A stretch of DNA of 64,000 nt, from positions 1 to 64,000 of the forward strand of contig JABDMM010000115.1 in NCBI GenBank assembly GCA_013001465.1, written 5' to 3'. How positions within the stretch are numbered: the first letter of the stretch is position 1; each line of letters begins with the position of its first letter. Shown one piece after another: positions 1 to 64,000 of the stretch. Both the position numbers and the translations under genes were made by a program. Under the pieces are notes generated by a model that had not been told where the DNA came from, did not search any database, and worked only from the letters and a program-made list of their open reading frames with translations. Source of the stretch: Chitinophagales bacterium (lineage in GTDB: Bacteria; Bacteroidota; Bacteroidia; Chitinophagales; JABDMM01).

Positions 1-1
1 C

Positions 2-2221
2 GATAACTGCGGAAACATTTCCCTCGCTATCGATGAGTTCGAATTCGATTGCTCAGAGATTGGTCCGAATACCGTGATCTTAACCGTCACCGATGATCAA
101 GGACTTACAGATACCTGCTCTGCAATAGTGAACATTATGGACCTTACAAAACCTACAGCGCTTTGTAATTCCACAGTAACAGCCTATGCTGATAAGAACG
201 GTGACGTTCAGATCACAGCAGCACTCATCGATAACGGAAGTTCAGATAACTGCGATATCGTTTCCTATACTTTCGATCTAAACACTTTGCATTGCACTTC
301 GAACTTGGTGACAATGACTGTTACAGATCAAAGCGGAAACTCTGCTAGTTGTGCAACCACGGTTAATGTGATCGATACCCTTGGTCCGCAGGCGATGTGT
401 AATGATATAAACCTACCATTGCAACCTTCCGGAATCGAGATCATCACTTTAGCTGATGTCAACGCAGGAAGTTGGGATGGATGTGGTATTCAGACCATGT
501 CACTTAGCCAAACTATATTTAGCTGCAGCGACCAGGGTACGAATATCGAAACACTTACCGTTACCGATATCAATGGCAATACTTCGGTTTGTGAATTCAA
601 AGTTTTTGTAACTGATCCGTTCGGTAAGTGTACGCCTCCATGTACATCACCGCAGAATCCGGTTACTACGAATATTACGGTGAGTTCTGCAACGTTAAGC
701 TGGGATCCTGTTGCAAATGCGACAAACTATATTCTTAAAGGAAACAAATTAGGTGGCCCTCAAGTGGCTATCAGCGTTTCAGGTACTTCTTATACAGCAG
801 ATCCGCTTACGAAACAAACTACTTATGTTTGGGATGTAGCAGCTGTTTGTATCGGCAACCTTGTTTCTCAACCTTCTGAGCAGGATACATTTACTACTAA
901 AGCATGTGGTGTTCCAATGAATCTGAACGTTACAAATATCACTGCGACTTCTGCAACCCTGAACTGGGATGTGGAAGATGATGCGGTGGGATATAAACTT
1001 ACAGGCCGACCGATCGGTGGTGGTAAAGTCACCAAACTCATCGTAGGCGGAGGAACAAATTCCTTCCAGGCAAATGGTTTGAATCCTGGTACATCTTATA
1101 TCTGGACATTGAACAGCATATGCGATCAAAGTCCGTTGATATCTTCAGCGAAAGCACCGATCGATACGTTTACAACGCTTTTCGAAATCACTTTTAGCGT
1201 TGATATGTCTTGTATGGATCCGGTGTACGCTTTTACTAATGTCTATATAAGCGGACCTGCTGTTGGATGGTGTGCTACCTGTTTACCTCTTGTTGATCAA
1301 GGTGGAAATATTTGGTCGAACACATTCCAGTTCCCGGCTGGTACATTTGAGTACAAATATATCGTCGATGGTTTTGCATCTCAAGAGAATTTGATCGATG
1401 ACATGCAGGGTGGAGCAAGTTGTGCTCCAATAACTGATTATTTCTCCTATGCAAACAGGACCGTTGAAATAGGTACTGTTCCGGGTGTGAATGAAACTTA
1501 TGGTTCATGTTCTCCATGTCCGGTCGGTATACCGGGATGTACGGATACCTCTGCATTGAACTATGATTCAACGGCGACACTGGATGATGGATCATGCATA
1601 TACAATGTGACGTTCAATGTAGATATGACTTGCGAAACCGGCTTCTCTACTGTATCGATCGCCGGACCATTCTGCTCCTGGTGTGCATCCGGATTTGAAC
1701 TATCCGATCCCGACAGCAATGGAATTTATTCAGGGACTTTTGCTATGTCATCACCATTAGAATTCAAATACATGGTGGATGGATTTGCATCTCAAGAGGA
1801 TCTGGTTGATGATATGCAGGGAGGTGCAACTTGTGCTCCGGTCACGAATTACTCCAGTTATGCAAACCGGTTGATCACTTTCAGCGGTCATGATACAACT
1901 GACGATGTTTATGGAACTTGTGGTAATCTTCCTTGTGTAACAGCTCCTACTAAACTGGCTGCAGACCATCTATCGTTGGGTGCATCCGTGTATCCAAATC
2001 CAAACTCAGGATTATTCAACCTTGAAGTTGACAATCTGAAAGAAGATGCCGTTGTTGAGGTGTTTGATCTGCTTGGGAAAAGGATTTATGTGGAAGAAGT
2101 TAGCCATACAGGCACTACAATAAATATTGAAATGGACCTACGCTCTGAAGAGAAGGGTACTTACTTTATAAAGATCACTTCCGGAGAGGAGCAGATGGTT
2201 CGCCGGGTTGTTGTGAACTAG
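2..2221 (+). CDS. Partial (5' truncated) secreted multidomain protein: HYR-like repeats, two FN3 domains, two duplicated Cys-containing modules, T9SS C-terminal sorting domain
   Basis: Frame is open to the window edge (DNCGNISLAIDEFEFD...); HYR-like DNCD.VSYTFD/GNSASC motifs; GCTDTSALNYDSTATLDDGSC motif; C-term VYPNPNSGLFNLEVDNLKEDAVVEVFDLLGK...MVRRVVVN. Confidence 0.85.
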   Translation, partial: DNCGNISLAIDEFEFDCSEIGPNTVILTVTDDQGLTDTCSAIVNIMDLTKPTALCNSTVTAYADKNGDVQITAALIDNGSSDNCDIVSYTFDLNTLHCTSNLVTMTVTDQSGNSASCATTVNVIDTLGPQAMCNDINLPLQPSGIEIITLADVNAGSWDGCGIQTMSLSQTIFSCSDQGTNIETLTVTDINGNTSVCEFKVFVTDPFGKCTPPCTSPQNPVTTNITVSSATLSWDPVANATNYILKGNKLGGPQVAISVSGTSYTADPLTKQTTYVWDVAAVCIGNLVSQPSEQDTFTTKACGVPMNLNVTNITATSATLNWDVEDDAVGYKLTGRPIGGGKVTKLIVGGGTNSFQANGLNPGTSYIWTLNSICDQSPLISSAKAPIDTFTTLFEITFSVDMSCMDPVYAFTNVYISGPAVGWCATCLPLVDQGGNIWSNTFQFPAGTFEYKYIVDGFASQENLIDDMQGGASCAPITDYFSYANRTVEIGTVPGVNETYGSCSPCPVGIPGCTDTSALNYDSTATLDDGSCIYNVTFNVDMTCETGFSTVSIAGPFCSWCASGFELSDPDSNGIYSGTFAMSSPLEFKYMVDGFASQEDLVDDMQGGATCAPVTNYSSYANRLITFSGHDTTDDVYGTCGNLPCVTAPTKLAADHLSLGASVYPNPNSGLFNLEVDNLKEDAVVEVFDLLGKRIYVEEVSHTGTTINIEMDLRSEEKGTYFIKITSGEEQMVRRVVVN

Positions 2222-2222
2222 A

Positions 2223-2341
2223 TTTTAAACCGCAGAGAACGCGGAGGTCAAACGCAGAGGGCACAGATTTTTAACGTAAACAAATCGTTAAAACTCTGTG
2301 CCCTCTGTGGTAATGACCTCTGCGTTCTCTGCGGTAAAAAA
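2223..2341. repeat. Long inverted repeat built of two opposed copies of the CCGCAGAG-family element
   Basis: ttttaaaccgcagagaacgcggaggtcaaacgcagagggcacaga...tctgtgccctctgtggtaatgacctctgcgttctctgcggtaaaaa. Confidence 0.92.
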
Positions 2342-2349
2342 TCCAACAA

Positions 2350-3936
2350 TCATTTCAACAGCAAGACCCTTTCCAATTTCCTACCCTTCCTGGATTCAAT
2401 TTCTATATAGTAAAGGCCGCTATCAAAATGTGAAACATCCAGGATCTTGGAAAAGCCCAGACTATGAAAAAATCTGAAAACGGCTCTACCTAAGTTATCC
2501 TTGACAACACCACTGTAAAAGCCCAAGTCTGGAAACCTAATGTTTATCGAACCATTAGTTAGGGTTGGATAAATTTCAACATCCAGTTCTTCAAGACTAA
2601 TAATATTTGAAGGAGTATCACATACATCAATACGCACAGTTGAAGTGCTTCCAAATATCGTGTTACTTGTATCTAAAACTCCACCATCACCAACCATTAA
2701 ATTCAGATTATATGCATTTGCAGTATCAGTACTTACAGAAATAGATGCAACTGATTGATGGCATCCGCTTTCTCCGTTGGCGTCTAGTTTTAAAAGATAT
2801 ACATCTGAAGTAGCAATGTTAAAACTTTGCACCCTTCCACTTATATACAGCTCACCGGCACTTCCCTGAACTAAATCGAGACCAATATCTTGAGAGGATC
2901 CACCATAAACGTTACTCAAGATCAGGTTTCCAATACTATCTGTACGTATCACTAAAACATCTTCCTGTCCTGCACCAAAGCTTTTTGAAAACCCAACAAT
3001 TGCAAAACCATTATCTTCTAATTGGATAACGGAGTTTCCATCTTCAACATCAGATCCACCATATGAGCGAGACCATTGTATATTTCCTGCAGAATCAGCT
3101 TTAATTAAGAGTACATCTGTTTCTCCTGAAATGTCCACTTCCCTACTACCAACAACAATAAATCCTCCATCATGAGTTTGAATTACAGATTCTGCAAAAT
3201 CATGAAACTCCCAACCGTAAGATCTTTGCCAAAGGATGTTGCCATTAAAGTCAAGCTTAAGTAGAAGAAAGTCGGCATTTCCACTTGGAGTGCTATAAGT
3301 ATAGCCCGCCAAAACAAAGCCATCTTCGATCTCGATGATCTCATTTGCTGCTTCAAAAAAGGTATCCCCAATTGTTTTTGTCCATATCGAATCTCCAACT
3401 GCCGAAATTTTTGCCAAGTACACATTTCGAAAGCCTGAGCCAACGCTCTCCGTAGAGCCGGCTAGAAGGAAGCAACTATCGCTTGTTTCGATGATTGAGT
3501 AACAATACTCATCCAGATTACCTCCCAGAGTTCGGGACCAAATATGATTTGCTGCAGAATCGGTTTTAATGATGTACATATCTGCTTGCCCTTCACCAAA
3601 ACTATGAGCTTCGCCTCCGATCATAAATCCGCCATCATGAGTTTGAATTACAGAATATCCACGATTACCACTACCATTCGCGGTTTTCATTTCTTTCGCT
3701 CTGCCATAAGTTTGAGACCATATCATACTTCCACTGCTATCCAGTTTGATAAGATAAACCTGAGCACCATTTACATCATATTCACCTGTTAAGACCAAGG
3801 CATTATCCGAAGTTCTGATCATTGAATATGCTTGATCGATACCAAACTGACCATAGGCATATTGAAACCCTGCTTGAGAAAAGCCAAAAAATGGTGAGCT
3901 TATGATACCTATGATCAATAGTAAATATAATTTCAT
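2350..3936 (-). CDS. Secreted repeat protein with T9SS-like C-terminal domain (approx. 50-60 aa GG[FY]...GS repeats)
   Basis: 528-aa ORF; signal peptide MKLYLLLIIGIISSPFFGFSQA; repeated 'SYG.....DF..SVIQTHDGGFIVVGS...D.LLIK.DS.GNI.W'; C-term EIYPTLTNGSINIRF. Confidence 0.8.
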   Translation of the reverse strand: MKLYLLLIIGIISSPFFGFSQAGFQYAYGQFGIDQAYSMIRTSDNALVLTGEYDVNGAQVYLIKLDSSGSMIWSQTYGRAKEMKTANGSGNRGYSVIQTHDGGFMIGGEAHSFGEGQADMYIIKTDSAANHIWSRTLGGNLDEYCYSIIETSDSCFLLAGSTESVGSGFRNVYLAKISAVGDSIWTKTIGDTFFEAANEIIEIEDGFVLAGYTYSTPSGNADFLLLKLDFNGNILWQRSYGWEFHDFAESVIQTHDGGFIVVGSREVDISGETDVLLIKADSAGNIQWSRSYGGSDVEDGNSVIQLEDNGFAIVGFSKSFGAGQEDVLVIRTDSIGNLILSNVYGGSSQDIGLDLVQGSAGELYISGRVQSFNIATSDVYLLKLDANGESGCHQSVASISVSTDTANAYNLNLMVGDGGVLDTSNTIFGSTSTVRIDVCDTPSNIISLEELDVEIYPTLTNGSINIRFPDLGFYSGVVKDNLGRAVFRFFHSLGFSKILDVSHFDSGLYYIEIESRKGRKLERVLLLK

Positions 3937-3956
3937 GGATTCAAAGATAGATTTAT

Positions 3957-4042
3957 TTTAAACCGCAGAGGACGCAGAGGTTATTACCACATAGGGCACA
4001 GAGTCCTCTGCGTTTAACCTCCGCGTCCTCTGCGGTAAAAAA
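3957..4042. repeat. Second inverted-repeat copy of the CCGCAGAG-family element
   Basis: ttttaaaccgcagaggacgcagaggttattaccacatagggcacagagtcctctgcgtttaacctccgcgtcctctgcggtaaaaaaa. Confidence 0.92.
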
Positions 4043-4094
4043 ATCCCTCCACTCCAAACGAATCTTTTATTCCAGATAATGGTTAAATTTGAAT

Positions 4095-6314
4095 ATGAGG
4101 AATCTCTTTCTACTATTACTACTCACACCAATTACAGTATTCTCTCAGGAGTTCACTGGAAAAGTGAGCGGATCTGATGGAACACCACTGACCGGAGCGA
4201 ATGTGCACTGGATCGGAACAACGATAGGCACGTCAACAGATCTAAACGGACAGTTCTCGATCTCACTAAAAGACGTTTCATCAAAAGTGTTGGTGCTAAG
4301 TTATGTTGGATACAGATCAGATACCATCGATGTATCCGGAAAATCAGCAATCAATATTCAACTGGTTCAAGCTATAGCTGTAAACGAAGTAGAGATCACG
4401 GCAGACAGACCCGATGCTCATATATCATCGGTTATTCCCATTAAAACCGAAGTGATCACGAAAGAAGAGCTCACCAAAGCCGCATGCTGTGATCTTGCAG
4501 GTTGCTTCAATACACAAGCCAGCGTACAACCAACAACAACAAATATTGTTACCAACTCAAAAGAATTGAGGATACTCGGTCTCTCAGGTGTTTACAACCA
4601 AGTACTTGTAGATGGAATGCCGTTGATACAGGGACTAAGCTATACATATGGTGTGAGTGCTGTTCCCGGAACACTGGTCGATAATATATATGTGGCCAAA
4701 GGAGCGAATTCGGTACTTCAGGGCTATGAAAGTATCTCGGGTCAGATCAATGTCGAATTGAAAGATCCGAAAGAAACAGATAAACTTCTACTCAATGCAT
4801 ATATAAACAGCTTTCGTGAAACGCAGTTCAACGTTAACTATGCTAAACAGTGGAACGGTTGGAGTACTTTGCTGGCTGCACATACAACGCAACCTGCAGG
4901 TCGGACAGACAGAGACGGCGATAATTTTCTGGATCTGCCATTGCTAAGCAGATATTCAGTATACAATAAATGGAAATACGGAAGTGCAGATGAGACTGGC
5001 TGGCATTCTATGATAGCTTTGCGATATGTAAACGAAAGACGGATCGGTGGGCAGGTGGATTTTGATCTGAAAGATGATGAAGGGACTATGAACAATTACG
5101 GGCAAACATTGCAATATTCTCAACCCGAATTTTATACGAGAAGTGGATATCGACTCAACGATCAACACAACATCGTTCTATTTGCTTCAACTTCGATGCA
5201 AGATCAGGAATCCTACTTCGGGACAACCATGTATAATGCAGATCAGTTGAACACCAACTTAAATGTGCAACATGAATTGCTGTGGAAAGACAAACACGAA
5301 TTAAAGACAGGTTTGAGTTATCGCTACTTCGACCTCGACGAAGAAATAGCCTTCGGCACAAATGATCTTGGAAGAACTTATGGAGGTACTTACTCGATGA
5401 CGGAGCACATTCCCGGAGTGTATGCTGAGAATTTATTCCAATGGAAAGATAACAGCCTTGTGCTTATCACTGGTATACGCTTAGATCATCACAATGAATT
5501 TGGATGGTTTGCTTCACCCAGAGCATTGTTGAAATACGATATCGGATGGAATACGACGGCAAGGATATCTGTAGGTACAGGTTGGCGAACAGTGAAACTG
5601 TTCAGTGAGAACATCAACCTATTGGCAAGTTCGAGAGATGTTGTGATAACCGAAGAGATAGAACCGGAAAGGGCTTTAAACTACGGAGTAAATCTAGTGC
5701 ATAAAATATTTGGCGAAAATGTAGAAAGCCAACTGTCTCTCGACTTTTACAGAACGCAGTTTCAGAATCAAGTATTCCCGGATTACGACAGTGATCCTGC
5801 CATTGCCACTATCAGTAATTTTACGGGTCGGAGCATCAGCAACAGCTTTCAGGCAGAAGTTGGCTTGGAGTTTTTCGAAAGAGCAGGAAGCAAGATCAGC
5901 TACAATTACCTGGATGTATACCGTATTGTGGATGGAGAAAAATTGGTGTTACCGTTTAACTCCAAGCATAGGATCACCGGAACATTCTCCTATAAGCCAA
6001 TGCATCAGAAGTGGCATCTTGATATGAGCCTTCACTGGTACGGAAAGCAACGTGTAGCCAGCACATACGAAAACTTACCGGAAGACCAGCAACCCGATCT
6101 TCCGAAGCCTTATACAGTAGTAGATGCGCAGTTTACAAAAAGCTGGAATCGCTTTGAAGTTTACGGTGGAGTAGAGAATATCTTTGACTTTAGACAGAAA
6201 CAGCCCATACAAAATTGGGAATCGCCGTTCGATCCATATTTCGACACATCCACAGTTTGGGGACCAACGAAAGGAAGAGAAGCATATATAGGCTTGAGAT
6301 TCCGGATAGAATGA
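4095..6314 (+). CDS. TonB-dependent receptor with carboxypeptidase-like regulatory domain
   Basis: Signal peptide; GTTIGTSTDLNGQFSISL...LVLSYVGYRSDTI; plug LRILGLSGVYNQVLVDGMPLIQGLSYTYG; C-term LRFRIE. ORF-track TTG at 4089 is probably not the start. Confidence 0.88.
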   Translation: MRNLFLLLLLTPITVFSQEFTGKVSGSDGTPLTGANVHWIGTTIGTSTDLNGQFSISLKDVSSKVLVLSYVGYRSDTIDVSGKSAINIQLVQAIAVNEVEITADRPDAHISSVIPIKTEVITKEELTKAACCDLAGCFNTQASVQPTTTNIVTNSKELRILGLSGVYNQVLVDGMPLIQGLSYTYGVSAVPGTLVDNIYVAKGANSVLQGYESISGQINVELKDPKETDKLLLNAYINSFRETQFNVNYAKQWNGWSTLLAAHTTQPAGRTDRDGDNFLDLPLLSRYSVYNKWKYGSADETGWHSMIALRYVNERRIGGQVDFDLKDDEGTMNNYGQTLQYSQPEFYTRSGYRLNDQHNIVLFASTSMQDQESYFGTTMYNADQLNTNLNVQHELLWKDKHELKTGLSYRYFDLDEEIAFGTNDLGRTYGGTYSMTEHIPGVYAENLFQWKDNSLVLITGIRLDHHNEFGWFASPRALLKYDIGWNTTARISVGTGWRTVKLFSENINLLASSRDVVITEEIEPERALNYGVNLVHKIFGENVESQLSLDFYRTQFQNQVFPDYDSDPAIATISNFTGRSISNSFQAEVGLEFFERAGSKISYNYLDVYRIVDGEKLVLPFNSKHRITGTFSYKPMHQKWHLDMSLHWYGKQRVASTYENLPEDQQPDLPKPYTVVDAQFTKSWNRFEVYGGVENIFDFRQKQPIQNWESPFDPYFDTSTVWGPTKGREAYIGLRFRIE

Positions 6315-7327
6315 AAATCAGCACGCTTCCATTCTCTCTGAAATTTAAGCGACCATTTACTTTAGCGCATGGAGTGCGCACAGGAACTGAATTGGCATTT
6401 GTTAAGATCGAACAAGATGGGGTCGTAGCTTATGGTGAAGCATCTCTTCCACCCTATCGAGAAGAGACCTTGTCATCTGTAGAGAAATGGGTTGATTCTA
6501 AGCATGATGAAGTTGTAGAGATCCTGAATTCAAGTCCGTTTGAAAGGAGAGATGAGATCCCATTTTCAGAAGAACATACTGCTGCATCTAATGCATTGCA
6601 GACAGCAATGATCAATTGGCATGTGAAGCATAAAGGTGAGCGATTGTCTGATCATTTTTCTCCTAAGGACAACGATCCTTATTTATCATTAACATTCACT
6701 AAAGACGATATTCCCATTCTCGATGAAAAGTTGAAACTAGCTCAGCACTTCACTCACTTAAAGCTCAAATTGACCGGTGATCAGGATGACTTTGACTTTG
6801 TCGAAGCTGTCATGAAGCAGAGCGAGCAACCAATATGCGTTGACTTCAATCAGGCATTCAGAGACAGAGAAAAAGCGATCGCATCGATCTCAGAATTGGA
6901 AAAACTTTCGTGTACACTGATCGAACAACCACTGCACGAAAAAGATCATGAAGGTCATTATTGGATTAAACAGAGAACCGCAGTACCTATTATTGCTGAT
7001 GAAAGCATATGTACGTATGCCGACCTAAAAGAAAATCATGAAGCATATTCGGGAGTCAATATAAAGCTCGTGAAATGCGGTGGCATTTTTCAGGCTGAAA
7101 AACTGTTGGGATTCGATGCAGGGGGAAATTATATGAAGCTTGTTGGTTGTATGTCGGAATCGACATTGGGAGTATCTACTGCTGCCTTGATCGCTCACCA
7201 GGGGCAAATCGCAGATCTCGATGCGCCCTATCTTAACAGCAATGATCCCTTCACAGGATTTGAGATCAAAAATAAAAAAATCCACCTCGGTGAACTCTGC
7301 GTATCACCTCTGAGCCCTCTGCGGTAA
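6311..7327 (+). CDS. Dipeptide epimerase (L-Ala-D/L-Glu epimerase type, enolase superfamily)
   Basis: ATGA overlap with the upstream gene; KLKLTGDQDDFDFV, CVDFNQAF, LIEQPL, IIADESICT, VNIKLVKCGGI motifs of the MLE/dipeptide epimerase family. Confidence 0.85.
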   Translation: MKISTLPFSLKFKRPFTLAHGVRTGTELAFVKIEQDGVVAYGEASLPPYREETLSSVEKWVDSKHDEVVEILNSSPFERRDEIPFSEEHTAASNALQTAMINWHVKHKGERLSDHFSPKDNDPYLSLTFTKDDIPILDEKLKLAQHFTHLKLKLTGDQDDFDFVEAVMKQSEQPICVDFNQAFRDREKAIASISELEKLSCTLIEQPLHEKDHEGHYWIKQRTAVPIIADESICTYADLKENHEAYSGVNIKLVKCGGIFQAEKLLGFDAGGNYMKLVGCMSESTLGVSTAALIAHQGQIADLDAPYLNSNDPFTGFEIKNKKIHLGELCVSPLSPLR

Positions 7328-7331
7328 AAAA
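7288..7331. repeat. Single-arm copy of the CCGCAGAG-family element overlapping the 3' end of a CDS
   Basis: cggtgaactctgcgtatcacctctgagccctctgcggtaaaaaac. Confidence 0.85.
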
Positions 7332-7377
7332 CTCACAAATCTAAATTCACAGAGCTCTCATCACGAAGTACATCTCA

Positions 7378-8364
7378 TCAATCAACAACAACAAGCTTAT
7401 ATGAATTTGAAATTTGCCCTAATTTGTAAACTAGAATATACAAGCCGGAATCAAGATCACTTACATCCATTTCTCCTGTCCAGTAATTGCTTTGTTTGAC
7501 CAATCGCCCGTTTAGATCATAAATTGAAAGTGCGTTTAATTTATGATCGATCACTAAAGTATTTCTTACAAGATTATCGAAACTTAATGAACTTACCTCT
7601 GGCTCACCAACTGATGTGACCTGTTCAGCATAACTTCCTTTTTCAACCTGAATAACATCTTTACTTGTTGTCTCTTGAAGAATTGCAACCGGGTACATTC
7701 TTGACAGATCCCATTCCGGGCTGATCTTAACTTTAGCACTAAAACTTATCTTTTGGCCTACAGTTGAGGGAACTGAAACAAGTTCACCTGACGCGCCGGT
7801 TAATGCAATTCTAAACACATCATAATGCTCATCTTCTCCATTTGGAGCATTGTAAAAAACAGTGTCTTCGTAGAGTCCAACATACAGGTCAAGCGACTGA
7901 TAGCTATGCGTATCTTCTACTGTAGCTTCTAAGTTTATAAAAACACTGTCACCCTGAATTGCAGAAGTAGTAAATACAATAGAAATAGCTGCCGTTTGAT
8001 TCTCATAAGGAGTGAACAACGTCATGCTCCCATAATTTGTTGAAGCGCTGATAACATCACCTTGAATAACAATTCTCGGAGTTGAACCATATATATTGTA
8101 ATGGTTTGTTCTACCATCATTTCCAGAAACATTGTGTAGGTTTAGCACGCATGTATTATAAGGTGCACTGGGGTGGTATGCTACATGGATAACGTTTGGG
8201 TGATTCTCAAGATTAGAATAAAAACCCGGGTTTCTGCTAGCGCATATACTGCAGCGGGTATTTGTAAAATGTTCTACGATCACATTCTTGCTGACCTGTG
8301 CTTCGGCGATGGTTGTAGTAAGTAAAGCTAGAAATAGGAATATACTTGTTTTCATATAATTCAT
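7378..8364 (-). CDS. Omp28-related / thioredoxin-fold secreted protein with C-terminal sorting domain
   Basis: VIVEHFTNTRCSICASRNPGFYSNLENHPNVIHVAYHPSAPYN; C-terminal LSIYDLNGRLVKQSNYWTGEMDVSDLDSGLYILVYK. Confidence 0.75.
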   Translation of the reverse strand: MNYMKTSIFLFLALLTTTIAEAQVSKNVIVEHFTNTRCSICASRNPGFYSNLENHPNVIHVAYHPSAPYNTCVLNLHNVSGNDGRTNHYNIYGSTPRIVIQGDVISASTNYGSMTLFTPYENQTAAISIVFTTSAIQGDSVFINLEATVEDTHSYQSLDLYVGLYEDTVFYNAPNGEDEHYDVFRIALTGASGELVSVPSTVGQKISFSAKVKISPEWDLSRMYPVAILQETTSKDVIQVEKGSYAEQVTSVGEPEVSSLSFDNLVRNTLVIDHKLNALSIYDLNGRLVKQSNYWTGEMDVSDLDSGLYILVYKLGQISNSYKLVVVD

Positions 8365-8473
8365 TTGTATGCGATATTAACGAATTAGAATGGCATTTGG
8401 TTTACAGATGACCTGAACTCCAAACAAATGGATAAATCAGTGCATCAAAAACAGATATATTTACGATGTTAAA

Positions 8474-9802
8474 TTGCAATGCGCGATGAAGATCATCAAT
8501 ATTCCAGATTTGGATATACCCAGAATTGTAGTCATTGGTTCCGGTTTTGCCGGGCTACAATTTGTTAAGAATTTAAACACCAGGCACTATCAATTGGTAT
8601 TGTTAGATAAGAACAACTACCATACATTTCAACCTTTATTGTATCAAGTAGCGACCTCAGGTCTCGAACCTGACTCTGTTGTTTACCCGATAAGGAGAGT
8701 ATTTGAAGGTAAAAAACGTTTTCATTATCGCTTGTGTGAAGTCACTGAGATCAATGAATCACAACAGACGGTTCAGACTACTATAGGTTCACTAAAGTAT
8801 GATCATTTGATCATCGCCAGCGGAGCGGTTTCCAACTTCTTCGGAATGGAACGAATTGAAAAGTATGCATTACCGATGAAAAATCTGAATGAAGCTCTGA
8901 ACCTAAGGAGTATCATTCTTCAAAATTTCGAAAGTGCACTCAATACCACAGATCTAACAGAAAGGGAAGCATTAATGACATTTGTAGTTGTAGGTGCCGG
9001 GCCAACCGGAGTTGAATTATCAGGAGCGCTCGCAGAGTTAAAAGCTCACATATTGCCTAAAGACTATCCTGATCTGGATATTCGAATTATGCAGATCCAT
9101 CTTATCGAAGGATCAGACAGAGTGCTAGCAGACATGAGCGAAGAGTCATCAGCCAGAGCTCAGAAATTTTTGCAAAGCATGGGAGTTAATGTTTGGTTGA
9201 ATACTATGGTAGAAGATTATGATGGACTAGTAGTGAAGACAAATAGAAAAGAATTCAGTAGTAAAACTGTGATATGGTCTGCTGGAGTAAAAGGAGCACC
9301 ACTTACAAAAGAACTTGTCAAACTCAATAAGTCAGATAGAATAATAACTGACGCCTATAATAAGGTAAAGAAACTCAACAATATCTACGCAATAGGAGAT
9401 GTAGCATGTATAGATAGTTATTCTGAAGGAAGTGGACATCCAATGCTGGCATCGGTAGCTGAACAACAGGGAAAGCACCTTGCGAAGAATTTTAATCAGC
9501 TGGCAAAGCAAAAAGAGATGACTCCTTTCGAGTATAAAGACAGAGGAACGATGGCAACAGTAGGGCGCAATAAAGCCGTTGTAGATCTATCCTTTATAAA
9601 GTTTGGGGGATTCCCCGCCTGGTTGGTATGGATGTTTTTACATCTAATGTTATTAGTAAGTTTCAGAAACAGATTGGTTGTATTTATCAACTGGACATGG
9701 AATTATTTTAACTACGACAAGGGGAACAGATTAATTGTAAGAGGAGGAATTCGGGATGTTGAAAATCTGGAAGCTGAAAACAAAGTATACAATAGAGTCT
9801 AA
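8474..9802 (+). CDS. ndh: NAD(P)/FAD-dependent oxidoreductase, type II NADH dehydrogenase
   Basis: IVVIGSGFAGLQFVKNL, NNYHTFQPLLYQVATSGLEPDSVVYPIRR, VVVGAGPTGVELSGALAEL, NNIYAIGDVA; start may be ATG 8486. Confidence 0.9.
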   Translation: MQCAMKIINIPDLDIPRIVVIGSGFAGLQFVKNLNTRHYQLVLLDKNNYHTFQPLLYQVATSGLEPDSVVYPIRRVFEGKKRFHYRLCEVTEINESQQTVQTTIGSLKYDHLIIASGAVSNFFGMERIEKYALPMKNLNEALNLRSIILQNFESALNTTDLTEREALMTFVVVGAGPTGVELSGALAELKAHILPKDYPDLDIRIMQIHLIEGSDRVLADMSEESSARAQKFLQSMGVNVWLNTMVEDYDGLVVKTNRKEFSSKTVIWSAGVKGAPLTKELVKLNKSDRIITDAYNKVKKLNNIYAIGDVACIDSYSEGSGHPMLASVAEQQGKHLAKNFNQLAKQKEMTPFEYKDRGTMATVGRNKAVVDLSFIKFGGFPAWLVWMFLHLMLLVSFRNRLVVFINWTWNYFNYDKGNRLIVRGGIRDVENLEAENKVYNRV

Positions 9803-9906
9803 AGAGCTTCAGCCCTCAATTTAAAGCTGAAAAATTCTCTAAATAATCAAGATTATTTCAGTGAAAAAGACATATCTTGGCAGGCTAAATTGCAAAACAC
9901 AACAAT

Positions 9907-11988
9907 ATGACAAAACATTTATTCGCCTTAGTACTAATCGCCTTTACTTTTAGTTCTTTCGCACAAACTCCTGAGATCATTATTAATGAGTTAATGTACA
10001 ATCCAATTGCAGCTATGGGGGATCCGCAGGGTGGAATCGAGTACCTTGAATTGTATAACAACGAATCGACATCTGTTAATCTAAATGGTTACTATTTTAA
10101 TGGTATAGACTTTACATTTGGGAATGTATCCATTCCAGCAGGAGGTTTCATATTATTAAGCAACGACTCTGCAGCCTTCCAACTCAGATATGGTATGACT
10201 GCAAGAGAATATGGTGGCTTTATTCAAAATATGGGTGAGACCATACTTCTTCTGGATAATACAGGTGCAACTGTTGATTCAGTCCCTTATGAAAATGATG
10301 ATCCATGGCCGATCACTCCCAACGGAATGGGTCCATCCATGAATCTATGTTCACCATTTGCAGATAACGCCGCAGAATTTAGCTGGCAAAGGTCAAATGT
10401 ATACACGGGAATTAAGATCGATGGAATAGAAATTTTCGGAACTCCTGGTGCACTTGAGACTTGTCACACAGGACCGGTTATTTCATTTGTAACTACAGAA
10501 GATGAGTTTTATGAAAGCGCTGGAATGTCGGAAGTATATTTATCCATCGATAATAACAACCCGAGTTCAACTGGTGTATTTGCAACAGCTAAAGGCTTAG
10601 GTGCCAATATTCCTAATGACGTGAACACTGCAAATCAAAATCTAACATTTTTTGGAAATTCAACAACATTGCTTGCCTTGCCTTTTGAAGTTATCGATGA
10701 TACTATGGTTGAGTCAACAGAACGATTTATGTTCTCTTTATCAGGACCTTCAAATAATGCCTTGATCACGACAGATTCTATAGTCATTTCGATCATCGAC
10801 AATGATGGCCCCGTTGATAAGAATATAATTCTAACCGGTGTTTGGGAAGCAGCAATGGGCTTTGGCGGTGGAACAAATGGTGTTGAACTTTATACCAGAG
10901 CTGCAATAAATGACCTCAGCGAATATGGTCTTGGATCCGCAACAAATGGTGGTGGAAGCGATGGAATAGAGTATACTTTCCCGGAAGTACCGTGGCCTGC
11001 TAATAGTCGAATTTATGTTACGAATGACTCAGCTGATTTCCATGACTTTTTTGGATTCGCTGCTGATTTTGTTACTGGTGGAGGATTCGGAGGATTTGCT
11101 TTCAATGGCAATGATGCCATCGAGCTTTTCGAAATCGGCACTGTTATCGATCTTTTTGGAATCATCGATGTAGATGGGACCGGAGAAGCATGGGAATATT
11201 CTGATGGCTGGGCTTATCGAATGGATACCACAGGACCGGACTGCGATGTCTTTGTCCCGGGTAACTGGACCTATAGCGGAATAAATGTTTTTGACAATGC
11301 GCCTACAAATGCAGATGCGAACCCACCTTATCCTATTGGAACATACGAATACCTTGGCGCGGTTGGTTCTGCTATGGCAGTGACAGCGGCAGACGTTTCC
11401 AATAACGGTGATGGTACCGACCTCGAAGTTTCTTACAACAAAGCAACCAAGGAATCTGCTATTTCTGAATACCGTATTATAATTGTAAAATCTCCAGACG
11501 CTGCTTCATTTGATCTTGCAGCTGCTCAGGCAGTAACTGATTATTTCACGGTTTCACCAACAGGTTCAAACATCATGACCACATTAAGTGCTTCCTCAAA
11601 AGATAAAGATGGCGACCTTATCACGGATGCAGTGGCTTACAAAGCCTTTGTCCTTTCTGTTGCAGACGGTGTTAATGCATCTACTGATGCTTTATCTCCA
11701 GAATCAAATGAAGTTACTCTTGATAACATGGTTGCAATTGAAGAGTATCAAAACAATACGCTTCCTTTGATCTATGCATATTCTAATTCCGTAAGAGTAA
11801 AGAATCACAACAGAGACATTTATAAAGTTTCGATTTATAATGTAATTGGTGAGCAGGTATATTCTGTATCTGATCTTTCAGGAGACCAAACTGTAGATCT
11901 TAACCATTTGCAATCGGGAATCTATTTCGTAAAGTTTGAACAATACGAAAATAGTGTGACAAGAAAGGTTCGTTTTTCTGGGAATTAA
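9907..11988 (+). CDS. Lamin-tail-domain and Calx-beta-like secreted protein with T9SS-type C-terminus
   Basis: Signal peptide; PEIIINELMYNP...EYLELYNNESTSVNLNGYYF (LTD); FVTTEDEFYESAG...VIDDTMVESTERFMFSLSGPS (Calx-beta-like); C-term VSIYNVIGEQVYSVSDLSGDQTVDLNHLQSGIYFVKF. Confidence 0.8.
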   Translation: MTKHLFALVLIAFTFSSFAQTPEIIINELMYNPIAAMGDPQGGIEYLELYNNESTSVNLNGYYFNGIDFTFGNVSIPAGGFILLSNDSAAFQLRYGMTAREYGGFIQNMGETILLLDNTGATVDSVPYENDDPWPITPNGMGPSMNLCSPFADNAAEFSWQRSNVYTGIKIDGIEIFGTPGALETCHTGPVISFVTTEDEFYESAGMSEVYLSIDNNNPSSTGVFATAKGLGANIPNDVNTANQNLTFFGNSTTLLALPFEVIDDTMVESTERFMFSLSGPSNNALITTDSIVISIIDNDGPVDKNIILTGVWEAAMGFGGGTNGVELYTRAAINDLSEYGLGSATNGGGSDGIEYTFPEVPWPANSRIYVTNDSADFHDFFGFAADFVTGGGFGGFAFNGNDAIELFEIGTVIDLFGIIDVDGTGEAWEYSDGWAYRMDTTGPDCDVFVPGNWTYSGINVFDNAPTNADANPPYPIGTYEYLGAVGSAMAVTAADVSNNGDGTDLEVSYNKATKESAISEYRIIIVKSPDAASFDLAAAQAVTDYFTVSPTGSNIMTTLSASSKDKDGDLITDAVAYKAFVLSVADGVNASTDALSPESNEVTLDNMVAIEEYQNNTLPLIYAYSNSVRVKNHNRDIYKVSIYNVIGEQVYSVSDLSGDQTVDLNHLQSGIYFVKFEQYENSVTRKVRFSGN

Positions 11989-12010
11989 CGGTACCGGTTT
12001 AAAAACTTAC

Positions 12011-12053
12011 AATGCGGATTCAGGCGTATAGCTCTTGGATCCGCATTTTTTTT
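12011..12053 (+). terminator. Rho-independent terminator-like hairpin
   Basis: AATGCGGATtC ... GGATCCGCATT followed by a T-run, directly after CDS 9907-11988. Confidence 0.75.
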
Positions 12054-12059
12054 GAAGTA

Positions 12060-12256
12060 AATTGATCAATAGCCAAAATCACTAAATCCCAAAATCCATA
12101 AATCCATAAATCCATAAATAAAAATCATCAATCACCACCACTCTTAATCTCTTAATCTCTTAATCACAATTCTCTAAATCTCTACATCCACAATCCCACA
12201 ATCCTTCAATCCCACAATCCCACAATCCCAAAATCCTTCAATCCCACAATCCCAAA
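12060..12256. repeat. Low-complexity short tandem arrays (AAATCCAT, AATCTCTT and AATCCCACAATCC units)
   Basis: Visible tandem runs 'aatccataaatccataaatccataaat', 'cttaatctcttaatctcttaatc', 'aatcccacaatccttcaatcccacaatcccacaatccc'. Confidence 0.9.
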
Positions 12257-12277
12257 TTGAACAAGGCAATGTTTTCT

Positions 12278-12730
12278 TTATTGACTTTCATAATTTTCAA
12301 GCCATGATATAACCAGCTGTTTCTCCTCGTCGCTAAGCCTGGCTTCAGGATGCATCAGTCTGAAACTTTTTGGGGGCATCTGATCTTCGCCAATTTCCTC
12401 TGCTGCTTCACGAAGGATAAGCGGTTTATCTTCTTCTGAATAAGTACCCCACTCAGAAAAATTTAAATTTTGTTGCGCACCTCTCACATGGCTTCTCAAC
12501 CAAATTCCAACTGGTTGAATATACGTGTACCATGGAAACTCAGTTCTGTAAGAATGGCAATCATAGCATGCACTTTCCAAAAGGGAAAGAACCTCAACAG
12601 GAACATTTTCCACTTCTGAAAATACGATAGAAGCATTTTCAGGTGGTGGTGTCTTATCTATTTGAACAAACTGAATTCCCACTAATAAAATAATAAATAA
12701 ATAAAGCAGAACTTTTTTAAATTTTCTCAT
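12278..12730 (-). CDS. Haem-binding domain-containing membrane-anchored protein
   Basis: VEVLSLLESACYDCHSYRTEFPWYTYIQPVGIWLRSHVRGAQQNLNFSEW (CxxCH); N-term TM; start taken as MRKFKK at 12730. Confidence 0.8.
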   Translation of the reverse strand: MRKFKKVLLYLFIILLVGIQFVQIDKTPPPENASIVFSEVENVPVEVLSLLESACYDCHSYRTEFPWYTYIQPVGIWLRSHVRGAQQNLNFSEWGTYSEEDKPLILREAAEEIGEDQMPPKSFRLMHPEARLSDEEKQLVISWLENYESQ

Positions 12731-12811
12731 CCTACATTTTTTTTTGAAAATAAAGAAAAAGCCACGCAAGTAAAGAACTTTAGTATTCTCTAATTTTTTT
12801 ATCTTAATCAA

Positions 12812-13525
12812 ATGGATAATTCACCAAACCATTTCGCAGGTTTAAAAGCGCTCTACCTTAATTGCACATTGAAAAAAAGCCCAAGAATGTCTCACACCGA
12901 AGGGCTCATAAATATTTCACGAACTATTATGGGTAAAAATGGTGTAGAAACAGAGGTTCTTCGACCAGTTGATCATAATATCGCAAACGGAGTATATCCG
13001 GACATGAGAGAATATGGCTGGGACAAGGATGACTGGCCTGAAATTTACAAGAAAGTACTTGATGCTGATATTCTCATCATCACTTCTCCAATTTGGCTTG
13101 GTGAAAAATCCTCGGTATGTACAAAAGTGATAGAAAGACTTTATGCAAACTCTGCCGATATGAATGAAAAAGGTCAGTACGTTTATTACGGACGGACCGG
13201 AGGTTGTCTTATTACAGGAAACGAAGACGGAGCAAAACATTGTGCCATGAATATTCTCTACAGTCTGTCTCATCTCGGGTATGTGATACCACCGCAAGCT
13301 GATGCTGCCTGGTTAGGGGCAGTTGGTCCCGGCCCATCATACAGAGACGAAGGTTCAGGTGGTCCCGAGACCGACTTTACCAATCGAAATACTACCTTTA
13401 TGACTTGGAATCTATTGCATATGGCAAGGATGTTGAAGGAAAACAACGGTTTTCCTGCGTATGGTAATCAGAAAGTCAAATGGAATGAAGGTGAGCGTTT
13501 TGGTTTTGAAAAATTTACAGAATAA
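12812..13525 (+). CDS. Flavodoxin-fold / NADPH-dependent FMN reductase family protein
   Basis: LKALYLNCTLKKSPRMSHTEGLI...DADILIITSPIWLGEKSSVCTKVIERLYA; GRTGGCLITGNEDG. Confidence 0.8.
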   Translation: MDNSPNHFAGLKALYLNCTLKKSPRMSHTEGLINISRTIMGKNGVETEVLRPVDHNIANGVYPDMREYGWDKDDWPEIYKKVLDADILIITSPIWLGEKSSVCTKVIERLYANSADMNEKGQYVYYGRTGGCLITGNEDGAKHCAMNILYSLSHLGYVIPPQADAAWLGAVGPGPSYRDEGSGGPETDFTNRNTTFMTWNLLHMARMLKENNGFPAYGNQKVKWNEGERFGFEKFTE

Positions 13526-13527
13526 AT

Positions 13528-14823
13528 ATGGCGCAGTTAACACATGAAAACACATCCATCGAAACTAAAAAGGACCTGCTTCAGTCCAAATACAAAAGGA
13601 TAAGGAAGCAAACAGAAAACTTGTGTGCTCCATTATCTGTTGAGGACTATTTGATGCAACCGATCGATGATGTAAGTCCGCCTAAGTGGCATTTGGCCCA
13701 TTCTACCTGGTTCTTCGAGACGTTTATTCTCAAAGAATTTGTTACTGAATATGAGGAGTTTCACCCTGAGTATTCGTACCTGTTTAATTCATATTATAGG
13801 GCTGCAGGAGACAGATGGTCAAGAAGTAAGAGGGGCGATCTTAGCAGACCATGTGTTAAAGACATTTATAAATTCAGACACACTGTAGATGATAGGATAC
13901 TATCACTGATCAGAAGTATTCCATCCGAAAGTTTTCCTGAGCTTGAAAAGCTGCTAATGCTAGGATTAAATCATGAACAGCAGCATCAGGAATTATTGAT
14001 CTATGACATAAAATATATTCTCGCCAGCAACCCGATGAATCCGGTTTATGTTGAAAAGAGTGAGTCAGATTTTAGAGGTTTACCGGGTGATTATTTCGAC
14101 TATGTTAACTATCCAGAAGGAGTTTATGACATCGGTCACGAAAAAGATTCATTTGCCTTTGACAATGAAATGCCGGTCAACAAACAATTCCTGCAAGACT
14201 ATTCCTTAAGGAAAGGGTTGGTGACTAATTCTGAGTATATAAAATTTATAGAAAGTGGAGGTTATGAAGATTTTAAGTTCTGGCTCGATGACGGCTGGAC
14301 ATGGAAGGAAGCGAACCAGATCGCTTCACCTCTTTATTGGGAAAAGATTGATGGCAGATGGATGGAATCTACACTTCATGGAATGCAAGAAATTAATCCT
14401 GATCTACCGGTAACACATATCAGCTTCTATGAGGCAGAAGCATTCGCAACAGCAGCAGGCAAGAGATTACCGACTGAGTTTGAGTGGGAGATCGCTGCCG
14501 GAAAAGAGGGCCTTGACTTGATGATCGGTAATTTTGCTGAAGACAAGACCTATCATCCTTCAGTACCAAAAAAGAAGTTTAATGAGCTGTATCAGATCCT
14601 GGGAGATGTTTGGGAATGGACACATAGTTGTTATTTGCCTTACAGAGGCTACAAGTGCGCGGAAGGTGCACTGGGAGAATACAACGGAAAATTTATGATC
14701 AACCAAATGGTGCTAAGAGGCGGGTCATGCGCTACACCACGAGACCATATCAGAATTACATACCGAAACTTTTTTCACCCAGACAAAAGATGGGCGTTTA
14801 CCGGCATTCGCCTTGCAGAATAA
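13528..14823 (+). CDS. egtB: Ergothioneine biosynthesis EgtB-like sulfoxide synthase (DinB_2 + FGE-sulfatase)
   Basis: PPKWHLAHSTWFFETFIL; LGLNHEQQHQELLIYDIKY (HX3HXE); C-term DVWEWTHSCYLPYRGY...RGGSCATPRDHIRITYRNFFHPDKRWAFTGIRLA. Confidence 0.88.
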   Translation: MAQLTHENTSIETKKDLLQSKYKRIRKQTENLCAPLSVEDYLMQPIDDVSPPKWHLAHSTWFFETFILKEFVTEYEEFHPEYSYLFNSYYRAAGDRWSRSKRGDLSRPCVKDIYKFRHTVDDRILSLIRSIPSESFPELEKLLMLGLNHEQQHQELLIYDIKYILASNPMNPVYVEKSESDFRGLPGDYFDYVNYPEGVYDIGHEKDSFAFDNEMPVNKQFLQDYSLRKGLVTNSEYIKFIESGGYEDFKFWLDDGWTWKEANQIASPLYWEKIDGRWMESTLHGMQEINPDLPVTHISFYEAEAFATAAGKRLPTEFEWEIAAGKEGLDLMIGNFAEDKTYHPSVPKKKFNELYQILGDVWEWTHSCYLPYRGYKCAEGALGEYNGKFMINQMVLRGGSCATPRDHIRITYRNFFHPDKRWAFTGIRLAE

Positions 14824-14827
14824 AATT

Positions 14828-15784
14828 ATGACTGTACAAACAACAGATACAACCTTTGCCAGAGAGGTTCTCAATGGATTAACCACATCACCCAAGAGAT
14901 TGCCTACACGCTTTATTTATGATGACAATGGGACGAAGCTGTTCGAGGAAATCATGCAACAGGAAGAATACTATCTTACGAATTGCGAAAAAGAGATCAT
15001 TGAGAATAACCTGGATGTCTTCAGAAAGATAGTTGACAGCGACCCATTTAATATCGTTGAGCTAGGGGCCGGGAATGGAGCAAAGACTAAGATCATGCTT
15101 TCTCATATGATAGATTCAGGTGCCGATATTGAATATTATCCTATCGACATATCAGAAAAAGCCCTGGACATCCTTTACGGATCTTTGAAATCAGAAATTG
15201 AAGGGCTTAGAATAACACCGTTGCAAAAGGACTATTTCGATGGATTATCATGGCTTCACGAGAAGGACAGTAAAAGAAATTTTGTTTTGTTTATGGGAGC
15301 CAATATTGGCAACCTCGGTGGAGAGTTTCTAAAAGATTTTCTTAGCAAACTTAGACGCAATCTAAATAGCAACGATCTTGTGATGATCGGATTTGATCTG
15401 GTCAAAGATTACAGAGTAATTGAGAAAGCCTATAACGACAGTAAGAAAATAACGCAAGCATTTACATTAAACATACTTAAAAGGGCTAACAGGGAATTAG
15501 GTGCGACATTCAATCTTGAGAACTTTGTCCATTATAACTACTATGACCCTATCATTCAAGCAAACAAAGCTTATATAGTAAGTAAAGAAAAGCAGTCCGT
15601 ATACATTGATGCTTTGAATCTGACCTTTGAATTTGAAGAATGGGAACCAATATCAATTGAACACTCCTATAAATTTAATGTATATCAAATCGAGAAAATA
15701 GCCGGGAAGTATGGGTTCAAGTTGAAGAAGAACTTATTCGACAAACGGAGTTACTTTTGTGATTCAATTTGGGAAGTAAGCTAA
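14828..15784 (+). CDS. egtD: L-histidine N-alpha-methyltransferase EgtD-like
   Basis: RLPTRFIYDDNGTKLFEEIMQQEEYYLTNCEKEII; VELGAGNGAKT; FMGANIGNL; ISIEHSYKF. Confidence 0.88.
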   Translation: MTVQTTDTTFAREVLNGLTTSPKRLPTRFIYDDNGTKLFEEIMQQEEYYLTNCEKEIIENNLDVFRKIVDSDPFNIVELGAGNGAKTKIMLSHMIDSGADIEYYPIDISEKALDILYGSLKSEIEGLRITPLQKDYFDGLSWLHEKDSKRNFVLFMGANIGNLGGEFLKDFLSKLRRNLNSNDLVMIGFDLVKDYRVIEKAYNDSKKITQAFTLNILKRANRELGATFNLENFVHYNYYDPIIQANKAYIVSKEKQSVYIDALNLTFEFEEWEPISIEHSYKFNVYQIEKIAGKYGFKLKKNLFDKRSYFCDSIWEVS

Positions 15785-15897
15785 GAGGCCCCGATCTTAT
15801 GGATCATCACTTTCTCAAACTTTCCAAAAGCATTCAATTATCAAATTTTATCTGATGAAATAACTATCTTGGCCGACTATTAAGCAATCAGAGAGTT

Positions 15898-16839
15898 ATG
15901 AAATTTTTTCTACAAGAAGAGACCATCAATCTTCAATTAACAGCAACCGACGCGATCAATGTTGTAAAAGAGAAATTAGTTGCCTGGCTGGAAACTGCTG
16001 TAGCAATGATCCCCAATTTACTGGTGGCACTGGCTATCATGTTCGCATTTGTTTTCATCGGGAAATTAGTAAAACGGGGCATAATTCGGCTAAGTTCCAA
16101 AGTTCATGGAAATAAAGCACTGGTAGACCTTTTTGCATCAACCGTATACATCATAGTATTAACAGCAGGGTTATTCATCGCTCTATCAGTACTAAAACTT
16201 GATAAAACGGTTACCTCATTATTAGCAGGAGCTGGTATCCTTGGTATCGCACTTGGTTTTGCATTTCAGGATTCCGCAGCAAACTTCCTTTCTGGAATAA
16301 TGATCGCTATTCGGGAACCCTATAAAATAAATGACTTAATTGAAGCACAAGGGTATTTAGGAACAGTCGACCGAGTTAATTTGAGAACTACTGTATTAAG
16401 AACAGTTCAAGGTCAAGAAGTCATTATCCCAAATAGATTAATTTATAATGATCCAATTAAGAACTATACAGCTTCGGGACGCAGGCGTGTTGATCTTGCG
16501 GTTGGAGTTTCTTATGGTGAGGATCTCGAGAGAGTAAGCGAAATTGCAATGAACGCTATTGAAGGACTGGATTTTGTGGAGGAAGGAACAAACATTAATG
16601 TCCATTATAATGAATTTGGAGACAGTTCCATCAACTTCACACTAAAGGTTTGGATCAAAGAACCTCAACAAGGTTATTATAACGATGCGCAAAGCGATAT
16701 GGTTAAGAGCATCAAAAAAGCATTCGATAATAACGATATTGTTATACCATTTCCAATCAGAACACTCGATTTTGGAATTAAGGGTGGGAAGCAACTATCT
16801 GAAACAAAAATTGCATTTGCTGATAGACCGGACGATTAA
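15898..16839 (+). CDS. Small-conductance mechanosensitive channel, MscS family
   Basis: LLAGAGILGIALGFAFQDSAANFLSGIMIAIREPYKINDLIEAQGYLGTVDRVNLRTTVLRTVQGQEVIIPN. Confidence 0.92.
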   Translation: MKFFLQEETINLQLTATDAINVVKEKLVAWLETAVAMIPNLLVALAIMFAFVFIGKLVKRGIIRLSSKVHGNKALVDLFASTVYIIVLTAGLFIALSVLKLDKTVTSLLAGAGILGIALGFAFQDSAANFLSGIMIAIREPYKINDLIEAQGYLGTVDRVNLRTTVLRTVQGQEVIIPNRLIYNDPIKNYTASGRRRVDLAVGVSYGEDLERVSEIAMNAIEGLDFVEEGTNINVHYNEFGDSSINFTLKVWIKEPQQGYYNDAQSDMVKSIKKAFDNNDIVIPFPIRTLDFGIKGGKQLSETKIAFADRPDD

Positions 16840-16985
16840 TTGTTCATATTTTGTCTGTTTGTTAAATTCCACCATTTGTTCTTCAATATTTCAGCTTCGA
16901 CTCCCTGTATATACTGAAAGTGCATTGTTTTACATTAGCTGCTATTCTGAGAACTAAAAGTAATATCTTTCGCTTTTAAGATTCT

Positions 16986-17618
16986 ATGCGAACACTCCAA
17001 AACGTAGATAACATCATCTTTGACCTGGGGGAGGTTATCCTGGATCTAAATCCTCAAAACACTATTCATGAGTTTAACAAACTGATGGGCAAGGATTCAG
17101 TTGAACACTATTCGTTTTCTAAACAAAGTGATGTCTTCGACAAATTCGAGACCGGAAAGATCACAGCTGCGGAATTCAGAAATGAACTCAGAGCGATTAG
17201 TGGAAAAGACGTGGTAGATGAAGATATCGATCATGCCTGGAATGCTATGTTGGTAGGCATTCCAAAACCGAAGCTTGAAATACTAAAAAAATTGAAAGAT
17301 CAATTTCAAACTTTTGTCCTCAGCAACACGAATTGTATCCATATAAAGTGGGTAAATAACTATATGGAAGAGCATAAATATGGGAAGTCTCTCAATGAGT
17401 TTTTTGACGCAGTCTACTACTCCCATGATATCGGGTTTCGGAAGCCGGATGATGCTGCGTATACCTATATTCTTAAAAAACATCACATTCCGGCAGATCG
17501 ATCGTTATTCATAGATGACCGCATCGAAAACATAGAAACTGCTGCTCGTCTTGGAATAAAAACCTTCCATATGAAAAATCGGCACAGTTTTTTCGGCTTG
17601 TTCGAAGAATATATGTAA
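16986..17618 (+). CDS. HAD family hydrolase (HAD-IA-like)
   Basis: NIIFDLGEVILDLNPQ; FVLSNTNCIH; GFRKPDDAAYTYILKKHHIPADRSLFIDDRIENIETAARLGI. Confidence 0.88.
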   Translation: MRTLQNVDNIIFDLGEVILDLNPQNTIHEFNKLMGKDSVEHYSFSKQSDVFDKFETGKITAAEFRNELRAISGKDVVDEDIDHAWNAMLVGIPKPKLEILKKLKDQFQTFVLSNTNCIHIKWVNNYMEEHKYGKSLNEFFDAVYYSHDIGFRKPDDAAYTYILKKHHIPADRSLFIDDRIENIETAARLGIKTFHMKNRHSFFGLFEEYM

Positions 17619-17628
17619 TTTTTAAGTT

Positions 17629-18576
17629 GTGAGAATATTAATACTACCAATTTGCCTTCTTTTTTGCCTGTCGTTATTCGCTTCGGATACAGACACAATA
17701 TTCTTATACGATAATTCAAAAGCAAAAATTGCTGCTTTTCACGATGGCAAGATTCTATCGCCATATAGTAATTCAATTCTCTATACTGTTAAAGGGAATA
17801 TTGTTTTTACAGGAAATTCCGACTCAAAAGATAACATTCTTTACACTATAGATTCCAGGGATATATTTTCAAAGAGCAAATCTGAAGTCCTTAATAAATC
17901 CTCAGACAGCACTATAATTTCGGTGAGAAAGGGAAGAGTTTATATGGGTGACGGCAATGATGAAAGTTCATTGATGGGTTATATTTCAAAGTCAGCCAAT
18001 ATCATTCAGATCAAGAATTTTAAAAATGAGTTGCTAGGATACACTAACTCTGTCGACATTAACCCGGCTGAAACTTTCATGGCGTTTAGTTTTCTTTCTT
18101 CTAAATACTCGATCGGCACAATAACAAAGGCAAGAGTAGATTCAGTGGCTAAACAAGCTGGTTCGTCCGGGCAGGTTTTAGGAAGAGTAAAAGCTCGCTG
18201 GTCGGGTGATCCACTTTCAGAATGGATCTGGGATGGTAAGATTCTCAGACCTCGCTTTGTTGGCGATATCTATTATGAATGGGTTTTCGATGGCGAGATC
18301 GTCAAACCTCGCTGGCAACATCATATATATGAAGAATGGACATGGGACGGCGAGTCGATCAAACCTTTATGGGCTCAAACTCCGGAGTATGAATATATCT
18401 GGAATGGAAGATTATTGAAACCCTACTGGCCAGCAAATGGAAAAATGGAATTTATTCTTGAAGACGGGATGATCTCACCTTATCTCGGAAGCCCTCGAGG
18501 TGAAGAGTGGATAATTGAAGGCAATGTTCCACTTCCGTTGATATTTATTATTGCTTTAGGAATAGCATACCGTTAA
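17629..18576 (+). CDS. Hypothetical exported protein with six tandem 19-aa Trp-rich repeats (xxxxYEWxWDGexxKPxW) and hydrophobic C-terminus
   Basis: GTG start, signal peptide MRILILPICLLFCLSLFAS; repeats read directly from the translation with exact 57-bp period 18202-18543. Confidence 0.8.
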   Translation: MRILILPICLLFCLSLFASDTDTIFLYDNSKAKIAAFHDGKILSPYSNSILYTVKGNIVFTGNSDSKDNILYTIDSRDIFSKSKSEVLNKSSDSTIISVRKGRVYMGDGNDESSLMGYISKSANIIQIKNFKNELLGYTNSVDINPAETFMAFSFLSSKYSIGTITKARVDSVAKQAGSSGQVLGRVKARWSGDPLSEWIWDGKILRPRFVGDIYYEWVFDGEIVKPRWQHHIYEEWTWDGESIKPLWAQTPEYEYIWNGRLLKPYWPANGKMEFILEDGMISPYLGSPRGEEWIIEGNVPLPLIFIIALGIAYR

Positions 18577-18578
18577 TT

Positions 18579-19559
18579 TCATCGCTCGGATTCGAAGTAT
18601 TCTCTTTCGATCGACAAGTCGACTTTCGGATAACGGGACTGCATCTCATCAATTTTTTTAATCTGATCCTCAACAAAGATCTTATGCTGTTGGGTATGCG
18701 AGTTTGTCGGACGGTGATTTGCAGCTTGAACAATAGATCTTACTTCTTGCATGATCTTTCTACTGGCTTCAGAAATTAAATGCGTTATAAATTTTCCCCA
18801 GATCATCTTAATTGCTAAACGATTCGGATGAACAAGATCTTCAGCATAAAATCTGTAATCTCTTAACTCATCCACAACGAACTCATACGCTGGAAAATAG
18901 AAAACCGCCTCATCCCGTTTACAAAGTTCGTTCACTGCTAATATCAGGCTTGCCTTGCTTCTTTGATTCTCTATCATCCCATCTCTGAAGTGCCTGACCG
19001 GGCTCACCGTAAATAGAAACTTGGCATCTGCATTTTCTTTTCTAATTTCAAAGATGGTTGATTGCAGTGCCTTTATAATAGTTTCAGGGTTCAGCATATA
19101 TCTTGAGAATTCGCTATCCGGTTGTTTATGGCAGTTCGCCACTACTTTTTTATCATTGATCTTCTCATAAACAAAAGCTGTACCCAAGGTAATCGTGATC
19201 ACTTTTGCTTCTGTGATCGCTTGCTTGGCTTCTGCAATTTTATCGTTGATCTTGTCCAAGGTTGAATCTGCCGAAGTAGAAGAAAAGTCACCATGATGAT
19301 CAAAGCTGAAATACAGTTCATTTTGAAAAAACAAGTCAGATTCAGTGTATACCTTATTGGAGCAAACATTCCTGATAGCATTACAGATCGAGATCGGGTT
19401 GTAGAGAATACCGAATGGATTATTGATCACCTGGAATTTATTCTCATTCAGCAAGCTGCTGATATTCTCAGAGAAGCAGGAGCCAAACATGATAACAGTA
19501 TCACCATATTCGATCTGAAAAGGATAATCCGGAAATTTAACTTCGGTAGAGAGCTTCAT
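18579..19559 (-). CDS. GSCFA domain-containing protein
   Basis: IMFGSCFSENISSLLNENKFQVINNPFGILYNPISICNAI; TLGTAFVYE; FTVSPVRHFRDGMIENQRSKASLILAV. Confidence 0.88.
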   Translation of the reverse strand: MKLSTEVKFPDYPFQIEYGDTVIMFGSCFSENISSLLNENKFQVINNPFGILYNPISICNAIRNVCSNKVYTESDLFFQNELYFSFDHHGDFSSTSADSTLDKINDKIAEAKQAITEAKVITITLGTAFVYEKINDKKVVANCHKQPDSEFSRYMLNPETIIKALQSTIFEIRKENADAKFLFTVSPVRHFRDGMIENQRSKASLILAVNELCKRDEAVFYFPAYEFVVDELRDYRFYAEDLVHPNRLAIKMIWGKFITHLISEASRKIMQEVRSIVQAANHRPTNSHTQQHKIFVEDQIKKIDEMQSRYPKVDLSIEREYFESER

Positions 19560-19939
19560 TATTTTGTGAGTGCTGCTGTAACTTCGATCTCGATCACCAT
19601 GTCAGGATCGATCAAATTAGAAACCTCTACCAGAGTGGCTGCCGGAGGAGATTTCTTGAAAAACTCATTTGCAACAAGAGCTACATCCTTCCACTGAGTG
19701 ACATCGGTGACAAAATATCGAACTCTGATCACCTGGTCAATGCTGCTATTGTTTTCTTTAAGGATCACCGCTATTCTTTCAAGGACAGATCTGGCTTGAG
19801 CCTCCATCTCACCCGGATAAAGAACCCGGTCTCCATCCATGGAAGTTGTCCCTGCAATTTCTATAATTCCATTGTGAATTACTGCTCTCGAATACGCTGC
19901 TTTTTCCTCGAATCCTGATGAAGATGATATTCGTTTCAT
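19559..19939 (-). CDS. RidA/YjgF-like family protein
   Basis: YSRAVIHNGIIEIAGTTSMDGD..LYPGEMEAQARSVLERIAVILKENNSSIDQVIRVRYFVTD...SPPAATLVEVSNLIDPDMVIEIEVTA; start MKRISS at 19939; TAATG overlap with the next gene. Confidence 0.82.
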   Translation of the reverse strand: MKRISSSSGFEEKAAYSRAVIHNGIIEIAGTTSMDGDRVLYPGEMEAQARSVLERIAVILKENNSSIDQVIRVRYFVTDVTQWKDVALVANEFFKKSPPAATLVEVSNLIDPDMVIEIEVTAALTK

Positions 19940-19977
19940 GCCATAAAAATAGCACGAAGAGATTGTATCTACATGAA

Positions 19978-20511
19978 TTAATTCACCTTTCTCCCGGAAG
20001 CTTTGCGTTGCTTGATATCCCAATCCCGAATTTCTTTAAGATTCACAAGCAAATGAGCTGTCGAGCTTTCAGGCGAAGTATAATAGGCTACATCATTATA
20101 AGTAACTCTGCCTACGCGGTTATTCCATTCTGAGGCGAAAAGAAAAAACTGTTCTCCCTTTTTCGGATTTGGTCCGAAAGTTAAAAAGTGAGCATCATCG
20201 ATCTCGAAACTGATCCCCACTCTATCTTCATCTGGAAAATAAACAGCGATACCCGGCGTACCTTTCTTGATAACGACCTCTTCGACCTTCTTTCCATCTA
20301 CAACTTTTATCTTTCCGGATTCTATTTTGATCTTACCATCAACAAGCTTTCGCTGAAGGATGATATCTTCTGAGGTATAGAATTGAATTCTTTGGACGTC
20401 TGCTCTGTTCCAATCATTTTCGATCTGCAATTGCTTTGTATATGGGATCAGGTTCTTGCTGCAGGAAGACAGACCTAGAGCCAAAACCGAAAGGAGTATT
20501 AAGTGTTTCAT
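19978..20511 (-). CDS. Hypothetical lipoprotein
   Basis: Lipobox-like MKHLILLSVLALGLSSCSKN; no family recognised. Confidence 0.65.
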   Translation of the reverse strand: MKHLILLSVLALGLSSCSKNLIPYTKQLQIENDWNRADVQRIQFYTSEDIILQRKLVDGKIKIESGKIKVVDGKKVEEVVIKKGTPGIAVYFPDEDRVGISFEIDDAHFLTFGPNPKKGEQFFLFASEWNNRVGRVTYNDVAYYTSPESSTAHLLVNLKEIRDWDIKQRKASGRKVN

Positions 20512-20586
20512 ATCACATCAGATTTAAGTTTCTTTACGTACAATTAAAGTGCCAAACTTGGAAATTGGTGGTAATACGTTTTATTT

Positions 20587-20739
20587 ATGATGTACTATTT
20601 TGGTTTCGGCGTTATTTTATTGTTTAGTTATCTTCTTGCTAAGAGGAATGAAAGAAGAGGTTATAATTTCTGGTCCAATTTTATTTTAAATGTTGTGGCG
20701 TGGACGGGGATCTGTGCGATATTTATTGGATTGATGTAG
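20587..20739 (+). CDS. Putative 50-aa membrane microprotein with two hydrophobic segments
   Basis: ATG...TAG reads MMYYFGFGVILLFSYLLAKRNERRGYNFWSNFILNVVAWTGICAIFIGLM; below the ORF-track length cut-off. Confidence 0.45.
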   Translation: MMYYFGFGVILLFSYLLAKRNERRGYNFWSNFILNVVAWTGICAIFIGLM

Positions 20740-20761
20740 TCCTTTTATTTGACAGCGTAGA

Positions 20762-20838
20762 ATTTTTACCGCAGAGGGCGCTGAGGTTTTTACCGCAGAG
20801 GACGCTGAGAATTTTTACCGCAGAGGGCACAGAAAATT
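20762..20838. repeat. Three tandem direct half-copies of the CCGCAGAG-family element
   Basis: tttttaccgcagagggcgctgagg / tttttaccgcagaggacgctgaga / tttttaccgcagagggcacagaaa. Confidence 0.9.
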
Positions 20839-20849
20839 TACTTTCGAAA

Positions 20850-22940
20850 CTAGTGTAGGATCAGGTTATCCTGAAATACCTTTTTTGCTGCATTTACTTT
20901 TACGATATACATTCCAGCCTCAAGCTCAGAAACATCGATCTTGTTTAGACCTTTGCTCAGGTTACTTTCAGAATAAATTAACTGTCCTGTCACAGAGTAA
21001 ATCTCAAGAGACCTCACATCCTTAATAGTGGCAATGTCAATATGGAAATAGCCACTTGAAGGATTAGGATAAATGCGAAGACCATTTATAATTTCTGTTT
21101 GTTCTATAGCGGTTGGGTCTGAGTCTTCAACTTTAAATCCATCGAATGCCGCATCTACGATATGTCCAGCGATCGCAAAATCAGAAGTCTCAACGTATAA
21201 TCTCATATTATCGGTCGGAGCGAGATAATCATTTAAGTTAAACGATCGATCTTTCCATTGATTTGTATTCAATTCATCTGCATCCACAATTTCAAGAACC
21301 ACATTATCGGTTCCGTTAGTGATCCGAATAGTTAGCTCATCATCAAGTGCTGGTGGCGGAGTACCATTTCCGCCTCCATTATAAAACCAGCGAGCATACG
21401 AAAGCACTGGAGCGTTCATTCCGCTGAGATCAAAAACCGGTGAGAAGAGTATCATAGTGCCATCATCCACATCATTTGCTCCGGCATTTCCAGCAGTGTT
21501 ACCGGTCACCCAGCTTTTCTGTCCGAAATCTGAAGCGATGTCGAAGTTTGGTTGGGTCACATCACCATTAAAAGTTGCTTCCACTGGTACGCCTCTTTCC
21601 CAAATTCCTGCAGTCGCATTCCCTGAAACTGACCATCCGAAATCCATGATGAAATCATCGTAATAGATCCCATCTTCGATCGAGATTATAATATTAGGCG
21701 TATTTTTATCTATCAGCTGGTTAGTGGCATAGTTTTCTGTCATATAGCCCCATTTTCCAGCATAAATATTGTAGTTAGCTTCTATAAATGCATTGGAAGT
21801 GAAGTATCCTCCGGAATTTGCTTCTAACTCGATCTCATAATCATCTGTTATAAAAATTACCTTAGCTGCATCAACACCAAGACCTGTATTTTTATCTATG
21901 ATCTGGCCTTCAAAAGTAAAAACCTCCTGAATTCCAGGACTCGTCAAAAGTCCTGCCCGGCTAGTATTTAGAGTACTCTCCATGAGATCTACCTGGCCAT
22001 CGGTAAATAGATTCATGCAGGCATCATTTACGTAATCCATATAATTCATTGGCATATCCGGATTATCATTTGGAACTTCGGTACACGTATTTTGATTTGT
22101 ACCGGTTATGCATCCATAATTTGCAGAAAATGTTGGAGGAGTATCACAGATGTCATCCCCCTGAAAACCACAATTGGAAGCATTGTTTCCTGAGCAACCG
22201 CCTTGAAAGGTATGTAACAGACCTAAGTAATGGCCAACCTCATGTGTTCCTGTACGACCTCTGTTATAAGGGCTGGCACCGGGAAAATTATTTGTGGTTG
22301 AAGATCCAACATACCTGTAATCTAGAACAACACCATCTCTATTTGGGTTTGTGCCCGGAAGTGTCGCATAGCCGAGTATTCCATTATCCATATCAGCGAT
22401 CCATATATTGAAATACAAATTCGCATCCCATGTCGTAGCCGGTTTGATCGAGTTATCTATTGTCCCTGTATTGCTTATTTGTCCATAGTTGTGGCGTGTT
22501 ATTCCGGAAGTTGGATTGCCATTCGGGTCTACTGCTGCCATAATGAACTCAATATCCATCGAACCTGCAATGGATTTAAATACATTAGGAGTATTCCCGG
22601 AATCCGGATTAAAACGATTAAAATCCTCATTTAAAACCTGTATTTGAGAGTACAACTGCATGGAATCGAGATTTGATCCAAGACCGACAGCTTCTCCGGC
22701 ATGCAATACATGAAAAACTACTGGGATTCTATATTGAGCAACTTTATTACTTGCATTAGAAAATTGCTGATTATACTGAAGGATCTTTGCTCTCTCTGCT
22801 TTTATTGCTTTAAACTCATCTGGATTCTGAATACTGAGCTGTTCAAGAATTTGATCTGTATAACATCTGTGGATCTGCTGTGCTTGAGAGCTTAAAGAGA
22901 ACATAACTGTGACAAGCAAGGGGATAAAGAATCTTTTCAT
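20850..22940 (-). CDS. M43-family (pappalysin-like) secreted zinc metalloprotease with T9SS C-terminal sorting domain
   Basis: GTHEVGHYLGLLHTFQGGCSGNN...GDDICDTPPTF...NYMDYVNDACMNLFTDGQ; C-term LRIYPNPSSGYFHIDIA. Confidence 0.88.
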   Translation of the reverse strand: MKRFFIPLLVTVMFSLSSQAQQIHRCYTDQILEQLSIQNPDEFKAIKAERAKILQYNQQFSNASNKVAQYRIPVVFHVLHAGEAVGLGSNLDSMQLYSQIQVLNEDFNRFNPDSGNTPNVFKSIAGSMDIEFIMAAVDPNGNPTSGITRHNYGQISNTGTIDNSIKPATTWDANLYFNIWIADMDNGILGYATLPGTNPNRDGVVLDYRYVGSSTTNNFPGASPYNRGRTGTHEVGHYLGLLHTFQGGCSGNNASNCGFQGDDICDTPPTFSANYGCITGTNQNTCTEVPNDNPDMPMNYMDYVNDACMNLFTDGQVDLMESTLNTSRAGLLTSPGIQEVFTFEGQIIDKNTGLGVDAAKVIFITDDYEIELEANSGGYFTSNAFIEANYNIYAGKWGYMTENYATNQLIDKNTPNIIISIEDGIYYDDFIMDFGWSVSGNATAGIWERGVPVEATFNGDVTQPNFDIASDFGQKSWVTGNTAGNAGANDVDDGTMILFSPVFDLSGMNAPVLSYARWFYNGGGNGTPPPALDDELTIRITNGTDNVVLEIVDADELNTNQWKDRSFNLNDYLAPTDNMRLYVETSDFAIAGHIVDAAFDGFKVEDSDPTAIEQTEIINGLRIYPNPSSGYFHIDIATIKDVRSLEIYSVTGQLIYSESNLSKGLNKIDVSELEAGMYIVKVNAAKKVFQDNLILH

Positions 22941-23056
22941 AAAATTGGATTAGATGTATCGTAAAGAGGCCACAAAAATACAAAATTTTAGCCAGAGTCT
23001 CTTCCACCTAATGCTTCATAGATAGAAGTAACTTTTAATGTGACAAAAAACTGAGT

Positions 23057-23416
23057 TTATTGTTCATCTACTAATGAATATAAAATAGAATTAATCAGTG
23101 ACAAAATCAAGCTAAAAAGCAATGCCCACCAGAAATTTTCGACACTGAAGCCTGCAAGCAGATAATCGGCGATCATGATGACACATGAGTTGATAACCAG
23201 AAGAAAAAGTCCCAAAGTTAAGACCGTGAGAGGTAATGTAAATATTACAAGAAGAGGTTTGATCGTTACATTGAGCAAAGCGATAATAAGCGCAGTTAAT
23301 ATCGCATGACCGTAGTTGAGCACAGAAACTCCGCTTAGAAGATATGCTGTAAGAATAACAGCAAAGCCGGATATAAGTATTTTTACGAGTATTCTTATCA
23401 CTGCATAAACATACAA
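23057..23416 (-). CDS. Phage-holin-family (PF04020-like) four-TM membrane protein
   Basis: LSGVSVLNYGHAILTALIIALLNVTIKPLLVIFTLPLTVLTLGLFLLVINSCVIMIADYLLAGFSVENFWWALLFS. Confidence 0.82.
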   Translation of the reverse strand: MYVYAVIRILVKILISGFAVILTAYLLSGVSVLNYGHAILTALIIALLNVTIKPLLVIFTLPLTVLTLGLFLLVINSCVIMIADYLLAGFSVENFWWALLFSLILSLINSILYSLVDEQ

Positions 23417-23433
23417 AAAAACAAGAATGGAGC

Positions 23434-26400
23434 TTACATATTTCGTCTGTACTGACCGCCTACTTTATAAAGTGCATGTGTGATCTGTCCAAGAGATGCA
23501 ATTTTGCTTGCTTCCATTAAATCGGTAAAGATATTCTTCCCTTCGAGCGTGATCATTTGGAGATTTTTTAGTGTTTCAGGTTGCTGTTCTTGACATCTCT
23601 TCTTGAGTTCTTCAAGAGTGCGGATTTGAAACTGTTTTTCATCTTCGGTAGATCTGATGACTTCTTCAGGTATGATCGTTGGAGAACCCTTAGAACTGAG
23701 GAATGTATTTACGCCAATAATAGGATATTCTCCCGTATGTTTAAGCGTTTCATAATATAGCGATTCTTCCTGTATCTTACTTCTCTGATACATCGTCTCC
23801 ATTGCGCCAAGGACCCCGCCCCGTTCCGTTATCCTATCGAACTCAGACAAAACTGCTTCTTCCACTAAGTCAGTAAGTTCCTCGATAATAAAAGCTCCCT
23901 GAATTGGATTTTGATTTTTAGCCAGACCTAGCTCATGATTGATGATCAATTGGATCGCTACTGCTCTTCTTACCGATTCTTCCGTTGGAGTCGTGATCGC
24001 CTCATCATATGCATTTGTATGAAGGGAATTGCAGTTATCATAAATTGCATATAGCGCCTGAAGTGTCGTTCGAATATCGTTAAACTGGATTTCCTGAGCA
24101 TGAAGTGATCTGCCAGATGTTTGGATATGATATTTCAACTTTTGAGATCGCTCATTTGCTCCATATTTCAACTTGAGCGCTTTAGCCCATATTTTTCTTG
24201 CAACCCTTCCGATAACTGCATACTCCGGATCAACTCCATTCGAGAAGAAAAAAGAAAAATTATGCACGAATTTGTCGACATCCATTCCACGAGAAACATA
24301 GTACTCGAGAAAGGTAAAACCGTTTGCCAGAGTAAATGCTAACTGACTGATCGGGTTTGCACCAGCTTCAGCGATGTGATAACCTGATATAGAAACCGAA
24401 TAAAAATTACGCACCTTTTGGTCTATAAAATACTGCTGAACATCTCCCATGAGTTTTAATGAGAACTCAGTTGAGAATATACATGTATTCTGTGCCTGGT
24501 CTTCTTTTAGGATATCTGCTTGCACAGTTCCACGCACATTTGCAAGTGTATGACTTTTAATTTCCTCATAGACTTCAGCTGAAAGAACTTTATCACCTGT
24601 TGTCCCTAGCAACATCAGTCCCAGGCCATCATTTCCCTCCGGCAGATCGCCATTATATTGAGGCTGTTTGTCGTTTTTGAAAATGACCTTAAGCTTTGCT
24701 TTAACCTCTTCTTCAAGCCCATTTTCTTTAATATACTTTTCACACTGCTGATCGATAGCAGCATTTAAAAAGAATGCGGTTATTATAGCTGCCGGACCAT
24801 TGATCGTCATCGACACCGAAGTCTTTGGATTGCAGAGATCAAAACCGGAATACAGTTTTTTCGCATCATCAAGACAACAAACTGAAACACCTGAGTTTCC
24901 TATTTTACCATATATATCTGGTCTGTGATCAGGATCTTCACCATAAAGCGTAACAGAATCAAATGCGGTAGACAATCGTTTTGCAGGCATTCCAAGAGAC
25001 ACGTAATGAAAACGTTTATTCGTCCGTTCGGGTCCGCCTTCACCGGCAAACATTCGAGTTGGATCCTCGCCTTCTCTTTTAAAAGGGAAAACTCCAGCTG
25101 TGAAGGGGAAACTACCTGGGACATTTTCCTGCTTCAACCATCGCAACAGGTCTCCCCAAGCCTGATATTTCGGAGTACTGATCTTGGGGATGTTTATGTG
25201 CGAGAGTGACTTTGAATGAGTATCGACTTTAATTTCTTTATCTCTCACTTTAAATACATATTCGTCATCCTCATATCTTTTCTTAAGTTTCGGCCAACCT
25301 TCGAGCAAGGACAAATTTTCGGGTTTCAGGTTCTTTCTGAATGAAACTATCTTTTCATCTAATTCTGAAGGAGAATGTTCACCCAGGATCATTTTTGATT
25401 GCTCAAGATTGTAGACTTTCTGTGCTATATCAGATTGCTCTTCTACTTCCTTATTATATCCTCGAATAGTTTCAGAGATTTCTGAAAGATAACGAACACG
25501 CTTAGGAGGAATGATATAGATCTTTTCAGACATCTCCGTGCCCGGATTGAAACCGGATTTCAAATCTGCCTTGGTCTTTTCGTTCAACACTTCCAGTATG
25601 CGAACATAGAGATTGTTCATCCCGGGATCATTGAACTGTGAAGCTATGGTACCGACTACGGGTAACGAATCATCGTCGGCTTCGAATTGGTTATGATTTC
25701 TTTTGAATTGTTTCTTTACATCTCGAAGGGCATCGAGAGCGCCACGCTTATCGAATTTATTGATCGCTATGATATCTGCAAAATCAAGCATATCGATCTT
25801 CTCTAATTGTGAAGCAGCACCATACTCAGGGGTCATAACATATAATGAAGCGTCTGAGAAATCGACGATCTCAGTATCTGATTGACCTATACCTGATGTT
25901 TCGAGAATGATCAGATCAAACTTTGCATATTTTAAAACATTCAAAACATCATCAATATATTTTGAAAGGGCCAGATTCGATTGTCTTGTCGCAAGAGAAC
26001 GCATATAGACTCTGTCATTATAGATCGAATTCATTCTGATCCGATCACCCAACAACGCTCCACCGCTCTTTCTTTTTGAAGGATCAACAGAAACGATAGC
26101 GACTTGTTTGTCATCAAAATCAATAAGAAACCTGCGAACCAATTCATCGACAAGTGAAGATTTCCCTGCACCGCCAGTTCCTGTAATTCCCAGAACAGGA
26201 GTTGCGGACGTTTTAGCTTCCTTTCTAATGATGGCCATCATCTCTCCGTACTGCGAACCGTAATTTTCAATACCGCTGATCACTTTTGCGATCGCACCTT
26301 TATCTGCAACACCTTTGATCTTGAATTCTCCATTGAGTTGTTCACCGATCGCGTAATCGCTTTGTTTTAGCAAATCGTTGATCATACCCTGAAGCCCCAT

Positions 26401-26787
26401 TTCTCTTCCATCATCAGGAGAATAGATCTTATCTATTCCGTACTTATGAAGCTCTTCAATTTCACTTGGCAGAATGGTTCCGCCACCTCCACCGAAAATT
26501 TTAATATGGCTTGCGCCATTCTCTTGCAGCAGGTCGTGCATATATTTAAAAAACTCGACATGCCCGCCTTGATAAGATGTTATTGCAATAGCCTGAACAT
26601 CTTCCTGAATCGCACAGTCTACAATTTCCTGAACCGATCTGTTATGTCCGAGATGGATCACCTCGGCACCGCTGGATTGAAGTATACGTCTCATAATATT
26701 GATGGCAACATCATGACCATCGAATAAAGATGCGGCAGTTACAATCCTGATCTTATTTGTAGGTGTGTATTTTGAAGGAGTCTCCAT
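23434..26787 (-). CDS. icmF: Fused isobutyryl-CoA mutase-type protein IcmF (B12-binding + GTPase chaperone + mutase)
   Basis: N-term [15 protein letters not shown] (B12); [22 protein letters not shown] (P-loop); [26 protein letters not shown]; start METPSK (ORF-track TTG at 26802). Confidence 0.85.
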
Positions 26788-26899
26788 ACTATAGAAATTC
26801 AATTACAAATTTACGAATTATCCTTCCACTCTTGTTTACATCTTAGATTTACTTTCTGAAGGATTTTAACCAACTTTGTACGCTGAAACTCACTCAACC

Positions 26900-27742
26900 A
26901 TGGCAGATTTAAAAGAACTACAAGATATCGCTTCGCAAATCAGAAGAGATGTTATTCGAATGACTCATAGCGCAGGATGTGGGCATCCGGGAGGAGCACT
27001 TGGTTGCGCCGACTTCTTTTCAGCACTCTATTTCGATATCATGGATCACAATAGCGATTTTAAAATGGATGGTGTTGGAGAAGACATTTTCTTTCTCTCC
27101 AATGGACATATTTGCCCGGGTTGGTACAGTGCTCTTGCCAGAAGTGGATATTTTGAAAATAGCGAACTAGCGACTTTCCGACAAATAGACTCAAGATTAC
27201 AAGGTCACCCTGCTACAGAAGAACAACTTGAAGGGATCCGTGTTGCTTCCGGTTCACTTGGACAAGGGTTATCTGTTGCTCTTGGCGCTGCCTTGACTAA
27301 AAAACTGAATGGTGATGATCACCTTGTTTATACTCTTCATGGCGATGGTGAGATCCAGGAAGGTCAGATCTGGGAAGCGCTTATATTTGGAGCGCATCAT
27401 AAGATCGATAATATCATCGCAACGATAGACAACAACGATAAGCAGATCGACGGACCCGTTCATGAAGTTATGTCACTCGGCGATGTTTCCCAGAAGATCA
27501 AATCATTTGGATGGGAAGTTCTATCAATGAATGGCAATGATATGCAAGACGTTGTTCAGACCGTTTCAAAAGCAAAGTCGATGACTGGGCAAGGAAAACC
27601 AATTTGTATCGTTATGAATACGTTAATGGGTTATGGAGTAGACTTCATGGAAGATGATCACAAATGGCACGGTGTTGCGCCAAATGATGAACAGGCTGAA
27701 AAAGCGCTCACCCAACTCGAAGAAACATTAGGTGATTACTAA
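26900..27742 (+). CDS. Transketolase N-terminal (TPP-binding) subunit
   Basis: HSAGCGHPGGALGCADFFSALYF; GSLGQGLSVALGAAL; HGDGEIQEGQIWEALIFGAHHKIDNIIATIDNNDKQIDG. Confidence 0.9.
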   Translation: MADLKELQDIASQIRRDVIRMTHSAGCGHPGGALGCADFFSALYFDIMDHNSDFKMDGVGEDIFFLSNGHICPGWYSALARSGYFENSELATFRQIDSRLQGHPATEEQLEGIRVASGSLGQGLSVALGAALTKKLNGDDHLVYTLHGDGEIQEGQIWEALIFGAHHKIDNIIATIDNNDKQIDGPVHEVMSLGDVSQKIKSFGWEVLSMNGNDMQDVVQTVSKAKSMTGQGKPICIVMNTLMGYGVDFMEDDHKWHGVAPNDEQAEKALTQLEETLGDY

Positions 27743-27746
27743 GCAT

Positions 27747-28751
27747 ATGTTCAAAACATTCCTACTTCTTTTTATTGTCTTTGCTTTTCTGTCATGTAAC
27801 AACGACTCACTTCCACTACCTAGTTCAGCAGGAGGATTTGATCAAGTCATGATCGTCATCAGCGATGATCTGAAGGTTGAGATGAAAGACTCGATCAACA
27901 AATATTTTGAAACTCCTTATTTAGTGCTGAATCAAAATGAAGCATCTCTCGATGTTGGAACAGCAACCTATCCTAAGCTAAACAGTTTAATGAAGCGTTT
28001 TAGAAATATTATTTTCATAGGATTGAAGGATGGAAATCAGGCAACGGATAAGTATGTTAAGAGTCAGGTTAAGTCTTTAAATACAGTTGAGTTCCGAAAG
28101 AATATGTGGTCTCAGCCTCAGATAGCATCTTTTTACTTGACAGAAAACAAAGAAACCCTTAAAAAGACGTTTGCTTCTTTTGCAGGTTCTTTGCGAGACA
28201 AGTACCTCGATTACGAGCTTAATGAATATTCTCAGCTGGCGTTTGCGAGTGGCTATAACGCTGGATTAAACAAGCAGTTCGAAGAAAACTATTCCTTTAG
28301 CTTGAGGATTCCAAAGGACTACATCCTCGCAGAAAATGACAGTGGTTTTATATGGCTTCGCCGTGATGATCCTGAAGCAATTGTTAATTTGATGATCTAT
28401 GTTCAATCAGACTCAATTGCATCAAAAGGGATTGAAACCAGAAACGTTTTAGGTAAAAAGTATGTCTCATCCCAGGTGAAAGGAGCATATATGGGCACCG
28501 ACACTTTAATAGATCCACTCATTGAACGAATAGATATAAATGGAGCGCAAGTTGTAGAATCTCGTGGTTTATGGCGGATGTACGGAGATTTTAAAGGCGG
28601 CCCGTTCTTAAATATCGTTTATCGCGATGAAAGCAATCAGAGGAATGTCTTTATAGAAGGATTTATATATGCTCCTGGTGAAAAAAAGAAAATTTACCTT
28701 CGACAATTAGAAGCGATCCTGGCAACTTTTTCGCTGGATACATCGACATAA
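27747..28751 (+). CDS. DUF4837 family lipoprotein
   Basis: Lipobox AFLSCNND; VMIVISDDLKVEMKDSINKYFETPYLVLNQNEASLDV; family recalled from Bacteroidota. Confidence 0.75.
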   Translation: MFKTFLLLFIVFAFLSCNNDSLPLPSSAGGFDQVMIVISDDLKVEMKDSINKYFETPYLVLNQNEASLDVGTATYPKLNSLMKRFRNIIFIGLKDGNQATDKYVKSQVKSLNTVEFRKNMWSQPQIASFYLTENKETLKKTFASFAGSLRDKYLDYELNEYSQLAFASGYNAGLNKQFEENYSFSLRIPKDYILAENDSGFIWLRRDDPEAIVNLMIYVQSDSIASKGIETRNVLGKKYVSSQVKGAYMGTDTLIDPLIERIDINGAQVVESRGLWRMYGDFKGGPFLNIVYRDESNQRNVFIEGFIYAPGEKKKIYLRQLEAILATFSLDTST

Positions 28752-28845
28752 ACAATATCATCAAAAGAACTTCACGATTACATTTTCTTCTTCAAATCGA
28801 CTCGCTATATTTTCCTAATTTTGGCCTTCAATTTTATTCATCCTG

Positions 28846-29448
28846 ATGCTATCATATATAAAAGGAAATATCACCTTCAAAAGTCCCGCATTTGTCATTT
28901 TAGAATTGGGTGGAATTGGTTATGAGGTGCAGATTAGCTTGCACACATATAGCCAAATTCAATCCAAAGAAAATTGCAAACTATTTACGTATATGAACGT
29001 AAAATCCGAAGGTCAATCAGTTTCTGCATTTGAATTGTACGGATTTGCAGATAGTGGAGAGAGAGAAGTGTTCAAACACCTTATTTCCGTTTCAGGAATA
29101 GGAGCGAATACTGCAAGGATGATGTTGTCGTCGATGAGCCCAAGTGATGTGAGACAAGCAATTGTCGATGAGAATGTGGCTGTGATCCAGAGTATTAAAG
29201 GCATAGGGCCGAAAACTGCAAAACGATTGATACTGGAATTAAAGGAAAAGTTATTTAAAACTCAAACGTCCGAAATTATTTCTTCAAGTTCTCACAATAC
29301 GACCAAAGATGAGGCGTTATCAGCACTAGTCTCATTAGGAATTAACAAGTCCAAAGCGGAAAAAGCTGTTTTTAGTGCGCTAAAGACCAAAACTTCCGAG
29401 CCTATGAGCGTTGAAGCATTAATTAAGGAATCATTAAAAAACATCTAG
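28846..29448 (+). CDS. ruvA: Holliday junction branch migration protein RuvA
   Basis: MLSYIKGNITFKSPAFVILELGGIGYEVQIS; LISVSGIGANTARMMLSSM; IKGIGPKTAKRLILELKEKL. Confidence 0.95.
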   Translation: MLSYIKGNITFKSPAFVILELGGIGYEVQISLHTYSQIQSKENCKLFTYMNVKSEGQSVSAFELYGFADSGEREVFKHLISVSGIGANTARMMLSSMSPSDVRQAIVDENVAVIQSIKGIGPKTAKRLILELKEKLFKTQTSEIISSSSHNTTKDEALSALVSLGINKSKAEKAVFSALKTKTSEPMSVEALIKESLKNI

Positions 29449-29470
29449 AGGAGAAATTTTTGACCCATAA

Positions 29471-32400
29471 GTGAGCTCACCTACCAAAATATGGCTTTCG
29501 ATCGCCACTGCTATTCTATTCTTTGCGCAGACTTCCAAAGCGAACCACCCTGCATGGCCTTTACAGTTCAATGCAAATGTCTTTCCAAGTCTGGCAGAAC
29601 TTCCAGACAGTAACGATAACGGGAAACTTAAATATCCGATAAAAGATAGAAGTGGAGATTTTGTCACAGATTCTGATGACAATCCATTTAATCTTAAAGA
29701 TCCTCCTGCGATAGAACAGACAGTCGAATACGATCCTGTTACCAATAGCTATATTGTTACTGAAACAATTGGAGGCTTCTACGTGAAACCTCCGACATAC
29801 TATACTTACGACGAGTATCTTCAATATACACTGGATAACGAAATGGAAGAATACTGGGACAGCCGTTCCGATGCGATCAACATTCTTCAGAAAAGCAATC
29901 TCATTCCTCCTATTGAACTTACCAGACAGAAAACAGGTATTAAGATCCCTATCGAGATCAGACCGCAGGGTAATATTGATTTGACCATCGGTGGAAATTT
30001 CCAAAAGATCGGAAACCCAACGCTGCCAATTCAGCAAAGAAAACAAGGGAGTTTCGACTTTGATATGGACATCAATATGAATGTTCTTGGAAAAATAGGA
30101 GATTTCGTCCAGGTCAACTTCAACTACAATACAAAAGCGACTTTTGATTTTGACAACCAGATAAAACTGGAGTACACCGGTGATGAAGATGATATCATTC
30201 AGGAGTTTAAAGCTGGTAATGTTGACTTCCCGCTTAACACTCAGTTGATCCAGGGTAGTCAGGCACTATTTGGTTTCAAACCCACACTCAGATTCGGGCG
30301 ACTTACCTGGTCTTCTGTGATATCGGAACAAAAATCAAAGAAGCAATCCATCGTACTTGAAGGAGGAGCGCAGACCCAGAAATTCAGCATCGATGTTGAT
30401 CAATATGATGAAAACAGACACTTCTTCTTATCCCAGTTTTTCAGAGACCAATACAATAAAGCTTTATCCGACCTTCCGATCATAAACACACTTGTCGATA
30501 TTTCGAAAGTTGAGGTTTGGGTAACCAACCAACAAGGAACAACAGAAAATGTGCGTGATATTGTTGCCTTTATGGACCTCGGAGATGGTGATCCATACAG
30601 TAATCAAATCAATACGTTTGGATTAAACAAGAAACCTGATAATGCTGCCAATGACCTTTATGGCAGGTTAAAGAAAAGTGATGCAGGTCGATCGATCAAT
30701 GCTATCGAAGCTGATCTGCAAACACGGCTCAACCTAACTGCGGTTCAGGATTTCGCTAAAACCTATGCTAAGAAACTCTCTCCTTCTGAATACACCCTTC
30801 ATCCACAATTAGGATATGTCTCGCTAAATTCAACTCTTCAGCCGGATGAGGTTCTGGCAGTGGCGTTCGAGTATACTTTTAACGGACAAAAATTCAAAGT
30901 GGGGGAATTCGGTTATGAAGTACCGCCAGACTCCGCCTCCGGAAGCAAAGTCCTTTATCTTAAAATGCTGAAAAGCACATCCGTTAGACCCAATCTTCCG
31001 ATTTGGGACCTGATGATGAAGAACATTTACTCACTTGGAGCATTCCAGATCGGGCAGGAAGATTTTAAACTTGATATATATTATAATGATCCGGGACAAG
31101 GAGTTAAGAGGTTCCTACCTAAAGGAAATTTAAAAGGGATCCCGCTCATTAGATTGCTGAATCTGGATAATCTAAATAATCAAAACGATGCCCAACCAGA
31201 CGGTATATTTGATTTCGTTCCCGGGGTCACCATAAACCCACAACGTGGAAAATTGATCTTCCCTGTTGTTGAACCTTTTGGTGATGATCTTAGAGATGAA
31301 TTCGAAGCCGCTGGAGAACCGGATCTTGCAGATCAGTTTGTATATGATCAATTATATGACTCGACCAGAGTTATCGCACAGCAGTTCCCTGAGTTTAACC
31401 GTTTCTCCATGAGAGGAGAATACAAGGGAAACAACTCTTCCGATATTTCTTTGGGAGCTTTCAATATTCCTAAGAATTCTGTAAGTGTTTCTATGGGTGG
31501 ACAAAAACTTGTTGAAGGGGTTCATTATACAGTCGATTATAACCTCGGTAGGATTAAGATCATCGATGAGTCGATCGTTAATTCCGGAAACCAGATCAAA
31601 GTTGATTTTGAGAATAATGCCTTATTCGGGTTTCAAGTAAAGAGTTTGTTTGGTACAAGGCTGGATTATAAGATCAGTGATAATTTCAATATCGGTGGTA
31701 CAATAATGAAGCTGAAGGAGAGACCATTTACTCAGAAGGTCAATATCGGAGATGATCCGATTTCAAACTCCATTATGGGACTTGATCTTAATTATAAAAC
31801 TGAAGCTCCGTTCTTAACCAGAGCGCTCGATAAGCTTCCATTATACGATACAAAAGAGATCTCGACAATTGGAGTTACTGCAGAAGTAGCACATTTAAGA
31901 CCTGGTCACTCAAAAGCGATCAGTAGCACCGATAATGAAGGTGTGGTCTATCTCGATGATTTTGAAGGAACGAGTAGCGGTTATGATCTTAAATTTCCTG
32001 CTCTTGCCTGGAAACTATCCAGTACACCAAGGAATTCAAAGAGCAGTAGTGGAAATATCCTTTTCCCGGAAGCAGATGAGATCGATGATCTGGACTATGG
32101 CAAGAACAGAGCATTGATGGCATGGTATAATATAGATCCCGTATTCCAAAGAAATACTTCAGCAACGCCTCAATATATCAAGAGTAGTCCATGTAATTAC
32201 ATCAACCATTACACAAAAGAGATCAGACAAGAAGAAGTCTTCCCAAATAGAGACAATACAGATTTCACCAATACAACCATTTTAACTTTCGATGTTTCGT
32301 TCTTTCCTAATCAAAGAGGGCCTTACAATTTTGATGTTAGCAGGGTAAATAATGATGGCACCTTGCAAGATCCAAGATCGAGATGGGGTGGGATTATGCG

Positions 32401-35400
32401 TAATATCGACAATTCCGATTTTGAAGCAAGCAATGTTGAATTCATTGAATTCTGGGTTCTTGATCCATTTATTGATGATGCTTCTCCTCAAAGAGAAGGT
32501 TCGATGTATATCAATCTTGGAAACCTTTCTGAAGATATTTTGAGAGATTCCAGAATGTCGTACGAGAATGGTTTGAAAGCGAATCTATCCGATATGGATA
32601 AAACTGAGTGGGCTCGGGTACCAAAGATCCCACCGATCACGAATTCATTTGATACAGATCCAAATTCGAGAGCTTATCAGGATGTAGGATTCGATGGTGT
32701 AGATGATATTGATGAAAGCACGCATTATAGTGACTTCTTTCAGGCGATCCCGACAACAACATGGAACCAGAATGTAAAAGATAACTTGAGTACTGATCCA
32801 GCTTCTGACAACTACTTGTCTTTCCGGGCAGAAGAGTACGATGATATTCAAGAAGATATTGTTGAGCGTTACAAATATTATAACAACCCGGATGGGAATT
32901 CACCTATCGCCGGAGATAACGATGTGTTTTCTCAAGCAGCAACTTTCCAGCCTGATATTGAGGATTTCAATCGAGATAATAGCCTTAGTACAACAGAGGA
33001 GTATTTTCAGTACGAAATACCGATCTATCCTAACATGGATGTAGACAATCATCCATATATCGTTTCTAAGTCAACAAATCCTGGGTACGAAGACCAGTTG
33101 AACAATTGCGCAGACAACAGAGATTATAACTGGTACCAGTTTAAAATTCCAATTCGCGAGTATGATTCGAAAGTTGGGAATATTCAGGATTTCAAATCCA
33201 TTCAGTTTATCAGAATGTTCCTAACCGGTTTTGCTGATTCATTGACAATGCGTTTTGCAACATTTGACCTGATAAGAAACCAGTGGAGAACATACCAGTT
33301 CAATCTGGATGAATCGATCGATAACGTTCAGGTTGAACCTGAGCCCGAAGCAGTATTTAACGTGTCCTCTGTGAGTCTCGAAGAAAATTCAGAGAAAGAG
33401 CCTGTCAACTATGTACTTCCTCCTGATATCGAAAGGGAGTCTGGTGTTGGAACTACGAGCAGTGGCGCTGTATTGTTGAATGAGCAGTCCCTGGCGATCA
33501 ATGTATGCGACCTTGCCGATGGCGAGTCCAAAGCTGTTTATAAAACCCTGGATCTCGACTTCCGGAATTACAAAAAACTGAAAATGTTTGTTCATGCAGA
33601 GGCTGCAGACAACCAAAGTCTGGGCGATGGAGAAATCACAGCATTCATCCGCCTTGGATCTGATTTTAAAGACAACTATTACCAGTATGAAGTACCATTA
33701 ACAATTACTGCTCCTGCTCCTGCTAGCGGTTATGATCCGGTTGCAGACCGAAGATTAGTTTGGCCTTTAGAGAATGAATTTGATCTGGTATTAGAAGATC
33801 TCATCAACGTTAAGATCAAGAGGAATAGTCAGAGCTTCCCTGCAAATGTGCCATTTAAGGTAATCCAGCAGGACCCGAACGATCCAATTGGTAAAATTCT
33901 TACTGTTGTAGGTAACCCTGATCTTGGCTTGGTTAAAACGGTGATGATCGGGATTAAGAATCCTGCGAAGGATGATCCAAATAATCCGCTGGTACTTTTC
34001 TATAATGAAGCTGATGATGGCCTTCCTAAGTGTGCCGAGCTTTGGTATAACGAGCTACGCTTATCAGGACTCGATGAAGAAAGCGGTACCGCTGCACTAG
34101 CTTCTGTAAATATGAAACTTGCTGATCTTGGAAATATTCAATTTTCAACGAGTATGCACACCATTGGTTTTGGTCAGCTTGAGCAACAAGTCGATGACCG
34201 GTTCCAGGATCGTTTCTTCCAATATGATCTCTCTTCCAATATTGAGCTAGGTAAGTTTCTTCCAGAAAAATGGGGTATCAGAATTCCTTTTTATGGTAGC
34301 ATCTCCCAATCCTTCAGTACTCCTGAGTATGATCCTTACCAACTAGATGTTCCTTTCGAAAATAATTTCGATACAATAAAAGCCAACTTTGGAGTTGACT
34401 CTGCCAGAGGTTATCGTCAAAGTGTTCAGGAAATAGTGACCAGGAAAGGATTTAACTTCACAAATGTCAGGATCATTGGATCCGGTAAGGGGAAACCCCG
34501 GTTTTATAGTCCGTCTAATTTCAATTTTACATACGCATATAATGTGATTGAAAAGTCCGATCCATATGTTGCCAGCGATCGACTAGAAGATTATCTGGGA
34601 GCTTTAGGATACAACTTTTCACCAACGCCGAAATATATCAATCCGTTCAAGAATGCTATTAAATCGAAATCCAAATGGTTTGATATCATTAAAGACATCA
34701 ACCTGAATTTCATTCCGAGTAATTTTGGATTTAACACTCAATTGAACAGGCAGTTTGGAGAATTACGTTTGCGATCATTTGGGGAAGATGTGACCATCGA
34801 ACCAACATATAATAAGTTCTTTACGTGGAATAGAAACTATACTTTTAAATACAATCCTTTTAAATCGCTGTCTATAGATTTCACGGCATCTAATAGAGCA
34901 AGGATCGATGAACCTCTTGGGCGCATAGATACCAAGGATAAGAAAAAAGAGCTTTGGGATAATCTCAAGAGTTTTGGCAGAACTACCAATTACAACCATT
35001 CTACAAATATCAACTACAACGTCCCGATCAATAAGATCCCGATACTGAGTTGGATCAAGGTAAAAGCAGGTTATAACTCTACATATACCTGGACTACAGC
35101 GCCACAAGTCAAAGGTGAGCTACCGGGTGAGCTTGTCCTGGACAGCAGAGGTAACACGATATCCAACAGCCAAAACTTCAGATTAAACAATGATTTCAAT
35201 TTCAAGAGTCTTTATGATAAATCAGATTTCTTAAAGCAATACAACAAGAATGCACCGCCAAAAACAAAAGAAGACCGGCAAAAGCAAATTGAGAACATCA
35301 CCAACGCGAGGGAAAAGATCAAGAAAGACATAGAAAGACTGAAACAACAGCTTGCTGTGACAAAAAAGAAGATCAAGGAAGTCAAGAAAGATGATGATAA

Positions 35401-36964
35401 GGATCCGGTATCTAAAGAGCAGGAACTGGCCACACTGAAATCTGACAAGAAGAAACTCAAGAAAAACATCAAAGAGAAGAAGAAAGACAAGAAGAAAAAG
35501 CAATTGCCTGTTAGACCTGGAGTATCCGCTGCAGTAAAACCTCTGCTGGCATTGAAGAAAATAACCGTAAATTATACAGAGAACAAGGGAACTACTGTTG
35601 CTGGTTATCTGCCAAAAACAAAACTTTTCGGACTTAGTGATGGTTTTGGAGAACCGGGATGGAAGTTCGTGTTAGGTGAGCAACCCGGACAATCAATGTT
35701 CAAAAGTATCGATGCCCAATCGAGAAACGAATGGCTCGACAATCTCTCACAAGATGGTTTTATATCTACTGATACTCTGTTGAATCAGCGATTTACTCAG
35801 AGCTGGTCGAAACAGTTCGATATGAAAATGAATTTTGAGCCATTCAATGATTTCCGTATAGACCTTAATTGGAAAAGAAACTTCTCTCAAAATCACTCGC
35901 AGCTATATAAGGTGACTTCCGAAGGTGGCGATTTTGAACACTTAAATGCAATAGATATCGGTTCATACGCGATATCATTCTTCACATGGGGAACAGCATT
36001 TGAACAAATCGATTCTACCGGGATCTCGAACGGATACAGAGCTTTCGAGAATAACAGAAAGATCATTTCTCAACGACTACAGGAACAAAACGCGAATTCG
36101 ATCGGAAGTTTTGTTGATCTTTCCGAAGAAAACCCAACGATCGACACAAATTATGCAAGTGGTTACGGACCAACTTCTCAGGATGTGTTGATCCCGGCAT
36201 TTATTGCTGCTTATACAGGAAAAGAAGCTACAACTTCAAAGTTGAACCCGATCAACTATATTCCTAAACCAAATTGGCGAATTACCTATAATGGACTAGC
36301 TAAAATGCCTTGGGCAAAAGATCTGTTCCAGAGTATTACGATATCGCACGGATATACATCGGAACTCAGGATCAACAACTATGAGACAAACCTTGATTAT
36401 GATGGAGGTGGAGGTTATCTGGAACCGGCAGAGATCGATACTTTGAATGGAAACTTCTATACACTTTACCGAATACCGAACATTGTTATCAGCGAGCAAT
36501 TGTCGCCATTGATCGGGATCGATGTGTCGATGAAAAATAATGTCTCAGCAAAATTTGAATTTAAGAAAACCCGAACCCTATCGATGAGTTTTATCGATTA
36601 CCAGCTGAGGGAAACCAAATCCAAAACAATTACGGTTGGTTTAGGATATAAAGTACGTGGACTTACACTTCCAATTAAGAGAAAAGGTAAGTTTATCAGG
36701 CTGCAAAACGATCTGAATTTCAAATTTGATCTTTCTGTAAGAGATAATGTGACGGTGAATCACAGATTGGATCAAAACAGTTCTGAGCCGACACAAGGGT
36801 CGAAGAATATATCTATAAATCCATCGATAGATTATACTGTGAATAAACGACTGAACCTTCGCATATTCTTTGATAGAATAAGAACTATTCCTAAGACATC
36901 TGCTTCTTTTCCAACGACTAATACAAAAGCCGGGGTAACCATCAGTTTCTCACTTACACAGTAA
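29471..36964 (+). CDS. sprA: Cell surface protein SprA (Sov), T9SS outer-membrane translocon
   Basis: 2497 aa; IGGNFQKIGNPTLPIQQRKQGSFDFDMDINMNVLGKIGDFVQVNFNYNTKATFDFDNQIKLEYTGDEDDIIQEFKAGNVDFPL; VYLDDFEGTSSGYDL; ELWYNELRLSGLDE. Confidence 0.95.
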   Translation: MSSPTKIWLSIATAILFFAQTSKANHPAWPLQFNANVFPSLAELPDSNDNGKLKYPIKDRSGDFVTDSDDNPFNLKDPPAIEQTVEYDPVTNSYIVTETIGGFYVKPPTYYTYDEYLQYTLDNEMEEYWDSRSDAINILQKSNLIPPIELTRQKTGIKIPIEIRPQGNIDLTIGGNFQKIGNPTLPIQQRKQGSFDFDMDINMNVLGKIGDFVQVNFNYNTKATFDFDNQIKLEYTGDEDDIIQEFKAGNVDFPLNTQLIQGSQALFGFKPTLRFGRLTWSSVISEQKSKKQSIVLEGGAQTQKFSIDVDQYDENRHFFLSQFFRDQYNKALSDLPIINTLVDISKVEVWVTNQQGTTENVRDIVAFMDLGDGDPYSNQINTFGLNKKPDNAANDLYGRLKKSDAGRSINAIEADLQTRLNLTAVQDFAKTYAKKLSPSEYTLHPQLGYVSLNSTLQPDEVLAVAFEYTFNGQKFKVGEFGYEVPPDSASGSKVLYLKMLKSTSVRPNLPIWDLMMKNIYSLGAFQIGQEDFKLDIYYNDPGQGVKRFLPKGNLKGIPLIRLLNLDNLNNQNDAQPDGIFDFVPGVTINPQRGKLIFPVVEPFGDDLRDEFEAAGEPDLADQFVYDQLYDSTRVIAQQFPEFNRFSMRGEYKGNNSSDISLGAFNIPKNSVSVSMGGQKLVEGVHYTVDYNLGRIKIIDESIVNSGNQIKVDFENNALFGFQVKSLFGTRLDYKISDNFNIGGTIMKLKERPFTQKVNIGDDPISNSIMGLDLNYKTEAPFLTRALDKLPLYDTKEISTIGVTAEVAHLRPGHSKAISSTDNEGVVYLDDFEGTSSGYDLKFPALAWKLSSTPRNSKSSSGNILFPEADEIDDLDYGKNRALMAWYNIDPVFQRNTSATPQYIKSSPCNYINHYTKEIRQEEVFPNRDNTDFTNTTILTFDVSFFPNQRGPYNFDVSRVNNDGTLQDPRSRWGGIMRNIDNSDFEASNVEFIEFWVLDPFIDDASPQREGSMYINLGNLSEDILRDSRMSYENGLKANLSDMDKTEWARVPKIPPITNSFDTDPNSRAYQDVGFDGVDDIDESTHYSDFFQAIPTTTWNQNVKDNLSTDPASDNYLSFRAEEYDDIQEDIVERYKYYNNPDGNSPIAGDNDVFSQAATFQPDIEDFNRDNSLSTTEEYFQYEIPIYPNMDVDNHPYIVSKSTNPGYEDQLNNCADNRDYNWYQFKIPIREYDSKVGNIQDFKSIQFIRMFLTGFADSLTMRFATFDLIRNQWRTYQFNLDESIDNVQVEPEPEAVFNVSSVSLEENSEKEPVNYVLPPDIERESGVGTTSSGAVLLNEQSLAINVCDLADGESKAVYKTLDLDFRNYKKLKMFVHAEAADNQSLGDGEITAFIRLGSDFKDNYYQYEVPLTITAPAPASGYDPVADRRLVWPLENEFDLVLEDLINVKIKRNSQSFPANVPFKVIQQDPNDPIGKILTVVGNPDLGLVKTVMIGIKNPAKDDPNNPLVLFYNEADDGLPKCAELWYNELRLSGLDEESGTAALASVNMKLADLGNIQFSTSMHTIGFGQLEQQVDDRFQDRFFQYDLSSNIELGKFLPEKWGIRIPFYGSISQSFSTPEYDPYQLDVPFENNFDTIKANFGVDSARGYRQSVQEIVTRKGFNFTNVRIIGSGKGKPRFYSPSNFNFTYAYNVIEKSDPYVASDRLEDYLGALGYNFSPTPKYINPFKNAIKSKSKWFDIIKDINLNFIPSNFGFNTQLNRQFGELRLRSFGEDVTIEPTYNKFFTWNRNYTFKYNPFKSLSIDFTASNRARIDEPLGRIDTKDKKKELWDNLKSFGRTTNYNHSTNINYNVPINKIPILSWIKVKAGYNSTYTWTTAPQVKGELPGELVLDSRGNTISNSQNFRLNNDFNFKSLYDKSDFLKQYNKNAPPKTKEDRQKQIENITNAREKIKKDIERLKQQLAVTKKKIKEVKKDDDKDPVSKEQELATLKSDKKKLKKNIKEKKKDKKKKQLPVRPGVSAAVKPLLALKKITVNYTENKGTTVAGYLPKTKLFGLSDGFGEPGWKFVLGEQPGQSMFKSIDAQSRNEWLDNLSQDGFISTDTLLNQRFTQSWSKQFDMKMNFEPFNDFRIDLNWKRNFSQNHSQLYKVTSEGGDFEHLNAIDIGSYAISFFTWGTAFEQIDSTGISNGYRAFENNRKIISQRLQEQNANSIGSFVDLSEENPTIDTNYASGYGPTSQDVLIPAFIAAYTGKEATTSKLNPINYIPKPNWRITYNGLAKMPWAKDLFQSITISHGYTSELRINNYETNLDYDGGGGYLEPAEIDTLNGNFYTLYRIPNIVISEQLSPLIGIDVSMKNNVSAKFEFKKTRTLSMSFIDYQLRETKSKTITVGLGYKVRGLTLPIKRKGKFIRLQNDLNFKFDLSVRDNVTVNHRLDQNSSEPTQGSKNISINPSIDYTVNKRLNLRIFFDRIRTIPKTSASFPTTNTKAGVTISFSLTQ

Positions 36965-37010
36965 GGGCAATTTCAATTTTTGATGTATTTTTAGCGCAAA
37001 ATTATTCTTG

Positions 37011-37391
37011 ATGGAGACGCCCGAAAATTTATACTATACAAATGACCATGAATGGATCAAGGTCGAAGGTGATACAGGAACTATAGGTATAACAGACTTC
37101 GCTCAAAGAGAGCTTGGAGATATCGTTTACCTGGAAATTGAGTCGCTAAATGAGTCTCTGGAAACTGAAGAGGTCTTCGGTACCATTGAAGCTGTAAAAA
37201 CAGTTTCCGATCTCTTTATGCCTGTTTCGGGTAAAGTCATTGAGATCAATACATCCCTTGAAGATAACCCCGAAGTCGTGAACAAAGATCCTTTCGGAGA
37301 AGGATGGTTGATAAAAGTAGAGCTGAGTGATAAAAGTCAGCTTGATAATCTACTCACATCAGAAGCATATAAAGAACTTACCAGTGTTTGA
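37011..37391 (+). CDS. gcvH: Glycine cleavage system H protein
   Basis: YTNDHEWIKVEGDTGTIGITDFAQRELGDIVYLEI; FGTIEAVKTVSDLFMPVSGKVIEIN; DPFGEGWLIKVEL. Confidence 0.95.
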   Translation: METPENLYYTNDHEWIKVEGDTGTIGITDFAQRELGDIVYLEIESLNESLETEEVFGTIEAVKTVSDLFMPVSGKVIEINTSLEDNPEVVNKDPFGEGWLIKVELSDKSQLDNLLTSEAYKELTSV

Positions 37392-37741
37392 GTAATATTA
37401 AGCTCAAATATCACCTGCCGATTTTATTCTGGGTGATCCTAACAATATTTTTATCCTTAACACCCGGCAATGAGTTGCCCAAGATAAACTTTTGGCAACA
37501 TGACAAGATCCTTCATTTTATATTCTACACAGTAATGTCTGTTTTTGGAAGGTGGAGTATAACACAACAATATAAACTATCACGAATACGTTTGAAAATA
37601 AAGGCAGTACTCTTTATACTTATATCTGCTTTTAGTATCTTGATTGAAATTTTACAGGGAGAATTGATAAATGGACGATATTTTGATATTTTTGATATTC
37701 TCGCTAATTTGCTGGGTACGTTTTTTGGATTGATCATATAA
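37388..37741 (+). CDS. VanZ-family membrane protein
   Basis: WVILTIFLSLTPGNELP...HDKILHFIFYTVMSVF...IEILQGELINGRYFDIFDILANLLGTFFGLI; overlaps gcvH stop by 4 nt. Confidence 0.82.
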   Translation: MSNIKLKYHLPILFWVILTIFLSLTPGNELPKINFWQHDKILHFIFYTVMSVFGRWSITQQYKLSRIRLKIKAVLFILISAFSILIEILQGELINGRYFDIFDILANLLGTFFGLII

Positions 37742-37751
37742 TCAATAACAT

Positions 37752-38618
37752 ATGGTTTTATTATTTGTAGGAAAAACAATTTTATATCTTATCGGTGGCT
37801 TGATAGCCTATATAGGTATCATTCTTGGGATATCATATGGTATCAAAGCACTTGTAAACATTAAAAACAGAGATAAAATAATTGAAGAGAACAGGAACAA
37901 TCCTGAAATGCAGCCTGCATATATAAAAAAGTATCCAGAAGCGGATCTGAGAAATTTTTCAAAGATGGCATTTCTTGTAGGGATGATTTTTGCTCTTACT
38001 ACTGTGATCTTTGCATTCACATTTACACCTAGTGATAAGGGGCCGCAAGATCTTGGGACATATCTTGAAGAGGAAGATTTTGAGATAGAACCACCACAAA
38101 CTCAGCAAAAACCACCACCTCCCCCACCTCCTCCACCACCTGAAATTGAAATCGTGGAAGATGAGGAAGTACTCGAAGAAGAACCTGAAATCGAAGATAT
38201 TGAAGTTGAGGAGGATGAAATAATTGAAGCTCCTATTATCGAGGAAGAAGAGCCGGCAGAGCCAGACTTTTTTACTATTGTAGAGGACATGCCTGCTTTC
38301 AAGGGATGTGAAAATGTAAAGAACAAAGACGAACGTAAAAAATGTACTGATCTGGAAATCCAAAAATATCTTGCTAAGATCCGTTATCCACCTCAGGCTA
38401 AGGAACTGGAGATAGAAGGAACTGTAATTATTCGTTTCCTTGTAGATAAGACCGGTGAAGTAGCCGAAGCAACTTTGGTTCGAGGTCCAGATAAAATCTT
38501 GAATGATGCCGCTTTACAGCACGTTAAAAACATGCCTAGATGGACACCTGGAAAGCAACGTGGGAAACCTGTGAGAGTGCAGTACATTGTACCTATTAAG
38601 TTCAGATTACAATACTGA
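37752..38618 (+). CDS. Energy transducer TonB family protein
   Basis: PPPPPPPPPP linker, acidic linker, C-term RYPPQAKELEIEGTVIIRFLVDKTGEVAEATLVRGPDKILNDAALQHVKNMPRWTPGKQRGKPVRVQYIVPIKF. Confidence 0.9.
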   Translation: MVLLFVGKTILYLIGGLIAYIGIILGISYGIKALVNIKNRDKIIEENRNNPEMQPAYIKKYPEADLRNFSKMAFLVGMIFALTTVIFAFTFTPSDKGPQDLGTYLEEEDFEIEPPQTQQKPPPPPPPPPPEIEIVEDEEVLEEEPEIEDIEVEEDEIIEAPIIEEEEPAEPDFFTIVEDMPAFKGCENVKNKDERKKCTDLEIQKYLAKIRYPPQAKELEIEGTVIIRFLVDKTGEVAEATLVRGPDKILNDAALQHVKNMPRWTPGKQRGKPVRVQYIVPIKFRLQY

Positions 38619-38619
38619 T

Positions 38620-39663
38620 CTAATTTTTTAACAATTCTTTAAACGATTGGATCTGACTTTCGTCCCCTAGTATTATAAGTTTTGAGTCTAGAGTTAGACT
38701 TTCTGAATCCTGCGGGTTGATAATGAAATCCCCATTGTCTTTTCTCAACGCTACGATATATGCACCGGTTTGATTTCTGACATCCAATTCGCCTAGGGTT
38801 CTTTTGACTTCTTTTTGAGCTAAATTATCTACTGTGCATTCTTCAAAATAAATGTTTACTCCTCTATGAGAAACTTCATTCAGGAACTCTACCAAATTAG
38901 GCTTGGTAACAAGTTGTGCCATATGTAATCCACCTACATGTTCCGGCATGATAACGTGAGTTGCTCCGGCATGCTTTAACTTCTGTTGGGATGAGCGATT
39001 TGATGCTCTACTGATAATATTAATATCCTTATTTAACTGAATTGCTGAAAGAACTACATATACATTGTCAGCATCTTTAGGTAAAGTAGTAATAAGTGTC
39101 TTTGCTTGCTCTACGTTAAGCTGAATTAGGTGATCTTCGTCTGTTGCATCACCTTCAACAACCCGGAAAGGTTTGTCACCCTCGAATTCTTCTATAATTT
39201 GCGGATTGGATTCTATGATCACAAATTCCTTCCCTTCATTGTGTAACTCCTCTACGATCTGCTTTCCCAGCCTCCCAAATCCACAAACAATGATATGATC
39301 TTTTAGTTTGGAAATTTCTCGTTGCATTCTGATAGATTTAATTACGCTTTTAAGTTCACCATCGATGATCATCGTCGTCATCGTGCTAATAAAGTATGCA
39401 AAAATACCGATATTGGATAAGATCAAGACTGCAGTAAATACTCTGCCTCCGTCTGATAGCGGCTTGACTTCTGTAAATCCGACCGTTGAGACAGTAATTA
39501 TCGTCATGTATAAAGCCTCTAGAAAGCTGTAGCTCTCAAGAATCATATACCCGACTATTCCCGACAGCAGGATAAAAACAAACAGTGTGATTGCAGTATA
39601 AATACGTCTCAGAAAATTCTTTCTAATAGCACGAGACCTCCGATCTATATGAAAATGTTGCAT
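38620..39663 (-). CDS. Potassium channel family protein with TrkA-N (RCK) domain
   Basis: SFLEALYMTIITVSTVGFTEVKPLS (filter-like); DHIIVCGFGRLGKQIVEELHNEGKEFVIIE; LEGDATDED-like VVEGDATDEDHL. Confidence 0.92.
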   Translation of the reverse strand: MQHFHIDRRSRAIRKNFLRRIYTAITLFVFILLSGIVGYMILESYSFLEALYMTIITVSTVGFTEVKPLSDGGRVFTAVLILSNIGIFAYFISTMTTMIIDGELKSVIKSIRMQREISKLKDHIIVCGFGRLGKQIVEELHNEGKEFVIIESNPQIIEEFEGDKPFRVVEGDATDEDHLIQLNVEQAKTLITTLPKDADNVYVVLSAIQLNKDINIISRASNRSSQQKLKHAGATHVIMPEHVGGLHMAQLVTKPNLVEFLNEVSHRGVNIYFEECTVDNLAQKEVKRTLGELDVRNQTGAYIVALRKDNGDFIINPQDSESLTLDSKLIILGDESQIQSFKELLKN

Positions 39664-39813
39664 TAGGGCTGAAAAATAGAAATAACTTTTGAATTACATG
39701 TTTGAGTATATGTAGGAACTACCAACAATTACACCCATAATTCGTTTTAACTTAATATCCATCGTATTTTTATGAAATTAATGGTATCACTTTTGCGTTG
39801 TATAGCAACTGAT

Positions 39814-41640
39814 ATGAAAAGAAATTCTATACTTATAATTTTACTACTGCTTTTTGGCGTCGTGATTGGTCAAACCGATCAGGATCATGCTCTTGCTCAG
39901 CAATATTATTCCAACGGCGAGTATGAAAAAGCAGCAGAATTGTATGAAAAGCTTTGGGATAAAAATCCTGGAAATACTTTCTATTACAGCAGCTTGTTTA
40001 GAACTCTACTGAGTCTGAAAGACTACGACGCGCTGGAAAAAGTTATTAAAAAACAATCCAAAAGAGACAAGAACAATCCCAAATACCTTGTGGATATGGG
40101 ATATGTCTATAAACAAAGAGGTGAGCTTAATGAAGGTGAAAAGAGCTATGACGATGCTCTCAAGAGTATGTCGGCAGATGAGCGCTTGATCCGAAGTCTC
40201 GCAAATACCTTCAACTCCTTTCGTGAAGATGAATATGTAGTCCTTACTTATGAAAAGGGTGCCGAGCTACTCAACAACAGACTTGTATTTAGTTTTGAGC
40301 TTGCTAATGCATATCAAAATGCAGGGAAAGATGCCAAAGCAGTTGAGAATTATCTTTTTGCAATTGAAAAAAATCAGAATCAACTTCAAAGAGTTAAGAA
40401 TAATATCCAAAATTCAAAGGCCAAAAAAGCCCTGTTTAATGAATTGGAGACGCAGCTGTATAAAAAAATACAGCGAAATCCCGATCGGGATGTTTATCCC
40501 GACCTTCTAATTTGGTTGTATGTACAAAGAAAAGATTTTGAGTCTGCTCTGATCCAGGCAAAAGCAATAGACCGAAGAAAAAAAGAAAACGGTATGAGAG
40601 TATATCGCCTCGCAAAGGCAGCTCTTACAGAAAAAAATTATGAAAGTGCGATCGATGCATACGAATATATTCTGGATAAAGGGAAAGCAAACGATTTGTA
40701 TGTAACTGCAAAGAGAGAATTGTTGAACTGCCGTAAAGAACGTTTGGAAAATAATGTGGACTACACAGTTCAGGATGTAAATTTTTTAAGGAAAGAGTAC
40801 TTATCTTTTCTAGATGAAAATGGCAAAAATCCGGCAACTGCCTCTACGATAAGGGAACTGGCTCAGCTGGAAGCATTTTATTCTCACGATCTCGACGCGG
40901 CGATCGGTATACTGGAAGAACTCATAGCTATGCCAAGTCTTCCTGGCAAGATCAAATCTATGTGTAAACTTGACCTTGGAGATTATTATGTACTGAAAGG
41001 GGATGTTTGGGAAGCCACTTTACTTTATGCCCAGGTCGATAAATCTGAAAAGGACTCTCCTATCGGTGAGGATGCCAGATTTAGAAATGCTAAACTTTCG
41101 TACTATAAAGGAGAATTTGAATGGGCGCAGGCGCAATTGAATATTTTAAAAGCTTCTACCACAGAGCTGATCGCGAATGATGCTTTGAACTTGTCGATCT
41201 TTATTATGGATAACTTAGGACTAGACACTGTTTTACTTCCCATGGAAATGTTCTCCAGGGCGGAACTTCTCATGTTCCAAAATAGAGACGATGATGCAAT
41301 AGAAGTCTTGGACTCGATCAATCTATATTTTCCCGGACATAACCTCACTGATGATATTCTCTTTGCTAAAGCTAAGATCCATTTCAGGAAAAAGGATTTT
41401 CCTAAAACACAGGAATTTCTAGAAAATGTAATTAATATTTATGGCGATGATCTTCTTGCAGATGATGCTACTTTTATGCTGGCAGAAATGCATGAAAAGC
41501 AATTTGGAGATACAGAAAAAGCCATGGAGCTATACAAGGATATCATCATCAACTTCAAAGACAGTGTTCTTGTTGTCGAGGCCCGGAAACGATTCAGATC
41601 ATTAAGAGGAGATTTTGTTGTACCAGAACAATTTAACTAG
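39814..41640 (+). CDS. Tetratricopeptide-repeat secreted protein
   Basis: Signal MKRNSILIILLLLFGVVIGQ; HALAQQYYSNGEYEKAAELYEKLWDKNPGNTFYY and later TPR-like repeats. Confidence 0.8.
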   Translation: MKRNSILIILLLLFGVVIGQTDQDHALAQQYYSNGEYEKAAELYEKLWDKNPGNTFYYSSLFRTLLSLKDYDALEKVIKKQSKRDKNNPKYLVDMGYVYKQRGELNEGEKSYDDALKSMSADERLIRSLANTFNSFREDEYVVLTYEKGAELLNNRLVFSFELANAYQNAGKDAKAVENYLFAIEKNQNQLQRVKNNIQNSKAKKALFNELETQLYKKIQRNPDRDVYPDLLIWLYVQRKDFESALIQAKAIDRRKKENGMRVYRLAKAALTEKNYESAIDAYEYILDKGKANDLYVTAKRELLNCRKERLENNVDYTVQDVNFLRKEYLSFLDENGKNPATASTIRELAQLEAFYSHDLDAAIGILEELIAMPSLPGKIKSMCKLDLGDYYVLKGDVWEATLLYAQVDKSEKDSPIGEDARFRNAKLSYYKGEFEWAQAQLNILKASTTELIANDALNLSIFIMDNLGLDTVLLPMEMFSRAELLMFQNRDDDAIEVLDSINLYFPGHNLTDDILFAKAKIHFRKKDFPKTQEFLENVINIYGDDLLADDATFMLAEMHEKQFGDTEKAMELYKDIIINFKDSVLVVEARKRFRSLRGDFVVPEQFN

Positions 41641-41721
41641 CTCCGTTCTACTTATCTCAATATGCATTCCTTTTCTTTAGTTTGTAGGATAAAACTTGAA
41701 ACCTGAGTTCTAACAATAAAA

Positions 41722-41754
41722 AAACCACGGTACAAAAAATTCATACCGTGGTTT
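41722..41754. terminator. Bidirectional terminator-like hairpin
   Basis: AAACCACGGTA-caaaaaattca-TACCGTGGTTT perfect 11-bp stem between convergent CDSs. Confidence 0.75.
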
Positions 41755-41775
41755 AAATAAATTAACGATTTACTG

Positions 41776-44700
41776 TTATTGAACTATAATAAGTTTCTCA
41801 GTAAAGCTTTCAGTATCTGTTTTAATAATGACGTTGTAATAACCCGCCGCCAGAGATTCTACATTTATTGTTCTGTTTTGAACATCCGATCTCAACATTT
41901 CTTTTCCACTCAAATCCAGAATTGTCACTGAGAACTCGCCAACATGATCATGTAGTTTAAGCGAAAATGAGCCCTGTGTTGGATTTGGATAGATCATTGC
42001 ACTTGGATTCAGTTGTGCCACATCAACTTTTGCAGGTGGTGCTGGTGGTGTTGTAAAGGTAGTAACGTTTACAGTATTGGGATTTGTGAATACGACCACA
42101 CCAGGTCCGTCCTGACAAGCAGCTTGAACTGTCCAGCTAAAACATGTATTTGCTGCCAGACCGCCAACATTTCTTGAAGTATTGGTTTTGCCTGCAATAT
42201 CCAAAGAAGTTCCAAAACTGGTACAGACACCACCAGACACTCTATATCCGATGACTTGATTATAAGCGATCTGATTCCAATTTAAAGTAGCAGTGGTCTG
42301 TGTAATATTGGTAGTGCTAAGACCAGCAGGTGCATCACACGTTCCTGTTGTAAACTGAGTAAGACCAGACCAAGGAGTAAACACTGTACCCGCCTGATCA
42401 CAAACAGCACGAACTTCCCATTGGTAAGTTGCACCAGATGATAAATTTGTTGCCTGTATTTGGCCTGAAGTACCGGACACCGTTAAATTAACATTACTCG
42501 GATCGGTTACTTTCTTACCACGAACCTGGAAAGTGTTCGTCCCCGGAAGGACATCCCAAACCAATTTTGCACGAGTTAATCGAATATCTATGGTAGTAAC
42601 TCCTGTGACGGTTGCACTAGGGCTGCAATTCGATGGCTCATCGATCACGACCTGATCTGTGGCCGTGCAACCAACTGCATCGGTAACGGTCACAAAGTAT
42701 GTACCTGCAGAGATACCACTGATATCTTCCGTTGTCGCCGTGTTCGACCAGAAATAAGTGTATGGAGAAATTCCACCGCTAACAGTTAAATCGGCTGAAC
42801 CATCTGAAGCTCCCGTCGAAGATGCATTTGTTCCGACAATGGAAGTTGCGATCGATGAAGGGACAATTGAAGTGGCTGCAGATCTTCCGCTGCTAGAACA
42901 ACCAGGAATTAACAATTCCATATTATAAAAGAAGTAGTAGTAAGCAGCCAAGTTATTGTCTGTACCTGTAATTGTTACATTTCCGCTTGGTGAGACATAT
43001 GGGTATGAAGCACCTGAGAAATTTCTAAATAAGTTGCTGGATGTCTCCGCTTCAATTAAAATACCTGTACCTGCAGGTAGTTCCAGATTAAGTTCATACC
43101 TGGCATCTACGTCCATAAATACAGTAACTGAACTAAACAACACATCATTCTCATCATATACATTGAAAGTTCTGTTAGCTGCCGAACCGGGGTAGAAGAA
43201 AGCAGATTTCAAAGTTACCGGTTGGTTTACATTCAATAATAAACCTTGGCGGGAATTGTAAAAACCACCGCCACCGATCGTATTATCTATTACACCTACA
43301 AATTCATTTGTTTCGGTTGTTGCTTCACAATACAATGTTGTCGTTGAAGAAATACTTATGGTTAAGCTGGTATCTGTACCAACAATATTTCCTCCAACAG
43401 CAGAATCGTACCAAACAAAAGCATCTCCAATACCTGAAGCAGAGAATGTCGCCATTCCACCTCCACAGACCGTATCACCTGAAACTGTGGGTAGTGGTGG
43501 GCTAAGTAAACTTTCAAATACAAGTGATATGGTATCATTCGATGCCTTGCCATCTCCGTCTCTGTTAGTCCAGGCTTTAATTACATTCTCGCCCGGTGTA
43601 GTAAGGTCGACAGTTGCATTAAGCGTGAATACTGCCTGAGATCCGGCAACTAAGAGAGATGCAATGGTAACAGTATCATGTGTTACCGTTCCACCATTGA
43701 CCTGGAATGCCAAAGGAATATCTTCAGGGCCACTAATTGTTGCTGAAGCAAAGTTTTTGATCGTCAACGAAATTGCTTCATTGGCCGTGAGGTCACAACC
43801 CTCAGAAGTACTAATATCGACCACTCCTACATCGTTGAGAGATATTTCACGGATCAGTACATTATCAAAGCCAAATCCATCATCCTGAACAGATCCATCC
43901 GCTCCGAAAGCGACCCTTAGGAATACTTCTGGTTCACCTACGAAGATATTAAGATCATGCCTAGCAGTTACCCAGCCACCGCTTCCATTTGAAGTAGAAG
44001 CCCGACCAGTCCATCCTTGAGATGAGCCGCCCGGAGAGCCATTGATTGTATTGTCATTGTACCAATTATCTGGTTCTCCAAAGGAACCAACCGTTGTCCA
44101 ACTTTCTCCAAAATCTGTAGATCCTTGTAAAACAGCTCCATCAAAACTAAATTCTGAATTCCACCAGACATCCATAAGTATTTCAATACTCGATAGTGCT
44201 CCAAAATTTAAACATGGACTCTCAACATAAGAATTCTCATTAGGATTATAGAACCCGGCTTCACCCACACTATTGAGAGATGTAGTATCCGCACCACCAG
44301 TTGTCCAAGCCTGTGTTCCATCAGAAGCTCCTTTAATCGTATTGTGGCCTGGCACACCTAAAGCCCACGTATTTCCACTACCTGATGATGACCACCCTGC
44401 AGAACCGCTTTCAAAACTTTCTAAATATGGGAATATTGCTACCGAAGGAACATTCTTAAATGACACAACAGCAGCATCATTTGTTGAGTTTGGGTCAGCG
44501 TTTTGTTTGATTTTAATAGCTACCTGATAATTTCCATATGCGGATAGATCAACCTGAGTTGGGAAAATATAAAATTTAGTCCCTCCGGGATTGATACCTG
44601 TTGTTATTGTATCTGTAAGAATTCCACTATTGATTTCTCCAGTGACTTGAACCTCTACAGCAATAGGAGGTGAAGCAACTACTTCTCCAAAGTTTTTAAT

Positions 44701-46329
44701 TGCTACGAACACCAACTCGCTCGATGATAGGTCACATCCATTGGAAGGTGCATAGACAGTAGCGATTCCTACATCCGGAATAGTTGGATCTGAAACTTTA
44801 AAATCATCTATACAAATATCGCTTGTAAAAGTACTCCCCCGAACAGCCCTGAAACGTATTTGAACAGTTTTATTCAAGTATGCTGTAAGTGTGTCTTTTA
44901 CTTCGATCCACGGATCGCTTCCTGCAGCTTGTTGTGAGCTATCTATAAAAGGTATAAAGTCTAAGACCCATCCTGTACCATCGTTGATATCAAAATGCAA
45001 TTCACCCATGGCAGCTCCGTACATGTGAAACCAAAAGCTGAGGACCGGAAGAGAAACACCTGACAAATCTATTTCCGGGCTCACTAACATGGCAGTGTCC
45101 CCTGTTGCACCGCTAGAAGATTCAGTATACATATATATTCCACCCGAAGAACCAAAATTAGTGTGATCGTAAAAAGGACCTGTACCTGATGAATTTTCGT
45201 TAGCTCCTGTTGCATCTTCAACATACCACTGATAAGCAGTTTCTGAGGAAGACGTCCAATCATTTAACAATACTCCCGGACTTCCAACAATAAACGTTTC
45301 AAAATCCTCTTTATATGGAACAGGCTTTGGGCCAATACTTACCACTGTTATACAAAGTGTGTCATTTGAGGGATCCTCATCAATTCCACCATTTGGGCTT
45401 TGGGTCCATGCACATATAGTGTATGTTCCTGTCCCAAATGTATCTAAGCCTATAGAAACTGTATCTGAAAACTTATTAATTCCAACAGAAGGTCCGGAAT
45501 AAGCAACAGGTCCAAAATTAGTTGTACTGCCGCCATCGAGGGTTACCGAAGCATATAGATCAACAGTACTTATAATTGTACCGCCAAGGTTTTTGAAAAT
45601 CACATCTATAGAAACCGGTCCCTGATCCTGACTTGCCTGAAAATTCGGAAAAGATGTTACAGAAACATCAAGAGAAGGCGGAGGAGAGTATGAAATTAAG
45701 AGATTGGGTCTTCTATTAGGGTTTGTGGGGTCTACAATATCAAGAGTAGTTGGCGTTGAACTTCCAAAATCTCCAATGGTTTGTAAGCCCGCAGCAGTTG
45801 AAAATCTCCAGTTAATTCCTCCATTAACCGGAGGGTCAATAGCTGATATATCGAAATCTATTGACACCTGAAGGTCACCTCCCGTATAAGTAAATGGTGT
45901 TACCGGTATCATGATCCAACCTACAGTATCACCTACCTGAAAAGTAGTAGTAGATAGAACATTAGTCGCAGTTGGAATGACCTGGGTTGCCCAATTGACC
46001 CCTGAAAGGAGTGATGTTTTGTTGACATTCTCCAGGTAGATATCCAGACTCGCATCTATAAGTGTTTTATTCGTATTCGCCTTGTAAAATGCAATTTTTG
46101 TTATGACTGATCCTGAGTCCAGCGCAGCGAGCTCACCAGAAGTAAACAAGTAAGAGTATCTGCTAAAGTCAAAAACATTTGTTGGAGATGGCTTGTAAAA
46201 TGGGCCATATAATGTTGAAACTGTAGTCTCAGTTCCTATCTGAGTAGTGAATTGAGCAGACGCCGTCGTGATCCCAATTATGCATACCAATAGTAATGGC
46301 ATTAGGAATCTGGTAAAGGTACCTTTCAT
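41776..46329 (-). CDS. Giant secreted/adhesin-like protein: BspA/CARDB-like, MAM-like, SprB repeat, FN3, T9SS C-terminal domain
   Basis: 1517 aa; [49 protein letters not shown] (SprB-type repeat); C-term [35 protein letters not shown]. Confidence 0.85.
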
Positions 46330-46526
46330 AATGTAATAAGTTTTAGGGTTAATTCTTGTACAAGATTGAGTTTAATAACATTAAATGTACACATTTTTTA
46401 ATGAAACAAAAATTATATAACTCTAATTAATATAGGTCTTAAGCAGCTTTAAGGACTGGAAAAGGTCTGTTAAAATTCTAAAATTAATGTGAAGATTGGT
46501 TTATTATTGTTTAAAATAAGCAAGCT

Positions 46527-46841
46527 ATGTTTATCTATAATGTAACAGTAAAAATAGATCTCGACGTACATGATAAATGGCTCGACTGGATGTTATCGGT
46601 GCACATTCCGGATGTTATGAAAACAGGGTATTTTATTGATAATCAAATATTCAGGATACTTCAGTCTGACGAAAGTGAAGGCATATCCTATGCAATTCAA
46701 TATACTGCCCGAAATTTTGGAGATTATAATGAATATCAAAATTCTGAAGCCGCACGATTACAAAAAGAACATAGTGAGAAATTTGAAGGTAAGTTTATCG
46801 CATACAGGACTCTAATGCGACCTCTTGCTCATTCTGAGTAA
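46527..46841 (+). CDS. DUF4286 family protein
   Basis: MFIYNVTVKIDLDVHDKWLDWMLSVHIPDVMKTGYF; QYTARNFGDYNEYQNSEAARLQKEHSEKF. Confidence 0.82.
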   Translation: MFIYNVTVKIDLDVHDKWLDWMLSVHIPDVMKTGYFIDNQIFRILQSDESEGISYAIQYTARNFGDYNEYQNSEAARLQKEHSEKFEGKFIAYRTLMRPLAHSE

Positions 46842-49348
46842 TAGACTCGTTTAACCCGTGCAGAGATCCCGGTAAGTAATTCATAAGGAATGCAGCCTAT
46901 CTTTTCTGCCATTGATGCGACTGTGTTTTCTTCACCAAAAACCAGCACTTCATCACCTTCCTCAGCTTCAATATCTGTAAGATCGATCATTGCCATATCC
47001 ATGCATACGCTACCTACAATTTTAGCTTCTGCACCATTTACTATAACATGTCCTACACCATTAGAGAATCTTCTATCGAGCCCATCAGCGTAACCGATAG
47101 CTATGATACCGATCTGCATATCTCGCTCAGCTACACCACTGCGACCATAGCCAATAGTGTCTCCGGTACTGATCTTTCTGATCTGAGAAACAACTGATCT
47201 TAACCGACCTACAGTTTCTAACTTATCGTTTAAAGTTCCACTGGGATCAATACCGTAAAGTCCAAGACCAATTCTAACCATATCGAATTGTGCCTTAGTG
47301 AACCTGACGATGCCTGAAGAATTAAGAATGTGCCTGAGGACCGGATAATCTAATGCCGACATTAAAAACTTGCTCATTCGGTCAAACCGTTCGATCTGAG
47401 ACCACGTAAACTCGTCATGATGTTCAGATTCTGCGGCTGCGAGGTGTGAAAAGATCGATTTCACTTCGATCCCTTTCATTTTCTTGAGCTTATTGGAAAG
47501 TGATTCCAATTCCTCCTCCAGAAATCCCAGCCTATTCATTCCGGTATCCAGCTTAAGATGGATCGGGAACGAGCCCCGAACCCCCATCTCACGAAGGACC
47601 TTTACAAACTTTCTGAGAATCCTGAACGAGTAAATTTCCGGTTCCAGTTCATATTTGATGATGGTTTCAAAGCTTCGAACTTCCGGATTCATAACCATTA
47701 TCGGCAGCTTAATACCTGCCTTTCTCAACTGCACGCCCTCATCAGTATAGGCGACAGTGATATAATCGACTCTGTTAAATTCTAATATATTCGCGATCTC
47801 ATAAGCTCCGGCACCATAAGCAAAAGCTTTTACCATGGCCATGCACTTTGTCTCAGGATGTAACAAGTTTTGGTAGACTTTCAGGTTGTTCCGGATCGCA
47901 TTTAAATTGATCTCGAATACTGTTTCATGGGCTTTTTCTTCCAGGAGTTTCGATATGCGTTCAAACCGAAAACTTCGTGCTCCCTTGATCAGTATTGTTT
48001 CAAACTGAAAAGTATCTGCCTCCAATTCTTTCAGGCAGCTTTCTGTATCTGGAAAATTATGATATTCCAGGTCGTTCAAGTTCTCGAATATTTTTTTCTG
48101 TCGAACCAAGGCTGGACCTATCCCTATCATTTTATTGATATCGCTGTTTGCGATCATTTCTCCAACTTCGCTATAAAGATCCATCTCGTTTTTCCCGCTT
48201 TCAAGAATATCCGAAAGGATCAACGTTTTTTGCTTATATGTGGCTTGCTGTTTTAAAAAATCGAGAGCGATCTTAAGCGAGCCCAGATCCGAATTATATG
48301 CATCATTGATCAGAGTGCAATTGTTCACTGCTTTCTTCATCTCCAACCTCATCGCGACCGGAGTAAGCCCTTTCATTCTTTTGGCGATGGTCTCGAAATC
48401 GATGCCAAGATATATCAACAAACAGATACAATGGATCGCATTCTCTATGGAAGCCTCATCGGTGAATGGGATCTCGATCTCATGAAGTCTGTCTTTATAT
48501 TTGGGGATGATGTACGTCTTATTTGCTGCTTTATGAATACCGCGTATCCTTACATCAGAGTCCCCATTATAGGACCAAGTAAAGGTTTTAAAAATATCGT
48601 CATCAATGCGATGCTGAATTATCTCGCCAATACTTTGATTTATCTCATGAGAATCCTTGCAATAGATCAACGCCTCACAATTAATAAATAGCTTTAGTTT
48701 TTCTTTCGTCTTATGGGAGATATTGAGAAAACCTTCGTTATGCGCTTCACCAATATTGGTAAAAATCCCGATCGTAGGCTTGATCACATTCTCCAGCTTA
48801 TCCATTTCGCCGGGCTCAGAAATACCCGCCTCAAAAATCCCCATCTCATGAAAATCATGCATTTCCCAAACCGATAAAGGGACTCCGATTTGCGAATTAT
48901 AGCTTTTAGGGCTTCTGACGATCGCATAATCATCCGATAAAAGCTGAAACAGCCATTCCTTCACGATCGTTTTCCCATTACTTCCTGTAACACCGATCAC
49001 GGGAGCATCGAATCGCTGTCTGTGTGAAGCAGCAAGAGTTTGTAATGCTGTGACAGTATCTTTAACATGAACAAAAGCAGCCCCAGGATAAGTGTCGATG
49101 TTGATCTTCTTACTTACGATGAAATTTCTGACACCTTTAGTGTAGAGTTCTTCTATATAATTATGACCATCAAGTCTTTTACCTTCAATGGCGAAAAACA
49201 AACTAGTCTCAGCCTCAGTAAGCATTCTGCTATCTAGTAGGAGGTGCTTTATTACATCATCACGCTCCGGCATTTTAAGAAACTGCCCCTTGACAATCTC
49301 TTTAATTTTGATGATATTATATATGTCTGTTATAACGACTGGCGGCAT
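46829..49348 (-). CDS. Bifunctional UDP-N-acetylmuramoyl-tripeptide:D-Ala-D-Ala ligase / alanine racemase (MurF-Alr fusion)
   Basis: MurF half VIGVTGSNGKTIVKEWLFQLL; Alr half FEINLNAIRNNLKVYQNLLHPETKCMAMVKAFAYGAGAYEIA; HLKLDTGMNRLGF; RIGLGLYGIDP. Confidence 0.92.
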   Translation of the reverse strand: MPPVVITDIYNIIKIKEIVKGQFLKMPERDDVIKHLLLDSRMLTEAETSLFFAIEGKRLDGHNYIEELYTKGVRNFIVSKKINIDTYPGAAFVHVKDTVTALQTLAASHRQRFDAPVIGVTGSNGKTIVKEWLFQLLSDDYAIVRSPKSYNSQIGVPLSVWEMHDFHEMGIFEAGISEPGEMDKLENVIKPTIGIFTNIGEAHNEGFLNISHKTKEKLKLFINCEALIYCKDSHEINQSIGEIIQHRIDDDIFKTFTWSYNGDSDVRIRGIHKAANKTYIIPKYKDRLHEIEIPFTDEASIENAIHCICLLIYLGIDFETIAKRMKGLTPVAMRLEMKKAVNNCTLINDAYNSDLGSLKIALDFLKQQATYKQKTLILSDILESGKNEMDLYSEVGEMIANSDINKMIGIGPALVRQKKIFENLNDLEYHNFPDTESCLKELEADTFQFETILIKGARSFRFERISKLLEEKAHETVFEINLNAIRNNLKVYQNLLHPETKCMAMVKAFAYGAGAYEIANILEFNRVDYITVAYTDEGVQLRKAGIKLPIMVMNPEVRSFETIIKYELEPEIYSFRILRKFVKVLREMGVRGSFPIHLKLDTGMNRLGFLEEELESLSNKLKKMKGIEVKSIFSHLAAAESEHHDEFTWSQIERFDRMSKFLMSALDYPVLRHILNSSGIVRFTKAQFDMVRIGLGLYGIDPSGTLNDKLETVGRLRSVVSQIRKISTGDTIGYGRSGVAERDMQIGIIAIGYADGLDRRFSNGVGHVIVNGAEAKIVGSVCMDMAMIDLTDIEAEEGDEVLVFGEENTVASMAEKIGCIPYELLTGISARVKRVYYSE

Positions 49349-49439
49349 TTAGTATCTTATCAAAGAATAAAAAAAAATGTAAATTCTAAACAATTTTAAC
49401 ACAAGGAATCTTTATATAGTGCATACAATAGCTTAAGTT

Positions 49440-50024
49440 TTGAACAATTTTCTGAAACAAATACACAATCAGCTTTTTGGAAGGAAGGGATATCACAACG
49501 AACCCTTTCTTCATCATGAAATACAACGTGATGAATCCTATATGGATTGCTATCATGATTGGGAAAAGGATAAAAAATATATTCCTTGGCTGGATTTTAT
49601 GACTAAAGTGATGGATGAACGGGATTCAAATTTTGTAGATATTCTTCAAACTGAAACCTCCAATGGGTTACTATTTTACATCAATGACTTTGTATTGAAT
49701 AAAAAAGATGCTCATTACATATTCGATCTTTTAAGAGACAGGGTAAAACAAGAAGGTTATGTCTGCCATCTCTCCGATACCAGGATCTATAACCGTAGTG
49801 AATTCGTAGAAGAAAAAAATCGCTACTTCCTAAAACCTCGTTTCGAATACTGTGTAGAATCATTGCAGTTTATTCAACGGTATGGAAATATTATTATTGA
49901 ACTCATCTATGAAAACAATTTACCAAAGCGAATAAAAATTTGCAATCACTCGTATCGTGACCGAAAGTATTCACATGTTGAAAGCTTTGATGAACTTAAG
50001 GAGAAGTTGTTCAATGTTGCCTGA
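49440..50024 (+). CDS. Hypothetical protein
   Basis: 194-aa ORF with TTG start; no recognised domain; 14-nt tail-to-tail overlap with 50011-51462. Confidence 0.6.
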   Translation: MNNFLKQIHNQLFGRKGYHNEPFLHHEIQRDESYMDCYHDWEKDKKYIPWLDFMTKVMDERDSNFVDILQTETSNGLLFYINDFVLNKKDAHYIFDLLRDRVKQEGYVCHLSDTRIYNRSEFVEEKNRYFLKPRFEYCVESLQFIQRYGNIIIELIYENNLPKRIKICNHSYRDRKYSHVESFDELKEKLFNVA

Positions 50025-51462
50025 TTCCATCTATTGTTAAATACTTGCAGTTTCTGTATGAATCCAATGTGCTTACTTCAAATTTGTTCACTAAGCAGTC
50101 TATTGAAATATAATCGCAGCTTATAACCGAATCGCCTACCTCAATTTGTCGGGGAAAGTTGATCTCAATATCTAAACTATCTCGGTAATTATAAAACTGT
50201 CTGTAGAAGGAAACATGCGGATTCAGACTTGAAATCACGATAGTATTTATAGCAAACTCTGGCATTTCTTCTTTTAACTTACTTATGTAATATGCATATC
50301 GTTCTCCAGGGTTATCTTGCCTCTTCATCACCTTATCCAATATGACATAGTAGGGAAACATCAGTAGCAAAATCATGGCGGCTGTCGCTCCCAATCTTAA
50401 ACTATTGTTGCCAATTTTGATTAACGAGCGCAAAGTTCTAAACAAGACATAGCCGCATAAGATACTTAGAAATGGATACATAGGAGCGATGTACCATATC
50501 AATTTTGTTTTTGAAAGAGAAAGGATGATTAGATAAGAGACACTGATAAGGCTAGTAAACTGAATAAATTTCTTTAATGACTTATTCTTTTCGGAGTAGA
50601 TCAATCCAAAAGAAATTGGTATTAGATAAATCCAGGGAAGAAATTTTCCTTCCCACATTTTTATCAGATAAAACCAGAAACTTTCTCCATGCTGCACTAA
50701 AGCTGAATATCTCCCTGATTCTTTCTGTAATACGCTATCTATGAAACCTGGAGTTTTAAATTCATGAAGAATATAGTATCCCAAGACCACCGCAACTACA
50801 GCAAATGAACCAATATAAACGAACGGCTTACTTAACACTTCCTTTAGCTTGCTTCTATAGATCGCCCAGATCAACAATGCAGGCATAGCTACCAGTCCGG
50901 CAAAACTTTTAGTAAAGACCGCACAGAATACCAAAAAGGCGAACAGATAGAAGAGTTTCTTATTACTGACATCTTCTATCCACTTATAGAATATCAAGCA
51001 ATACATTAAAACGAAAAAGGTGAGAACTCCGTCAGGATCACCGGTTCTCGCAACATGAAAATGTATATATCCCGGAGCTGTAAACAGAACAAATGCACTA
51101 AAATATCCCAGTGATATACTATTAAACTCCTTTCTTAAAAACCAAACAAGAGATAATCCGGTAAACAGGCAGAATAGTGCAACAGGAAGGCGAAATGATA
51201 ACTCTGAATAACCTAATACTTTAAATGACACGACTTGGATCCACGTGACCAGTGGTGGCTTTGGATTCCAAAGTATCGGTTTCCCATCGTAATGCCTGCA
51301 GATGAAATCATGGTTTTGAGACATCTCAAATGCATTCACCGCATATATCGCCTCATCCCACATTCTGAGGCTGTGAGAATCTAAGTGATGGAATAATGGG
51401 AAGTAAGCCAGGAACAGAAATACAATAAAGATCAAAGCTTGTTTATAATGCTTCAAAGGCAT
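50011..51462 (-). CDS. Glycosyltransferase family 39 / ArnT-like membrane protein
   Basis: LRMWDEAIYAVNAFEMSQNHDFICRHYDGKPILWNPKPPLVTWIQVVSFKVLGYSELSFRLPVALF; multiple TM segments. Confidence 0.88.
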   Translation of the reverse strand: MPLKHYKQALIFIVFLFLAYFPLFHHLDSHSLRMWDEAIYAVNAFEMSQNHDFICRHYDGKPILWNPKPPLVTWIQVVSFKVLGYSELSFRLPVALFCLFTGLSLVWFLRKEFNSISLGYFSAFVLFTAPGYIHFHVARTGDPDGVLTFFVLMYCLIFYKWIEDVSNKKLFYLFAFLVFCAVFTKSFAGLVAMPALLIWAIYRSKLKEVLSKPFVYIGSFAVVAVVLGYYILHEFKTPGFIDSVLQKESGRYSALVQHGESFWFYLIKMWEGKFLPWIYLIPISFGLIYSEKNKSLKKFIQFTSLISVSYLIILSLSKTKLIWYIAPMYPFLSILCGYVLFRTLRSLIKIGNNSLRLGATAAMILLLMFPYYVILDKVMKRQDNPGERYAYYISKLKEEMPEFAINTIVISSLNPHVSFYRQFYNYRDSLDIEINFPRQIEVGDSVISCDYISIDCLVNKFEVSTLDSYRNCKYLTIDGIRQH

Positions 51463-51465
51463 ATT

Positions 51466-52449
51466 CTAATCGAGTTGGTTCACTTTCAACTTAACCTCAT
51501 AGTTTCCCTTATTGCCGGAATTATAAACCGATTCATAAATAGATAAGTAAAGTATTCCCGTAGCTTCTGATTTAGCTTTATATAGGTTCCCTGCGATACG
51601 AGTCGGACCCTTTTCTCCGATCTTAAATACTACATTCCCGAAAAGCGGACCTTTTTCTGAAGGTGGCTTTGAACCATTCACTCCGCCATCTGCGGTATAC
51701 GTATTCCCATCTAAGCTTTCAAGCACGATTTCTCCTGTAGCATTTATTGTAAGATTATCTCCCTTCTTTACTAATACACCGGTTTTCAACCATCCGTTGC
51801 TTCGGTTCGCAGAAATGTGTTGATCAGCTAAAAGCTTAAATGTCTTGGTTCGATACATTTCATCCTCCTGTAAGACAATTTCAATAACACCAACTGAACT
51901 GCGAGGAACTGTAAACTCTCCATACTTGCTATCCACAGTTATGCTTTCAAACTTATACTCACCAACAACACTGTGCTCTTCTCCAAAATGAATAATATCT
52001 CTTTCGCTGAAATCCGACTCCAGATCATACTTTTCTAAAAGAATCTGATAGAGGAGTTCTATGTTGAATGGGTTGTAAAGCTTCTTCTCATAATCAGGGG
52101 ATTCAATATAATCTCGCAGCATAGGTAAGATATTTTCATCCTTTTCGACTAATCTGTCAAACGCACGTTCTGATTCTTCCAAAGCTCCAAATTGAATTTT
52201 ATCGAGTTGCTCATAAAGCACATCTCTGTCCACTCCTTCTGAACTTACCCCAAGAACTATTTTGCGTACTTCTTTAGCCGGAAAAGCAAGGTTACCATAA
52301 TCGGTAGCGAATGGAATTTTGACAATGCTGGTATAACCGGTAAGCACATCTCCATTTTTCATGTTTAGTGTAACCAATGACCGCTCTTGCGCCATTGTTG
52401 ACACGGTCATAATTAGTATCAGAAGTAAATTTGCAATTACATGTTTCAT
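51466..52449 (-). CDS. Secreted protein with C-terminal LecA/PA-IL-like domain
   Basis: Signal peptide; WLKTGVLVKKGDNLTINATGEIVL...GPLFGNVVFKIGEKGPTRIAGNLYKAKSEATGILYLSIYESVYNSGNKGNYEVKLKV resembles LecA-like lectin fold. Confidence 0.6.
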   Translation of the reverse strand: MKHVIANLLLILIMTVSTMAQERSLVTLNMKNGDVLTGYTSIVKIPFATDYGNLAFPAKEVRKIVLGVSSEGVDRDVLYEQLDKIQFGALEESERAFDRLVEKDENILPMLRDYIESPDYEKKLYNPFNIELLYQILLEKYDLESDFSERDIIHFGEEHSVVGEYKFESITVDSKYGEFTVPRSSVGVIEIVLQEDEMYRTKTFKLLADQHISANRSNGWLKTGVLVKKGDNLTINATGEIVLESLDGNTYTADGGVNGSKPPSEKGPLFGNVVFKIGEKGPTRIAGNLYKAKSEATGILYLSIYESVYNSGNKGNYEVKLKVNQLD

Positions 52450-52460
52450 GACAAACGATA

Positions 52461-53534
52461 TTATGTTGAACTTCCTTCTTTCAGCTTCTCCGCATTCTCA
52501 GCGATCTTCAAGGCATCGATGATCTCTTGAATATCTCCACCTATAATGTTATCCAGGTTGTATAGCGTTAGGTTTATTCTGTGATCGGTTACCCTGCCTT
52601 GTGGGTAATTATATGTTCTGATCTTTGCTGATCTGTCTCCTGTTGATACCAGAGATTTTCTTCTGGATGCAATTTTTTGGTCTTGTTCTCTTTGCATTTT
52701 ATCGTAGATACGCGTACGCAAAACCCCCATTGCGATTTCTCGGTTCTTCAATTGAGATCTCCCTTCCTGACATTCAACGACGATTCCGGTAGGCAAGTGT
52801 GTAAGCCGCACTGCTGATTCCGTTTTATTCACGTGCTGACCACCAGCACCTGATGCGCGATAAGTATCGACTTTAATATCGCTTTCATTTAGATCTACTT
52901 CCACATCCTCGACCTCAGGCATTACCGCAACTGATGCAGCAGATGTGTGCACACGTCCTTGCGATTCAGTTTTTGGGACTCTCTGCACACGGTGAACTCC
53001 GGATTCATATTTGAGGTCACCGTACACCGTTTGTCCACTAACTTTCATTACAACTTCTTTAAAGCCATCAATAGTACCGAATGTCTGATTGATCACTTCT
53101 ACTTTCCATTTTCTTCCCTCACAGTATTTAATATACATCTTATAGAGATCTCCGGCGAAAATACTTGCTTCATCGCCACCGGTTCCTGCTCTGATCTCCA
53201 ACATTACATCTTTCTCATCCTCCGGGTCCTTTGGAATTAACAGAAATTTGATCTCTTCCTCGATTTGATCTTTCTTTTCTTCAAGTTCCGTAAGTTCTGA
53301 TTTAGCAAGACTCTTGAAATCGTCATCTTCTTTAGATGATAAGATCTCTTTGTTATGTTCAATGTTACTTAGAATGTTGGAATACTTATCATGAGCTTGC
53401 ACGATCTCTTCCAGGCTCTTATACTCCTTACTCAGGCGAGTAAATTCCTTCATATCCTTTATCAACTCAGGATCTGATAGTGACTTACCGATCTCCTCAT
53501 ACCTTTCTTTTATCGCTTCAAGCTTATCCAGCAT
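52461..53534 (-). CDS. prfA: Peptide chain release factor 1
   Basis: EIRAGTGGDEASIFAGDLYKMYIKY; RVPKTESQGRVHTSAASVAVMPE; RASGAGGQHVNKTESAVRLTHLPTGIVVECQEGRSQ; no SPF RF2 signature. Confidence 0.95.
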   Translation of the reverse strand: MLDKLEAIKERYEEIGKSLSDPELIKDMKEFTRLSKEYKSLEEIVQAHDKYSNILSNIEHNKEILSSKEDDDFKSLAKSELTELEEKKDQIEEEIKFLLIPKDPEDEKDVMLEIRAGTGGDEASIFAGDLYKMYIKYCEGRKWKVEVINQTFGTIDGFKEVVMKVSGQTVYGDLKYESGVHRVQRVPKTESQGRVHTSAASVAVMPEVEDVEVDLNESDIKVDTYRASGAGGQHVNKTESAVRLTHLPTGIVVECQEGRSQLKNREIAMGVLRTRIYDKMQREQDQKIASRRKSLVSTGDRSAKIRTYNYPQGRVTDHRINLTLYNLDNIIGGDIQEIIDALKIAENAEKLKEGSST

Positions 53535-54271
53535 TACTTCAATTTATAAATTTTGATCCCTGATGGAACACAAACATACAATTGTCCCTTTTCAACTTCA
53601 ATGTCGAGAACACTAGCAATTTCCAATAACAAGGTCGTTTCATTACTTCTGAAATCGTGATTGAAGATCCCGTCAACAGTGCTAAAATAGCAGATCATCC
53701 CACTTATTTCGACCGAAGTGATCCCTTGCTGTTGAATACTTCTTACATAAGCACCAAGTTTGTCAAAGATATGAATGCCTGCATTATCTTTAATATACAA
53801 AGCGCCACCGGTAAAAAACAGATCACATGTGGAAGTTGGTTTTAAAATATGAGTATAATCGATCTGTTGTATTACTTTTCCGGTTTCTGTTATCTCTACC
53901 AAGGTATTGGACTCGCATTCATAAAACCAGAAGTTTCCCGAAGAAGTTACAGCTATTCTACCTTTGCCCAGACCCTGATCGTTGAGATCTATCGTTTTAA
54001 GCTCGATAAGGTCAAGATCTAAAACTACCACCTGATTCTTATCTTCGATATAAACTAGGGGTTTATGGATCTCCGAAATGTCTATTTGAGTTATATTTTC
54101 CGAATTGGAGGTGCTGTAAGTTTGTTTTTCTCCATTGATAGCTGTTTTTGTTAGAGAGCTACCCTTCACGGTATACACATTATCAAACACATCTACTTTT
54201 ACGATCTCTGCTTTGTTATTGATAACGGTTAAGAGTTCCAACGAAGCTATAAATACAAACAGCCAGCTCAT
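53534..54271 (-). CDS. Hypothetical secreted protein, beta-propeller-like
   Basis: 245-aa ORF with beta-repeat character; TAATG overlap with prfA and ATGA overlap with lpxH-like gene. Confidence 0.65.
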   Translation of the reverse strand: MSWLFVFIASLELLTVINNKAEIVKVDVFDNVYTVKGSSLTKTAINGEKQTYSTSNSENITQIDISEIHKPLVYIEDKNQVVVLDLDLIELKTIDLNDQGLGKGRIAVTSSGNFWFYECESNTLVEITETGKVIQQIDYTHILKPTSTCDLFFTGGALYIKDNAGIHIFDKLGAYVRSIQQQGITSVEISGMICYFSTVDGIFNHDFRSNETTLLLEIASVLDIEVEKGQLYVCVPSGIKIYKLK

Positions 54272-55008
54272 TCTACAAAGTGTTTTAGCTCAAGCTTGCC
54301 ATCAGCAAACTCTGCATAGGTGAAGTGATCGATCCAATCACCAAGGTTGATATACCTACTATGCTGTCCAATTTCTATATCGACAGGGATATGCCGGTGA
54401 CCATAGATAAAATAATCGAAATGTTGTTCTTTTAGGAGCTCCTTTGAATGAATGACCAACCATTCTTTATCCTCTCCAAGGAATGCTTCTATCTCTGAGT
54501 GTTCCCGGCTTTTAAGCGACCAGTATTTGGCTATCCCAATTCCCAGATCAGGATGTAGTTTACTAAACAACCACTGACAAAATCGATTAGTAAATACTTT
54601 CTTAAGAAACTTATATCCATGGTCACCCGGACCAAGGCCATCTCCATGAGCGACATAAAATTCTTTATTCTGATAGTTGAATTTGTACTCTTCTTTATGC
54701 ACCTGTACGCCAAGTTCATCTTCAAAATAACCAAACAGCCAGACATCGTGGTTACCTGTAAAATAATGGATCTTTATACCTCTATCGCATAGTTCTGCTA
54801 TCTTGCCTAGAATGCGTGTAAAGCCTTTGGGGACAGATCTTTTATAATCAAACCAGAAATCGAAAATATCACCGACAAGAAAGATCTCATGTGCTTCGTA
54901 AGCGATGCTATCCAGCCATCGAATAAATTTTTTTTCCCGAATTAAGCTATTGGTGTGATCTGGAAATCCCAGATGAAGGTCAGATGCAAAAAATAATTTC
55001 GATCCCAC
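54268..55008 (-). CDS. UDP-2,3-diacylglucosamine diphosphatase (LpxH-family metallophosphoesterase)
   Basis: FFASDLHLGFPD; IFLVGDIFDFWFDYKRSVPKGFTRILGKI; HYFTGNHDVWLFGYF; VAHGDGLGPGDHGYKFLKKVF; YIYGHRH-like. Confidence 0.9.
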   Translation of the reverse strand: MGSKLFFASDLHLGFPDHTNSLIREKKFIRWLDSIAYEAHEIFLVGDIFDFWFDYKRSVPKGFTRILGKIAELCDRGIKIHYFTGNHDVWLFGYFEDELGVQVHKEEYKFNYQNKEFYVAHGDGLGPGDHGYKFLKKVFTNRFCQWLFSKLHPDLGIGIAKYWSLKSREHSEIEAFLGEDKEWLVIHSKELLKEQHFDYFIYGHRHIPVDIEIGQHSRYINLGDWIDHFTYAEFADGKLELKHFVE

Positions 55009-55020
55009 TTAGCGCTGAGT

Positions 55021-55620
55021 CTAGTGAAGCTTTTCATCACAAAGGAATACGTATATATCTCTTGGGCCTTCAGCATAAAGAACAGGAACATTACACATGG
55101 AAGTTTTCCAGCCGGAGGTTTTTGAAAGATCGAGCAATGAAGGGAGTTCATTTGACTTTTTGTCAAGGAAATCTTCTACTGCAGATTCAAGAGTGGAACA
55201 GAGTTGCGAACTATCGGCTATAAGTATATGTGCATCCGGAAACATCGGAAGCCTTCTTCTGGATGCTTGTTTAGGTGCAAGGAGAATTGCACCTGTATCT
55301 GAAATTAAATATTCGCAAGTTGAAAGGGCTGCATTGGAGTTATCCAGGTGATATCCGAGTTGATCCTTTTGGAAGTTGAGCGTATTTAGTGCTTCTTTCA
55401 ACTCCACTTCCCAGCAGTGAATATAATTCCAGTCTTTCTCTGTTTTCAACATTTCGAGCTGGGAAATACAATCCGCTTTGCTTTCGCAATAGAAAAAATG
55501 ACCCCCGAATTTTACCAGATTTTGAGCGAACTCAATATCCAGATTTGAACTTTCAGGCTTAGTCTCTTCTTCCTTAAAGAGTTTGAACTTAGTAGTTAGG
55601 TTTTCTGCGTTTTCAGACAT
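55021..55620 (-). CDS. LUD domain (lactate utilization-type) protein
   Basis: FGGHFFYCESKADCISQLEML; ALSTCEYLISDTGAILLAPKQASRRRLPMFPDAHILIADSSQL. Confidence 0.82.
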   Translation of the reverse strand: MSENAENLTTKFKLFKEEETKPESSNLDIEFAQNLVKFGGHFFYCESKADCISQLEMLKTEKDWNYIHCWEVELKEALNTLNFQKDQLGYHLDNSNAALSTCEYLISDTGAILLAPKQASRRRLPMFPDAHILIADSSQLCSTLESAVEDFLDKKSNELPSLLDLSKTSGWKTSMCNVPVLYAEGPRDIYVFLCDEKLH

Positions 55621-55640
55621 GGTACAAATTTAAATAAAGC

Positions 55641-57704
<2,064 letters not shown>

Positions 57705-57722
57705 TTATATTGAATTGCTACT

Positions 57723-58103
57723 TTAAACGATTTTTTGAATACTATCGTGCTTATAAACTGTTGCATCATTCCAAAGTTCTTCTAATTGATACTTCAATCT
57801 TGCTTCTCTATGAAATACATGAACAACGATATCTATGTAATCCAACAGAATCCATTCTAAATTGTTGTATCCCTCAACGAATGCCGGAACTTGTTTATAG
57901 TCCTTCTTAATTTTATCTCTTATGTGATCGGCTATGGCTTGAACTTGAGTGCTGGAATCACCATGACAAATGATGAAATAATCGGAGATAGCTTCAGAAA
58001 CTTCGCTCAGATCCAAACTAACAACATCATTACCTTTCTTATCCAGAATTGCATCTACTACTGCATTTCTTAAAATATTTGCGGTTGCGACTTTTTTCTT
58101 CAA
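57723..58103 (-). CDS. rsfS: Ribosome silencing factor RsfS
   Basis: DVVSLDLSEVSEAISDYFIICHGDSSTQVQAIADHIRDKIKKDY...EGYNNLEWILLDYIDIVVHVFHREARLKYQLEELWND. Confidence 0.93.
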   Translation of the reverse strand: MKKKVATANILRNAVVDAILDKKGNDVVSLDLSEVSEAISDYFIICHGDSSTQVQAIADHIRDKIKKDYKQVPAFVEGYNNLEWILLDYIDIVVHVFHREARLKYQLEELWNDATVYKHDSIQKIV

Positions 58104-58157
58104 ATATTTATTTTTCCCTTTGTTTATAATTTAGTTCTATATTGTAAAGTTACTCAT

Positions 58158-58925
58158 TTGAAGCCAATAAATAACACATTGTTCCTTGGAAAGGTTCTTA
58201 TCGAACTCGATGATTCTCCTTCTACAAATATGTATGCTCATGAGCTACTCTCAAAAAACAGACCAATAGAAGGAACTGCCATAATAGCACACAATCAGTA
58301 CCAAGGGAAAGGACAATATGGCAAAAAGTGGATTAGTGAATCTGGTAAGAACTTAACACTAAGTGTGATCTTATATCCCGATTTCCTGAAAATTGAAGAT
58401 CAATTCTATCTTAATAAGTTGGTTTGTATCGCTTTAGTTGAATTTCTGGCTTCACTTGGTGTTGAGTCCAAAATCAAATGGCCCAATGATATTTACCACG
58501 AAAATTTGAAATTAGGGGGAGTGCTTATCGAAAACTCCGTTTCATTACAGTACCTATCTTCAAGTATTTTAGGTATTGGACTTAATATAAACCAGCTGGA
58601 GTTTGATAGCGAGTTAACCAATCCGATCTCCGTGGCAACGGTTTTGGGAAAAGAGCTGGATCTGGAAATGTGTGTGAACAATTTTCTTGCTGCACTTGAA
58701 AAGTGGTATCTTATTTTGAAGAATGGCGATTACCAAATGCTTGATTCTGGATTTAACAAAAATCTATATCGGGCAGGTGAATCTATTCTAGTCGACCTTC
58801 AAGGCAAAACTCATGAAGCTATATTTACAGGAGTGGAACGAACCGGTAAAATTAAACTAGAGATCGATGATCACATAGACTCCTACACTAATCATGAGAT
58901 AGAGATCCATTGGCTTAAAAGTTAA
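58158..58925 (+). CDS. birA: Biotin--[acetyl-CoA-carboxylase] ligase
   Basis: LDDSPSTNMYAHELL; EGTAIIAHNQYQGKGQYGKKWISESGKNLTLSVILYP; KIKWPNDIYHENLKLGGVLIE; TTG start. Confidence 0.92.
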   Translation: MKPINNTLFLGKVLIELDDSPSTNMYAHELLSKNRPIEGTAIIAHNQYQGKGQYGKKWISESGKNLTLSVILYPDFLKIEDQFYLNKLVCIALVEFLASLGVESKIKWPNDIYHENLKLGGVLIENSVSLQYLSSSILGIGLNINQLEFDSELTNPISVATVLGKELDLEMCVNNFLAALEKWYLILKNGDYQMLDSGFNKNLYRAGESILVDLQGKTHEAIFTGVERTGKIKLEIDDHIDSYTNHEIEIHWLKS

Positions 58926-59875
58926 AAGATCTCCCTGGCAATTGCGGTTACCGCTTCGCTGCGGCTCATAGAATAGAAATGCAGACAAGGCACTCCATAT
59001 TCCATCAATTCCCGAGATTGTTGTACAGCCCACTCTACTCCGATCTGTTTTGCAGCAGCATTATCTTTGGCCTTTGAAATTTCATTACTCAATTCTTCAG
59101 GTATGTCGATATGGAATCTTGGTGGGAGTGCAAGGATCTGTCCTTTGGTAGTGATCGGTTTTAATCCTGGAATGATGGGAACGTTTATCCCTTCTTCTTT
59201 ACACATGTCCAGGAATTTGAAATACTTCTGGTTATCATAAAACATTTGAGTGACGATATAATCAGCGCCCATATCCACTTTCTTTTTCAAATTCTTGAGG
59301 TCTGTGGATAAGTTTGGAGATTCGAAGTGCTTTTCAGGATAGGCAGCAACACCGATACAAAAATCGGTACTCATCTCATTTGCGGTTTCTTCGAATAAAA
59401 ATTTACCTTCATTCATATCCTTAATTTGCTTCACCAAATCACTTGCATAATTATGGCCACCTTCGGATGGGACAAAAGTGACTTCACTTTTTAGTGCATC
59501 ACCTCGCAATACCATCACATTTTGAATTTCCAAATAATGCAGGCTGAAAAGGGCATCTTCAGTTTCACCCTTCGTAAACCCGCCACAAACAAGGTGAGGA
59601 ACAGTATCAACTTTGTATCGGTTATGAATAGCAGCACATATGCCAACTGTTCCCGGACGCTTACGTTTTGGGATCTGCTCTATAAACCCATCACTTCTCT
59701 TTTTATATAAGATCTCTTCCCGGTGGTATGTTACATCGATAAACGGTGGATTAAACTCCATCAAAGGGTCGAGTACTTTATAAAGATCATTGATGCTTTT
59801 GCCTCTTAATGGAGGCAAGATCTCGAGTGAAAATAGAGTGGACTCCGCTTTTTGTAAATGCTCAGTTATCTTCAA
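58922..59875 (-). CDS. metF: Methylenetetrahydrofolate reductase
   Basis: FSLEILPPLRGKSINDLY; FIDVTYHRE; VPHLVCGGFTKGETEDALFSLHYLEIQNVMVLRGD; ADYIVTQMFYDNQKYFKF; IPIIPGLKPIT. Confidence 0.95.
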   Translation of the reverse strand: MKITEHLQKAESTLFSLEILPPLRGKSINDLYKVLDPLMEFNPPFIDVTYHREEILYKKRSDGFIEQIPKRKRPGTVGICAAIHNRYKVDTVPHLVCGGFTKGETEDALFSLHYLEIQNVMVLRGDALKSEVTFVPSEGGHNYASDLVKQIKDMNEGKFLFEETANEMSTDFCIGVAAYPEKHFESPNLSTDLKNLKKKVDMGADYIVTQMFYDNQKYFKFLDMCKEEGINVPIIPGLKPITTKGQILALPPRFHIDIPEELSNEISKAKDNAAAKQIGVEWAVQQSRELMEYGVPCLHFYSMSRSEAVTAIAREIF

Positions 59876-59934
59876 TCACTTAATTTTTAGGCTTGCAAAG
59901 AAAACAAATCTATTGTAAGGTAGTAGAACATATT

Positions 59935-59965
59935 TTGAACTTTAAAGTTTTATACGCTAACTTAG
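59935..59965 (+). promoter_or_regulatory. Putative Bacteroidota-type promoter for metH (TTG-N20-TAACTTAG)
   Basis: -33-like TTG at 59935-59937 and -7-like TAACTTAG at 59958-59965 (one mismatch to TAnnTTTG), placed just before the riboswitch. Confidence 0.45.
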
Positions 59966-59971
59966 CATTGA

Positions 59972-60069
59972 TTCTTATTAAGAAAGACTGAGGGAAAGGC
60001 CCGAAGAAGTCTTGGCAACCCTGAGAGATCAGAAGGTGCCAATTCCTGCCCATATGGGGAAAATAAGTA
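59972..60069 (+). ncRNA. SAM riboswitch (S-box, SAM-I-like) in metH 5' leader
   Basis: CTTATT...GAGGGAAAGGCCCGAAGAAGTCTTGGCAACC...AAGGTGCCAATTCCTGCCC...AATAAG; P1 CTTATT/AATAAG pairing; upstream of metH. Confidence 0.93.
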
Positions 60070-60118
60070 TTGCTCACCTTACGGCAATTCGCGCCTATCT
60101 TGATTTATTAAACATACT

Positions 60119-63100
60119 ATGCTACATCAACTTATAAAAGAACGTATTCTGGTCATGGACGGTGCTATGGGCACAATGATCCAAAGACATAAACTAAATG
60201 AAAAAGATTTTAGAGGAGAGCGTTTTATAAGTCATTCAAGCGATTTGCAAGGAAACAACGACCTCCTGTCAATTACACAGAAAAGAATAATCATTGATAT
60301 ACACAAACAGTATCTTGAAGCTGGTGCAGATATTATTGAAACAAATACCTTTAACGCAAACCGAATTTCTCAGGCTGATTATGGATTAGAAGATTTCAGT
60401 AGGGAAATTAACATCGCCGCTGCAGAATGTGCCAGAGCTGCTATAAATGAATTCCAGAAGGAAAATCCAGACAGAATTTGCTTTATCGCCGGCGCGATCG
60501 GACCTACAAATAAAACTGCATCAATTTCCCCGGATGTCAATCAACCTGGATATCGGGCTGTAAGCTTTGAAGATCTGGTTGAAATTTACAGCGAGCAGGC
60601 CAAAGCACTGATCGATGGTGGAGTCGATATATTGCTAGTAGAAACTGTTTTCGATACTTTAAATTGTAAGGCTGCTCTGTTTGCAATCGACACCGTTTTT
60701 GAAAAGAAGAAAAAGAAAATTCCTTTGATGGTTTCCGGTACCATTACCGATGCTAGTGGTAGAACTCTCTCAGGTCAGACGCCAGAAGCATTCTATATCT
60801 CGATCGAGCATGCAGATCTCTTCTCTGTTGGTTTAAACTGTGCACTCGGTGCAAAGGAAATGCGACCTCACATTGAAGCGCTTTCTCAAATTGCAGAGTG
60901 CAATGTAAGCGCTTATCCAAATGCCGGACTTCCCAATGAATTTGGAGAGTATGATGAATCACCGGAAGAAATGGCAAAGCATATCGAAGATTTTCTCTCC
61001 CATGATTTTGTAAATATCATTGGTGGTTGCTGTGGTACAACACCAGAACACGTCAAGGTTTTTTCTGAAGTGGCTAAAAAATATAACCCAAGAGAAATAC
61101 CGGCAAGCGATGATCACACACGTTTGAGCGGACTTGAACCGCTTATCATTACAGAAAATACCAATTTCGTAAATATCGGTGAGCGTACAAACGTCACAGG
61201 TTCGAAGAAGTTCGCTAAACTGATCGAAGAAGGGAAACTTGAAGAAGCGCTGAGTGTAGCCCAACAACAGGTAGATAACGGAGCCCAGATCATCGATGTT
61301 AACATGGATGAAGGAATGTTGGATTCTGAAAAAATGATGAAGGAGTTTGTTAACTTGATCGCTTCGGACCCATCTATTTGCAGAGTTCCTGTTATGATCG
61401 ATTCTTCGAAGTTCTCTGTGATCGAGGAAGGATTGAAGTGCCTTCAGGGCAAAGGTGTAGTGAATTCTATAAGTCTTAAAGAAGGCGAAGAACCTTTCAT
61501 AAAGCAAGCAAAGTGTATAAGAAGGTATGGTGCTGCTGTTGTCGTAATGGCTTTCGATGAATCGGGGCAAGCTGGAACAGCTCAGAGAAAATTTGAAATT
61601 TGTGAGCGTTCCTATGAAATACTGGTCAATAAATGTGGCTTCAAACCTCAGGACATCATCTTCGATCCGAATATTTTCGCTGTTGCCACCGGTATCGAAG
61701 AACATAATAACTATGCTGTTGCTTTCATCGAGGCCTGCAAAATGATCAAAGCGAAAATGCCTCTTTGTAAGATCAGTGGTGGGGTTAGCAATATTTCTTT
61801 TGCATTTCGTGGCAACAATGCTGTTCGCGAAGCCATGCATTCCGCATTCCTGTATCATGCTATCAAAGCAGGCTTGGATATGGGTATTGTAAATGCAGGC
61901 ATGATCGAAGTATATGAGCAAATCCCAAAAGACCTGCTAAAAAAATGTGAAGATGTACTACTGAATAGAAATCCTGAAGCAACAGAAGCGCTTTCGGCAT
62001 TCGCAGAAAATGTGAAAAGCGGTGGGAAGGTGATCAAGCAAACTAATGAATGGCGATCCTTTCCGGTGAAAAAGAGACTATCTCATGCGTTGATAAATGG
62101 GATCTCTGATTTCATTGTTGAGGATACAGAAGCAGCAAGAATAGAACTTGCAAGTCCGCTTAAAGTTATTGAAGGGCCATTGATGGACGGCATGAATGAG
62201 GTTGGAGACCTATTTGGTTCTGGTAAAATGTTCCTGCCCCAAGTGGTCAAGAGCGCGCGAGTGATGAAAAAAGCAGTGGCATATCTTACCCCATTTCTGG
62301 AAAATGAAAAGGACTCCGGCAAACCACTGACTAAAGGCAAGATCCTTCTGGCTACTGTAAAAGGAGATGTTCATGATATCGGTAAAAATATTGTTGGTGT
62401 AGTGCTTAAATGTAACAACTACGATGTTGTCGACCTTGGTGTCATGGTGCCTGCTCAAAAAATTCTCGATGCAGCCATAGAAGAAAATGCTGATATCATT
62501 GGTCTTAGCGGATTGATAACTCCTTCATTGGATGAAATGGTACATTTTGCTTCTGAAATGGAGAGGCTTGAAATGAATAAACCTTTATTGATCGGCGGAG
62601 CAACAACATCAATAATTCATACTGCTGTGAAGATCGATCCCGAATACTCCGGACCGGTGATGCATGTCGTCGATGCTTCGAAGAGTGTTGGGATCGTTAG
62701 TAATCTCTTAAGCGACTCTCAAATGTTGAATACCGCTAAGAAATACAAAGAGGATTACAGTCAGATGCGGGAAGAATACGAAGCACGAAAAGAAAAGATC
62801 GAGTATGTTTCTTTGGATGAAGCTAGAAACAATCGATTTGTCCCAAGGTTGGATAATGGTCAACTCTCGACTCCAAAATCAACCGGAATACAGATTTTCA
62901 AGGATTACGATCTGAATGAAATTAGCCGTTATATCGATTGGTCACCATTTTTCAATACCTGGGGTCTCAAAGGTAGATTTCCCCGGATCCTTGAAAGCCC
63001 GATATATGGTGCTGAAGCGAAAAAACTTTATGATGATGCTACAGCAATGATCGCTAGCATCATTGAAAACAAATGGATAAGAGCAGGTGCTGTCATTGGA

Positions 63101-63787
63101 ATTTTTCAAGCACACTCAGAAATGGATGATATCATTCTACAAGACAAAAATGAAAATCATCGCTTGAATTTCATGCGTCAGCAAACGCTTAAGAAAGAAG
63201 GTATCCCAAATTACTGCTTGTCGGATTTTATCGCTGATAAGAATAGCGGGATCGAAGATCATATAGGATTGTTCGCGGTAACAGCCGGATTGGACATCGA
63301 AAAGCAAATTGAAATTTTTGACAGCCAGGATGATGATTACTCATCGATCATGCTCAAAGCACTTGCTGATAGATTTGCTGAAGCCTTTACAGAGCTGATG
63401 CATGAAAAGGTAAGAAAGGACATCTGGGGTTACTCAAGCGATGAAAACCTAAATAACGAAGAACTGATCAGGGAGAAATACAGAGGGATCAGACCTGCTC
63501 CGGGCTATCCGGCTTGCCCCGATCACACGGAGAAAGCGAAGATATGGGAGATTCTGCATGTGGAAAAAAATACAGGCATAACGCTTACTGAGAGTTTTGC
63601 AATGTACCCCACAGCATCTGTTAGCGGTTATTATTTTGCTCATCCAAAATCTAAATATATCGGAGTTGGCAGAATAGCTAAAGATCAGGTGGAAGATCTG
63701 GCGAAGCGCAAAGGAATGGAACTTGACGAATTGGAAAGGTGGTTGTCACCAAACTTGAACTATAACAGAACTAAAGTTTCAGTTTAA
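60119..63787 (+). CDS. metH: Cobalamin-dependent methionine synthase, full length
   Basis: [30 protein letters not shown]-like [80 protein letters not shown]. Confidence 0.97.
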
Positions 63788-64000
63788 AGAAGATCGCTTA
63801 ATGCAGAATCGACATCATTGTAATTAAAAGCAAATCCACTTTTCTCGATCTTCTCAGAAGAACATCTTTGCGTATCCAGAACCATGGTCGACATCTCCCC
63901 CAAAACTAATCTAATAGCAAACCCAGGTGCAGGTAACGCAGCAATAACTTTTCTACTGTTTTGTTTGATTGACCTTGTAAAAGCTTTATTCGTTACCGGA
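63784..64000 (-). CDS. Partial: C-terminal part of TIGR01777-type NAD-dependent epimerase (DUF1731-like)
   Basis: Reverse-strand reading ...[50 protein letters not shown]; runs off the window; 4-nt tail overlap with metH. Confidence 0.78.

Follow-up and report, generated by a model that had tools for sequence, protein, structure and literature searches.

An exported Chitinophagales protein predicted to carry two six-fold beta-flowers in one chain

A gene in the window, by which we mean the whole 64,000-nucleotide stretch of DNA analysed, encodes a 315-residue protein with six 19-residue repeats in its C-terminal half. Taken together, homology and structure prediction make it highly probable that this protein consists of two six-fold beta-flowers in tandem and that the repeats build the second barrel, one hairpin each. 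As a whole, the protein is best explained as an envelope protein that is exported, soluble and non-enzymatic and that consists of two consecutive barrels of this type. The initial annotation had raised the possibility of an undescribed fold, which is not supported, as homology and prediction point to the six-fold beta-flower described in 2023. The novelty is best read as a diverged arrangement of a known fold, with two flowers in one chain, and not as a new fold.

Beta-flowers are shallow barrels whose petals, four, five or six in number, are hairpins; many of the barrels enclose a C-terminal hydrophobic helix (Durairaj et al. 2023, PMC10584680). The fold was named in 2023; some flowers carry lipoprotein signals, some have basic, Phe-tipped loops, and the families share Pfam clan CL0395 with Tubby (PMC10584680). 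A semiconserved [DNEQ]xxG motif lies at the hairpin tip (PMC10584680).

Coding sequence and export signal

The coding sequence occupies positions 17629-18576 of the forward strand, on which all features of the protein given below also lie. Judging from the open reading frame list and the family-wide alignment, GTG is the sole usable start near the N-terminus. The protein had been described earlier as exported with a signal peptide at its front, and a signal-like segment can indeed be read at about residues 1-19 (17629-17685). This segment lacks a lipobox, and a pattern search for the lipobox likewise returned none among the 31 family members.

The 19-residue repeats

Residues 192-305 comprise six consecutive 19-residue units with zero indels. 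At an offset of 19 the BLOSUM62 self-score was 183, and all remaining offsets from 12 to 26 scored negative. By comparison, 20,000 shuffles, each represented by its best offset from 12 to 26, gave a mean of -71 (sd 15) and a maximum of 17, and the six units proposed from first inspection of the C-terminal half were therefore borne out. As delimited by the self-score and the model of the C-domain, the units are SGDPLSEWIWDGKILRPRF (18202-18258), VGDIYYEWVFDGEIVKPRW (18259-18315), QHHIYEEWTWDGESIKPLW (18316-18372), AQTPEYEYIWNGRLLKPYW (18373-18429), PANGKMEFILEDGMISPYL (18430-18486) and GSPRGEEWIIEGNVPLPLI (18487-18543), the last of which supplies a first strand only and then turns into a helix. 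They are preceded by a half-unit, GRVKARW (residues 185-191; 18181-18201), which is found throughout the alignment and forms a strand in both AlphaFold2 models.

Within each unit, a first strand of the type E-W-x-W is followed by a DG turn and a second strand of the type I/L-K-P-x-W. The tip of the hairpin is mostly [DE]-G (D 72% and G 80% at unit positions 11-12), and aromatic residues alternate, with W, Y or F at position 8 and W or F at position 10. All 31 distinct homologous sequences contained six units, mostly of 19 residues (range 17-20), with a half-unit of the type I-K-P-x-W before them and an ending E-W-x-I-x-G-x-I-P-x-P, followed by a hydrophobic stretch, after them. When units were compared between proteins, those at equal index were somewhat more alike than those at unequal index (32% vs 27%), which argues for units of ancient origin, each kept at its own place in the series.

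Predicted structure of the two domains

Full-length AlphaFold2 prediction from a 17-sequence alignment (pLDDT 83.8) returned a plan of 12 strands and a helix twice. The predicted elements are, in order, 12 strands in residues 24-139 (17698-18045), which make up the N-domain; a helix at 146-159 (18064-18105), taken as the core helix of that domain; a linker helix at 162-178 (18112-18162); 12 strands in residues 185-298; and a helix at 302-309 (18532-18555). The full-length pTM was only 0.53, and the mutual placement of the two domains is not fixed by the model. Prediction of the isolated C-domain from 31 sequences gave a pLDDT of 90.1 and a pTM of 0.86, again with 12 strands and then a helix. 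Both domains are thus predicted with the anatomy of the six-fold beta-flower family PF21786, the N-domain with 12 strands and a hydrophobic helix and the C-domain with six hairpins (12 strands) and a terminal helix.

These predictions bear on several features that had been noted from the sequence. Two short strands with a DG turn had been suggested for each unit, and a hairpin per unit is supported. The fold had been thought to extend further toward the N-terminus because of a related stretch there (KIAAFHDGKILSPYS); this stretch falls in the first hairpin (strands 33-38 and 41-43) of the separate N-domain. The hydrophobic tail is present as well; the prediction makes it a short helix (302-309) behind the last strand and not a membrane span. 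A C-terminal membrane anchor was rejected, as this predicted helix is 8 residues long and known flowers, PF21786 members among them, end in a similar way. In light of beta-flower anatomy, we therefore read the tail as the probable core helix of the second barrel.

Foldseek comparison of both AlphaFold2 models with the PDB and with viral models yielded no significant match, and a PDB sequence search with the protein returned nothing meaningful. The authors who named the fold likewise obtained no PDB match for it by Foldseek or HHpred (PMC10584680). No family for the protein was found in NCBIfam, PADLOC or PHROGs.

Relationship to the six-fold beta-flower family PF21786

In a Pfam search with the whole protein, the N-domain matched PF21786 at 31 bits (E 2.7e-7), below the curated Pfam cut-off of 34 bits, and hhalign of the N-domain against accepted PF21786 proteins gave a probability of 98% over 117 columns. 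By Pfam's rule the N-domain thus falls outside the family, and we treat it as closely related to PF21786. A PF21786 match at E <= 1 was seen in 15 of 17 family members.

The isolated repeats of the C-domain had no Pfam match at all. An HMM built on the C-domain nevertheless found three accepted PF21786 proteins, designated L123 (35.5 bits), L121 (26.1 bits) and L122 (25.3 bits), whereas 2,100 shuffled and 7 reversed control sequences reached at most 9.1 bits. In these three proteins, units such as YTWDGKHIFQGDSNSTSK recur every 20 residues behind a half-unit, and a hydrophobic segment closes the chain, as in the C-domain; their hairpins (YTWDGKHIF) are also of the same type as those of the C-domain. 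A further connection is provided by a stand-alone protein from Salinibacter ruber (WP_240331486.1; plasmid pSR60, hypothetical protein, 153 aa), which scored 111 bits against the C-domain profile and aligned to positions 5-124 of the 125 in PF21786 at 22 bits (E 1.6e-4). Direct hhalign comparison of the C-domain with PF21786 gave probabilities of 5% (large set) and 44% (small set), both with scores above those of all shuffles. With direct profile-profile scores this weak, the C-domain falls short of Pfam's own rule, and the best description is that of a diverged relative which shares the family's anatomy. It differs from nearly all PF21786 members gathered in its period (19 vs 20), and its tip, mostly [DE]-G, lacks the two residues between that mark the published motif, in which it resembles the WDG tips of L121-L123. 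A match to a described repeat family, which the initial annotation had named as a result that would speak against it, was accordingly found directly for the N-domain and, for the repeats, through linked profile matches.

The profiles of the N- and C-domains did not match each other directly (probability 0.6%), and there is therefore no support for one flower having arisen from the other by recent duplication. The same result, together with the weak direct score against PF21786, would suit a C-domain that is an unrelated repeat domain converged on the plan of the N-terminal flower. We regard such convergence as very unlikely, since the C-domain profile matches three accepted PF21786 proteins far above shuffles, the Salinibacter protein bridges the C-domain and PF21786, and the half-unit, the hairpin motif and the ending are shared with PF21786 members.

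Short regular units with a DG turn, a hydrophobic tail and the lack of a PDB fold match are also what might be expected of an open beta-solenoid or beta-ladder of 19-residue units, as had first been suggested, with a C-terminal membrane tail. This arrangement is very unlikely and was rejected: the copy number is six in 31 of 31 sequences with the half-unit and ending fixed, the stand-alone Salinibacter form keeps both the six units and the ends, the homology is to a closed-barrel family, and the 8-residue predicted helix is too short for a membrane span. The repeats are thus probably not an undescribed solenoid or ladder, and prediction and homology favour two closed six-fold beta-flowers.

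Distribution of homologues

Among 60 related genomes, 16 further loci were found in 15 genomes besides the window's own, with most of the protein matched at 26-33% identity. Across Chitinophagales, the order to which the window belongs, 39 of 399 genomes gave a match; two of these (G370 and G558) were weak and covered only the N-domain part of the profile, leaving about 37. A sample of the phylum (297 genomes) contained, besides the window's own, a sole marginal match that is interrupted by stop codons. Named records assign relatives either to Chitinophagales or to metagenome assemblies of unnamed Bacteroidota; phage records and viral contigs yielded none.

Several observations were made alongside this survey. 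One genome carries the double-flower gene twice in tandem (L014 and L017; G048 contig 40, 31772-33696), with the second copy more diverged. PF21786 itself was present above its cut-off in 52 of 150 genomes of the order of genome G100, which lies in the same class as the window, compared with 3 of 198 in the phylum sample, a lineage-specific enrichment. A small accepted member (L068, 1480-1839) has a 17-residue period with alternating unit types, FTWDWPYLKQGYGG and TLDGDYIRDGYGG, and an ending, EGMVPKPIIMMII, that resembles the ending of the C-domain in the window. At another locus (L114; G704 contig 2, about 24931-25293), a PF21786 flower opens a 425-residue protein whose end, by eye, looks like a sorting domain for type IX secretion, an architecture which suggests that some flowers may be sent to the cell surface.

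Gene neighbourhood

A HAD-IA hydrolase gene (Pfam HAD_2; 16986-17618, forward strand) ends 10 bp upstream of the flower gene. The same arrangement, with a HAD gene directly upstream on the same strand, was found in 17 of 31 family loci; 11 of these come from one genus, and the whole set is spread over four taxonomic families. A similar HAD protein occurs in 41 of 60 relatives, the flower in far fewer, and several genomes with the flower carry the HAD gene elsewhere. An obligate pair was therefore ruled out, and the pairing is regarded as frequent but not obligate. On the other side of the flower gene lies a convergent gene of the GSCFA family (PF08885, 303.7 bits; 18579-19559, reverse strand), a neighbour that recurs in 5 loci.

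Two other loci in the window are recorded here. At 13528-15784 (forward strand), a gene for an FGE-sulfatase/DinB_2 protein is directly followed by one for a histidine-specific SAM methyltransferase (Methyltransf_33); adjacent genes of these two kinds are what one expects for biosynthesis of the ergothioneine or ovothiol type (EgtB/EgtD-like). At 20850-22940 (reverse strand), the window encodes a 696-residue metalloprotease of the M43 type that carries at its C-terminus a sorting domain for type IX secretion (Por_Secre_tail).

Proposed architecture and role

In the architecture that we propose, each of the six 19-residue hairpins would form one petal of the second barrel. The half-unit GRVKARW would complete the last hairpin as its second strand, and from this pairing with unit 6 we infer a closed ring. 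The hydrophobic tail may fill the channel of the barrel and pack on the inward-facing aromatic residues. A ring closed in this way around the tail would fix the copy number at six.

In the C-domain, the residues that are invariant or nearly so are G, W, P, F and the turn D. As these look structural and no catalytic cluster stands out, an enzyme is considered unlikely, and we put forward, with low confidence, that the protein may serve the cell envelope in binding or as a scaffold. In such a role, the variable loops of the rim might bind a ligand (a protein, a polymer or a lipid head group) in the periplasm or at the cell surface, and the flower protein would probably be co-expressed with the HAD phosphatase in many genomes. 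A far more specific proposal would make the protein a receptor, or a handler of lipids, dedicated to the envelope of Chitinophagales; its Trp-lined second barrel would bind a ligand that replaces or moves the core helix, and its expression would be linked to the HAD phosphatase next to it. This proposal appears most improbable.

The barrels could instead act on membrane lipids of the bacterial envelope, binding or moving them in the manner of Tubby or the phospholipid scramblases. The shared Pfam clan points in this direction, as do the lipoprotein signals and the basic, Phe-tipped loops of some flowers (PMC10584680). We consider this role unlikely for the present protein. None of the 31 family members has a lipobox, and no functional study of any beta-flower was found in the literature searched. 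In addition, acidic residues of the C-domain equal or outnumber basic ones in 31 of 31 sequences, and a Tubby-like affinity for acidic lipids is therefore not favoured.

Whichever role applies to the two flowers, the findings indicate that the beta-flower, a fold described from predicted structures, extends to sequences beyond the reach of the Pfam models and can occur twice in one chain. The very regular second flower, and above all the 153-residue stand-alone Salinibacter form, is a good candidate for the first solved beta-flower structure, which would in turn test the proposed link to Tubby and the scramblases.

Comparison with known systems

The Tubby C-terminal domain and the phospholipid scramblases belong to the same clan, CL0395, and likewise have a 12-stranded barrel around a hydrophobic helix, with longer strands and a circular permutation (PMC10584680). 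Their solved members were not matched by phmmer, hmmsearch or Foldseek. The five-fold family PF21785 (Bflower_2) shares with the window protein its repeated hairpins, a G-containing tip and a terminal hydrophobic segment, but has a shorter period and another copy number; it showed no significant profile match with the C-domain and was rejected as an assignment for the repeats.

The Salinibacter ruber protein WP_240331486.1 has the same six 19-residue units, half-unit and ending (EGHVPVPVAALVVLG) as the C-domain. It differs in that it consists of the C-domain only, behind a signal-like segment of its own and without an N-terminal flower. With PF21786 (Bflower_3, CL0395), the window protein has in common six hairpins or 12 strands, a G-containing tip, a leading half-unit, a terminal hydrophobic segment and, as often in that family, a signal peptide. 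Unlike PF21786 proteins, it has two flowers per chain, the second of which is Trp-rich (EWxWDGxxLKPxW), with a period of 19 rather than 20 and without a hit to the Pfam model.
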